This document shows positions 1 through 64,000 of a stretch of DNA of 64,000 nucleotides, piece after piece. The stretch comes from Antedon mediterranea (taxonomy: Eukaryota; Echinodermata; Crinoidea; Comatulida; Antedonidae). Under the pieces are notes generated by a model. The model saw only the letters and a program-made list of their open reading frames with translations. It did no database searches and was not told the origin of the DNA. The position numbers were made by a program, and so were the translations under genes. The DNA lies in assembly GCF_964355755.1 (NCBI RefSeq), contig NC_092677.1, positions 15,842,101 through 15,906,100 on the forward strand, given 5' to 3'. Within the stretch, counting starts at the first letter, position 1. Each line of letters opens with the position of its first letter.

Positions 1-7
1 GATTCAG

Positions 8-130
8 ATGAAAGGTTTACAGCAATACCATAAAAATGGAGTACATTTTTTTAGATGCAACGAAAATGAACAAGAATTATCTGAGTTTTTGACTTTGAGG
101 TCTACTGCACAAATGCAGGATAAGTTTGTA
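8..130 (+). CDS. Possible internal coding exon at the left edge (gene unknown)
   Basis: A 123-nt stretch (41 codons) is open in one frame, follows an acceptor-like TTCAG at 3-7 and ends at a consensus donor GTAAGT at 131. The translation has a coding-like composition (FRCNENEQELSEF near the middle). The upstream part of the intron lies outside the window, so the acceptor cannot be judged. I do not recognise the protein. The open frame runs on past the donor and stops near 166, so this could be chance. Confidence 0.25.
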
Positions 131-469
131 GTAAGTACTTTGAAAGATGGTGTTCTCTTCTCTTAACTCACGAAAATGAGAACTTTCCGAACTTGTCTCA
201 TATGCAACATCAAAGAGGCCAACGAAAGAATGCTACTTTACATCAAAACTTTTTCCAAATGGCATCTAACAATTCAATTCAACATATGGTATAATACATA
301 AAAAAAAAAAAAAAGAAAAGATGAAGGAGAGAGGACCAAAACTGTTATCTAACGATTGACACATCAAACAAGTCGGCATAGATGAGCTCAGTGATCTGTC
401 ATACTTTATGCCTATCCTATCACATCAAACGTCAAAAATTCAGAATAATAATTCCTGGTCATTTTTGCG

Positions 470-1035
470 TTATGTGTCATTTATTTCGGTATAAAAATTA
501 GGTGCATTTATACCAATGTAAACCACATACAGTATGTTCACATAATTATGTCATTGTCAAAGGTTATAAATTGTATTTCCAGTCATTTTATGTGAAAATG
601 TTTCATTACTACAAATATAAATGTCTCTATTCTGAACAAAATGACACCAAAATCGATTGAAAATGATCAGTAGTTACTGAGATACAAATAATAGGTCAAA
701 GGTCAAACTGGAAGAAACGTCATTTCCGGTCATTTTTGGACGAAACTTTACATTAGAACAAATAGAAATATGTGGTTTGTGAACAATTTAACACCAGAAC
801 CAAGTCTCTACTGTTTATAGTTGCCAAGATATGAACACTTTTTGTTTTTATGGTGGCCATTTTGAAATCAAGATGGCCGCCATACCGGACGTTGGACACT
901 TGGCACCCCCCGATATTTTTAATCTATATACATCAAAGAAACTTTGTGGAAAGTTTCATGCTTTGGTAATAAAGTGCACAACTTGGCTATTTTTATGGCG
1001 TTAACTGCTCTACTATCAGGATTGCTTACAAGTCA
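470..1035. repeat. Dispersed repeat related to the 53-56 kb palindrome
   Basis: This AT-rich block has the phrases AGGTCAAAGGTCA-like, CATTTCCGGTCATTTTT and GAACAATTTAACACC in the same order as the arms of the large palindrome at 53243-55757, so it belongs to the same repeat family. It also holds a small inverted repeat around 862-886 (TGGCCATTTTGAAATC / AAGATGGCCGCC). There is no coding content. Confidence 0.5.
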
Positions 1036-2095
1036 GTGTTTAGGATTAATTTAAAAAAAATTAGAAAAGAAACATTTTACAAAGATGTGTGAATTGTTTT
1101 AATGATTGGCTGCGGATACAACAAAATACATAAATTTGTAACTTTTATTGTCGAAAGTAAACTTAAGTTGAGATTTAAAAAAGATTACAGTAGTCCACTA
1201 ACATGTCTTGTTTACTGTTGTCAGAGGGCATTAACATTGACAATTATAAACAAAAGGTAAAGACATAACAAAGTTAAATGTGAAACAGTTCCACCTGTTT
1301 ACAATGTAGTAATAGGTTCATGAATATATAAACCAGTATGAATTAACTTAAAGGCAGTTTCGTATGGGTAAACGGCTTGACTTCGTCAGTAATTATAATA
1401 ACAGATCAGCTGACTAAGTCAAGCTGACAAGCTAGACAAAAAATCTTAACGAAACTTTACCTATCAATATATATGACAGTTTATAGAGATTTCAATTGCT
1501 TTAAATTAATTAACTAATTACTGTACACATTTTACAAAATGTATGTAATGTTTTTCTCGGGTGCCTATCAGATGCACCCCGTTTTCTGGCCGATTCTTGT
1601 ACGGTATCATGTCTAGTAACGTCTAACATCCTGTAGTATCATGTCTGCTTTACATACCATAACATGTAACTAATAAATATTAATCAAAACCTCTTAATAA
1701 TTTCTCTCTAAACTACAGTATCCCATGGGATGAAGGTAGCCGTTAGATGTTTAACATAGCTAGACGTGATACCGCTCGAGTATTGGATATGTTTTTAGTG
1801 TACCAAAGTATTAATTAACAAAATAATATTACTTACTGATAAGAACAATGGGGTAATTAATTAAAATCATCAAATACAAGATAACTAACATAACATATTT
1901 TCACTATAATAAAAAATTGAATATAAATTTATTTGTTATATCAATTTGAAATTCATAAAATAGAAATTTTAATTAAAAATTAAACAATTGTATCTAAAAT
2001 TAACATTTTGTTCTATTAGTTTATTTTGGAATGGTACTAAATACTAAACTAAATTAACAAATGAATGTTTTTTTTTTGTTTTTATTTATGTAGCC
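1036..2095. other. Intergenic, no gene seen
   Basis: AT-rich sequence without a convincing exon. A short imperfect hairpin at about 1374-1425 (CTTGACTTCGTCAG against CTGACTAAGTCAAG) is the only structure seen. Confidence 0.5.
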
Positions 2096-2099
2096 TTAA

Positions 2100-2379
2100 A
2101 CTTGGTTCCCACTAGGAAGGGTTGGTCCATACAAACATCACTGTACTATAATATACAGTACTCCCAGCAGCGTGGTGTTTGTTAACCAAACATTTGATAA
2201 AAGCCAATTGGGCCATCAAAAATCAGTCAAAACCCTTTGATCTCCAGAGCTCAGCATCCTGTTGTTAAATTGCATTGCTTGTGGTCAGTACAGGCAGTCA
2301 AATCAATTTTCCGAACTACATACAGTATGTGATGTGCCGCAAACTTTATATCAATATACGATTAAGTGGGAACCAAGCT
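2100..2379. mobile_element. piggyBac-like MITE (TTAA family), old copy
   Basis: The left end reads TTAA then ACTTGGTTCCCACTAG; the right end is GTGGGAACCAAGCT, its inverted partner. The same terminal repeat bounds the intact copy at 45769-45947, which has TTAA on both sides. Here the right-hand TTAA has decayed to T's. Internally there is a roughly 45-bp segment (TTTGATCTCCAGAGCTCAG) that recurs at about 3928-3975. Non-autonomous, with no ORF. Confidence 0.6.
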
Positions 2380-3004
2380 TTTTTATTCATTAAAGGCCAG
2401 GTGCGGGCAAAAAATTTCTATTGATCATACATTCCAATAATTGTCGATCTATAGTTTTCCCTATGTTTCATAATTTTTGGAATTTTATTTGTGTTGCACA
2501 AGCTTGTTGAAAATAAGCACTTTCATATCAGTGGGGGTAGTTCAAATTACACAGTAAAATCTCTATTCTTTTGTACACAAATTTTGTAAATAGAGAGGCA
2601 CGTTATCAGATGACTAAATATAGGTAATATAACTTGAATATTACATTTCTGATATTTTTATTCAACTTCAGATTTTTATTTTCATGCTATAGCAAAAATT
2701 ATCCTCCGTATATCCACCATCTTTTTTCACCTTCTTGGGAGTCACCAGACATATGTTATTACATTAGGTTAACTACCTAACTACTGAAAAAAAAGTCTTC
2801 TTGGTTTTTATAGAAGAATTTTGCCAAATTTTTTATTTGACCATATTAAGGGAAATTCATATTTTTTCGTCTAGATTTCTGTTACAAATATTTTTTTTAT
2901 GTACAATTAATCATATATTATATTTAAATTCATGCCTGTACCTGAGCTTTAAATGAAGGGCCAGATACAAGTTTTTCTTCAGGGGAGCTTTAACATAAAA
3001 TATC

Positions 3005-3140
3005 AATAGTCTATCGGAAAAAGCTAAAGCTCTGTCTACACACTTATCAAACTGGGATGTGCTTAAATATGGTAGTGATATGCCCAAATATGCTAGTGAT
3101 ATAACATCATCATGTCCATATATAGGCACATCCACATTTG
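3005..3140. mobile_element. MITE, GCTCTGTCTACAC family, copy 1
   Basis: It begins AAAGCTCTGTCTACAC and carries the internal phrases of the family (GGTAGTGATATGCCCAAATATG, split by short gaps, then CATCATGTCCATATATAGG). The right terminal repeat is worn down to TTTGATAG. It lies just past the 3' end of DERL1. Better-preserved copies are at 21486-21633, 32108-32213, 34070-34180 and 36099-36242. Confidence 0.65.
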
Positions 3141-3295
3141 ATAGTCAAGAGAGCTTCATAAAAAGTAGTTTATAATGTAATTTGAGCTGTCAACAGGGGA
3201 GTATGTTCCCCAAGCGCAAACCCCTGGATCTACCCCTGAAATGTCTTCCAGATACCCCAGAAGAAACAAACTATAAGTTAACACTGTATGCTTGA

Positions 3296-6200
3296 CTAGT
3301 TTCCGCCCAATTGATTGCCCTGGCCCCATCGATGCCTTCCTCCTTGATCAGGTTGTGGTTGTCGTCTGCCTTGTGGTGCCATACCAAACCCTGCCACGCC
3401 TCCTTGGCGATTTGGAAAATATTTATACCTGCAAACAAAAATCAAATGATTTGCGATTTTCATTCAAATTAATATTATCATTATAATATTATAAGTAATT
3501 TATTCTGTATGATTTGTTTTTACCTTCAGAACAAACCTCATTAACAACAACTCCCTCCAGCATTTTTTATATTTATGATATACACTATACTGTATGTATA
3601 ATCATGCAATATACGCAATGAAATGAATAGTCACTTTGACGTTAGAAATTCAAATATTTAGCAGGAACAACACATAAAATAAATAACAAAAAAAGAAACA
3701 GAACAAAACTATTGTTTTAATAAGTATATCAAGAATTGAGCCATCTCATGATGCTTGGATTAGAAACAACAAATGAGGTATAATCAAGGTAATCTAACAA
3801 CAGGGCACTGAGCTCGCCTTGCCAAGATATGTCCTTTGATCTTATGTCTGGCTGCAACAAATACCAACAGTACTGTACTATGTACATAGTCTGTAAGAGG
3901 CGTGGAACTGATCGTCCATGTTGCAGCTACTTTGATCTCCAGAGCTCAGCAACCTGTTGTCAGATTGCCTTGGCATAATCAACAATTTTTTACTCACAGA
4001 AAGGCTGGTGTAGTTAGGAACTGCCGGCCACCAAAATCTTGTGGATATTTAAACATCAAAAAGAAGTAAAGGTGTCCAACAACAATTCCTATCAGCTCAC
4101 TGAATCCGCTGAAAGAAAAAGAACAAATTAGGTAATAGAATTTTTCAAGAATGAGCACCAGATTCTTGACACTGTATCTCCACAAATGTACCCACAAGAT
4201 ATTCCTTACAGCCCTAAGTCCAGTTAGAAAAGAAAAATAACAGCTATCTAGCAATCGGATTAACAGGGCAAATTTATAGGTCAAAAACATAGGCAAATTC
4301 TATAGTGTCAGATTCTACAAATTATACATTATTGAGAACTGGCTAGAATGAGATAAACTGCTTTTCTGTTTAGGCAGCATGCTTTCTTTTCCCGCAACTT
4401 CCTTTAATTTTGTACAATATATAAAATAGATGTTCCAGCTTTCTGTAAACATTTTGAGAACTTTTGCGATGCAACAGATCGCGTTGCTTATAACTGTTCT
4501 ACTGTACTCTGTGTCTAAAGTTGGAGCACTGCCTTTTTTAATTGCCCAGCCTCCCAGCCTAGCATTTGCCAATGATTTAAAACAAATACTGATTTGCATT
4601 CGTTGAATGGAGAAAATATTTCATTAGATGAAAAATTAACTGCTCTATTTTTAACTTGGCACCGCCTCGTTAAATATACAGTAGTCAATTTTTCAACTCA
4701 TGATATACTCTCACCATTCAACTCATATTCATTCATTAATACTACTTACGCTCCTCTGATGATCATGTTAAACGCTACCAGTACCCATGGTAAATACATC
4801 GCCTTGAATCTTGTACCAAACCAAAATGACACAATAGTGTCTCGGTTTAACTGACACCATACATACAACACACTGAGAACCATTGGATCCAAAAGTAACT
4901 AAAATGAATAATAATAAATGAACAACTTTTAAAAAATGTAATTAGAAGTATAATTAAACTAGAGGGTACTCCGAGAGTACAAACCTCCGCCTACTGTAAA
5001 ATTCCCCTACATAAAATGCCCCCTGAATATTTTTTTTAAACATTTTTTTTATTAGTTCTAAGTGTAAATATGTTAACTGCACACTACAAAGTTGTGGATG
5101 ACAGTGTGGTGTAATGGTTATGTATCCAGCCTCTCACAGTTGAGATCGCTGGTTCAAGTCCCACTGAGCTTTAGCTTTTTGTGGACCTTGATCTTTGACC
5201 CTGAACCTTCAAAATTTAACCACAATTATATGATGTGTCATTGATCATTGTGGCTAAGTTTGGTGAGAATCGGATAAAAACTGTGGTCTCTAGGCAGTAA
5301 AATAGTTTTTTGTTAGTTGTGACCCTGACGTATGACCTTTTCCCGTCAAATTCTAACTCGTCCAAGCTTTTGGGGCATAGATCATTGTTGCCAAATTTGG
5401 TGAGAATCGGATAAAAACTGTGGCCTCCAGGCTGTTCACAGACACACAAACACACAAACATACAGGGGTGAAAATAACCTCCTTGGCGGAGGTAATAACA
5501 TCATTTTTGATAAAAGGTAATTGATAAATAAATTGAATATATAAACTGTACAGTATATACTTTTTTAATATTTCAATTCTAATCTAATCAAAGTATTTTC
5601 TGTATTGCAACATCCAATCTAAAGTATATAATTTGGTGAATAAAATGTCCAAAAAAACTTACATATAATGGGACCATGAATCCTATGATCTAGAAAATAT
5701 GTTAGGAAGCTGAAAACTACAACAGTGGATCCTACAGGTATTTAAAAGTAAAAAAGAGGGACGCTTTTATGGGGAATGACCTGCTGATACCCTACCCACT
5801 GTACATATTCATCTTTCTTTTTAAAGATATATATGTTTAGTGCATGCAATATAGGCATTCTTTTTTCTGTATAATTTCTGTTTAAGGTCTTAGATATTGT
5901 ACACACAGGCATTTATAGCTAAAATACTGCACATCATTACATGTTATACTATGTAAAAACACATAATATGAGCGAGTTCTCAATTGTGTAACCTCTTATA
6001 TCATAGAGATATTCTATGCTTATACACAAGTATGAATTCATAAGGATCCATTCATAAGTATACACTCTCATCTGAAAAGGGGTTTTGCATTGGGATTCAA
6101 TAATTAAGTGGTTATTACTGTATACCTTTAATAATATTGTGAAGACTAGCAAGTATTAGTTTATAGATTATTCAATTCAATTCAATTCAATTAAAAAAAA

Positions 6201-7697
6201 AAGGTTATTTAAATATCACAAAAGAAAGGATACTACAAGAATTATCCAATTGAAGAGAAGCATAAAAAAATAATCTGCAGGCCTGCCATCAAATGTCCCT
6301 GTAAAATATAAAAAATAAATTAAAATAATAACAGAGTATGAAGGAATGAGACCAATTATGAGTCTGAGTGAGTGAGTGGCCGAGCCTGATTCAGTTCATG
6401 GCAGAGTATCCTCAAGGCCTTGCCATTTGAAAATTACAGGTGTGCTATGAATTTCACTCCTTAGCAAATTCCAGTGCACTATTGATGTGATGTTTGTATC
6501 TTGGTATGAAACATTAGAAATTTACCAAATTTAAATGTGCTGTAAATCGCATTACTCAAGGGCGTTTTAGGAGTGTGTTGGGCGAGTGATCACACTCCCA
6601 CTCCTCAAAAGACAAGGACTGATCCCCAAAATGTCCCCTAACGAGGGGTCACTAAATCATCACACAAAAGTACTGTACTTACCAGATTCTAATCTCACTG
6701 AGTAACTGTATAAAAAATACAACATTATAAGATAATGAAAACCAGTCATTGGTGTTATTGGATAGAAGAATAAGGCAGTTACAGGACGCCATATCTGTTG
6801 AAACAAGTAAACAATTGTCAGTGTATTCATGACATATGAAAACATAAGTGCATGTGTAATAAACTTGTAAATTCTATTAATAATTGTTTGTATTATACTG
6901 TAACTTTTATACAGATATTGACTGCTTAGAGGTTAAATATAAGATTTGACATCCCCGAGGGAATGATATTATGTTTGAGAGAATATATATTTCCCGAAGC
7001 GCCAGCTGAGGGAAATATATAATTCCCAAAAACTTAATATCATTCCCTCGGAATTCCATTTTCATCAATGTGCTAATTCCATATTCATTAATCCTACTGT
7101 TAGAATGATATTCTCCAAGACTGTTGATGATGAAAATGCAGTAGCTACTGTCTGTAGTATTAGTAAATCCTATTTCGTATGGTAATAGCGCATTTGCCAG
7201 GACTTGTATGACTTGTTGTAATTAGAACATGGTTGTATGTCCTGCATCTTATAATCTCAGAATTTGCTATGTACTAATGTCACAGCCATTGGAATGCATA
7301 TGAGCTAATTCAATGGTGATCAGGAGTGTTCTACAAGCACCATAAACATTTCTATTCGTGGTAGTTACAGTTCTGATGGGGGTAAAGAATGCAACTGAAA
7401 AAGTCTTACTTCTTTACACACTCCTACAGTAGCTAGGCCCTAGTTAGTAGGCCTAATAATTAAACCGATCCTACAGCCTTCAAAACATGCAAAACCAGTT
7501 AGTCTGGAAATAATTGTTAATAAATGGTTATATTTTACCTGAAATCTGTGAAATACAAGAGCATAATCTAAAACAAGATGCATTCCATTCACAATACCAA
7601 ACTTCGCAATCAAAGGTAATGCAACGGATCCTGTGAACCAATACCTCGTAATCTGAGGTATGCCACGATACCAATCTCCTATGTCGTTAGAAGCCAT
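3296..7697 (-). CDS. DERL1: Derlin-1, ER-associated degradation rhomboid pseudoprotease
   Basis: Seven exons on the minus strand, in coding order: 7697-7539, 6794-6683, 6298-6234, 5689-5663 (only 27 nt), 4898-4750, 4108-3998 and 3428-3296. All splice phases agree and give 251 aa, the length I recall for human Derlin-1. The start MASNDIGDWYRGIPQITRYW matches the family N-terminus. The WR motif (IWRP, residues 54-57) opens exon 2. The Derlin core LSVLYVWCQLNRD and FWFGTRFKA lies in exon 5, and the last membrane segments carry a GIVVG (GxxxG) motif in exon 6. The C-terminus RHRWGQGNQLGGN is an SHP box, which in this family binds p97/VCP. Known role: multipass ER membrane protein that helps retrotranslocate misfolded proteins. 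Introns hold a SINE (4960-5496) and a hairpin MITE (6953-7052). It shares a promoter region with TBC1D31. Confidence 0.96.
4960..5496 (+). mobile_element. tRNA-derived SINE with RTE-type 3' tail, in DERL1 intron 4
   Basis: The tRNA-like promoter is at about 5108-5160: an A-box-like GTGTGGTGTAATGGTTATG and a B-box-like GGTTCAAGTCCC. The body contains two copies of a phrase (GTGAGAATCGGATAAAAACT at about 5260 and 5401), an ACACACAAACACACAAACA stretch, and the tail GTGAAAATAACCTCC followed by TTGGCGGAGGTAATAA. That tail is typical of SINEs mobilised by RTE-clade LINEs. The leader at 4962-4990 (ACTCCGAGAGTACAAACCTC) is the usual left edge of such elements. It is antisense to DERL1. It is not a functional tRNA gene: the cloverleaf degenerates. 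Confidence 0.75.
6953..7052. repeat. 100-bp hairpin MITE in DERL1 intron 1
   Basis: CCGAGGGAATGATATTATG at the left is mirrored by AATATCATTCCCTCGG at the right. Inside, AATATATATTTCCC pairs with GGGAAATATATAATTCC. The whole segment folds into one stem with a short loop (GAAGCGCCAGCTGA). No target duplication is visible. Confidence 0.6.
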
Positions 7698-8240
7698 CTT
7701 CTTTGTTTTATTGCTTCTACTGTTGCTACAGCCTCGATATACTAGGCTAGGCCTAGGGCTCTAGAGTGTCCGACTCTCTGATGTGTTCCAGTCACGGGGA
7801 CTTGTTCCACTCTCTTCCACGACTGTTTTCGCAAACCGTACGGCCTAATAATAAGCTAGCTTACGCAAGCCTTTACTAATTGTTCTAAATATTTTACAAC
7901 TTTTGCTAATATGTTATGAACTATGAAATTATATTCTATGATATGATCATAACATAAGCTAGTTTATTCGTATAAAATTACTAAAAAAACACGACCAATT
8001 GTCTTTCAATGCGACGTATGCAAAAATCACGAAAGTCGACGTAGACTAGCAAGAGGTCAAAGGTTAGAAATTGTCACGGGTGACTGAACACAAAACTCTA
8101 AAATGTGATCACGTGGTATTAAAAGGCTACCATGATTGGGCATATTTTAGGTGGCATTGAGGGGCGGTGAGAGGGCGCTAAATTCAAAAACAAAAAAAAA
8201 TCCAGATTTGTTATGTTTTGCTAATTTTTCGTCACATAAA
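7698..8240. promoter_or_regulatory. Bidirectional promoter between DERL1 and TBC1D31
   Basis: The two ATGs are 543 bp apart and point away from each other, so both core promoters and 5' UTRs must lie here unless an upstream non-coding exon exists. The stretch has more CpG than the flanking introns (GTACGG, CGACGT, TCGACG, CACGTG). No clear TATA box is placed for either gene. Transcription start sites cannot be assigned from sequence alone. Confidence 0.7.
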
Positions 8241-11200
8241 ATGCAAAACCTTGACATTACAAAGAAGGAATCTGGAAAAATATGGCACAGAAAACCTTCT
8301 GCGTCTTATGAAGATGGGTATGGAATATTTAGATTAACATTTAAATTGGTTATTGTGTGCACCAAATAGTAATTAACTAGGCCTAGCTAGGCCCGCCTCT
8401 AGTTCTAGGCCTACCTTACCTAGGCCTGACTGACTGAGGGGCCTAGCTAGCCTAGCCTACATTTAGTCTTACTACTAGCTAGCCTAGTTAGTAGAGGGTA
8501 GGGGAATCTACCTACTTAGTTTAAGAGACAGAGTAGTGGAGTAGGCTAGACTGGCTAGGCCTGGGAATATATACGCAGGTATAACTAGATACGGCCTACT
8601 ACTAGGCCTAAGGCCTACTAGGGAGCCTAGTAAGTAGTAGTCTAGGCCTAGATGAATAATAGTAATACTAATAGAAGAAGTAGGCCTAGACTACTAGAGT
8701 GTAGAGAGAGAAGAACAATAATGGCTGACCTGACCGTTCAGGCCTAGGCCTAGTAGGATAACATCAACTGCACTTATAATACAAAAACATTCAAATTTAA
8801 AACAGAACTTACTTTACAAAGACCCATTTCTTTTCAGAGTGATTGTCAAGATTAGTCATGGCTCTCCTGGACCCTTTCTGTCACATACCCATAACATTCG
8901 CTTTCTACATGCGACATTTGACACCTCCGGAGACCGATTTGTGGCTGGTGATCACCAAGGAAATCTGATAGTCTTTGACCTCACAAGAAACAGGTATTGT
9001 AGCACGGTCGCTCATATGTCAATAGTTTTTGGGTGACAATGTATTAATATGAATGGCACCATCGACAGTATCACCAAATAATGACGTATTTATTCGAAAA
9101 AAACACCCCACCATGGCATTGTTTAGGAGAGTATTTAGGGGACGTTTATTCGAGGGATATCAAAATGCTTAGTAAATTGTAGAAAATGTCATTCTACTAC
9201 AAATAGAAATGTGTCCAATACAATATTATGTATATATGCATATGATGGGGCATCTATTTGAGAGGGGGGAATTTATTCATTATGATGTTCTATGGGGGAA
9301 GGAGCATGTAAGGAAGAAAATTTAGTTGAATGAAACTATCATGTTGGACTGTACTAGCAATCAGCAAAACTTTTTCTGCAAGTAAACACAGGTTTAAGTA
9401 TGTTGCATTGTTACAGAGCTTGATGTTTTGATTTGCGTTGAGGTTGCATTTTAAATGCGAACTTCTACAAGCATGGCGCTTAATTTATATACAGTATTTA
9501 CATATATTGGTAAGGAAAAAATTTAATTTATTTAATTTATTTCCAACGTAAAAATTTATTTGAGTACTATATTTAACCTAAACTAATCGTCGTTCTTAAT
9601 ATCTTGTATGACTCTCTAGAATAAATAGCTTTAGTTTGTTTATCAAAAATTTTCTTTACAGGTTTCAATTAGTTCAGAAAACTGGAAAATCATGTACATC
9701 ATTAGCATTCAAGTTGCGAAGAAAAACAGAAGTACTTGCTACGTTCGCAGACTACTCTATTAAATGCTATGATACTGGTCAGTGTGCATTAAATTCTATG
9801 ATACTGGTCAGTGTGCATTAAATTCTATGATACTGGTCAGTGTGCATTAAATGCTTTGATACTGGTCAGTGTGCATTAAATGCTATGATACTGGTCAGTG
9901 TGCATTAAATGCTATGATACTGGTCAGTGTGCATTAAATGCTATGATACTGGTCAGTGTGCATTAAATTCTATGATACTGGTCAGTGTGCATTAAATGCT
10001 TTGATACTGGTCAGTGTGCATTAAATGCTATGATACTGGTCAGTGTGCATTAAATGCTATGATACTGGTCAGTGTACATTAAATTCTATGATACTGGTCA
10101 GTGTGCATTAAATTCTATGATACTGGTCAGTGTGCATTAAATTCTATGATACTGGTCAGTGTGCATTAAATGCTTTGATACTGGTCAGTGTGCATTAAAT
10201 GCTATGATACTGGTCAGTGTGCATTAAATGCTATGATACTGGTCAGTGTGCATTAAATGCTATGATACTGGTCAATGTGCATTCACTTGAGAAGTTTAAA
10301 GCCAATTAATAAAATACAAATACCTCGGCCTGTATCTTATAAAAGTGTGTCTTCTTAAAGAATTTTGATTGGTCAATTTAATATCACATGCTGTGCATTA
10401 TTTTTTCTCATTTTGAAAATGTTGTTATGGTGAAAGATGCATGACGGTCCTATTTAATTGAACAGTCAATCCATCAAATTTTTATATTCTAGTATTGAAG
10501 CAGAATTATTTGATTGGTGTCCTACTGTTCATAGAATTTGGTATGTAAGATAGCTTTTTTGCACCTTAAATATAGTGTTTTTTTAAAAATGTGTACTGTC
10601 ATTCAGATACCAAAGAATTGGTAAGCTGGATGAAAGGTCACAGGACCGCCGTGCATTCGATTTCTGTTCACGGATCTGGACGTTATGCAATCACTACCTC
10701 TGCAGATGCGGCATTGCTTTGGGATCTTGATACGTTTACAAGGAAGAGAAAGCTAAATGTTAAAGATAATGTTGATATTGTGAAGGTAGGTATTACATTT
10801 TGTTAACTATCATCTTAAAAGTGGCTATGGAATCTGACAGCAACTCAACTTATTTCAACATATTTGTCACTACTTAGAGTTGCTGACATAAATCACCTTT
10901 AGTGAGCTAGAGGCAGTCTTGCTAAACATTGTCTCCTTTTTTTACATCGTAGAATTCTATCTTAATTAATAAAAAAATATTCAAAACTTCTATCAACTAA
11001 AAGAGTCAAAGAAAGTGAGGTACATTCTACAGTCGCCACATATGCTAATATTGTTACAATCCTTCAGGAAAACACCTCTAGACTTTTTCAGTTTTCTTTA
11101 CAGTAGGGAGCTCCACAAAATGTGTCTTCTGCCATAATTAGCTAGCGGCCTAAAGAATATTAATACATAGTATACAGTAGATAGCCTACTCTAGTTAGTA

Positions 11201-14200
11201 GTTGTAGGCTACTAGTAGTAGATTTGTAGTAGTACAGTAGCTAGCCTCAGGCACTAGTTGGTAAAACCCAGTGCAGTTAACGATCCTTCAGGAAAACACC
11301 TCATGACTTTTTCAGTTATTAAAGTGCATATACAGTAGGGAGCCACAGCTACATAAATGTTTCTTCTGCCACAATTATTCATCTAGTACTTGATTCACAT
11401 TGTTCCATTAATCGATGTTACACCCTCTTGCAGGTCTTCTTTCTACCACTCAGTAACACCATCATTACGTGTTTTAAAGATGATTCCATCTTTGCATGGG
11501 AATCGGACACACTTAAATGTAAATATCAGCTACCATTACCAGAAGGTCAACGGCCTCAATACAAGGCTTTTGCAACAACTAGGTATGTCGATTCATGTCA
11601 AGACAGTAGAACTTCTATTCAAGACCCAACAAAGTAACCCCTTAATAGTGGTGTCTCCTGAATATTACTCATCGTTCATTTCATGAGAAAGTGTCCTCTT
11701 AATAGAGGTGTGTCCCATGAATATGTGTGCTGTGTCTCAAAGCAGAGGTTCTACTGTATTTTAAACATTTTGGGAAGAATGGCATGTCATACCTATACTT
11801 GAGCTTGAATATATATAAAAATCAAACACCTGCTGGTGGCGCTACATAAAAATAAAACAATTACTAGACACGTGTGACAAGTCTATCAACTATAACTAGA
11901 GAACATTTAGTGGTGGTTGTATATGTATGTATATATTGTATGTATTTTACGTTATGTATTTTACGTTTTATTCTACATTTTCATTTAATTTTAAAAAGAG
12001 ATGGCAGATTGTTAGTAGCAGGAGGTAAATCCAGATTCCTACATGTTTGGTGTCTGGACACACACAGTCTAATGAGGGTAATAGAGCTTCCTACCAAAGT
12101 GCATGTTGTTAAACAGCTGCAGTTTTTACCAGAGAGTTTTGATGGAGGCTCAGGCCAGGTGGGTTTTAAATGTTATGAATCATGTTTTCTGCGTTCTCAT
12201 TTTCCACTGAGTGAGTGGCCGAGCGGTTAAGACAGTGGAACTGTAATACATTGCCAAAACATAACAGACTCACTCGCTCCATGGTTCTGGTGGTAGAAGG
12301 ATTAGATAAGGATTATAAACTGTAGGTCAAGTGTACAGTACACATTCTGGATCTTGTGCACTTTAAAGAACACGTAGTACATCTTTCGAGACAAGTAGGG
12401 TGTTACCCCGATGGACTAGTACACACACACAGACACTGTCACTTATCATAAATTGACCTTCTGGGAGAACATTCTTTAACTGAAGAGGTCCCTGAGTTAG
12501 TATAAAAAATAAAAGAAATATGCCTCATCCCTCAGATGTGATGTTGAGTTGATGGTTTTATTCATAACATGCAAAATAAAGAACTAAGTACACTTTACAC
12601 TGGTCCCAGTCTAGTATACGTATTATCCGTTACACTGTGGCTGCCATAGAGGGCCAAATCCAGATTTACGCTGAGGATCATTGAAAGTATACATTTAATA
12701 TCTAGTTTTTAAATTTTTAGTTTGCTTTTTGTAGGTTGTTGGAGTACTAAGCCAAGATGGTATAATGCGTTTCATGAACATATTTAGTTGCCGACTTGAT
12801 TTTGACATTGGAACACTAGAGGATCGCATACTAAATGTAGACATTAGCCCAACTGGGCGCCATATTGTAGCCATTGTTGAAAGTGGTTGTATTAATCTGT
12901 ATTGTGTGTCTGCACTTACTGCTGAAAGAAACAAGGCAAGCAAAAACTAACCCATTTAAGAAATTAAGGTGTAATATAGATTACAATAAAAAAAAAAACC
13001 AGTAGGAAACAAAATTGCCATGTTGGTTTACAGTATACTGAACAAAATCAATGTAATAACCTTTGACACCATACTGTACCTCATCTTTCTTTTATTCATC
13101 CATAAGAAAATATAGTAAAAAGCATAAAAACATAAATATAGCAGAGTGAAATATGGACAAAAAGGAAGGAGAGAATAGGCAACTACTGTACATGCTTTCG
13201 AGGTCAACTTCTATTTCTTTTAGAAGATATCAAGCAAATCATGCAAAACATTATTAATCAAACACCTACATCAATGGGTTGTTTTGTATAATTTGTCTCA
13301 TATTATTCTGTATATATCACAATGATTATCTTATGATGTCATCATCATATTGTAAAAATTATTTTAATATTTAATATTGGTCATGACATCATTTAATTAA
13401 GACATTAAAAAGGGTTATTCTATAGTTTATGATAAAACCTTAAATTTCTTTTGGATTTTGTAGAAAACATATATTTTATGATACGTAGTGTAATCGGTCC
13501 TTTAAAATATTTTTTTTTTAACAATTTGCTTAGTGGATCTAGTATAAACTTTATTGTTTTTTACAACTTTAGCCACCACCTCCACTTGTGAAAATGGCAA
13601 CTCAGAAGCCTCGAGTTAGATCATACACCAAATCTCAAGCACAAGGAATGGGAAGAAGTAAGACAATCAAAACAGAAGAGCCTAGGCTGCCAATGGATGT
13701 GGCGTCCATTAAAGATACAGAGGCAGAAGTAAGTTGGCTTTATAGAAAACACATTCATTGTTCACTGAAAATTTTTTTTTTAATAGAAAATTTTAATTTC
13801 AAATAATACTGTACTGAAGGTAAAAATTGGATCAGAGAAACAAATTATTTACCTAAAACCGTAAAAATATTAATAAAATCCAATTTGTTTAAAGTTTGCA
13901 TGGCGAAATTAATTATGGTTGATATACTGTAAAGTTTGCAGTACACCATGTTCTGAAAAGAACTGTTGTACTGCAAACTTTGAAAAAATCTAACTTTGAA
14001 TACTGTAGGACTTTTTGTTAAAATTAACTTAATTTAAAAAAAATTAATTTATGTAAACTTTGATGAACAAGCATTTTATCTATATTTTGCTTTTCCAGGT
14101 TTCAGGTCTACCAGAAGGACTGGATATGAATCGCTTAAAAGCTATTCTGAAAGGTTATGGAGAGTATCCAGCTAAATATAGGTAAACAATTAACATGATG

Positions 14201-17200
14201 AATTTTAGAATATGGATTGTGGTAGAAAGTTCAACGATAATGTCTAGCATTCTTGAAGAGTGTACAGGAAGAAACAAAAACTATATTATAAGGTTTATTC
14301 TTTATATCTGTATATTTGTTATGTTTAATCAGGCAACAACTCCCTGGTTTAATCTTATTTTCTGTTTTATTTATCTTTACTTTAATTGTGATTTGAGTGA
14401 TTAAAGTCTGAAAGGAATTTTCATAAAGGACTAATAAACCTGAATGCAGACAATCATGAAGATAAATATCAGCCATCATCAACTATTATGCTTTACTACA
14501 TATCCCTTTATCTATTTTACTTCTTTTTTTTTTTCTAATAAATACATATAATATGTGTTTGTACATGAAAATCATTTCAGAATGTTTATCTGGCGGTCTG
14601 TTCTTCGACTTCCTGAGAATCATGCAGCATTTAGCAGCCTGGTGGATAAAGGCACTCATATGGCATGGTCAAAGGTGCATCAGGATTATCCCATTAAGAG
14701 CAGGAAACTTCTCAGAGTATTACAAAGGTAATTTAAATGCTGAACAGCAATTATACCTCCCTTCATGCTTCATTGCTTGTCAGATCCAAAAGTTCATGGT
14801 TTGTCTCAAAACGTTGGCCTAAGACGACCTAGGCTAAGTTTACAGCTTTTGCTTTCTGCTAGTGAAATCATTTATTGCAGGTGACAGTTTTACACTGCAT
14901 AGTCTGTTGGAAGGTTTTTTGTTATCCAATGAGAAGCGTTCTAATATAGACATTCAGTTTGTCTCTTTAGGAGAAAAAACTATGTTATGCTAGGCATTAG
15001 TCATCACTCATTTGCCATTTTTAGATACAGTTCTATCATATGTGGCATATTTTTCTATTCTCTTGAAATTTAATTTAACTTCCCCTGTTAAAAATCTATC
15101 CTAAATACAAATTACATGATTGTTTGGTATCTTTAAACCATCAATATAATTTAGGATTTAATGTTTTTTTAATTTCATTTTCTTTTTGCCAGAACGCTAT
15201 CAGCCTTGGCGCATTGGAGTGTTGTATTTGGAGAGACCAACTATCTTCCAGTTCTTGCTTTTCCATTTATCAAGTTGTTTCAAAACAACCAGTTGGTTTG
15301 CTTTGAAATTATTGCTACTGTTTTGAGTATGTGAATTGTTGTTGTTTTTCATTATACTCACTTTTATAGTATAGCTTGGTGGTTAACATGCTTGCCTTCC
15401 AATCTCAAGGTCCAGGGTTCAATCCTGACCTAGTACCAGGGTTCTAACTCATGACTTTTTCAACTCCACTCCCTAAGCCTTATATGAGACTTAGTTTAGA
15501 AGCACGATTTTAATTATAAAATTGTTTATCCATCCTGTAATTGGTGAGTTTGTTCTCGCTGTTGGATGAGTATGAAATGATAATCTGTAAATTTAAACTT
15601 AAAAGAATTAGGATTGGTTTACATTCAGTTCAGTATACTATTGTATTTTTGCGATACATTATTTTTTTTTCTTTAATTTCATTACTCTCTTATTTTTGAG
15701 AGAGTATTATATCGTTTTAATAGTTACGTTGCCTTTATATATTAATTTTGTATTATGTATGTGTTGAAATGAAATTTAAAAAAATAAATAAATAAAAAGT
15801 TTGTTAATATTATTTATCTCTTTGCATAGACAATTTCTTCAGTTCTATAGTTCTTTAATGGTTTTCTTGTTGTCGTTCTTTTAGTAAATTGGTGTCAACA
15901 CTGGTTTGAGTTCTTTCCAAACCCACCTATCAATATCTTGTCTGTAGTTGAGAATCTTTTGGCTCATCACGATAAAGCACTCTTGCAACACTTTGTAAAA
16001 CATGGCATCACAACGCAGGTGAGGTATTGATTTATTGTAAAAATAATTGAAACTGTTTCTTCAAACTTTGCAGACACTTATAAAACACTTAACACACTAA
16101 TTTGTGTAAATTTTAGTCATATGGCTTAAGCTAAAAAGTATATAAGTCGAAAGATAAATCAATTTTACATTGGAAAATACTATTTTTATTACTAAACCAG
16201 ATTGTCATTGATTTAAAAAATCATTATTTTCTTCCTCTGTTTAAGTGTATTTAAATTTTTAAATTATATACTTTATATGTTAAATTGTATTTGTTTGTCA
16301 AATTTGTAATGAATAAATAAAGGTATATGCTTGGCCAATGATGGAGACACTGTTCTCGGAGATTGTAACAAGAGATGAATGGTTAAAGCTATGGGACAAC
16401 ATCTTCACCAATCATCCATCATTTATGATGTATGTTGTAGCTGCTTACCTGATCTGCTCAAGACAGCCTCTCATAAATTGTGTTGAACTATCAGATTTTG
16501 AAGTAAGTACTCATTAGAATTATTTATTGAATTTAGCTTTCATCAAAGATTGAATTGATCATACATTAAATTTCATTTAAGTAATTTTAGTATACAAGTA
16601 CTAAATGTTTATGAGTTAGATGGTGAGAATATTATGAGTTAAAAAATTGAAAATAGAGCATTAAATATTCTCTCCATTCAACAAATACAAAACAATCATT
16701 ATTTGTTTTATAACATACCTACTTTTTTTCAATTTATCCATTGTAAATCATAGACAAATGCTAAGCCAACAAGCTATACCATTCAAAAAGGCAGTGCTCT
16801 AACTTTAGATTTAGATGCGGTCTAGAACAGTTATTGACGGTGTGCAATAAGTTGATTTCCAAACCTGATTAGTCAACAATGTCACATGACAAACATTCCT
16901 AAAATGTTTACGAAAAGCTGAATATGCATTAGCCGTTCATTATCAGCATTAGATATCACTTTAATGAGATAGGGCTAATTCCAAATGACATGTTACAGGT
17001 AATTAACCAATCAAATTGTATGAATACAAATGTGTATGTACTGTGTATATATGATGGACAATCAATCTATTATTTTTTTCACAGTATTTTTTCCACCACC
17101 GTAATCCTGTTGATATCACTGCAGTAATAAAGTGTGCATATGAACTCCAAAACACCACGCCCAATGAAATCAATCCTGTGAAGGCCATAGAAGACTTTAG

Positions 17201-20200
17201 GCCTTTAACTCGGGGCCAGTATCCAGTGTTCAATAAATACCCCAAGTTTATTGTCGATTACCAGGTAAATGACAGCATTTTTCATTTGATACATTCTCAT
17301 ATTAGCAAAAAATAACAACTTGTAACTAGCTGCAACCAGGTTTGCATAGTGTTAAGGAAATTTTGTGAAGAAAGGGAATCCTGTGAAATCTCAGGAGAAA
17401 ACACACTAGCATTAGACGAATTTGTACTGCACATATGTCTTGACTGACCTACCACAGTACACCTGTTTGAAAGTATTAGAGTATGATATTGTGTTGCCAT
17501 CCCCCCTCCCCCCAACTATTATCACAATGACAATATTGTACTTCTGATATTTCACAAGATTCACAATTACGGGTATCATGTAATAAGTTGGAAGATCAAA
17601 GTATGTTTACAACTTGTTCAGATTTATGCAGGTGTGAATGGTACACTAATTACAATTCTTGTACGTTTTATATAAAATTAAAATACATCACTTTTTTGTT
17701 TTACAACTGGTAATGAATACAAACATCTAGAGGTTCTGTACTTCTATGTTTTTTCTTTTTGTATCTGTTGCAGGCTCAGGAACGAGAACAGATTAGACAA
17801 GATGAAATGGACTATCTGCACCAGAGAGAAGTGGCAAACGAGATTAAAGAGCAGACAGAGCTGAGAAAGAAGAAAGAGGAGGGATGGTATCACCAGCAAG
17901 AGCTGCTACAAGAGGCAGAAGAAGAAAGAAGAAGGAACTTGATGACAGAGGAACAGAAACTTGCGGATCAAAGACTTAGGTGAACTTTCATTTATTCATC
18001 AGTGTGGAAAATTAGTTTCATTTATTGTCATTTTCATATAAAATATACATTTCGTTCTCTGAGCTCTGAGATATACTAAAACACATAAATGAAAAACTAT
18101 TACAAAGTGTCAGATCACTCTCATCTGGTATACTGTCAAGCAATCATTCAGTGCCTGAATGGCAGCTGGATAAAAACTGTTAAGAAACCTATTTGTATGA
18201 AAGATGATGAACCGGTAACGTCTACCACTATCACCTCAAATACATTATGCATGGCATGAGTAGAATCTTGCAAAATAGAGTTTGTTTTCTTAATTAATTG
18301 ATTTGAAAATATTTCTTGCTGTGGTAATCCATTTGCAGCTCAAAGGAAACTATACTGTGATACGCCAATATGATTGAGAGGGTTTATATGCCACAACTCT
18401 ACAGATCATACATAAACCGATGTAAAGCGAATAATGAATTTGAATAACTCAGTACCACTACATGGTATCATCAATTGTCATCCTGGTATATCCTGATAAA
18501 AGCAGCAGGCCCAATAACTACTTTGACATAAACGGGGACTGAATTTCTACTTTAGTTAGCAAAAGCATTAGTAGGAATGAGAGAAAGAGTGAAGAGTTAT
18601 TAATGAGTGGCCAAGCGGTTAAGACATTGGAACCTAACCATACCTAACCATGATATAGGCAAGGGTTCGAGGCTTACTCACTCCCTGGTTCTGCTGGTAG
18701 AACGAGTCTTCTTAGACAAGGACTATAAACCATAGGTCCAGTGTACACATCTGACTCAAGTGCACTTTAAAGAACCTAGTACATCTTTCGAGACGAGTAG
18801 AGGGTTACTCCGGTGTACTAGACACTTTTATCATAACTCATCAGGACTCACCTTGATTGTCAGCATACGCTGTTAACCCTATATAAATAAGTTTAAGGAA
18901 AAAAACAAATAAAAATGAATTTGTGCACAGATTGCATCTACACTGCATACCCATAAATGCATACTATAAAGTTAGCTGTACTACTAGTAAAATATTGATA
19001 ATTAATTAAATTTTATGATTATTTTTGTATTATTTTTGTTTATATTATACTGTTAAAATTTGTTTAGATTGCAAGCTATGAAACGTGAGCTTTGTATGCG
19101 GGAAATGCAGGTACTGGATGCTACACGGATGCGTTTCATGGAACATCAAGGTAACCAGCGAGAAACACAGTTGAGGAGACTTGACGATGAGCTGACGAGA
19201 AAGGTCAGTAGTAGAATTGGTGTTCAAAAACAAGAAGCACTGCCTTATTCCCTTGAAAAATGTCGTACTGATGACCACTGGGACTGGATAATCAAGCATC
19301 ATAACTAACAACCAATTTCTCCCAGTACCTTGTCTAAATGTTCAGTGAATTGCATTGTTTTTTGTATTGAATTTAATAGAACCTTTTATGATGAAAAGGA
19401 ACAAAATTAAGTGAAATCTACTATACTATCATCAGTTCAAAATATTAAACTCAGTGACGTAACAGGTATGAGTGCTCACTGGCTTAACTAAGGGCCTCGG
19501 AGCCTATAGGCCTGGAGGGGAAAATGGCTTTAAAGTATGTCGAATAAGGCTAAAAGCACCCTGCATCGTTGAAGGGCGACTTGGGGTTCCTAAAACCAGG
19601 AGCCTCAGCGTTACATCACTGATTAAACTACAGTACTATTGTCTTAAAGTTCATGATAGCTACCATATTTTCTTGCAGTCCTTTCTTCGTGAACAAGAAA
19701 CACAATCAGCTGTAGCAGATGTTGAAATCAAAAGCATGGAATTAGAAATACAGAAGGAACGGCTACATCAGGTATTCTACTTATACAACTCATAAACAAT
19801 ACTGTTATAAGGGTCTTTCCCACCTATTCAAATAGGTAGAATGTCAATGTTTTGTTTTCACGTGGCTACGGAAATATAGATTTGGCGCATAACCGCCTAG
19901 AGCATTGTGAAAACAAAACATTGATTCGGCGGCGGACTTGAACCGTGCTGGAACAAGTGTGAAGACCCTTTAATGGAGTAGTGAATCTTTACTATGATTT
20001 TGCTTAGAAAATTACTCTAAATGTGATATGGAATATTAAGTTTGATTGTTGGTAGCATATCTAGTTTCCTCTTGATTTTTTTTTGAATTCTTTATCATTT
20101 AATGTATTTTTTATAGGAATTGGCCAAGGAATCAAGTACTGTGGAGTTTAAGGAAAAGCTATACCAAGACTCTCACAGGCGGCAAACTGACCTTGCAGAA

Positions 20201-22541
20201 AGGGTCAGCAGGAAAACCTGGCACAGTAACCAGCTTGACCATCAACAAGATAGTACGGTCAGTTATTTTAAACCAAAAACGTGTAGTACTGAAATAGATT
20301 TAAAAATTAATTCACTCTCAACTCAGTATATATTTATAATGCTAACTTTGACCGATGATTCCAGGTGCAATGTATAATGTTTTAACTTTTTTGAGTTTTT
20401 GTCTGTTTTTAACATCTGCATATTATATTGTTTTACTTTTAGCATCAGGAAAAAGAATTTTAAGTTTTTATTTATTTTTTAAAATTTTATTTTTAGAGAT
20501 GAAAACCTCCCCTAAATAGTTGATATACATGAAACAGTAATATAATGTAATGATATATACAAAAATGACAACATATTTAAAACGTTTAGAAAAGTGAAAA
20601 TAAATATCGTGTATCTTGTTTAGTTAAGGGAAACAAATATACATTTTTAAATTGTGGTCTTTAAAATATGAAAACTCTTTGGTTTATATTTCGCTTTCAA
20701 GTAATTATTGTTACAAAAGGTACAACAACAAAGGTCTACATTACAGCATTGATAATGTTTCCATTTAATTGTTTTAATTAATTAATCCATTAATGTTATT
20801 TACTTTTCTTTATCTTTATAGAATGCTCAATGGAGGTTGGCTTTAGCTGATCAACGTAAAACAGACTTAGAATACCAGAATGAAGTAAAACATCGTCAAA
20901 GATTGGATGACATCGACAGGAAGTTACATCAGTTACAAGTAAATAATAATATAGTAATAGTCATATAGCATAATTCTTATATAGCACAAATAAGCAAGCT
21001 CTCAATGCACTGTACATTAATTAAAATAGAGTGGCAATAAGTTAAATTGTTTGAAAAGGAAATACTTCAACTGGATCTTGAATCTTGAGTTTAGAGTAGT
21101 ACACTGTCTGATTGAAATTGGTAGGGAATTCCACAGAGTTGGCGCTGCCACAGAAAATGCTTTTCCACCATATGTACTGTAGATGTCCTGTCCTGTTGCA
21201 TTGGTTTTGTCATAATTGGTGTGCCATATGAGTTTTTGACGTTTTCATATGTGTTTTTTCAATTATAATTATTGAAAACTAGGATTTGTCTTTGCATATT
21301 GTTTATAGAGTAATTGAGATACAACAGAAAGTAATGTTTTCTTTCGTTGTAGATAAGTACTCTGCAAACCAAATCAACCAATGAAGAGGAAGCTATCTGG
21401 GATACGATAGAAGAACTTAAAAGAGAAAAGGTTTGTCATTTCCCTGTTTCCCTATTTCTCAATAAAAATACTACTCTGTATAAAGACTGTCTACACTATC
21501 AAACTTGCCTATAGTATATATGGACATGATGATGTCATATCACTACCATATTTGGGCATATCACTACTATATTTGGGCACATCACATTTTTTTTGTCAAA
21601 CTAGTTTGATAGTGTAGACAGAGCTTTAGGTTGCCCAAAACTGTAAACATGTAAGCCTAAATATGTTCACCTTTTGATTTGTAGGATCTAATTTGGGAAA
21701 TGTTGATTAAACAAAAAGAGAGAGAAGGCAATGCTGATGTAATTCAACCTGTCATTCAAATTCAGTCTGACAATTCACCCCAACAGACAAATGATGAATG
21801 TAAGTATGATTGTTTTACATACTTTCTAGTTCAAGAAACATGTTATTGAATTCTACTACATACCCCTGAAACTTGAATGGAAGAGTATGCATTTTGATAT
21901 TTATTGCTCCTTGTGTTTTGTTGACATAAATTTTGCGGTACACCACATATAGTTCTGAAAAGAAAGCTACAATAGCAAGATTCATACCAGTCTAACCCAA
22001 TCTCCTGGACTTTCTGCATGATCACTCCTGCCGGGACAATCAAAGTATATTGATCGAAATGTCGAGAAACTCAAAAGTTTTTTTCTTCAGAACTATACGT
22101 TGGTGGTGTACCGCAAACTTTATATCAACATTTCGCAATGCAAACCTTTGAAAAATATATCCTTGTGTTTTATAACTAGCTGCATTCTATATACAAAAAA
22201 ATATAAGAAAGGTACTGGCTCAATGGTAAGGATAGGCGTCACGTTTGCATTCTTAGGCAAGATGCTTTACTTTCATTACTTTCACTCACATCGTATATAA
22301 CTATTGCAAAAGAAGAATTTAGGCGGTACTCTCTGAAGCTGCCATGGACCAGATGAAGATGCTATCCAAACAATTTTAATGGATTGTGTGCCACAATATT
22401 TCTCATCTTTTTTATGTTTTTGTTTTGATAGTTTCGTTGGATAGAGGAAGACTTGTATTTCCAGAACGTGAAAAAGAGCTGCTTCAACATGTTCGTGAAT
22501 TAAGAGCCAAAATAGCATCGGACAAGAGTCATCGACCATGA
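8241..22541 (+). CDS. TBC1D31: TBC1 domain family member 31 (WDR67), centriolar satellite protein
   Basis: 22 exons: 8241-8317, 8838-8993, 9662-9777, 10607-10785, 11434-11582, 11999-12158, 12735-12935, 13573-13728, 14099-14181, 14581-14727, 15193-15326, 15885-16018, 16323-16502, 17085-17264, 17774-17979, 19068-19203, 19679-19771, 20117-20257, 20822-20938, 21353-21430, 21685-21799, 22432-22541. All phases agree, giving 1015 aa (human about 1066). Order: N-terminal KESGKIWHRKPS, WD40 propeller to about residue 345, proline-rich linker, TBC domain about 410-680 (GYGEYPAKYR, MFIWR), then a charged coiled coil from residue 685 (AQEREQIRQDEMDYL). The stretch where a TBC arginine finger (IxxDxxR) would lie reads VHQDYPI, so GAP activity is doubtful. 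Intron 7 has a GC donor (12936). Known role: centrosome/centriolar satellites. Its 3' end converges on the kinase gene. Confidence 0.95.
8378..8760. repeat. AGGCCTA/CCTAGG-rich short-palindrome block in TBC1D31 intron 1
   Basis: Dozens of overlapping AGGCCT, CCTAGG, GCTAGC and CTAGTAG palindromic hexamers follow each other with no fixed period, in contrast to the surrounding AT-rich intron. Similar but smaller patches occur at 11160-11230, 29710-29850, 42660-42805 and 43262-43320. Confidence 0.6.
9759..10280 (+). repeat. 29-bp minisatellite, 18 units, spanning the TBC1D31 exon 3 donor
   Basis: Exactly 18 tandem units of 29 bp (522 bp). Unit 1 is partly coding: its first 19 nt are the last bases of exon 3 (SIKCYDT) and the junction ACTG|GTCAGT at 9777/9778 is the splice donor. 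Every later unit repeats the exon end and the donor-like GTCAGT; only unit 18 has GTCAAT. Three unit variants (ATGCTATG, ATTCTATG, ATGCTTTG) alternate in a partly periodic order, which points to block-wise expansion. Confidence 0.95.
12215..12515 (+). mobile_element. tRNA-derived SINE (GAGTGGCCGAGCGGTTAAG head), TBC1D31 intron 6
   Basis: The head GAGTGGCCGAGCGGTTAAGA resembles a type II tRNA (Leu/Ser) A box. The body carries GGTTCTGGTGGTAGAAGGA, GTGCACTTTAAAGAAC and ACATCTTTCGAGAC. A second copy with the same phrases in the same order is at 18604-18900. It starts 57 bp after exon 6 and is in the sense orientation. Confidence 0.75.
13931..13985. repeat. Small hairpin MITE, TTTGCGGTACACCA family
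   Basis: AAAGTTTGCAGTACACCATG is mirrored by TTGTACTGCAAACTTT around a GTTCTGAAAAGAAC core. It is a shortened relative of the element at 21930-22125, which uses the same ends. Confidence 0.5.
15362..15560 (+). mobile_element. tRNA-like SINE, TBC1D31 intron 11
   Basis: TATAGCTTGGTGGTTAACAT (A-box-like) and GGTCCAGGGTTCAATCCTGA (B-box-like) lie at tRNA-like spacing. The sequence after them has no tRNA fold, so this is a SINE head and not a tRNA gene. The right end is not sharply defined. Confidence 0.5.
17311..17480. repeat. Dispersed repeat shared with 30412-30545
   Basis: AACAACTTGTAAC, TTTGCATAGTGT, GAAATTTTGTGAAG and GTGAAATCTCAGGAGAAAAC occur here in the same order as at 30412-30545 in RBBP5 intron 3. 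Both copies lie in introns in the same orientation. No ORF. Confidence 0.55.
18604..18900 (+). mobile_element. tRNA-derived SINE, second copy, TBC1D31 intron 15
   Basis: GAGTGGCCAAGCGGTTAAGA at the head, AAGGGTTCGAGGC as a B box, then GGTTCTGCTGGTAGAACGAG, GTGCACTTTAAAGAAC and ACATCTTTCGAGACGAG. It ends in CCCTATATAAATAAG and an A-rich tail, an L2/CR1-like 3' end. It pairs with 12215-12515; a fragment of the head is also at about 6365-6385. Confidence 0.75.
19808..19972. mobile_element. MITE with AAGGGTCTT termini, TBC1D31 intron 17
   Basis: The left end AAGGGTCTTTCCCACC and the right end GTGTGAAGACCCTT are inverted partners. Inside, TTTTGTTTTCACGTGG is mirrored by ATTGTGAAAACAAAACA. About 165 bp, no ORF. 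Confidence 0.55.
21486..21633. mobile_element. MITE, GCTCTGTCTACAC family, copy 2, TBC1D31 intron 20
   Basis: A near-complete palindromic copy: ACTGTCTACACTATCAAACT at the left and AGTTTGATAGTGTAGACAG at the right, with CCATATTTGGGCA repeats between. 148 bp. Confidence 0.75.
21930..22125. mobile_element. MITE with TTTGCGGTACACCAC termini, TBC1D31 intron 21
   Basis: TTTTGCGGTACACCACATAT then AGTTCTGAAAAGAA at the left is mirrored at the right by TTCTTCAGAACTATACG and GGTGGTGTACCGCAAAC. Arms are about 35-40 bp. A one-end relic is at about 2331-2350. Confidence 0.6.
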
Positions 22542-22753
22542 TATCATTGTAGAGTACTATACTTTGCCGACGAAATACTGATGTGCTTAATTGGTTAACT
22601 AAAGTGATTGTCAAACAAGTACCCCACAATAAGTTATAAAACTTTCAGATAAAATATTTATTTGTGTATAATAATGATAATATAGAAATTGAACATTGTC
22701 ATAATATTGGCATTTAAAGTAAAGAGCATACATTTTGAGAGAGTAAACAAATA

Positions 22754-24539
22754 TTAGTTGTGGTTCTTTGTGAAATTAAATAATTCGAATTCAATGTGAT
22801 CAATTAAGTCTTCGATGGCTGGTCTTTGGTCTGGTCTGGAATGAAGACAGGGTCCGCTGATATCCATTAGCGGCATTAATGCTTTGTTAGCGGCAATTCC
22901 TTCAATTATAACACCAAAACTGTAGATGTCTGAGGCAAATGTCGGTGGTGTGTTGATGTTATACAGCTCTGGTGCATGTTCCAGGTGATCTTGCATGAGG
23001 TCGAAGACATCAGCTTTGTCGGTATCGTTCAATTGGAAGAAATCAAACGGTGCTTCTGCGGTGCAAACTGAGCCAAAATCGACAATTTTTGCGGAGATAC
23101 GAGGACCCTTGTTGTAAAGAAGAATATTGCGGCTAGCCAGGTCATTGTGAATCAAACTATTCTTCTGCAGTATTTCGATTCCTTCTGCGATGTCCAAAAT
23201 TATGTGAAAACAATCAACCGTGGTAATATGTGGTGAACCACTTGCCAAAGCTTTCATCAATGATGTTGATTTGAATGATGTTGAGTCGCCAACAAATTCC
23301 ATAACAATGGCCCATTGTGTGTCGGATGTTACTGCTTCACAAACACCATATACCCGTGGAAACACGTCACTTTCTTGGGATAACACCTTCATTATTCTAG
23401 CTTCAAGGGAAACTGCCAGCTTGTCGATGAACCGATTGAATTTGTTAGACTTGTTGGTTGTTGTGATAGCCTTAACAGCCACAAGTTTGCCATTACAATC
23501 TCCAAGGCGATTAAGACAAACTTGCCCATACGACCCAGAGCCAAGTACTACCTATAAATTAAAAAGATAATCATTTAATATTAGTTTAGACGTTTTCAAA
23601 CACATGTGCAGTTTTTTAAAGATCGATTAACCGTATACTTCATAGATACTTTGTCAGGATATTGAAATTCAGAACCGTTTGAATTCAATTTAACCTACCC
23701 GATGATTATCCTTCGTTACTGGATACAGACAATCAGATGCCAAACATTGAACATGGTTTTTAAGTTTTCCATCCATTATCTGGATTTCAATTGACATGCA
23801 GTTTATCCAGTGTTTCGAAATTAGAGAAGTCTTGAAGTCTTGTTTGATCAGGTGATTGCTACAAATTGATGATTGATCGTAAGAGGTCAGTGAAGTGATG
23901 CTTGGACTAGACAGACTTGAGTAATGTCCATTGTTCGTAAGGATGTTACTGTTCCTTCCATCTGGTGTGTATCCAATTGCCGGTACATTATTGATAACGT
24001 CCAGGGAGCACCATTTTCTTATCCAGTTAAGAGCTATCATTGAGTCAGCCTCGCCGTTTCTACGTCCAAAGATGCGTCCATCCAGAATGAGGAGATCTCT
24101 TGCAAATCCACTTATTATGCCGTTGTCAATGTCAAATGGCAATTCTTGATTTTCATATGCGATGGCTGATGTTTGAGGTAGGGTCACGATAGCAAGTCCA
24201 TATATGATTTGAATAATTGTGATTCTTAAGGCAGGGGGAACATTACACCAGGTTTGAAACGAAGTTTGATACTCATTTGTCGTATTTTCATCATCATTCA
24301 CATTAGAGAAACAGCACATGACATATTTGTTGAAGAAGCCTGAAATGGCTGTTCGGCTGAAACAAATACATATTTATTATTTTTTCATTGTATTTGCTGG
24401 TTGGGGTGTCCTCGGATATTCATTCATTCATCGTGGTACTTTTTCTGATGAAATAAAATTGTATTATAACTTACCTGTTCTTAAAACATTTACTGGGTTT
24501 CCAGGATTTAAAGAAGGTTTTCCACGACCTCCCAGGCAT
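22754..24539 (-). CDS. Tyrosine-kinase-like protein kinase with HND catalytic loop, novel N-terminus
   Basis: Three exons on the minus strand: 24539-24475 (start ATG), 24356-23699 and 23551-22754. Phases agree and give 506 aa. The first two exons (residues 1-241) match no domain I know. Exon 3 is a whole kinase domain: glycine loop GSGSYGQV (245-252), VAVK with K268, catalytic loop HNDLASRNILL (H376-D378), VDFGS (D399), HAPEL in place of APE, DIYSFGVII, and CLHSRPDQRP near the end. The loop resembles tyrosine kinases (HRDLAARN), but the HRD arginine is Asn, so it is a non-RD kinase; the lysine and both aspartates are kept, so activity is plausible. No signal peptide or clear membrane segment. 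A minus-strand AATAAA at 22657-22662 overlaps the TBC1D31 3' side. A broken paralogue lies at 45045-46027. Function unknown. Confidence 0.8.
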
Positions 24540-25609
24540 TGCTGAAACAAAAAGGACGCACGTGTTAATATTTAGTAGGTTTAAATTCAAGTTTATATAC
24601 TGGCACGACCCGTGTTTCTTCGACTATATATAAATAGGCCTAGATGCCCTATACATAATATAATTTTAATTGTTGCTTACCTCTGGAGGTTTAATAGAAA
24701 AACTTAATTTGAAAGTATTAAATCTAAAACACAAACAGAAAACCAACACAAAATGAGAAAATCTACCTATTTCTAATGGACTAACGTTTGGTGTACTTTG
24801 TAGTAGCGCTTTAAATTGATTATATCGAATTAAAAAACAATTTAAATATAGGACTACCTAATTTTATTTTTAAGAATTAAAAACTTTAATAATCTAAATA
24901 AATAAGCAGAAACATACTGAGCTTTGTAGATTGCGTGTTCACTTTTGAAAATGCATCCAAGTAATGTTTTGTTTAGTTGTCATGCAGCTACCATTGTAAC
25001 TATGTTACCATGAGACACGCGTGCGCATGGAAGAGTGCGCACGAGATACGGAAGCGCATGGCGTATTTGTATAGCAACAAACGTTGATGGCGTGTGTTAA
25101 GCTCTACACACTCTTTTTTGTCAATATTATAGTGAAGACAGCTTTAGACATGGCCAGAGGCATTCTTTTAAATTATGCCTCTCGGACATATGTTATTATC
25201 GTCACAATGTGAATAAAGTGTAGGCCTATACTGTTCAGGAAACTTTTCTAACGCAGGCCTAGGTCTTCTTGTATTTGTTCAGCAATCCTACTAAAAGACA
25301 CAGTATTATCTAAAGTTTTCGTAGTTGGCCCCTCCTATATATCGCACTAAAAGTATTTGTAAATCTTGAACGGAAAAAAAGTTAGTCGGCCTGCTCAGAG
25401 CATCGTGTCGTGTCCATAGCACACTGACAGTACAGCCAACCATGACATTCATGTTGAATTCTTTAATCTTATTTGTTTTAAATAAAAATGTACTCAATTC
25501 ATTTCATACGCTCACTCTTCAACAAATTTTATTCTAAATATCTGTATAGAAATACAATTATGTTGATTAGGCCTATATTTATGTTGTTTTGAATCTACGG
25601 ACTGGGGTG
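24540..25609. other. Intergenic between kinase and LINE; decayed MITE
   Basis: Presumed upstream region of the kinase gene. A worn copy of the GCTCTGTCTACAC MITE is at 25099-25150 (TTAAGCTCTACACACTC ... ATAGTGAAGACAGC). CpG is enriched at 25015-25085 (ACGCGTGCGCATGG, GTGCGCACGAG), which could be a promoter for the kinase or an unseen exon. No ORF of note. Confidence 0.45.
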
Positions 25610-27668
25610 TTTTCTCAGAATCCGAAAATTCTATCGATGTTGAAGTGAATGCTGTTTGTTCATACATAAACTATTGTGCTGATACCATTATACCAAAAAT
25701 GTACCCAAATTGCAAGCCATGGTTTTTACATGAAACGAAATGTCTCATAGTTAAAAAGAAAAAAGAATATGCAGCCGGTAAGAAAGATGAAGCGAAGCGA
25801 ATTCAGAAGGAGATTGATGCTAGTATATTAAAAGCAAAACAAAAATATAAAGCTAAAATGGAAAAACATTTCAAGGATAAAGACACGCATTCGGCCTGGA
25901 AGGCAATGTATATGCTCACTGACTACAAAGAAAAACCGAAAAAATACGTAGGTGAATGTGACAAGAAGTTTGTGGACTCCTTAAACAAATTTTTCTGCAG
26001 ATTTGATGATGGTCAATATGAAACAGACATGTTGGCTACCAGTGAGAAACTTAACAATCTTAAAGATAATGAATATAATAATAATAATAATAATAATAAT
26101 ATTGGTAATGATGATAATAATAATGTTCTTGTTAATGAAGACGAGGTCTTAAGAGAATTTGCACGTGTAAAAGTCAATAAGGCAACTGGACCAGATGGGA
26201 TTTCAAACAGAATTTTAAAAGTGTGCAATATCCAACTATGTCCAATTTTTACTCATATTTTTAATATTATTTTTAGAAATGGTACTGTTCCACGCATATG
26301 GAAAACTTCTATCATAAATCCATTGCCTAAAGTTAATAAACCTAGTGTACCAAAAGATTTTAGACCAATTGTAATTACTTCAAATTTAATGAAATGCTTA
26401 GAAAGGTTGATTGTTTCTAGACTTAAGGAAAATATTGGTAATGCAGATAAGAATCAATTTGCATACAAGAAAAATAGAGGGGTTGACGATGCTGTTAATT
26501 CTTATCTCCATGATGCATATCATCACCTTGATTCAAAAAGAAATTATGTACGGTCTATATTTTTCGATTTCTCCGGTGCTTTTAATACTATTTTACCACA
26601 TGTTTTAATTGATAGATTATTAAGTTTTAATGTCTCACCTCAGCTCGCCAAAGTTATATATAGTTTTTTGATTAATAGACCGCAGATGGTTAAGTGCAAT
26701 GGTATCCTATCCAACAAAGAATCTACCAGTGTTGGAGCTCCTCAAGGATGTGTTATCTCTCCAATTTTGTTCTCTTTTTATTCTAGTAGTTTTAATACTT
26801 TAAGTAAGTGGTTTTCTTTGCGATAGTAAGCATTATGTAAATGGTAAATGAATTTGTTAATGAAGTTGGAAGATTTGTTAATTGGTGTGAAGATATGAAC
26901 TTAATACTTAATATTACTAAAACCAAAGAGATGATAATAGATTTTCGTAAAACCGCAGTTGAACATAATGTAATAACTATTAAAGAAACCGAGGTTGAAA
27001 GAGTAACCCAATACAAATACTTAGGTACTATAATTGACAACAAATTAAAATGGGAGTCAAACTCTCTCATGATTTCCAAGAAGGCATCTCAAAGGCTCTA
27101 CTTTCTCAGAAAACTCAAGCAAATTAGAGTTGATAACACTATTTTAATTCTATTTTATCAAAGTATTATTCAAAGTATTTTATCTTTTAGCATTGGATGT
27201 TTTTATGGTAACTTTACTGAAAATGATAAGAAAAATATTGAGAGACCACGTAAAATTGCACAACGTATTATTAAAGCTGATCTAACGCCTTGTTCATTTA
27301 TCTATGAAAAGAGTATTCTAAAAAAAGTAAACAATATTATGAAAGACCCCACTCATCCGTTACATTACTGTTATAACTTAAATAGATCAGGCATTAGGCT
27401 ACGACCTCCAAGAGCAAATCTTTGTAGAACTAGAAAATCCTTCGTTGTAAATAGCATTCATATTTTTAATTCTAATGTAAGACGTTAATGCAATTTTTAT
27501 TAGTTTTACATTTTTAACAGTATTTTTTACTTTTTATCTTGTATTTTTAATCTGTTATAATACTGCACGTTTTTAAATTGTTGCAATACTGTTGTTTTAA
27601 TCTACCAAGCAAAGTGAATTTCCATTTTTATGGACAAATAAAATTTCTTGAATCTTGAATCTTGAATC
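25610..27668 (+). pseudogene. LINE retrotransposon (Jockey superfamily, CR1/Rex1-like), 5'-truncated and broken
   Basis: Non-LTR reverse transcriptase in two frames. Frame one runs from about 25610 to 26826 and carries VNKATGPDGISNRIL, DFRPIVITSNLMKCLERL, IFFDFSGAFNT and GAPQGCVISPILF. Frame two (about 26841-27488) carries NWCEDMNLILNITKTKEM, YKYLGTIIDNKLKW and DPTHPLHYCYN. The polymerase YADD box should lie at the junction (about 26800-26840), but only TTTGCGATAG remains, with a frame change. No endonuclease domain is present upstream, so it is truncated as well. An (AAT)n run codes for an Asn tract at 26078-26125. The 3' end is AATAAAATTTCTTGAAT followed by tandem GAATCTT heptamers at about 27647-27668, a CR1/Rex1-type tail. 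A second copy lies antisense at 52115-52775. Confidence 0.88.
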
Positions 27669-27694
27669 TTTAGATAAGATAGTATGGTTTTTAT

Positions 27695-27800
27695 AGTCGC
27701 GTGCAAACGCGACTTTACAGCTTACTATGTCGGTCGGTCGGTTGATTGGTCGGCCGGTCGGTCGGTCGGTAAACACTGACTCAAATTTGAGCACGCGACT
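27695..27800. repeat. (CGGT)n element with AGTCGCGTGC inverted ends
   Basis: AGTCGCGTGC (27695-27704) is mirrored by GCACGCGACT (27791-27800). Between them is a TCGGTCGGTCGGT tract interrupted by TGATTGG. It starts 27 bp after the LINE tail. Confidence 0.55.
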
Positions 27801-28353
27801 GCAGCCATGTAGGCCTATATGGCCTTGTTCTCTATTGACTTTGGAGAAATTTAATTAAAAAAGTAGGCCTATATATAATAATAGTAAGAAGAGGTAACAC
27901 ATTTTACGGGCCTGTCGCTCACTAGGCATTCTTGAATTTCAAGTTTGTTATTATTTTTTTTAAATTGTATTGTTCAATGTGTGAATAAATCAATGAACAC
28001 GGCAGAATAGAAGAAATTGAATTGAAACATGAAAGGGAAAAACGAATCTGTAGGCCTAAGGTTGCAACTTCAAAGGAGTTGAAAATGAATATTACATTTT
28101 ACAATACTGTAGGTCCTATTATTGTAGCCTACTTGGGTCAGTGGCCTACATACTATTTAATAAATGAATGAACCATGGATTTATTTATTTTGTTCATGAT
28201 CGAACCAAACCAAACGATGACGCTAATGATTTTTACCAGTTGACGCTTGTTTCGCGGCTGCTGACGCTTTGTTATATGCAAGCTGACAATGCACAGAAAA
28301 GGTTGTTTACCTCTTCTGTGCGACTGCGCATGCCCTCTGTCTTTTGTTTTTGG
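27801..28353. other. Intergenic, upstream of the foldback element
   Basis: No gene seen. CAATGAACACGGCAGAATAG followed by AAATTGAATTGAAAC at about 27990-28028 looks like the worn 3' tail of another retroelement. The last 150 bp gain GC and CpG (TTTCGCGGCTGCTGACG, GCGACTGCGCATGC) and probably belong to the original RBBP5 promoter, now separated from the gene by the insertion. Confidence 0.45.
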
Positions 28354-28364
28354 CGTACCGGCCG

Positions 28365-29559
28365 CGATTTTTTTTTTCGTACATAAGTTGGGGACCCCCT
28401 CATGAAACGTCACAAAATAAACATGAATAATTCATCAGTTAAATTTTCTTGTTCCGTGTGCACCCAAGCGTATAGCAACAAGAAGTGATTACACAAGTGC
28501 GGTACGATTCTAGGCCTATCTCCGCTGATTTCATAATAGAATAGCGGAGTTTTGTGTGGATTGTCGAAATAATCAGCCTTTAGTTTATGGTGTTTTTAAT
28601 CTAGTTTATTACTAAAGAATTACGTGTTAAAATTATAGTTTCTATTGATACTATTAGGCCTAATTACTAGTCTCTAAACCCCTGTATATTCTAGTAGTAG
28701 CTGTGTGGGTGTGTGTGACTTGTGTCTTTGGGCTATGTCCAATTACTACTTAGTTTAATGTTTTGCCTAGCTGTCGATTAGCCTCGACACATTTTGCATA
28801 GTGGACGTGTGTGTGAAGAAGAGTGTGCGCGAAGGCAATCACGTGAATTGACCTAGAATCCTAGGCCTATTATTGTAGAAAGAATCGTATCGCAGTTGTT
28901 GTTCCGTGTGCACCCAAGCGTTCTTGGATATAGCCCAAAGAAAGCTTAGACCCACAAGAATAAAGAATGTGTATAATTTGTGTACTGTATTTTTTTAATT
29001 CTGCTATCAATTATCAAACAATATGCAATGTACTCAAAGAACTTTAAAAATGCGCGTATATGAACACATGAGATGGGAAGATTTGACCCACGAGAATAAA
29101 AAATGTATTTTTGTGTAATGTGTATTGTTTAATTTTGCTGACTTATTACTCGGATTGTGTCATACCAAAGATAGTTACACTATCTTTGGTCATACCTAAC
29201 ACACACACACGTCACACACATCCACACAGCTACTACTAGAATAGACATGGGTTTAGAGACTAATAATTAGGCCTAATAGTATTAATAGAAACTATAATTT
29301 TAACACGTAATTCTTTAGTAATAAATTATATTAAAAACACCATAAACTAAAGGCCGATTATTTCGACAATCCACACAAAACGCCGCTATTCTTCAACAGC
29401 GGAGATAGGCCTAGAATCGTACCGCACTCGTGTAATCACTTCTTGTTGCTATACGCTTGGGTGCACACGGAACAAGAAAATTTAACTGATGAATTATTCA
29501 TGTTTATTTTGTGACGTTTCATGAGGGGGTCCCCAACTTATGTACGAAAAAAAAAATCG
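28365..29559. mobile_element. Foldback (long-TIR) DNA transposon, 1195 bp, 11-bp target duplication
   Basis: Terminal inverted repeats of about 350 bp (28365 to about 28720 and about 29200 to 29559) start CGATTTTTTTTTTCGTACAT and are nearly identical. The direct repeat CGTACCGGCCG flanks both ends (28354-28364 and 29560-29570). Inside are a second copy of part of the arm (GTTCCGTGTGCACCCAAGCG at about 28901), two direct repeats (ACCCACAAGAATAAAGAATG at 28950 and its variant at 29085) and a perfect 12-bp hairpin ACCAAAGATAGT/ACTATCTTTGGT at 29164-29190. There is no transposase ORF. Long arms and a target duplication near 9-11 bp suit a Mutator-like or foldback element. It sits 60 bp upstream of the RBBP5 start codon. 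Confidence 0.9.
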
Positions 29560-29630
29560 CGTACCGGCCGCCGTGTGTTTTTGTTTTGAACTTTGTATTT
29601 AAATTAAATGTTATTTTACTTACTTAGAAA
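29560..29630 (+). promoter_or_regulatory. RBBP5 5' UTR / proximal promoter remnant
   Basis: Only 60 bp separate the right target duplication from the RBBP5 ATG. Joining the flanks across the element (28353 to 29571) restores a continuous CpG-bearing sequence, so the insertion split the promoter or 5' UTR. Whether transcription now starts inside the element cannot be read from sequence. Confidence 0.5.
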
Positions 29631-32600
29631 ATGAATTTAGAACTGTTGGGTAAGTACCCATTACGTTGACTAACATGAAAATGCGTACAGAATTATTGTT
29701 TAAGATTCTAAGCTGGTTAGGTCTAGCTAGGCTAGGCCCTAGCTCTAGGCTATGTATGCCCAACTTTACTGAACTGACTCTTCGCGTTGTGAGCCGAGGT
29801 TCAGTCAGATCACATACCTACTAGAGGCGTAGGCCTAGACTTTTTTGTTGCTAAAATGTCAACCATCTTATCAACATATTAATACTAACTAATACACTAC
29901 TAGCCTAGCTAGCCCAAATTTGAATGAACAGTGCTGGTACCTATTTATTTATGTGTGTGCACTCCAATGTATTATGTGTGGTACAACAAATTTTACAAAT
30001 TTATAATATTATTATTAGATTTTTTGTTTCTTTTGTCATGTAGAGTCATTTGGTCAAAATTATCCTGAGGTAAGTAGAAAAATGAAGAAAGATTTTTGTT
30101 TATAGTTAAAAAATATTGCAACATTCTTTCTTGTTACTGTTTGTTAGTGAAAAAAATTACAATGAAGTACTGTAATTGCACATTTTTAATCTGCACACTT
30201 TTACATGTATTTGTAGGAAAGTGATGGCACCCTGGACTGTATCAGTATTGCACTAACATGTTGCTTCAACAAGAGAGGGAGCCTTCTTGCTGTTGGTTGT
30301 AACGATGGCAGGATCGTAATCTGGGATTTTTTGACCAGAGGTATTTGTAAGATCATCAGTGCTCATGTTCACCCTGTATGCTCACTGAGGCAAGTGTCAC
30401 GACAAAAATGAATGTATTATACCCTTTTCACACCTGCAAAAAGTAACAACTTGTAACCATGTTTCGCATAGTGTGAAGACAATTTTGTGGAAATTTCACT
30501 GGGTCCCTTGTGAAATCTCAGGAGAAAACACACAGATGAGAGGCCTGTTTTTGTTCCGTGTGTGTATTTCCCTGGTATTAAAATGACGGTTCCAGGACGA
30601 TTCGGCCTGGGACTATTCGGCCCAGTTTTGGGCCAAAACATCCCACTTTGTGGGCCGAAACGTCTCACTTTAGACCAAATTCATATTAAATTTTTTTTTT
30701 GTATTTATCGAGTTTTTAAAGGTGTTTATCAATCCGTATTTTATTGATATTGACAATGTTGATATAAAAAAACGTAATTTTATATTCAATGTATTATTTC
30801 GTGCATTCGCCAAGTGGCCAACAGAGGGCGTAACTTGTTTACATCATCATTTTCGACAATGTTTTCAAAATATTTGCTTTATTGCATCTTTATTCCTAGT
30901 AGTACTACCCTATTGTCTCTCTGAAAATAAAGTTTGGGGAAAAAGCTTATTTTATGCTTATAAAATGCATATCAAAGCCGATAAATTTAACTGTGCCGAA
31001 TCGTCTCAGGGCCGAATCGTCCCGGGCCGAATAGTCGCGGGCCGAATCGTCTCGTTACCAAAATGACCAATCATAGGAATCAACTATGCTTTCTCCCGAG
31101 ATCTCTCATGGTTCGCGGTGTTAGTACACTCACAGCCACTGATCATACCTGGGCCCTCTGAGAGACCAGTCTTTGACTGCAGAGGTGATCCAGTATAAAT
31201 AAATAATAAAAATAATAATAGTGTCCAATATATATAAAATGATTACATTTTGTGTTTGTTTATTCTTTCAGTTGGAGTCGAAACGGTCACAAACTGTTGA
31301 GTGCATCTACTGACAACATGGTCTCAATATGGGATGTTCTATCTGGTGACTGTGATTACCGCTTCAGATTTCCTTCTCCAGTTCTGAAGGTTATGTTTAA
31401 TCCACGAAAAAGGTACAAAAATTTAACCACTTTCTGTATGACTACAATTAATATCAAGAAGTGATAAAATACTAATACAATTGTATCAGAAAGCTTGGTA
31501 AATCATGTCAATCAATGAATTCTACTACAGTTAAAAACGTGTTGGAATACTATATTGTGTATATATGCATGTGACTGAGCATTTATTCAAGGAAATAAAA
31601 ACCCCGGGTGTTTATTTGAGGGGGAATTTATTCGAGGCAGGCATTTACTCAAAGCAGGACTATTGAATAAATATGGTAAATTGTGCTGATAATATGGGTG
31701 GAAATAGTCTAAAGAAAAAAAAAATATTATATCCAAAATCTGCCAATTGTAAATGGTCTAATTTGCATACAATGAGTGTCACTTTATTTTGTTGTCACTG
31801 TAGAGATCAAATGCTTGTTTGTCCTATGAAGCACACCCCAGTGGTGCTTAGCACTGATGGCACACATTCAGATATACAACTAGAAGAAGACGTAAGTTTA
31901 ACAGAATAAACATTGACAATGGTTTGATAGTAAAGAGGCTTCTTGGTGCAGAAGCACCTGCCCATAGTACAAACCTAATCCTTGTTGGCTTAAGTTAATT
32001 TCCTCAAAAAACATTTTTACTTGTAACTTTTGTATTGTCTTATTATTCTATATTTGTATGGTACCAGGCATAGCTCTGTAAATTCCCAAAAAGGAAATTA
32101 CACCCTAAAGCTCTGTCTACACTATCAAAATGTATGTGACAACAAATGTGATGGACCTGTATATGGACATGATGATGTCAGTTCACTACCATATTTGGGC
32201 ACATTACACTTAAGAGGTCTCCTAATTAGTTAATTATAACTATTGAGTAATTCATACTTAATATATATAAATATTTTATTTGCAGTCTGATCTAAATATT
32301 GTTGCAACATTCGACCGCAGAGGAAGTCATATTTATTCGGGCAATGCCAAAGGAAAGGTAACAAGATTTGTTGTGACAATCACTAATATAGTATTGTAAA
32401 CACGGTTTAGTTTATAACCAGTTATAATAGGTCTCCTTATTGACTGGTTGTGTACTAACCCGTTATAATAGGTCTCCTTATTGACTGGTTGTGTACTAAC
32501 CAGTTATAATAGGTCTCCTTATTGACTGGTTGTGTACTAACCAGTTATAATAGGTCTCCTTATTGACTGGTTGTGTACTAACCAGTTATAATAGGTCTCC

Positions 32601-35600
32601 TTATTGACTGGTTGTGTACTAACCAGTTATAATAGGTCTCCTTATTGACTGGTTGTGTACTAACCAGTTATAATAGGTCTCCTTATTGACTGGTTGTGTA
32701 CTAACCAGTTATAATAGGTCTCCTTATTGACTGGTTGTGTACTAACCAGTTATAATAGGTCTCCTTATTGACTGGTTGTGTACTAACCAGTTATAATAGG
32801 TCTCCTTATTGACTGGTTGTGTACTAACCAGTTATAATAGGTCTCATTATTGACTGGTTGTGTACTAACCAGTTATAATAGGTCTCCTTATTGAGTGGTT
32901 GTGTACTAACCAGTTATAATAGGTCTCCTTATTGAGTGGTTGTGTACTAACCAGTTATAATAGGTCTCCTTATTGACTGGTTGTGTACTAACCAGTTATA
33001 ATAGGTCTCCTTATTGAGTGGTTGTGTACTAACCAGTTATAATAGGTCTCCTTATTGACTGGTTGTGTACTAACCAGTTATAATAGGTCTCCTTATTGAC
33101 TGGTTGTGTACTAACCAGTTATAATAGGTCTCCTTATTGACTGGTTGTGTACTAACCAGTTATAATAGGTCTCATTATTGACTGGTTGTGTACTAACCAG
33201 TTATAATAGGTCTCCTTATTGAGTGGTTGTGTACTAAGCAGTTATAATAGGTCTCCTTATTGACTGGTTGTGTACTAACCAGTTATAATAGGTCTCCTTA
33301 TTGACTGGTTGTGTACTAACCAGTTATAATAGGTCTCCTTATTGACTGGTTGTGTACTAACCAGTTATAATAGGTCTCCTTATTGACTGGTTGTGTACTA
33401 ACCAGTTATAATAGGTCTCCTTATTGAGTGGTTGTGTACTAACCAGTTATAATAGGTCTCCTTATTGACTGGTTGTGTACTAACCAGTTATAATAGGTCT
33501 CCTTATTGAGTGGTTGTGTACTAACCAGTTATAATAGGTCTCCTTATTGACTGGTTGTGTACTAACCAGTTATAATAGGTCTCCTTATTGAGTGGTTGTG
33601 TACTAACCAGTTATAATAGGTCTCCTTATTGACTGGTTGTGTACTAACCAGTTATAATAGGTCTCCTTATTGAGTGGTTGTGTACTAACCAGTTATAATA
33701 GGTTTCCTTATTGACTGGTTATATACTAAATTTGTAACAATTGTGTTTTTATCTTGAAACTAAAGGTCATAGTTGTGAACACAAAAACACTGAAAGTTGA
33801 TGCAAGTTTCAAAGTTAGTACAGGTTCCAGCAATACAACAGCAATCAAATCTATTGAATTTGCAAGAAGAGGAGAGTAAGTAAATATACAGTAGGCAGTT
33901 TGGGCAACCTTTGTGTGCGTATGAGTAAAACTTAGGTACTACGTCACACATTCTGTGTAGCTTTACTTAAATACTGTACATGATACTCGTTTTCTATGCA
34001 GATTTATTCGTTGAAAATTAAGTTGATAAAGGTGGCATAGATTATATTTTACCAAGAACATTTGACCTAAAGCTCTGTTTACACTATCAAACATTATGTG
34101 ACAAACAAATGTGATGTGCCCATATACATGATGTTGGCATATCACAACCATATTTGGGCACTAGTTTAATAGTGTAGACAGATAGCCAACCCATCGATGT
34201 TCAAGTGGTTATGTTTTATTTTATATCTGCATTATTAAAAATAGTAACTCTCTTTTCTTCTCCCTTGTGTCAGTTGTTTCCTAGTAAATACTGCTGACCG
34301 TGTGATCCGAGTTTACGAAAGTCGGGAAGTATTAGCATGTGGCAAAGATGGTGAGCCAGAACCAATTCAAAAACTGCAGGATCTGGTAAATAGGACAGCA
34401 TGGAAGAAATGCTGTTTCTCAGGGGATGGAGAATACATTGTTGCAGGTATGGTATGCAGCAAAAAATCAAAAGAATAACAGTTTAACATGATTGGCTGCA
34501 TATTATAGGTTCAAATTCTGACATAGGCATAGACTAGTACCACAGTATGTTTAGGGATCATGTGAAAATTATGTTACTGCAGTAACTATATTTTTACTGC
34601 AGCTGATATAAATATGCAGGTCATGGGTTAAAATTCTGACATAAGCATCTAGACTAGTACTAGAGTATTTTTAGGGATCATGTCTAAAATAATCTTACTG
34701 CAGTAACTCAAGTTTTTACTGCAGCTGCTGTAAATCCTCAGGTCATGGGTTAAAATTCTGACATAAGCATCTAGACTAGTACTAGAGTATTTTAGGGATC
34801 ATGTCTAAAATAATCTTACTGCAGTAACTCAAGTTTTTACTGCAGCTGCTGTAAATCCTCAGGTCATGGGTTCAAATTCTAAAATAGGCATAGACTAGTA
34901 CTAGAGTATTTTTGGGGATCATGTCAAAATGATCTTACTGCAGTAACTCAAAAGTTTTTACTGTAGCTGCTGTAAACCTGCAGGTCATGGGTTCAAATTC
35001 TGACAAAGGCATAGATAGTACTAGAGTTGTCTATGGGATCATGTCAAAAGTATGTTACTGCAGTAACAAAATGATTTTAGTTTTTGCAATGGTTACAATG
35101 AAGCAGTTTGTGAGGCATTCATGCAATAAACAGTGTGTATATGTTTATCCAAAGAAAGTTTGCTAAATAATTGCATAAAAAAAATGTAGTACTGCAGTAA
35201 CTGCAGTAGAATAATTTTGACATGGTCCCTTAGGCAAATGCTTTCCTGAATTTGTCATGTCATTTGCCATGTACTATTTGTGAGTCCAATGTACATAAAT
35301 GCACGATTTTACTTTAAAAAGAGTATTTTCTCCCTGCCTGCTGACAATGAATGATTGTAGCTGCATTGTGACTGAAATCCTCAGTAAATGGAGGAATGTT
35401 TAATTGACATAAGTCTTTTTTATATGAAGGTTCTGCCAGACAGCATGCTCTTTACATATGGGAGAAGAAATATGGTAACTTAGTCAAGATCCTTCATGGC
35501 ACCAGAGGTGAACTGCTATTGGACGTTGTGTGGCATCCTGTTCGACCAATCATTGCATCTGTTTCTAGTGGCGTTGTGTCACTATGGGCACAGAATCAAG

Positions 35601-38134
35601 TAGTATGTATTGGTCTTTTACCGATCTCTTTTAGACTGAATTTATAAAAAAAACTTTTTTTTATAGGCATGTTTATATTAGGACAATAACAAACGATGAA
35701 TAGAAGATAATTGCATATTTAAATCAAAAGGCAAATTACTGAAAAAATGACAATGCTGTGGTATCATTGACTGGATCTCAATGGAGATACAAATAAAGCA
35801 AGGAAAGAATTTGTAGAGCTTTCTTGCAACTCTAACCCTTCCTCAGTGCAAAGTATATTTATCTATTTATCATGGGTAGTGTGAACAGGCCTTAAATCGG
35901 TATCATCACGTACTAGCTTAAAACGTAGTTACTTAACAGATGCATAACTGTTTTTGCCAGGAAAATTGGAGTGCATATGCTCCTGACTTTAAAGAACTCG
36001 ATGAGAATGTTGAGTATGAAGAACGTGAGAGCGAGTTTGATATTGAAGATGAAGACAAGTCTGTAGAAGATGCTGTTGGTAAGATGAGGCAACATTCTTT
36101 GAAATCTCTGTTTACACTATCAAACTAGTTGGACAAAAAAAGTGTGAAGTGCCCAAATATGGACATGGTAATGTCCTATCACTGCCATATTTGGGCACAC
36201 TTTTTTTGCCAAACTAGTTTAATAGTGCAGACAGAGCTTTAGAAATACATTTATTTATTATTGATACACAATTGTGAATTATAGATTGGCTACAGTTGTT
36301 CAAGTAAAATGCAAATTCTATTTCCAAATTTTCTTTGGCAACTGAATGAATACTTTTTGCTTTTTTTTGCTAGATGCTCGTCAACTTGAGGATGAGGAAG
36401 TTGATGTTGTTTCTGTGGATGCAATTGCAGCCTTCATGAGCAGGTAAAGTCGTCATGCTATCCGATAGATTTTGGAGCAGGAGCAGTCCAATGCAACTAT
36501 CACTTAAGAGTGCTAAACCAGGGGCCCTTGCCCACTGTGTTATGCCACTGCACTCTCCCCTTCTCCGATCTCGCAATTATAATAAATACAAATATTATTT
36601 AATAATTATTGTGCAATGATAATCAAATTTTGTAGTGACGAGGAAGATGAAGATTGTAGTGCATTGCTGTTTTTACCAGTTGCACCAGAGATAGAAGAAC
36701 CTGAGGAACCAAGCTGGGCACCTGCAACAGACCCTGTAAGTAAACAATGCATCTTACCATGACCACCACCACAGTAAGGAAGGTGGCTATACGTTTAATC
36801 TTGTACCCCTTCCACATCAACTAGCAAACAGTGTTTTGAAACACTGGGATGTCAACTTAGGATTTGTAGTTGATGTGAATAAAGATCAAACTGAACTGAA
36901 TGTTCTGTGCTGGGTGGAGACACGCCGGGAATGTTAAAAATACCAACTTTAAACTCCAGGATGTTGGGTCAAAGGGTTATCCTCACACAATATTGCTTTA
37001 TAGTTCATTTTAAAATACTTAAAATTAAAATTATTTGTACAAAATATATAGCAGTATAAATGAAATATTATATGACTTCCTTATTATACAATAAAAATAT
37101 TATTAATTAAAATGATTTTGATTATCATCGCGATGCTAACAACAGAATAGAGAGCAGTATTTACAATTTTGCTTAAAACCCCTGGGTTGGTAGGTCGATG
37201 GGAATGGCTTGTCCCCAGCGTTTCATAGAGAGTATCACTGCTGAGCTTAATGTGAAATGTGTATTGTTGTGTATCATTAATTAATAATAAAATACAACAT
37301 TTTTTAATTTTAGACTGATGAACCCCTGGCTGAAAAGCGTGCTGCTACAGGAGAATCAATAAGTCCGTCACCCAAAAAAAAGAAACTCAAAGCTGTTGAA
37401 GTAGATTTGAAAAATGCACCATCGGACGGTAAATCAAATACTGTTTTATTTTATATAATTTTATTCCAAAAACGGTTCAAAATCTACACAACTATACAAT
37501 TTTAAATATTCATAATATCTAGGCTTAAAAACTACTTCGTACTATGCAATATAAAATAGGTTGTCTTGTCCAATATCTTGCATCCACTCACTTCAAACAT
37601 AATTCACATTGTATAGTATATAAATTAAATAAAGGATTATATACATAAATAAATTGTACTATTATATTAATTCTGCAATTTAGTGATATGTCCTCATCAT
37701 CAACTTATTTAAAACATTAATTTACAATATAAAAACAGATAAATATATACATGGTACTAGCATATTAATTCTGAATCAGAAAGCGCCTAATGTTGTGAAA
37801 CCCATCTAGGCGCTGTAACTATACTGGTTTTGGATCAAACATGTATAGAAACATACTCCCATAATGCAGCTGGTAATGAACGCAAAGTTAGTGTATTGAC
37901 CGTAACATAAAAGGTAATTAGCTATATACATTTTCTGATCTTAAACAATACATTGTAATTTTCCCCCCAGAAATCCACCCTCTTGCACTGAGTAAAGGGG
38001 GCGAGGGCAAGATGAAGAAAAAGACTACAAATATTTCAAAGTCAAAAGTGAGTTCTCGAACAAAGGATGGAGTGTCTAAACACAGAAACATAAAACAGTC
38101 ATCCAAAAATAGATCATCAGATGCCCAGGATTGA
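29631..38134 (+). CDS. RBBP5: Retinoblastoma-binding protein 5, COMPASS/MLL core subunit
   Basis: 14 exons: 29631-29649, 30044-30069, 30217-30389, 31272-31412, 31804-31891, 32286-32357, 33766-33875, 34274-34446, 35430-35602, 35961-36078, 36374-36443, 36636-36735, 37314-37428, 37971-38134. Phases agree; 513 aa (human 538). Known role: WD40 subunit of MLL/SET1 H3K4 methyltransferases with WDR5, ASH2L and DPY30. The start [15 protein letters not shown] matches the family. The propeller includes [44 protein letters not shown] and GDGEYIVAG. Exon 10 holds the ASH2L/nucleosome-contacting stretch ([17 protein letters not shown]) and exon 11 the WDR5-binding motif ([13 protein letters not shown], about 370-382). 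The tail is basic (KKKKLK, GKMKKK) and shorter than in vertebrates. The exon 3 donor is GC (30390-30391). Intron 6 is nearly all minisatellite. Confidence 0.96.
30412..30545. repeat. Dispersed repeat, partner of 17311-17480
   Basis: AACAACTTGTAACCATG, TTTCGCATAGTGTGAAG, ACAATTTTGTGGAAATTTCA and GTGAAATCTCAGGAGAAAAC match the block in TBC1D31 intron 14. It starts CCTTTTCACACCTGC, as MITE ends in this window do. Confidence 0.5.
30580..31070. mobile_element. MITE with repeated GGCCGAATCGTC termini, RBBP5 intron 3
   Basis: The left end has AAAATGACGGTTCCAGGACG then ATTCGGCCTGGGACTATTCG. The right end has four 17-18-bp subrepeats of GGGCCGAATCGTCTCG and closes with ACCAAAATGACC. The reverse complement of the right end matches the left (GACGATTCGGCC, GACTATTCGGCCC). 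About 490 bp, no ORF of note. Confidence 0.65.
31085..31215 (+). mobile_element. SINE 3' fragment, RBBP5 intron 3
   Basis: The stretch CTGGGCCCTCTGAGAGACCA and GATCCAGTATAAATAAATAA, with an (AATA)n tail, looks like the 3' end of an L2-tailed SINE. The head is missing. It ends about 55 bp before exon 4. Confidence 0.35.
31555..31675. repeat. TTTATTCGAGG-type dispersed repeat (pair with 9050-9300)
   Basis: Phrases GTGTTTATTTGAGGGGGAAT and TTTATTCGAGGCAGGCATTT recur in looser form at about 9088-9280 in TBC1D31 intron 2 (GACGTTTATTCGAGGGA, TATTTGAGAGGGGGGAATTT). It is a common intergenic repeat type, not a gene. Confidence 0.45.
32108..32213. mobile_element. MITE, GCTCTGTCTACAC family, copy 3, RBBP5 intron 5
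   Basis: TAAAGCTCTGTCTACACTAT at the left, CATGATGATGTCAG and CCATATTTGGGCAC inside. The right terminal repeat is lost. Confidence 0.65.
32421..33730 (+). repeat. 41-bp minisatellite, 32 units, fills RBBP5 intron 6
   Basis: The phrase GTTATAATAGGTCTCC recurs every 41 bp from 32421 to 33692 without a phase slip, giving 32 units. Each unit holds the inverted pair AACCAGT ... ACTGGTT, so it can form a stem around TATAATAGGTCTCCTTATTG. Variants (GACTGG or GAGTGG; CTCCTT or CTCATT; one AAGCAG) recur in blocks. Only 63 bp separates exon 6 from the array and 35 bp separates the array from exon 7. Confidence 0.97.
34070..34180. mobile_element. MITE, GCTCTGTCTACAC family, copy 4, RBBP5 intron 7
   Basis: TAAAGCTCTGTTTACACTAT at the left, CCATATTTGGGCACTAG inside, AATAGTGTAGACAG at the right. 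About 110 bp. Confidence 0.7.
34495..35075 (+). repeat. 121-bp tandem repeat with CTGCAG sites, RBBP5 intron 8
   Basis: GGTCATGGGTT recurs at 34619, 34741, 34862 and 34983, a period of 121-122 bp, over about 4.5 units. Each unit has ACTGCAGTAACT and TTTTTACTGCAGCTG (inverted around PstI-type sites) and a B-box-like GGTTCAAATTCTGACA. It may have grown from a SINE fragment. A half unit is at 35188-35228. Confidence 0.8.
35668..35892. mobile_element. Harbinger-like MITE, RBBP5 intron 9
   Basis: It begins AGGCATGTTTATATTAGGAC and ends with TTATCTATTTATCATGG then AGTGTGAACAGGCCT. Both ends match the intact element at 42866-43264. It is shortened and diverged. Confidence 0.55.
36099..36242. mobile_element. 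MITE, GCTCTGTCTACAC family, copy 5, RBBP5 intron 10
   Basis: ATCTCTGTTTACACTATCAA at the left and AATAGTGCAGACAGAGCTTT at the right, with AGTGCCCAAATATGGACATG and CCATATTTGGGCACACTTTT folding on each other. It starts 21 bp after the exon 10 donor. Confidence 0.75.
37770..37915 (-). mobile_element. SINE fragment (L2-tailed family), RBBP5 intron 13
   Basis: GAAAGCGCCTAATGTTGTGA, GGATCAAACATG and CATACTCCCATAATGCAGCT match the fuller copy at 39262-39515. Only the 3' half is left, and it is antisense to RBBP5. Confidence 0.6.
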
Positions 38135-38169
38135 AATGTTAATTTATAATGTTGTTATGCCTAATTTAA

Positions 38170-38286
38170 TGCTTGATTCCAAACACAAACCAAGAGGGTT
38201 GACCAATCAAAAGCGACAGTGGATGATTCATGTCTAATATGATTGGTCAAATTACTTGTGTTGCATCATCCAAGCAGGAACCAAGT
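38170..38286. mobile_element. piggyBac-like MITE in the RBBP5 3' UTR
   Basis: TTAA (38166-38169) followed by TGCTTGATTCC, and GGAACCAAGT followed by TTAA (38287-38290). Inside, TTGACCAATCAAAAGCG is mirrored by ATGATTGGTCAA. 117 bp, same family as 45769-45947. It begins 36 bp after the RBBP5 stop codon, so it should be part of the mRNA. Confidence 0.65.
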
Positions 38287-38550
38287 TTAACATCAGTTAT
38301 GGATAGATATAATGATAATATGCAGGCAAATGTGGCCTCATGTTTATAGCCAGCCATTTTTCAAACCTACCAACTCTGTCAAGTGCTTGTATTGATTAAA
38401 AAAATAGTGATATCCTAAGGTAAAATTTGAAACTTTCACCATGAGGGAATATGAATAAGTTTGTAACATACACATAAACTAAAGTGATGGTTAGTGTTTC
38501 TTTTTTAAATGTAAAATTAAAGTACATATACTAAAAAGAAATAGAGGGAG

Positions 38551-39085
38551 GCCCATTTATACTAGGACAATAACTAGATAAATATGTATTTTTCTTATAT
38601 AAAAATTGATCATCCTAGAACTATAGGAAATCATGATTAACAGGGAGGTCATGCTAATCTTCACCCGGTATTATCAAGTACATGCTAACATAATATTTAA
38701 TTTTATTGTGATATTAAAAAAATCAAAATACTGATTATGTTTTTTCCGCAACTGAAGCCTCTGTGATAAGTGATGTTGACACGTTGTGACAAATGAAAAA
38801 TGTAACAATATTTTAACTGATTTTTAACTTGTTTCTGGTAAAAAAAAAATAAAGTTAAATTAAGCATGTACTTGACACCATTTCATATCATAAAATCCTA
38901 TCTAGGGATACCAAGCATACTAGGCGAAGATTAGCGCAACGATACAATTCTATTGTTGTTATTATATATATATATCAATTGTTTTTCCAAAGAGAGCATA
39001 TACAGTTCTAGAATGAATAAGTTTTCTAATTTTGTTTATGTAAGAAAATGTATGTTTATTTAATTTATCATGGTCAATCTTTATT
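38551..39085. mobile_element. Harbinger-like MITE relic downstream of RBBP5
   Basis: AGGCCCATTTATACTAGGAC at the left matches the end of the 42866-43264 element. The right arm (CAGTTCTAGAATGAATAAG, TTTTGTTTATGTAAGAAAA, AATTTATCATGGTCAATC) is the inverted partner, but its terminal repeat is gone. An AATAAA at 38848-38853 inside it could serve RBBP5 polyadenylation. Confidence 0.5.
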
Positions 39086-39261
39086 TTCCAAGTGTGTAGC
39101 AGCATTAATGCTGCAATACACAGTATTTAGTTTAAATGTAGCATATTTTGAATATTAAAACATGTACAGTTGTATCAGTATGTTGTGTATTGTCTTGTAG
39201 TAATGCACCAACCCTGATAATCCTATAGAGGCTGTGACTATGGATTTAAAATGTAATATTA

Positions 39262-39515
39262 TCCTGGATTTATATAGCGCCTAATGGAACCGCTAAGCGC
39301 TGAACATTAATACCCCAGTCATTTTTTTAGGATCAAACACTATGGAAACATACTCCCATAATGCAGCTAGTAATCAGCGCAAAGTTGTGTTTATATAACC
39401 GGGTTCCCATATATACCTGGGTGGAGAGAGGGAAACGTAAGTAAAGTATCTTGCCTAAGGATACAAGCAATGCGGCGAGAGTTAGATTCGAACCTCCAAC
39501 ACACTGCTCCACACG
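39262..39515 (-). mobile_element. tRNA-derived SINE with L2-type tail (minus strand)
   Basis: Read on the minus strand: the B-box-like GGTTCGAATCTAAC (about 39485-39498), AGGCAAGATACTTTACTTAC, CTCTCTCCACCCAGGTATA, GCATTATGGGAGTATGTTTC and the tail TAGGCGCTATATAAATCC. Related copies are at 37770-37915 and 41335-41530. Confidence 0.75.
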
Positions 39516-39787
39516 GCCTTACTAAAATTGATTCCTGTCATGTGATTGGATGAAGTGCCCTATCAATCACTGAACATTGCAGTGCGGCTCGCAACCCCAC
39601 AATTTTCCTCTGTGACGAGTGACACTAAATACTATGATGCAGACTTAGAAAATACAAAAAACAAATTAAAATATGCAGTCATATAAAGGTAAATACCTTC
39701 TTTAGAAAACAACAAATTTGGTATCATAGCCTATCATTCAATCAAAATGAAATGACTAGAATCCACTTGTTATATATATACACTCAT

Positions 39788-40842
39788 CAGGGCCGTAGCC
39801 AGGATCTGTCAAGGGGGGGTTCGGAAACTAAATATTTGGGTCAAACCCCCCCCCCCCCTGGGGGTGGGGCCTGATGCGAAGCGAATTTTGTTAAATGACA
39901 CCCCTAGATGGCCGGAAAAGACACTCGTGCAGCATGCTACCAATGAGCAAAAAGATCGTACATTTTTCCTTCTTCTCAAACACGTCGATAATTTAAAGGA
40001 CGATAACTATTTGTTGCCGTATGTTAGATGCGCGTGCTCTGTGCGGAACCGCCGATTGTTTGATCATTTACTCCGTATTTTGTTTTGCGTTCAAGTTCAA
40101 TGCGAACGTACATCTAGGAGCAGCCCCGAAAAAAGCACACTGGTTGAAGGCAAATGCTATTTGCTAGCTCTATCTATAATATTTATTTACAGCAATTTGT
40201 TGAGGAATATAAATATGTAAATAGGTGATATTGATACATTTTAGTACGTATCGGCTGGTGGTCTAGAAAAAAATAATCGGATGCCATAATGTGAACTACA
40301 GTACTTGATACCATAGATATTATAGTGTAAAATATTAATATTCACTATAATCCTCTATGATACATTATACTTCATAGTCACACATAAATACTGATGTACG
40401 TCGGAAGGCAATATACTTAATGCATGCTGCCTGACTGCCAGTGATCTAAACAATTATAGGTACGCAGTTGTCTGGCGGTGTCCTTTGTACGAATCGTTCG
40501 TGCCCCAGTTCGCTATGAGACGCGTCAATATCATGTTACATGCAGGGACCAAACATTTATTTTTCAGGTTAAAATCGGCAATTCATTTGCAGCTTTTAGA
40601 AATTTACAGACACATATCGCTAATTGACGCTCATACAGAGAAGAAGGTTCACGAACAAGTTTACAAATTTTTCAATTTACAAACAACTTTTTGTACTGTG
40701 GGGCACGTATTTGGAGGATTTTTGGAGATGAGGGTGAGGTATTGGGCATGTCGGGGATGGGGGTTCGCAGTCGGTTAAGGGGGGTTTGCTGTAAAGGGGG
40801 GGTTCGCCCGAACCATAAAAACCCCCCCTGGCTACGGGCCTG
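39788..40842. mobile_element. Terminal-inverted-repeat element CAGGGCCGTAGCCAGG, 1055 bp
   Basis: The left end CAGGGCCGTAGCCAGG and the right end CCTGGCTACGGGCCTG are inverted partners with one mismatch. CTCAT flanks both sides (39783-39787 and 40843-40847). Just inside both ends are G- or C-runs (AAGGGGGGGTTCGG; GGGGGGTTCGCCCGAACC). Two open stretches (39864-40220, 40485-40778) show no transposase motif I recognise. The GTAGCCAGG end is widespread in marine invertebrate DNA; the superfamily is not assigned here (hAT would give an 8-bp duplication). Confidence 0.75.
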
Positions 40843-40969
40843 CTCATAAACATTCATTATTTGTATATTATATTAGCTACTGTATTGGTAATTCACCTCG
40901 TATAAAAAACACTGTATAAAATAAATTATTACAAGTGCTATTGCAGTATTATGATCGGCCGCCCCACAG

Positions 40970-43765
40970 TCAGAAATGCCTGTCTTGAACTTGATATGTA
41001 AAATGATGACATTTACTGCATGTCTTGATTCCACAACGATAATTTATAATCTTTCCTCCAGGATCCCTTCCATGGCAGTACTTCAATCCGCACGGATACC
41101 AGCCGATGCAAACATCTAATGCACAGGCACACGGCACAGATGATTTGCTTACTAGAGAACATTTTGATATTTTTTCCGTGTTCAGTCTACGTGCAAAGTT
41201 CATAAGTCCTTGATATGTGACATTGCTTCCTGAAATACAATAACAATTATATGTAATCGTGGCAATAATGGAACACATCAGCAAAAAATTTTTTTTTTTT
41301 GGAAAAAATTAATTATCTAATTTCATATAGGATTTTATAAAGCAGCTAGTAATCAGCACGAAGTTGTGTCTTGACTTTACCAGGTAACCATTTGTACACC
41401 TGGGTGGAGAGAGGTAAATGTAAGTAAAGTGTCTTGCCTGAGGATACTAAAGCAATACGACAAGCATTGGATTCAAACTCACGATCAGTAGTCCATACAA
41501 CGTCAAACACACTGCGTCACACGCTTTTTTTTTGGGGGGGGGGGGGTTTATAAGCATGGCAAAACATATCACATAAACAGTGCTATCAAAAAATATTAGC
41601 ATCTTTAGCAATGGGTATGTGAAACGTGACATGCTGATGTTGAAAACTTTTCACTAACCTTTTGACCATCCTTTGATGTCTAGTACACTAGTAAAAGTAG
41701 TAGTTTTTGCTTCAGCGCACATTGTTTCAATATGCTTGCTGAATTGACTCGACTTTTTCGGGTCAATTGCTAAATTCATAGTATGGTCTTCGATTCCTAA
41801 ATCTTCTTCTGGTGTTCGAATTGTACCCGGATTTTTCTAAAAAGAATAAACACATTTGGTAGTCAATTGAAAATTATGTTTGAGAAGGAAACTAATTTTA
41901 AAAACCAAATAAATGACTTTGTTATTAAAGCACACCCATCAATTTTCTCCCCTATATGCCTTTGTCATGAAAGACATCTTTGATCAATGACAAACAATGC
42001 TGTACAGGGAAGCGTAATCAACAGAAATAACATAGCCCGGCGAGCATATTTTTGTAGAAGTTACTTAAAAATTCATAATTCCTTAATGAACAGTTTTGTA
42101 CACAAATTACTGAAAAATTTGAAAAATTGTTTTTATCGCCTAGAATCTAATGAAAAAAAGAAAAGTAAAACAAAATGTATAAGTAAGTAGGCACCGCAAC
42201 TGAACCTCAAGGCTTTTTTTCCCATTGCAATCAAAAAATGTTTCTAATTTTTTAATCATTCAGTATTCAGTAAGTGTATGCCAATCTTTTAAGAACATTT
42301 TGCAGTAATTTTTGTTTTCTCATACAACCCTCTTTGCAGGAAATACAATTTTTAAATTAACACGGTGTCCTGAAATCACCTGAAAATGCTATGTTATTTT
42401 CGGTCAAATTTTTTTTTTATTTTGTGAAAAAGGTGTATTTTTTCTCCATGCAAATAATAATGTACATTATCCATAACGTAAACATGTGTACCAACCTGCC
42501 GGAGTTTAGACATTGAATCAGATGAGATGAAATCATTTCTATTGAATTTACTGACAAAGCAAACCACCTGATAGCGACCTTCATCTCGTTCTTGTTCACC
42601 TAATACAATTAAACGCTGTATTTTGGTTTCCTGAAATGAAGTTAATAAAAAGGTACAGTACATTTAGCCTAGGCCTAGTATAAACTTTTAAATTATTCTT
42701 TAAATTTAATACATTAAATTTACACCGAGTCACTGGCTCCAAAAAACATATTCATAATTGAGCAAACTGTGAAATAATGAAATAACAATAGCCTAGGCTA
42801 GGCCTACTTTGTATCTATTATTTAAGATTAAATATTCGTATGATATTATGATGGAAAACGTATTAAGGCCCGTTTACACTAGGACGATAAAGATCGACCA
42901 TAAATAAACAAATATGCATTGTTCATACACAAAACAAAAGAAATCTAACAAGTTTTTATTCTAGAACTATTTAGGAACCATCTATGCTTAATTTGATAAA
43001 AATTATATTTTCACATGTCCAATCAAATAACGTCATGATTAGTAAGAGCAATAATATCGTGACAATACAACGATTTTTTGGGTTTTATTGATCATGACGT
43101 CATCTGATTGGATTTTTAAAAATATTATTTTTATCAAAGACAGCATAAATGAGTATTCTATAATTCTAGAACGAAAACCTTTCTAAATTATTTTGTTTTG
43201 TGTAAGAAAAAGGCATGCTTATCTATTTATCGCCGATCGTTATCGTCCTAGTGTAAATGGGCCTTTAGGCCTACCTACCTAGCTAGGCATCTACTAGGCC
43301 TAGGCCTAGAGGCCTATTGCTTTTATTTTTAATATTTAGTTTTTTTAACATTTATTAATTAAGGCCTAACTAAGTAAGATGCATATATATATATATAAAA
43401 TATATATATTTAATAGGCCTAGATAAAATTATTAAATTGAAAACTTTTAACAACTTCAATATAAAGGTACAGTACTGGGTTTTGTCTAGCCTACCTAAGC
43501 CCCTACAGTATAACAGCCTAGACAGCCTACTTTCTGTTCCCCACAGCGGCAAAAATGTGTTACCCACCGTCTGAAAATCAATCAGAATAGAAACAAGTGT
43601 TCCGTCTAGCCTCTGAAAACTTAACCTCACTAAATCATTCGGAATATCTGCTTGAATGTTTTCTTGTATTAAATCTCCGCCTTTATTTTTAACATTAACA
43701 ACTAGTTGACTCGTCACAAGTGCTGTTAACGATAATATAGAGGCGAAGCGTAAAAACAACGCCAT
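40970..43765 (-). CDS. OAF: Out at first protein homologue (secreted)
   Basis: Four exons on the minus strand: 43765-43568, 42630-42496, 41836-41659 and 41229-40970. Phases agree; 256 aa (human about 273). Residues 1-19 form a signal peptide (MALFLRFASILSLTALVTS). The conserved OAF core follows: NVKNKGGDLIQENIQAD, LDGTLVSILIDF, LIVLGEQERDEGRYQVVCFV, then exon 3 with KNPGTIRTPEEDLG and exon 4 with the Cys-rich end (VPCACALDVCIGWYPCGLKY, CHGRD, YRCGIKTCSKC). The family is named after a Drosophila gene; its molecular role is poorly known. The pattern indicates an extracellular, disulfide-bonded product. A SINE lies in intron 3 and a Harbinger-like MITE in intron 1. The 5' side is CpG-bearing (TTCGCGAAAAG, CGGCACGTTCG). 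Confidence 0.94.
41335..41530 (-). mobile_element. SINE copy, OAF intron 3
   Basis: AGCAGCTAGTAATCAGCACG, CACCTGGGTGGAGAGAGGTA and AAGTGTCTTGCCTGAGGATA follow the order of 39262-39515. It ends in a T8G11 homopolymer pair at about 41525-41547, which is a likely assembly weak spot. Confidence 0.65.
42866..43264. mobile_element. Harbinger-like palindromic MITE, TTA target duplication, OAF intron 1
   Basis: It starts AGGCCCGTTTACACTAGGAC and ends GTCCTAGTGTAAATGGGCCT, with TTA on both sides (42863-42865 and 43265-43267). Each arm is about 190 bp and pairs over almost its full length (CAAATATGCATTGTTCATAC ... AAGGCATGCTTATC; CAATCAAATAACGTCATGAT ... ATCATGACGTCATCTGATTG). No ORF. Related decayed copies at 35668 and 38551. 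Confidence 0.8.
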
Positions 43766-45044
43766 TATTAATTTGTTTATGTCCTTCCTTTAATACTATT
43801 AAATTTTCGCGAAAAGAAAGTGGCTGGCTATCGGCACGTTCGTCTTTCGTGTGTTTAATTCATCATTTTCTATCGGCACGGTCAACCGTATATCCACGGA
43901 GATCATGCAATTTTGTTTCCAATTAATTCCTCATTATAATGATAATAATAATAAAACTCGTCTTTTTTCGTGTTCAGTGTTTGCAGGGACCGTCTATGAA
44001 AATGAGTTTTTTTTTATTATTTTAAATAAGTACTCAAAGTCAGTGAAAGTTTCAATAAAAAAAGGATCGTTCCAATGAGAAGACAAAGGAAAAAGAGCTT
44101 CCATCGTCTCATAACCTTTTAACATCTTTATGACGGTGTAGGCCTATAAGGGCAGGTGTTTTGTTTTGTTCTTTGATTTTTTTTGTGGGGGGGGGGGGGG
44201 TGGTTAGGGGGAAGGAGGTGAACAGCATGAACACGAAGATGATAGTATCGATTTTGCAGATGGAACTATAGCCTATTGGTGAAACATCAGTGTTGATTCA
44301 ATATCACGCCAAGGTTACGAACTGAGGATGCAGATCGGAGCTAGCTTGAGTGATGGAAGCTGATTTGGTAAAGAATTAAATTTGAAGTAAAAAATTCAAA
44401 TTAGGCCTACATGACATCCACGATTAAATTTCTTGAAAACAGTTTTGACGTTTAGGCCTATAAAAAACAGAATCTGATTAGATGGATTGATAGGAAGATT
44501 GGTTGTCGTTGGCATATTATGGAATTGGATAATGTGTGAATGAATGATATTTGCGACAGGGGAAATATACACAGAAAGGCTTAGGCCTACAGAACACCAC
44601 CATTTAGGGAATTTGGAGTAGAAAATTAATTATTTATATACTGTAGGCATAGGTCTAAATGATTCGATCGGAAATGTATGATACATGTGCCAGAAAAACC
44701 GAAATTGTTTGAAAGTCGTTCAAGAAGAACTTATTTACCAATCGTATCAAATGCAACGATTATCGAGAAGGATAAGAGGACGAAGGAGTATCAATAAAAA
44801 TGAAATATCGGTTAAAAGTTTGTTTGATGCTATGCCCAGTTTTTGTTGCTAAACTTCAGTAAGATTTGTTGAAGTAGTGATCAGTCGATTTATGAGGATC
44901 TTAGAATCTTAGAAATAGCGTTGTTATCATTTACCAAACTATATCTTAATTTATAAACTTTCAGTTAAAATATAATGTATCTATTTGTATAAACGTGACT
45001 ATACACACAGCATAATGAATATATTATAATAACAATAAACAATA
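43766..45044. other. OAF upstream region and intergenic, no gene seen
   Basis: The first 150 bp upstream of OAF hold CpG (TCGCG, CGGCACG, CGTCTTTCG). A G-run lies at 44188-44199. The rest is unique-looking, with several scattered AGGCCTA words. No exon is supported. Confidence 0.5.
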
Positions 45045-46027
45045 TTAATGTTGATTCTTTGTGAAATTAAATAATTCGAATTCAATGTGATCAATCAAGT
45101 CTTCGATGGCTGGTCTTTGTTCTGGTCTGGAATGAAGGCAGGGTCCGCTGATATCCATTAGCGGCAGTAATGCTTTGTTAGCGGCAATTCCTTCAATTAT
45201 GACACCAACACTGTAGATGTCTGAGGCAAAGGTCGGTGGTGTGTTGATGTTATACAGCTCTGGCGCATGTTCCGGGTGATCTTGCTGTAGGTCGAAGACA
45301 TCGGCTTTGTCGGTATTGTTCAACTGGAAGAAATCAAACGGTGCTTCTGCGGTGCAAACTGAGCCAAGGTCGAACATTTTTGAGGAGATACGAGGACCCT
45401 TGTTGTAAAGGAGAATATTGCGGCTTGCCAGGTCATTGTGAATCAAAGTATTCTTCTGTAGTATTTCGATTCCTTCTGCGATATCCAAAATTATGTGAAA
45501 ACAATCAATCGTGGTAATATGTGGTGAACTACTTGCCAAAGCTTTCATTAGTGATATGTTGATTTGAATGATGTTGAGTCGCCAACAAATTCCATAACAA
45601 TGGCCGATTGTGTGTCTGATGTAACTGCTTCACAAACGCCATAAATCCGTGGAAACACGTCACTCTCCTGAGACAGAACCATCATTATTCTAGCTTCAAA
45701 TAAAACTGTCAGCTTGTCGATGAACCGATTGAATTTTCCCGATCGAGTGGTTGTTGCGATAACCTTAAAGCTTGGTTCCCACTAGAACGTAACGCAAGGA
45801 CGTAAACGCAACGTAAGCGTTTTAACCAATGACAAGCGAATTTATAGATAGTTAGCAATCACAAGCGAATAAAGCCATCGCTTGGGATTGGTCAATTCAC
45901 TTGCGTTGCGTTACGTCCTTGCGTTGCGTCGCTAGTGGGAACCACGCTTAACAGCCACGAGTTCGCCATTAGAAACTTCAAAACGATGAAGTAAAACTTT
46001 TCCATATGTACCAGTGCCAAGTACTAC
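45045..46027 (-). pseudogene. Kinase-exon pseudogene, paralogue of 22754-23551
   Basis: Minus-strand copy of the last exon of the kinase gene, from the acceptor (46027; VVLGTGTYGKV) to the stop (45045). It still has the acceptor AG and intron-like sequence beyond, so it arose by DNA duplication, not retroposition. Breaks: a 179-bp MITE inside the VAVK codons (45769-45947), and a 2-bp insertion at about 45553-45556 that shifts the frame after DSTSFKST. The DFG box is altered to DLG (FDLGSVCTAEA). The remaining 167-codon frame keeps HNDLASRNILL and RPEQRPAIEDL. No copy of the two upstream exons was seen nearby. Nucleotide similarity to the intact gene is high, so the duplication is fairly young. 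Confidence 0.88.
45769..45947. mobile_element. piggyBac-like MITE inserted in the kinase pseudogene
   Basis: Ends AGCTTGGTTCCCACTAG and CTAGTGGGAACCACGCT, flanked by TTAA at 45765-45768 and 45948-45951. The empty site is known: the intact paralogue has a single CCTTAACAGCCAC there (23470-23482). Internal arms repeat AACGCAAGGACGTAAACGC and its inverse. 179 bp, no ORF. Confidence 0.92.
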
Positions 46028-46134
46028 CTATAATGTGCAAAAATATAACATTATATCAAGGTATAGGCCCGTAATGTCGATATATTACAGTATTTTCTGT
46101 GGTATTATGTCTAGTCTAAAAAATAGTACCAGCC

Positions 46135-46734
46135 CAGCAAACACATAACGTTTTTCTAACGTTCTTGTTTGGTTATTGTTTGGTTAGGTTCACTACGAAC
46201 GTTAAAAGAACATTAACATAACGTTCACTTAACAAGACTTATTCGTCGGACATTCTTTCAACGTTGTAAAAACGTTTATAATAACGTTAATATATAACAT
46301 TTTCCAAACTTGTTTTATTAACATTTACCTAACGTTAAATAAACGTTCTACAAAATGTTACGTTTTACCTCATACAGAACATTTATAATAACGTTTATGT
46401 AACGTTTGAAGGACATTTACAATAACATTCAAAATGTAACCATTACAAAACATGTTTTGATAATGTTCATCTAATGTTAGAATAACGTTTACAATAATGT
46501 CCAAAAGTAACATTTACAAAACTAATTCAGTAACATTTGTCTAACGTTAATTGAACGTTCACAAAAACGTTGCAATCAATATGTTTTTATAACATGCTGA
46601 TAACGTTAATCAGACAGTATAAAATAACGTTCAAACTCAACATCTGTCTAACGTTCTAAATAATATTTATATAACGTCTGTAAAACATTCACAATAACAT
46701 TGAAAAGCAACATCTACATAACTGTTTTAAATAA
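46135..46734. repeat. Diverged AACGTT-rich leader of the satellite
   Basis: It begins CCCAGCAAACACATAACG and continues with loosely repeated 20-35-bp phrases built on TAACGTT and ACGTTCA, without the strict 199-bp period. It probably represents the ancestral short-period form or the eroded edge of the array. Confidence 0.7.
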
Positions 46735-49230
46735 TATTTGCCTAACGTGCAATCAACGTTCCCAATAACGTTGTAAATAAACCATTAGAAAACATATTGA
46801 TAACATTTTGCGAACGTTATACAAACGTTTACAATAACGTTCAAATATAACATCAACATAACTTTTAAATAACGTTGAAATAACATTTACAATAAACGTT
46901 AAAATGTGACATCTATATAACATTTGTTTTTAACATTAGCCTAACGTGCAATGAACGTTCCCAATAACGTTGTAAATAAACCATTAGAAAACATATTGAT
47001 AACATTTTGCGAACGTTATACAAACGTTTACAATAACGTTCAAATATAACATCAACATAACTTTTAAATAACGTTGAAATAACATTTACAATAAACGTTA
47101 AAATGTGACATCTATATAACATTTGTTTTTAACATTAGCCTAACGTGCAATGAACGTTCCCAATAACGTTGTAAATAAACCATTAGAAAACATATTGATA
47201 ACATTTTGCGAACGTTATACAAACGTTTACAATAACCTTCAAATATAACATCAACATAACTTTTAAATAACGTTGAAATAACATTTATAATAAACGTTAA
47301 AAAATGACATCTACATAATATTTGTTTTTAACATTGGCCTAACGTGCAATGAACGTTCCCAATAACGTTGTAAATAAACCATCAAGCAACATTTCAATAA
47401 CATGTTTCTAACGTTATACAAACGTTTACAATAACGTTCAAATATAACATCAACATAACTTTTTAAATAACGTTGAAATAACATTTACAATAAACGTTAA
47501 AATGTGACATCTATATAACATTTGTTTTTAACATTGGCCTAACGTGCAATGAACGTTCCCAATAACTTTGTAAATGAACCATAAGAAAACATATTGATAA
47601 CATTTTGCGAACGTTATACAAACGTTTACAATAACGTTCAAATATAACATCAACATAACTTTTAAATAACGTTGAAATAACATTAACAATAAACGTTAAA
47701 AAATGACATCTACATAACATTTGTTTTTAACATTGGCCTAACGTGTAATGAACGTTCCCAATAACGTTGTAAATAAACCATCAAGCAACATTTCAATAAC
47801 ATGTTGCTGACGTTATACAAACGTTTACAATAACGTTCAAATATAACATCAACATAACTCTTTAAATAACGTTGAAATAACATTTACAATAAACGTTAAA
47901 ATGTGACATCTATATAACATTTGTTTTTAACATTGGCCTAACGTGCAATGAACGTTCCCAAGAACGTTGTAAATAAACCATTAGACAACATTTTAATATC
48001 ATTTTGCAAACGTTAAAAAAACGTTTACAATAACGTTCAAATATAGCATCAACATAACTTTTTAAATAACGTTGAAATAACATTTACAATAAACGTTAAA
48101 ATGTGACATCTATATAACATTTGTTTTTAACATTGGCCTAACGTGCAATGAACGTTCCCAATAACGTTGTAAATAAACCATTAGACAACATTTTGATATC
48201 ATTTTGCTAACGTTAAAAAAACGTTTACAATAACGTTCAAATATAACATCAACATAACTTTTAAATAACGTTGAAATAACATTTATAATAAACATTAAAA
48301 TGTGACATCTACATAACATTTGTTTTAAACATTCCCAATAACGTTGTAAATAAACGATCATAAAAAGGTTTGATAACATTTTGCTAACGTTATACAAACG
48401 TTTACAATAACGTTCAAACATAACATCAACATAACTTTTTAAATAACGTTGAAATAACATTTACAATAAACGTTAAAATGTGACATCTATATAACATTTG
48501 TTTTTAACATTGGCCTAACGTGTAATAAACGTTCCTAATAACGTTGTAAGTAAACCATTAGACAACATTTTGATATCATTTTGCTAACGTTAAAAAAACC
48601 GTTTACAATAACGTTCAAATATAACATCAATATAACTTTGAAATAACGTTGAAATAACATTTACAATAAACGTTAAAATGTGACATCTATATAACATTTG
48701 TTTTTAACATTGGCCTAACGTGTAATGAACGTTCCCAATAACGTTGTAAGTAAACCATTAGAAAACATATTGATAACATTTTGCGAACGTTATACAAACG
48801 TTTACAATAACGTTCAAATATAACATCAACATAACTTTCAAATAACGTTGAAATAACATTTATAATAAACGTTAAAAAATGACATCTACATAACATTTGT
48901 TTTTAACATTGGCCTAACGTGTAATGAACGTTCCCAATAACGTTGTAAATAAACCATCAAGCAACATTTCAATAAGTTGTTGCTAACGTTATACAAACGT
49001 TTACAATTTAAAACAAACGATTACATAACATGTTAACATTTTTCTAACGTTTTAGAAACATCCAAACATTCTTTTTTAGATAACGTTGAAACATTTACAA
49101 CAACCGTTTAAATTTAACATTTAGTACTAACGTGAAATGAACATTAACAATAACTTTGTAATGAAACCATTACATTTTGAAAACATTTTGCTAACGTTAT
49201 ACACACCTCTTGATAATAACGGGATCCTAT
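46735..49230. repeat. 199-bp satellite, about 12 units, AACGTT-rich
   Basis: CCATTAGAAAACATATTGAT occurs at 46782, 46981 and 47180, a period of 199 bp; further units continue with indels to about 49030 and fade to about 49230. Each unit contains 6-8 AACGTT palindromes, is itself made of diverged 25-30-bp subrepeats, and carries the phrase AACATCAACATAACTTTT. Recurrent 69-codon open frames on the minus strand (start MLCRCH or MLYRCH) are by-products of the repeat. Confidence 0.92.
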
Positions 49231-52114
49231 CCCAAAAACGTTTAACTAAAACATCAATATGATTTTAAGGTTGAGATATCTTATAAAATCTTGATTTGCA
49301 AAATTCTGTAGGCCGTAAATGAATTGTTGCTGATACAGTATTCGGATATGAATTTGCTGTGCATGCTTTTATGAATACAATTTTTTGCTTGTTATAGCGC
49401 CCCCTATATAGTATAATATTTCAACACCAAAATACGTTGCATAGGGACGACCCGGGATACATCTAGCACATAATTCTATCCGTTGTTACTATCTATACCA
49501 TATTTTTGTTTGAAAAATTCAATAATAAATAGCAAAAATGCAATAACACTGAGTATGTATCCAAAATGAGATGTGTTGTCCTTGTCCACCTTGCAGATAT
49601 GATTGTGTAATCCAGAATAAAAGATGCTGTCTTCTAAAAAACAACACATTTTGTCCGATATACTGGATGTACGATCGTGTCTATTGCTGATGATGACACT
49701 ACTTCCACAGATTGAAGTTAATTTAGAATTCTCAGCAATAATATTATGACTTATTTTTATTTTTGTAAATGGATTTACTACCGGTACTACTACAGAATGC
49801 CGTTTTTCGAGTGTAAGGTCCATGCTGCTTTTGGCTAAATAAATGTGAATTTGAATTGAATTGAACACAAAAAAAATGTTTCGTGTTACAAAATATACAT
49901 ATTATTACCAGCCGTTCAATCTCACATTAGCAAACGAAACAGTTTTTTGATTAAAAAAAAATATTATTTGCACATTTAACATCAAAATGTGTTACATATA
50001 ACGGCGTCATGTTTGGGTGATGATTTTTTGCCGATATGAACCTATAATTTCCATCAAAAACAACACAAGTGTAGAAATCAATTGATACATCAATTGCACA
50101 TTGAGGGTGGCAAGTTTGCACAAAATAATGTGGTTGTTAGCACATATTGACGGCAGATTTTGTCACAAGTGCTGTTTCTACAAAATATATGACCAAAACT
50201 ACTTCTAAGCAGCTCTGGTTTGGGATGACCACATTTTGCACAAACCCTCTTTACATTAGTTACCAACTATCAATTTTTAATTCAATAAAAACATTGGCAA
50301 ACATACAATGTAAACGGAACGGAATAAACAGAGATGAAAGAAACACATTTATGCGATGAGGCCCTACAAAGACTTTTCAAAAAGGTTCCTACGCAGATTG
50401 TAAACGTACCGCTGAAATAGTTAACTAGCTATATTTACATTGTTCAAAGATATATGATATAATATTCTCATTTCACACAATAATTGTAGATTTTGACAAC
50501 AGAGCATGGCGTTTGGTGGAAAACCTTCCTGTTATATTTGCGAGTTAATTTTGCTGTTGGTATTGGGTTTTGAAATAAAATTCAGACAATTTTAAAACTA
50601 TTGCGATTATTAAGTCATAGAAAGGACATTAGAAAAAATAGCAGGATCAGATCCTTTCGCAAAATGTCTGTATAGTCGGAATCTGCCTAGCTTATTGCCT
50701 GCCTGCACCACCACACACCTGCAGTTTTTACATGTATTTGTATAGGCCTTGTTTATGGGAAAATAAATATGGTTGTTGACATTCAATGAAGAAATTACAT
50801 TCGCTTTTCACCATTTATCCATCTTCTTTAACGTCTTTCTTAATGGAAACAAGTATCTCGTAAATATTATGCGTTTTAATTCTCTGAATTGTAGTGGGCC
50901 GCCGGCCAAGATGCGTACAATAGTTATTATGAGTCTAGGAAGGGAGGTACAGTCTGGATGATGGTGTATTTGTTTATCTTAACACCCGTGTTAATTCGAT
51001 TCGATCATACACAACTTGAAGAACCAGTATTCAATTTGGCAACAACGTAATTGAGGAAAGCGTTGTTTTGTTTTTTTTTTTCAATATTATATTTTCAAAT
51101 AACACTTGGGATGAAATTTATTCTAAAATGTCTCAAAAACGTCACACAATGTGGGATGCCAATACAATTCAGCTCCACCATCCTTTAGGGAAGAATGAGT
51201 AAATATTTTCTGATTCTGACTAATCACAAACGTGGCCGTTTTCCGCTGTTAAAGTTTGGAAAGTGAAATTATTATCTTGTAGACGCAAATGGATTTTTTC
51301 ATTCTTAATTTAGTTAACAATAACATAAAGTCGAAAAATATATGTGATGGCATAAAACATAAACATACAATTCAAAAGTTTGATAAATGTATGACGATTG
51401 AGGGCGCACTTTATGTTATGGAAGGCCGTTTTAATTTGGATATTTTTAAACACATTATCTGTAAATATTTCAATTTATATTTGGATTTCTTTATTATGTC
51501 ATATATTTCATTGAGTATTTATTGTAAATTAAATTTACATTATTCTATAAACAGTCAATTATAGGTTTTATAGCATATTTGTCAACGGGCGCTGACGGCG
51601 TATCGTAATTTCGGTCACGCTCTATCGCATTTGTGGTAAACAATTTACGACATGAGTGGACAAAATTGCGTATAAAAGTCACATTTTCTCGTTAAATTAC
51701 AGATTTTTAATGACGCAAAATAAAAAAACGATCTTTTCAATATATTTGGAACCTCTGTGTGAATGTCATTAGGGTACAAGGGGGAGGGGGTGTTATTTAA
51801 TGGGGAGGGAGATTTTATTGTCACTCACAGAGATAAGACTAAGAGCAGTTGTGTAGTACTGTATGGTTATAAAAGCATTACAATCCCTTACTACAATTAA
51901 TAATAATATACAAAATAAAAGGATACAATCTTTTTGGTCAAATCATGGTTTAAAAGTAATTACATGATGATAGTATATAAAATAAATCAAATAAATCTGT
52001 GTGTTGGTATCATTGATGGACCTATAAATTATAATAGGTCTATTGTTATAATATGTCACTGTAATGATTTAACATTGGGAACATGTTCCATTTTCAAAAA
52101 GTTTTAAGATCAGA
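49231..52114. other. AT-rich intergenic with retroelement tail, no gene seen
   Basis: The stretch ending at 49865 (TTGGCTAAATAAATGTG then AATTTGAATTGAATTGAA) is a plus-strand L2/CR1-like 3' tail, so the 130-codon minus frame over 49476-49868 is doubtful, although it has a hydrophobic run (FGYILSVIAFLLFIIEFF). The rest shows no exon, no tandem array and no strong inverted repeat. Confidence 0.45.
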
Positions 52115-52775
52115 TATAATATATATTTTATTCGTCCAATAATTTGTGGAAATTTACTTTCCTTTGGCATACATAATACAAATGATAAGTAACAAAATTA
52201 GCGCCTGATTAAACTTGAAAATTGAATTTGGATAAAAAGAATTCCTATATCTTGTCATATGAGTACGCGGTACACATAATCTTATGCCAGATCTATTATA
52301 TTTTAATTAATGATTTTAGAGGATGTGTTTAATTTGAATAATCTTAATAACTTTCTTTTGAGTTCAGCTGGTATAAATTGTTTCTAAGGTTTCAATAACA
52401 ATTTCCACTCTCCTATTATACGTTTAGCAGCTTTACATTCTTAAGTTTGTTTTTGGTTGCTTTCGTCACGTTACCATATATACAATTTAAAGTTAAAATG
52501 CTAAGGACAACAGATTTGTAAAATAATATTAAAATCGTTTTTATCTACGTTAAAATAGTTAAGTTTTTTTTAAAAATACAATCGCTGATTTGCTTTTCAT
52601 CTGACTGAGTTGTAACATTAAATTTGTTCTACTATGGTAGTATCTAAATATTTGTATTCGTTAACGTCTTCAATAATTTCATTTTTAAGATATTCTAAAC
52701 TATTATGTACCTTGCCGAAATCAATTATCACCTCTTTGGTTTTGTTGATTACTAAATAATTCTAGTACAGTATAT
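52115..52775 (-). pseudogene. Second CR1/Rex1-like LINE fragment, antisense
   Basis: Read on the minus strand, the fragments KTKEVIIDFGKV, VNEYKYLDTTI, ILILFYKSVVLSILTL, IYGNVTK and RSGIRLCVPRTHMTR follow the order of the RT C-terminal region of the LINE at 25610-27668 (KTKEMIIDFRK, TQYKYLGTI, ILILFYQSIIQSIL, FYGNFTE, RSGIRLRPPRANLCR). Several stops and frame shifts interrupt it. The 3' end is ACGAATAAAATATATA at about 52120-52135. Confidence 0.8.
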
Positions 52776-53242
52776 ACTCTCATTCCAATCAATTGAGCTT
52801 CATTCAAGTTCTATTATTCTTTAATTGTAAGAAGAAAGACAAACATTTTTTTTTCTTGCTAATCTGAGTTAATGAAAGCAAAAGGTCAATCTCTCTTTTT
52901 GTCATTAAATATAAAAATGTTGTTGTTATACTAATTAATAGACGCTTGCCAACTATAATAATAATAGTTTGGTTTCTCTCTTTTAAAACGGAGGAACACG
53001 TAACGAGAGGTTCAACCCATACAAAATGTTCACAAAAAGTTATTAATTAATACTGTACCATATTTGTAAAATCTATGAACTATAAACAATACATTTAAGA
53101 AATAAGTGCATATTAAGGATAATTGTCGATCTTAAGGACAATTGACAATGCACAATTTTCATAATAGTAAAATCTATTCTAAATCTAAAATTTGAAGAAA
53201 AAAAAACAATTAAGAAGAAAAATTTTTTTTAATGTTTCCGTT

Positions 53243-55757
53243 GTCTAGGACCTGGGACAGATTTGTATGCATTTAATTTAGGAGAGAATATTTCAACTGT
53301 TATAGGATAATTTGACCCCAACGAACAACATGGAATGTGTGCCAAATTTGCTATCCGGGGCGAACATGCCCAAAATCGGGGTCAAAAGTTAAAAATGTGT
53401 GGTTCTTATATCTCGACAACCACTTGTCGTACAGATTTGCTTTTGACGACAAATTGTTCAGAATATACATATTTATATTCAGCCTAACACAACCTCTAGC
53501 GAAAAAATGACTGGAAATGCTTTTACTGACTTTTGACCCAAAAATGACCAAAAAACACATTTTCAGGTTTAATTATTCTTTAAAATGCCAAGGACAAACT
53601 GTGTGGTATCAAATGAAAGCATTTGTATTGAAAATTTCTAATTATGAAGCTAATTGTATGGAAAATGTGCATATTTTGATTACTTTTATACAAAAAATGA
53701 ATATTTGGTAGCGTAATTGGTATGTTTATTTATATAATATTAAATCATTACATCATCAGTGTTTGGAAAAAAATGAGTACCGTATACAGTAAGTAGTGTA
53801 AATTTATTTTGGTTTATTTATAATATTATAAAACATTTTCTAAAGTAGCTTTATTAATTTTAACTTTACAATTCAATTTGATAGCATATTTGATTGGCTT
53901 TCATTTGATATAGTGTCACATATTTCATTAAAACTAAAAAAATATTGATTTATTATACAAAATAAATGTACACTACTTGCACTTACGTACAGTATACAGT
54001 ACTCATTTCTGTCAAAACTTATGCACATTTTGTTGTTAAATATCATAATTAGATTTTCAATACAAGTTGGGTAACAATGGATAGAATATTTTTATGGGCT
54101 TTCATTTGATACTGAATAGATCTTCTAAACACTTCAATAATTTAATCATAATAAATAAACCAAAATAAATTTACACTATTTAATATACTCATTTTTGTCA
54201 AAAATTTTATAAAATATGCACATTTTTCAAAAAAATCTACATCATTATTCATAATTACAGATTTTCAATGCAATTTCAAAATGGCATCCAAATTGCCCTA
54301 TCTCCGTAACCCTTTGGTCTTTCAAAATGATATTGGTATCAAAATACTCGGAACATATATATTCATATTAATAGGCCACTATGTAATTTGTTTGTCATTT
54401 TTTGTTAAAGCAAAATTCCAGCTGATTTAGTTTCTCTACGTTGTAAAGTAATACAAAAAAGATGTTGCAATTTTTCTAAAAAAGGGGTGTCAAATCCGAG
54501 ATGGCCAACAGTACGTAAAATATCCAATAAATTTAACGAATTGGACAAAGTAACACCCAATATGAATAATAGTTAAAATGAATGTATAGTCATATAGTCT
54601 AGGACCTGGGTCAGATTTGTATGCATTTAATTTAGGAGAGAATATCTCAACTGTTAGTGTTACAGGATAATGATCTAGACTATCCTCAGCCTAGATATAA
54701 AAAAATACAACATAATTACAGAGTAGCAATGGGTAGAATATTTTATGTTCATTTGATACCAAATAGTTTTTCCAAACACTTAAATAATTTAATATTATAT
54801 AAAAAAACATAACAATTACGCTACCAATTACTCGTTTTTTGTATAAAAGTAATCAAAATATGCACATTTTCCATACAATTAGTTTCATAATTAAAAATTG
54901 TCAATACAAGTTGAGTAGCAATGGGTAGCATATTGTGTATGCTTTCATTTGATACCATACAGTTTATCTATTGGCATTTTAAAGAATAATTTAACCAGAA
55001 AATGTGTTTTTTGGTCATTTTTAGGTCAAAGGTCAGTGACAGCATTTCCGGTAATTTTTCCGCTAAAAGTTGTGTTAGACCGAATACAAATATGTATATT
55101 CTGAACAATTTGACACCAAAAGAACAATTATTAAATATTATAAATAAATCAAAATAAATTTACACTATTTAATATGTATACTCATTTTGTAACAAAATAC
55201 TAAAATATGTACATTTTTAACAAAATTAGCATCATAATTACAGATTTTTAATAAAAGTTGGGTAGAAATGGGTAGAATATTTTATGGGCTTTCATTTGAT
55301 ACCAATTATTCATTTTTTGTATAAAAGTAATCAAAATATGCACATTTTCAATATAATTAGCTTCATAATTAAACATTTTCAATACAAGTTGGGTAGCATA
55401 TTGTGTATGCTTTCATTTGATACCATACAGTTTGTCCATTGGCATTTTAAAGAATAATTTGACCTGAAAATGTGGTCATTTTGGGGTCAAAGGTCAGTAA
55501 AAGCATTTCCAGTCATTTTTTCGTTAGAGGTTGTGTTAGACTGAATATAAATATGTACTTTCTGAACAATTTGTCACCAAAAGCAAATCTGTACGACAAG
55601 TGGTTGTCGAGATATAAGAACCTTTGACCCCGATTTTGGGCATGTTCGCCCCGGATAGCGAATTCAGCACACATTCCATGTTGTTCGTTGGTGTCAAATT
55701 ATCCTAACATATCCTCTCCTAAATTAAATGCATACAAATTTGACCCAGGTCCTAGAC
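53243..55757. mobile_element. Large palindromic (foldback) element, about 2.5 kb
   Basis: The left arm 53243 to about 53715 starts GTCTAGGACCTGGGACAG; the right arm about 55315-55757 ends CTGACCCAGG-type inverse TTTGACCCAGGTCCTAGAC. The arms pair over about 450 bp, including CGGGGCGAACATGCCCAAAA and GACAACCACTTGTCGTACAG. A second left-type end lies inside at 54598 (GTCTAGGACCTGGGTCAG) and a partial inverse arm at 54820-55125, so copies are nested. The centre has degenerate units of about 190-200 bp with TGGGCTTTCATTTGATAC and CCAAAATAAATTTACACTA. No ORF. Target duplication not resolved. Confidence 0.8.
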
Positions 55758-57315
55758 TTAACTATAGCTGTAATTAAAAATGATTTACAATTATAGTCCA
55801 AAAATTGAGCAAATTGTTTTATCTTGATATAAATCATAGATTTTATCTAGTAATAAATGGTGTTTAAATTTTGTTGAACCATTAAAAAAAATTTCCAAAT
55901 AGTATTCAATTAAGAAATAAGTCAAAAATAAGAAATGATCAATTAGTTTTTATTGATAATTCGATAAAACCAAATTAAAAATAAACTGTAATACTAATAC
56001 CAATTAAATGCAACCCACATACTTTGGAAACTAAATTAGCATATCAATTAGTATATAAACAAAGGAATATATACAGTACTTAGAATCTATGTTAAGATAT
56101 ACACACTCTTGATAGTGTCACCAGCAAAAATAATAAGGAACAATAGGAACCCAAATTAGGGACATCAATAAACAGGAAAGCATAGATTAGATTATTTCAG
56201 CTGTAGTGAATTTGATGACTGTAAACAGAATTGATATAATTTTCCCTAACATCAGAAACATGACTATTGATAACTATATCATTATAAGTATTGACACCAG
56301 TTTGATTACTTAAGTTACTCCAATAAATTTTAATCAAGTTAGCCATAACATTACTAGTTTAGATTATTAGAGGTATAAAAGTGAGAAACTAAGGGACAAT
56401 TCAGTTACTGAAACCAATGATGCATTAAGTACATTAGCCTTGAGTGGTGTTGCAAGAGTCAGCTTTCTTGATGATGATTTGAAATGCAGGATAAAATCAA
56501 GACCAAGAAAAACATCTCAGGAAATTGGTTTCTTTTAACATTGAAGCATTTTTATTCACACTGCGACAAACTTTGTATAGTCATTCTATTTTTAGAGGAT
56601 TAAAGACATTTGGCAATTTGAGTTTCATACGCATAGACATACAAACATTTACAAATGTTATCCAAATTTCTATTAGTTTGCAATGAACTGGTATTTGGTA
56701 AATTTGTTGTGTAGTTACCATATTTATAAAACTATGACCTATTTGTACATAAATATCTATCTAAAGCAAGTGTATTGGAATGTATCTTTAAAATCTGAGA
56801 ACAACCTTTACCTTCTTTAATTTCATAACTACATTGAGCCAGGGAGATAAATAACTGTTATTCTTCTATTTAAATTTATATCTCATTTTAATTAATTTTA
56901 CTTTTATTTGACTTTACCCTATTATCATAAATTTGTTTAAGCCAATTAATAATTCTTAGTTAAGTTTAAAATTAGGACCTAACTTCATTTAATGTTATGT
57001 TATCTCTATTGCAAACACTGGCAAGTAACATCTGGAGGCCATAAAAACAAAGGAAGGGAGACCATTAATAATAATTTATTCGGAGAACACTTAACTTAAC
57101 TACAAAAATACAAAATAAACTATTAATATATATATTAGAACTTCAATTCAGATATGACTTTACTGTTTCCTAATTATGCAGTACTAGTAGTACTTATAAA
57201 AGGTAAATGAACCCAGTTGTATCCTATGGGAGCAAAAGTTATTGAAGTCTTGACCAGAGAGGTACATTCCTGGTTACAGGCCCACCTCTGATATACCTGA
57301 CTCATTCATATAGAA
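55758..57315. other. AT-rich, no gene seen; one member of a duplicated segment
   Basis: The block 56385-56580 (GTGAGAAACTAAGGGAC, AATGATGCATTAAGTACATT, GATGATGATTTGAAATGC, CACTGCGACAAAC) recurs in diverged form at 59615-59875 in the same orientation. No exon is supported. Confidence 0.45.
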
Positions 57316-57318
57316 TAA

Positions 57319-57992
57319 GGGCCTGTTTCTGCTGCAACTACTCAAAATACGGTTTAAAAATACAGTATAAAATACGGTATTTTTTATATCGTATTTTTCA
57401 GTACCCCGTTTCTGCTAACAATACTTCTTGGGTAGTCGTGTTAAATTTCATCCTTTTTACCCAAATTGCCATTCATTTATTTGGTCGATAATTAAAATTC
57501 GCAATAAAGCCTTAAAGGATGTTTTACGTCTCACTTTCAACAGCCTAGCCCTAGTGATAGAGATGTTGTGAGAGCACAGAAAACATCGTAATGGGGACAA
57601 GTAATTCATTCCCTCCCCGAGTTATTGTCTTTTGCAATGTTGTACTGCTTTCGCAGGCTCTTCAGCTTTGAGTTTACTTGCTTTGGAGACAAGTATATTC
57701 CGTACTCCTGCTTTATGTTTTTTAGAAATGTCTTTATAAATGTTGGTTGTCCCTTTTATTACCTTTTAGTTGGCCAGAAATTTTAGCTCCCCCACCCCCT
57801 CCTTCTCCACCCCTCCTTCCCCAGACAGATTTAGTAAATACTGTGACGTCTTTGCTCCACATTTTCGCCGAATATATCTATACACGTGTGTAAAACAGCT
57901 GACAACGACAGAAAATAAAAACACGATGTTGACCGATCATGTCGCAGGCAAAAATAAATACTGTATTGTTTATTGGCAGCAGAAATAGGGCC
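57319..57992. mobile_element. PIF/Harbinger-like element with TAA target duplication, 674 bp
   Basis: It starts GGGCCTGTTTCTGCTGC and ends GGCAGCAGAAATAGGGCC, inverted partners, with TAA on both sides (57316-57318 and 57993-57995). The GGGCCTGTTT end and TWA duplication are hallmarks of PIF/Harbinger. Just inside is an AAAATACGGTATTTTTTAT palindromic stretch (57370-57410). No transposase remains; the 72-codon frame at 57770 is low-complexity at its start. Confidence 0.75.
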
Positions 57993-57995
57993 TAA

Positions 57996-60167
57996 GTTAC
58001 CAGGAAATGAGTGAGATTGATTGATGGGATACTAAATTGTTACACTACTACACAAGTTTCACAAGGGACATGGCTTCACACATATATAATATAATATAAA
58101 ATAAAAAGTAAACTAAAAATAAACAGATAACACTCAGATAGTACCACCATCCACTAAACCAAATTACCAATGACACAATAACAATAAATACAACCCACAT
58201 TCATAATAATTAATATAATAATAATATTCATTTGGAATTGACATTACTGTGTAATTTTAATTTTTTATGGTCATTCTAACCACTTTTTAAATGTAATAGG
58301 TGTTTTGTAATAGTAGGTCAAATATCGTACTTTTGTAATTTGTCTATATAAATATAGTATTACTAGTTTAAGTTTCCTCACCTTCATGTCAAAGTGTGCT
58401 GCTGTTATAAAAGCATATGTTCAATAAAATTATTATTTTCGAAAAAGCATTTTATAGTTTGATTCATGTACCTTGTATTGTAATGGATCTATAAATTTCA
58501 TGAGATCATCCCCCAATACAAGGATTGTGTTTTTACATGATATCTATACAAAGAGTTCACATAATAAAATGAAAAGGGGTATTTTAAATTGGTAATTATT
58601 ATTCATCAATGTCAAATTTCTTAAAATGATCAACATGTTATATAAATTTGTTGCTTCATTTGTTAACATAATGTAATTTATTGTGCTATGAAGCATTTGC
58701 CCTAAATTGATCAAAATAATACTGTACAATTTAATAGTGTGATTTGAGACATTTGCTGTTCAAATTTAAAACAGGACCACCATAGATAATGCTATACATT
58801 TAATTATACAAGGGGTCATCATTGTCGATCTTAGTTTTCAATAACAATAATAATAATAATAATAATAACAATAATAATAATAACAGGTATGTATTAAATT
58901 TTCATTATAATGAAAATTGATCAAAAATAATCTATAACAAATATGATTTAACTAAACCAAAATACTGTACATACTTTAATATCAAATATGAAAATCATCC
59001 AATAGTGTTTAGTAGACTTTAAATACATTGTCTAAAAGCACAATTTATGAAGAATGTACAGTAGTAATGGGAGTACAATCACCACCTATCTTTTATCATC
59101 ACTAAAATAGAATGAGGAACCGTAGGCCTATAGAACTTAGATTAACTCAACAGGAAAATAGGTTTGGGCAAATTAAGTGTTTTGCTTTTGTAAACCAATA
59201 GTTTTTCATATAAGCAAGGAAATCCATGGTATAAAAGCTACTAAAAATTGCTACTAAAGCCATGAGTATGAGAATAGATTTTGAGGTGGAATTTGTTTTT
59301 TTACTCATGTATTACTAAGTGTTACTCTGAAAGTATGTATCATTGCTGTATTAAATAAATTGAAAGAAAAGTGGCTGGGGTGGGGTGGGAATTGTATTAC
59401 TGTAGTTATATGTTATAGTTTGATTACTTATTTGTTACGTAATATTGTGTGTGCGCCACCGATTTAAATTTAAATCCAAATCCAAATAAATATAAATAAA
59501 AAATCTGATTCAATAAAAGCAATGTTTTTCTTTTTGTAATGAATTAAATATATAAATTTTATTGTTATAGAAGATTATAATTGAGATCATGGAGATTATT
59601 ATTATGATACAAAGAATTCAAAGTGAGAAACTAAGAGAAAATTTGGTTAGTGAAAGCAATGATGCATTGGTTACCTCATTACCATTAGCATTGAGTGTCA
59701 GTACTGTAATGTAGAAACACAAATATTTATGGAATTCATTGCTGCAAGAATCATCTTTTAGAATGATGATTTGAAATGCTGGATAAAATCATGGCCAGGA
59801 AAGACAAATTAGGTTTCTTTTAACAAAAAAATGTTTATCATTAAAGCATTTCATTCACCCTGCGACAACACTTGCGAAATTAAATTCGCTGAATTGTTGC
59901 GCAAGCAGCGTTTCATAGTTTATAATGTTTTAATTGTAACATAATTGTATCTTATGGTATACCTTGTGCCCTAACCTAAGGATAGAATTTAGAAACCAAA
60001 AATTAAAACACTTTCAAGTGCTAATAATACCATGATGATACACTCTATTACATATTAGTACAAACCTAGCACTCTTCAATAGTAATCAAATTGGAGTTAA
60101 TTTTAATTATTATAAATTGTTTTAAAAATTAATATTTCAGAGGAACAATTATTATATATTCACTCAC
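57996..60167. other. AT-rich, no gene seen; (AAT)n and second copy of a duplicated segment
   Basis: An (AAT)n/(AAC) microsatellite runs at about 58840-58884. The block 59615-59875 is the partner of 56385-56580. Otherwise no exon or RNA gene is supported. Confidence 0.45.
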
Positions 60168-60282
60168 CCTTAGCACAAGGATGTAATTTATTAAGTACAA
60201 GTTCATATTCATGGACACCAAATTTTGCAGCTGTCTCAATAATTTTTAATGTTTGATTCCATCTACATAGGAATGTATCTTC
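60168..60282 (-). CDS. Orphan internal exon, gene not recognised
   Basis: A 115-nt minus-strand segment with a strong acceptor (long T-rich tract, then TATATTTAG at 60283-60291) and a consensus donor GTGAGT directly after AAGG (60168/60167). One frame is open throughout: it begins EDTFLCRWNQTLKII, continues ETAAKFGVHEYELVLNKL and ends HPCAK, entering at phase 0 and leaving at phase 1. The composition looks like a soluble helical domain. I do not recognise the family. No matching-phase neighbour exon was found with confidence in the window, so the rest of the gene may use distant exons or lie outside. Confidence 0.5.
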
Positions 60283-61840
60283 CTAAATATACAAAAATAT
60301 ATAAAAAAAATGTGTAAAATAATTGAATATGTCAATTTAGTAATGGAAATCATATCATATACTTGAATATTCTAAATCTTAATATGTAAACTACAGTACT
60401 GTACTGGCAAGTATCTTTGTGAAAATGACAAAATAACACTGTGGTAACAATACAATATTTAACTGAAAGCATGGAGTAATACTCCATGCTGATAGCCTTC
60501 AATGATTAGCATAGAATTCTCATAAAATCTTGTGATATCTGAGAAGGTCACTCCCAATGGACTGGTGGTATAGCAATTTTACCAAACACAATTAACTACA
60601 CTACCCAGTAGAACCAGGGAGATGTAGTTTACACTCTCAAAAAGAACGCCTCCCCACCCTGTTTGGTTTGCAAAAGTAATCTCGAAAAGAAGCCCACCCA
60701 AGAGTCCTAAAAAAAAGAGAATCTCATGGTAAAAATATAAGCATGGAGCAACATTAGATTACATATGTTGCACCATGTCATAAGTAAGGACCTTCAGTAA
60801 CAGTAAACCCATTGAAAAAAAATAACTTTGCGAGTCTGAACTATTATAAGACTTTTATTTACATGCCGATGATTACATCATTTTGAGACGTTGCGCATGC
60901 GTCAGATTGTATTTCTCACTAGAATTAGAGAGTTGGTGAGACTTGGATTTGACGTCACCTAAATATTTTACGCCGAGGTCTTTTGTAATCCAGTTTTTGG
61001 TCATTGAGTGAAATCTAAAAGTGTTCAACGAGAAAGACAGCTTGGTGGGAACTGCATCCACATGATCTAAAGGTCCATAATATTAATGGTCACATTTAGT
61101 GCTGATGGAATTTAGGTAATGTTACTTTTGTTAAATTTAGCATTATTCAATGAAATGCAAACTAGACTTAAAAGAAATGAAGCCAATGAGTTTACCTCCA
61201 TGATTAATCAAATAACCATTTCTTGTTTGCAACTAAATTAAAAAGTATTTTTTTAGGCTTTTATATTACTCTATTAATTAGTAATTAATACAAATTTTGT
61301 CTCATGATTTGAATTAAACAACACAGATCATGAGATTGCTTGCTGATTAATTGTTTATGTGTAAAACCACTTAATTGTTAACTCATGTGGAGACTTTCTC
61401 TATGGTTAACAGCCATTAGCCTATAATTCACTTCATTGGTTGATCATTTTAGTTAACTGAATCCGATTGGTCAGTTATTGAGCCTATAATTGTTTTATAT
61501 TTTTGAACTAATTCATTCTTTGTTTAGCATTTAATGTTAACAAGACCAACAATTGATATCTCTTTGCACATTATTATACTGTACTGTATTATCTTTCATA
61601 AATGCTGTCATTGTTCAGCATCAGCTGGTCCACAACAAATTTGACTTCTATTTGGAAGCAACAGCAACCTGTTTGATTGTGAAATTAAGGTAATGAATAG
61701 CCCTTTTCATTTGTTTTAATTTGAGTTTAATATTACATTTGTTTTGATACTATTGATGTTTACATTTCAGCTTTTATTGCCAGTGGGAATTCTGTATAAT
61801 ATTACATATATAAATGCTAGTTTGTTAATTAGTTATTAAA
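60283..61840. other. Mostly AT-rich; a CpG-bearing patch at 60850-61060
   Basis: The patch has GACGTC, CGCCGAGG, TTGCGCATGCGTC and a 62-codon minus frame (61061-60873, MDAVPTKLSFSLNTFRF...). It could be a first exon or promoter of the gene that owns the orphan exon at 60168, but no donor in a matching phase supports that. No other feature is supported. Confidence 0.35.
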
Positions 61841-61878
61841 AAAAATATACACTTACATTTACTGTTTAAAAAACATAG

Positions 61879-63072
61879 CAAACCCCCATTGAACCAAAAT
61901 AAAAGTGATTGAATTGTGTAGTGTAAAACTTTGGGGGTATTGCTAAACTGCGCAAACAACAAAAAAAGCTGTGCAAACCTCCTTAAAAACAATTATTATT
62001 GATTAGAACACAACTAGAACTATATAGGGAGACAATTTATGAGAAAAAAAATTTGAAATTCCTTTAAGTTTGCCTTTTTTTGGGTTAAAAACTTCAATTT
62101 TTGGGAAAATTACTGATTTAACAGCGCAAAAAAAAAAAAAAGCTGCGCAAACCTCCTTTAAATCTATTAATATTGATTAAAACACAACTAGACCTATATA
62201 GGGAGACAATTTATGGGGAAAAAAATTTGAAATTTCTTTAAAAAAACAATTTTAATTGATTTAAAGGAGGTTTGCGCAGCTTTTTTTGTTTTTTTTGCGC
62301 TGTGAAATCAGTAATTTTCCCAAAAATTGAAGTTTTTAACCCAAAAAAAGGCAAACTTAAAGGAATTTCAAATTTTTTTTCTCATAAATTGTCTCCCTAT
62401 ATAGTTCTAGTTGGGTTCTAATCAATAATAATTGTTTTTTTAACTTTTTCCTTTATATGATGTTTTTTTAGTCTTAGTTAGGGTCAAAGAGTAAAACTCA
62501 CTACAAAGAATTGTTAACTTAAGTTCTAAATTAATAGGTTTTCAACTTTGTAGCTTATCTTCTTTTTGTGACATGCAAATTCTAGAAAAAAGTAGAGCTA
62601 TTCTAAAAAATGTTAACCATGACTTGTTCAGTGATTTTGAGCTGATGCCTCATGGGTGTTGCTTTCGATGCCCAGCATGTAGAACAAACCAGAAAAGGAA
62701 TTCGTTTTTGCCAGTGCAGTGGCCATCTGACTCTTATTATTTTGTACTGTTTTGTGATATTTTGTAAGATAATTTTAATCCAGACCTTTTTATTTGAATT
62801 GCCCCGTGTGGGATGATTAAAGAATTTTGAATTGAATATGTAGTAGTGCACAAACTTCCTACCACTTGGTTTGTCAATTTAAAAGAATTTTTGGGTAAAA
62901 CAGCATTTTTTAACCCAATTATTTTTAACCTTAAATATGATGTTTTACCCCAAAAATAAGGACTGTAACTGTATTTAACAATTTTTAACAAATTTTTGTT
63001 TTGACTGACATACCAATTTAGTCATACTGTACACTACATGATTCAATCACTTTTATTTTGGTTCAATAGGGT
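61879..63072. mobile_element. Nested palindromic element (outer and inner inverted repeats)
   Basis: Outer pair: CCCATTGAACCAAAATAAAA then GTGATTGAATTGTGTAGTG (61879-61922) against CACTACATGATTCAATCAC and TTTTATTTTGGTTCAATAGG (63033-63070). Inner pair: about 61984-62164 against about 62257-62445, nearly identical over 180 bp (CCCTATATAGTTCTAGTTG; GGAGGTTTGCGCAGC; GAAATTCCTTTAAGTTTGCC). The 92-bp spacer is itself a diverged copy of the arm. A GCGCAAA word recurs at each junction. No ORF. Confidence 0.75.
62573..62835 (+). mobile_element. Retroelement 3' end (GCCCCGTGTGGG tail) inside the palindrome
   Basis: It ends TTGAATTGCCCCGTGTGGGA then TGATTAAAGAATTTTGAATT, a typical CR1/L2-type 3' tail. 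The 64-codon plus frame before it (HGCCFRCPACRTNQKRN, with a CxxC-like pair) is probably non-functional leader sequence of that element, but I could not place it in a family. Confidence 0.45.
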
Positions 63073-63220
63073 TTAAAAATATGTTTTTTTGTGATGTTTG
63101 AAGGATTTAACAATACCCCTTTTATCAGTGTTTCAATGGTTGAATTACATTGATGATTGTAAATAAAAGTTTGCGCTGCGTCAAAAACAATTCTTTTAAT
63201 AGCAAAATTATAATATTTTT

Positions 63221-64000
63221 TAACCTAGACAAAAGTGTTCCATTTGGATGTTAAAATGTCTCGTCCGCAACGACATTATAAATCATATTTAATAAAAATA
63301 AATAAATAATAATAAAATGTTATAATTTAAACAGGTAAGTTATATAAAACAACTATCTGGCAACATTATATAAAACAGATTAGGTATCTTTTATAATGAG
63401 GATAAATGTATACCTTCTGAAAAGTCATGTTTATTTGCTGTCCCATTCGTGACACATAGCCTACAATTTGTTATTGTTTGTGCAGTGTTTTGTCCATATG
63501 TAAACATTTATTCTGAGACAGACCGGGGAGACAGATTACCAAAACTTGTTACTTTACTTTATGCAGTACTTTTATTTTTATATTTATACATTTATTCTAC
63601 TTTTAATCTTTTTCTTTTTTTATATTCTTTGCAAATTTTGCTACGCTTAACAAACCATGTTTGCATGCATAGATTATCATTTAAACTTGTTAAATAAATA
63701 CATTAACTTCATTATTATAGACCTCGGTGTTTTTTGGTTTAAGAAAATGTTATTTCGCAATTTAGGAATAAATACAAAGTATTTTACTACATGAACCTAC
63801 ATAATTTGAAAAATCTGACTTATTTATTATTTAACCATACACATAATCTAAAAAACAACTAAACTGAACTTAAAATACCTAGATTTAATTTATGATTTCT
63901 TAAAAACAAATGTTAGCATTAAACTCGAAATTAAATCATCACTCTGACGAATTATAGGTGATATTTTTATGATTGTTAATTTAATGAGAAAGAATCACAA
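63221..64000. other. AT-rich, no gene seen
   Basis: An 82-codon plus frame at 63449-63697 is a hydrophobic T-rich artefact without splice or start support. Nothing else is visible. Confidence 0.45.

Follow-up and report, generated by a model that had tools for sequence, protein, structure and literature searches.

A minisatellite spanning the exon 3 donor of TBC1D31 in the crinoid Antedon mediterranea

TBC1D31 and the array at the end of its third exon

The stretch of the Antedon mediterranea genome analysed here (hereafter the window; 64,000 nucleotides of contig NC_092677.1, positions 15,842,101 to 15,906,100) carries on its forward strand a gene that extends from a start codon at 8241 to about the last recognised exon, at 20377, its 3' end being approximate. 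By sequence comparison this gene is TBC1D31: exon-by-exon tblastn gave 37-78% identity to the human protein (used as a yardstick), the protein matches WD40 propellers, and the gene and its Der1-family neighbour (PF04511; DERL1-like) are arranged head to head, as they are at the human locus. Exons 1-12 splice in phase to one open protein. Exon 3 (9662-9777, 116 nt) is preceded by the acceptor TTTACAG and ends in GATACTG, while exon 4 (10607-10785) follows the acceptor GTCATTCAG, both having been placed by tblastn and by splicing in phase. Their join (9777/10607), GAT ACT G|AT ACC AAA, translates as DTDTKELVSWMKGH and continues the protein as ...DYSIKCYDT|DTKELVSWMKGHRTAVHS..., in agreement with the gene and exon boundaries originally assigned from the letters of the window. 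Exon 7 apparently has a GC-AG donor at 12936 (AAG|GCAAGC).

Across the boundary between exon 3 and intron 3 lie 18 head-to-tail units of ATTAAATGCTATGATACTGGTCAGTGTGC, each 29 bp long (9759-10280), which were called by TRF (period 29, 18.1 copies, 96% matches, 0 indels, 9759-10283) and then listed singly. With its unit length inside the range of about 10-100 bp and its many copies arranged head to tail, the array is a minisatellite. Copy 1 comprises the last 19 nt of exon 3 and, with the donor ACTG|GTCAGT, 10 nt of the intron; copies 2-18 all lie within intron 3, and the authentic exon end is that of copy 1, at the edge of the array. The original prediction had described the unit and its 18 copies in just this way, and both the TRF call and the unit-by-unit listing bear it out. 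An 18-unit array cannot have arisen by chance, and in the 354-Mb assembly the 29-bp unit has 18 matches, every one of them at the TBC1D31 locus.

Donor 1 (9778-9783) and donors 2-17, which follow at a spacing of 29 nt (9807-10247), all read ACTG|GTCAGT (17/18). Six of the later copies (5, 6, 7, 10, 16 and 17) match copy 1 at each of the 29 positions, so local donor sequence cannot distinguish them from it. The last donor (10271-10276) reads GTCAAT, a G>A change at +5 by which most U1 pairing would be lost (predicted duplex -2.6 kcal/mol, versus -6.9 for the other donors of the array). The predicted set of 17 identical or near-identical decoys therefore stands for the 16 that match donor 1 across the whole 9-mer and not for donor 18, which is crippled. 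The remaining donors of TBC1D31 score -4.8 to -12.2 in the same U1 prediction, and donor 1 is thus ordinary for the gene.

The 18 units carry four distinct variants, G8T, A11T, G28A and G24A, the last being the +5 change of the final donor. No sign of selection on the donor was seen within the array, one of the four variant sites falling in the 9-nt donor against about 1.2 expected by length (9/29). Ordered by variant the units read A BBCAAA BCAA BBBCAAA, and the blocks BBCAAA, BCAA and BBBCAAA point to exchange of several units at a time. In the single-copy state an ATT would stand at either flank (CTCT|ATTAAATGC to the left, GTGC|ATTCACTT to the right), a microhomology that would fit slippage.

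Reading frame and accessibility of the 18 donors

Each of the 18 donors was joined to exon 4 and translated. Donor 1 (GTCAGT) enters exon 4 in matching phase with the frame open, and it is the sole productive donor (1/18). Donor 2 adds 29 nt and meets a stop soon after the exon 4 join (...SMILIPKNW*), and a TAA at 9819-9821, which is in frame and becomes exonic with any donor from the third on, is included by each of donors 3-18; donors 4, 7, 10, 13 and 16 regain the frame yet still contain it. Both outcomes, IPKNW* for donor 2 and the in-unit stop for all later donors, had been anticipated. Since the other donors are non-productive and the gene is intact, it is a fair inference that donor 1 must be strongly favoured.

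Folding predictions suggest one way in which the donors may differ. The 522-nt array folds 9 SD better than dinucleotide shuffles (z-score -9.1), which is partly to be expected of any self-pairing repeat. Accessibility was taken as the probability that the donor 9-mer is open in a local fold of 200 nt; it was predicted at 0.011 for copy 1 and 0.0086 for copy 18, with a median of 0.0002 for the copies between them, so that donors 1 and 18 come out 57 and 43 times as accessible, respectively, as the median inner donor. The openness of donor 1 is nearly unchanged by the array (0.0139 with one unit, 0.0114 with 18). For 60 control arrays with the same 9-mer and shuffled flanks the median ratio of first to inner openness was 1.5; 3% of these controls reached the 25.9 computed for a homogeneous array of the TBC1D31 unit. 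These predictions are weakly suggestive of inner donors that pair mutually while donor 1 stays relatively open.

Self-complementarity was also considered as a cause of the expansion, and rejected: the 29-bp unit folds no better than shuffled units, its self-complementarity not being significant (P 0.06; tandem MFE z -0.9), which also weakens the case for pairing between the donors. Unlike this unit, those of two other arrays in the window (41 bp and 121 bp) do fold better than shuffled units.

Arrays over splice junctions elsewhere in the genome and in other animals

Further arrays were sought in 72 stretches of about 3.2 kb each, centred on tektin, helicase and TBC-protein exons and covering 208,573 distinct bases, a small and exon-centred sample in which arrays with a period of at least 20 and at least 2.5 copies were counted. 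Among the 23 distinct arrays found, two clearly span a splice junction, both at 3' splice sites; arrays near splice sites in stretches L036 and L089 and in the RBBP5 intron were excluded from this class, and that of L079 was left outside the clear count.

The first of the two, in a DDX54-like gene (L041, 1857-1958), has three copies of a 39-bp unit containing TTTTTCAG|GTCGTGTAG, the last copy being the real exon start, and splicing at an upstream acceptor would add 13 or 26 residues without leaving the open frame. The second, in a CHD1L-like gene (L039 and L091), repeats a 90-bp unit made of the intron end and the exon start in about 23 copies, 22 with the exact motif and one diverged (20815402 to 20813423 on contig 11). 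About 60 kb away a CHD1L-like paralogue (L040) has a single copy, with flanks 96.8% identical downstream and 92.2% upstream. Between the two paralogues copy number thus differs, about 23 units against one, and the pair shows that the array is a recent copy-number change, the splice site being otherwise the same. A third array, in a gene that is presumably DDX6-like (L059, 1784-2133), starts within the last codons and, in five copies of 67 bp, carries the apparent stop codon on into the 3' region.

The name mirages was given to tandem repeats over exon/intron boundaries when these were described in Adh3 of amphioxus (Canestro et al. 2002 NAR 30:2871, as described in PMC3087553); the same account gives units of 10-72 bp and somatic instability at Adh3. 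In the amphioxus globins BflGb6 and BflGb9 mirages occur at both boundaries and differ in length between haplotypes, and regular splicing is reported not to be disturbed (PMC3087553). Two more lancelet genes with mirages are PGBD5 and TnC (PMC3902484). Each unit of the TBC1D31 array likewise holds the junction, splice signals stand in many copies and the authentic exon copy lies at the array edge; the array is a further mirage, of a kind already described and known mainly from amphioxus. Mirages are found at 5' and 3' boundaries alike. The TBC1D31 array differs in belonging to another phylum, the echinoderms, and in the near identity of its 18 donor copies. The genome sequence itself speaks for an echinoderm and against an amphioxus: its GC content is 29-35%, and its tektins match the sea urchin sperm doublet structure 8snb (PMC10973386) far better than mammalian tektins (290.6 versus 155.9 bits), with an N-terminal stretch to which the mammalian proteins have no match. 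A COX1 search for the mitochondrial genome gave no hit. A limited literature search found no earlier report of mirages in this lineage, and the sampled arrays suggest that they occur in a deuterostome phylum other than that from which they were described.

Two other systems are comparable in part. The minisatellite of human IFI6 (6-16/G1P3; Turri et al. 1995 NAR 23:1854, as described in PMC4526556 and PMC3618361) also supplies several donors at one exon end; its downstream repeat donors are used, giving three mRNA species according to PMC4526556, whereas in TBC1D31 the alternatives would all carry a premature stop. Intron gain by tandem genomic duplication (as outlined in PMC3443670 and PMC4974935) similarly involves a tandem duplication containing splice signals; in those cases a new intron is formed, whereas the TBC1D31 array lengthens an existing one. 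In human segmental duplications, too, introns are altered by tandem repeats that lie where they meet their exons (PMC2812944).

Origin of the array and competing explanations

The explanation that we favour, and consider probable, is that this boundary-spanning minisatellite is a nearly neutral expansion, with donor 1 kept in use. It would have begun as a short duplication that crossed the exon 3 donor and lay between two ATT triplets, and slippage or unequal exchange would then have multiplied it, several units per block. Copy 1 would have kept exon and donor complete, and each later copy would have arisen inside the intron; the expansion would be tolerated because copy 1 retains both, and would be close to neutral, with the protein unchanged, provided that the spliceosome stays on donor 1. 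Several features may keep it there. Donor 1 would complete, with the upstream acceptor, the normal 116-nt exon (609 nt with donor 18), and would be the first to be transcribed. The extra donors may pair mutually (AUACUGGUCAGUGU can pair with itself, G-U pairs included), so that the array would be most open at its two ends, of which the 3' one holds the crippled donor 18. The block order of the unit variants, the comparable arrays at the DDX54-like and CHD1L-like genes and the amphioxus mirages, which are reported to leave splicing undisturbed (PMC3087553, PMC3902484), support this explanation. Against use of donor 1, work on two competing donors found that the donor closer to the acceptor may prevail, both outcomes being obtained depending on SRSF1 and hnRNP A1 (PMC5585400); on that basis late donors of the TBC1D31 array might be used.

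A broader form of this explanation strikes us as unlikely though worth stating, namely that mirages are recurrent at donors and acceptors in this genome and are tolerated because self-pairing repeat RNA hides the inner copies, position and structure alone deciding which copy is used. If it were true, such arrays would be natural competition experiments among dozens of identical sites. What decides the choice when splice sites are equal has been worked out mostly with engineered pre-mRNAs. TBC1D31 offers a conserved gene with 17 identical donors of which only the first makes protein, that is, a competition with a known correct answer, and its array may allow position, transcription order and RNA structure to be separated from donor strength. 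For acceptors the CHD1L-like pair would offer the corresponding test, its one-copy paralogue serving as an internal control.

It had also been proposed that copy number tunes expression, transcripts spliced at decoy donors being lost to nonsense-mediated decay so that the number of units sets TBC1D31 output. We regard this as improbable. All 17 other donors are indeed non-productive, and 16 of them equal donor 1 over the entire 9-mer; however, non-productive decoys come automatically when the unit is not a multiple of 3. In the DDX54-like and CHD1L-like arrays the unit length is divisible by 3 and the decoys stay open in frame, wholly in the former and partly in the latter, so decay is no common design. 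Moreover the donor is not excessively conserved within the units, and the amphioxus arrays are reported to splice normally (PMC3087553, PMC3902484). Together the in-frame decoys elsewhere, the lack of donor selection and the undisturbed amphioxus splicing speak against the proposal.

Less probable still is an assembly artefact, the true genome having fewer units or one. Tandem arrays are often mis-sized, and the BflGb6 mirage of amphioxus was wrong in a draft assembly (PMC3087553), but the TBC1D31 units vary in an ordered pattern instead of being one string copied, the array is anchored in exon 3 on its left and in unique intron on its right, and comparable arrays exist at other genes. That exon 3 ends elsewhere, the array being plain intron or coding sequence, is scarcely credible: the boundary is fixed by homology alone, but phase and residues at 9777/10607 continue the protein (DT|DTKELVSWM) and read-through past exon 3 hits the TAA at 9819.

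Apart from the array in TBC1D31, other features were noted in the window. An intron of RBBP5 is nearly filled by a 41-bp minisatellite of 32 copies (32415-33729), which begins 57 nt past the donor and stops about 35 nt ahead of the acceptor; its units contain AG|GTCTCC and the inverted arms AACCAGT/ACTGGTT, and they fold much better than shuffled units. A satellite-like array of 12 copies of 199 bp, with many AACGTT palindromes, occupies 46666-49007. Two related kinase-like open frames on the reverse strand (22754-23551 and 45045-45629) are apparently recent copies of each other, and reverse-transcriptase-like open frames at 25567-27488 probably belong to a broken non-LTR retroelement.
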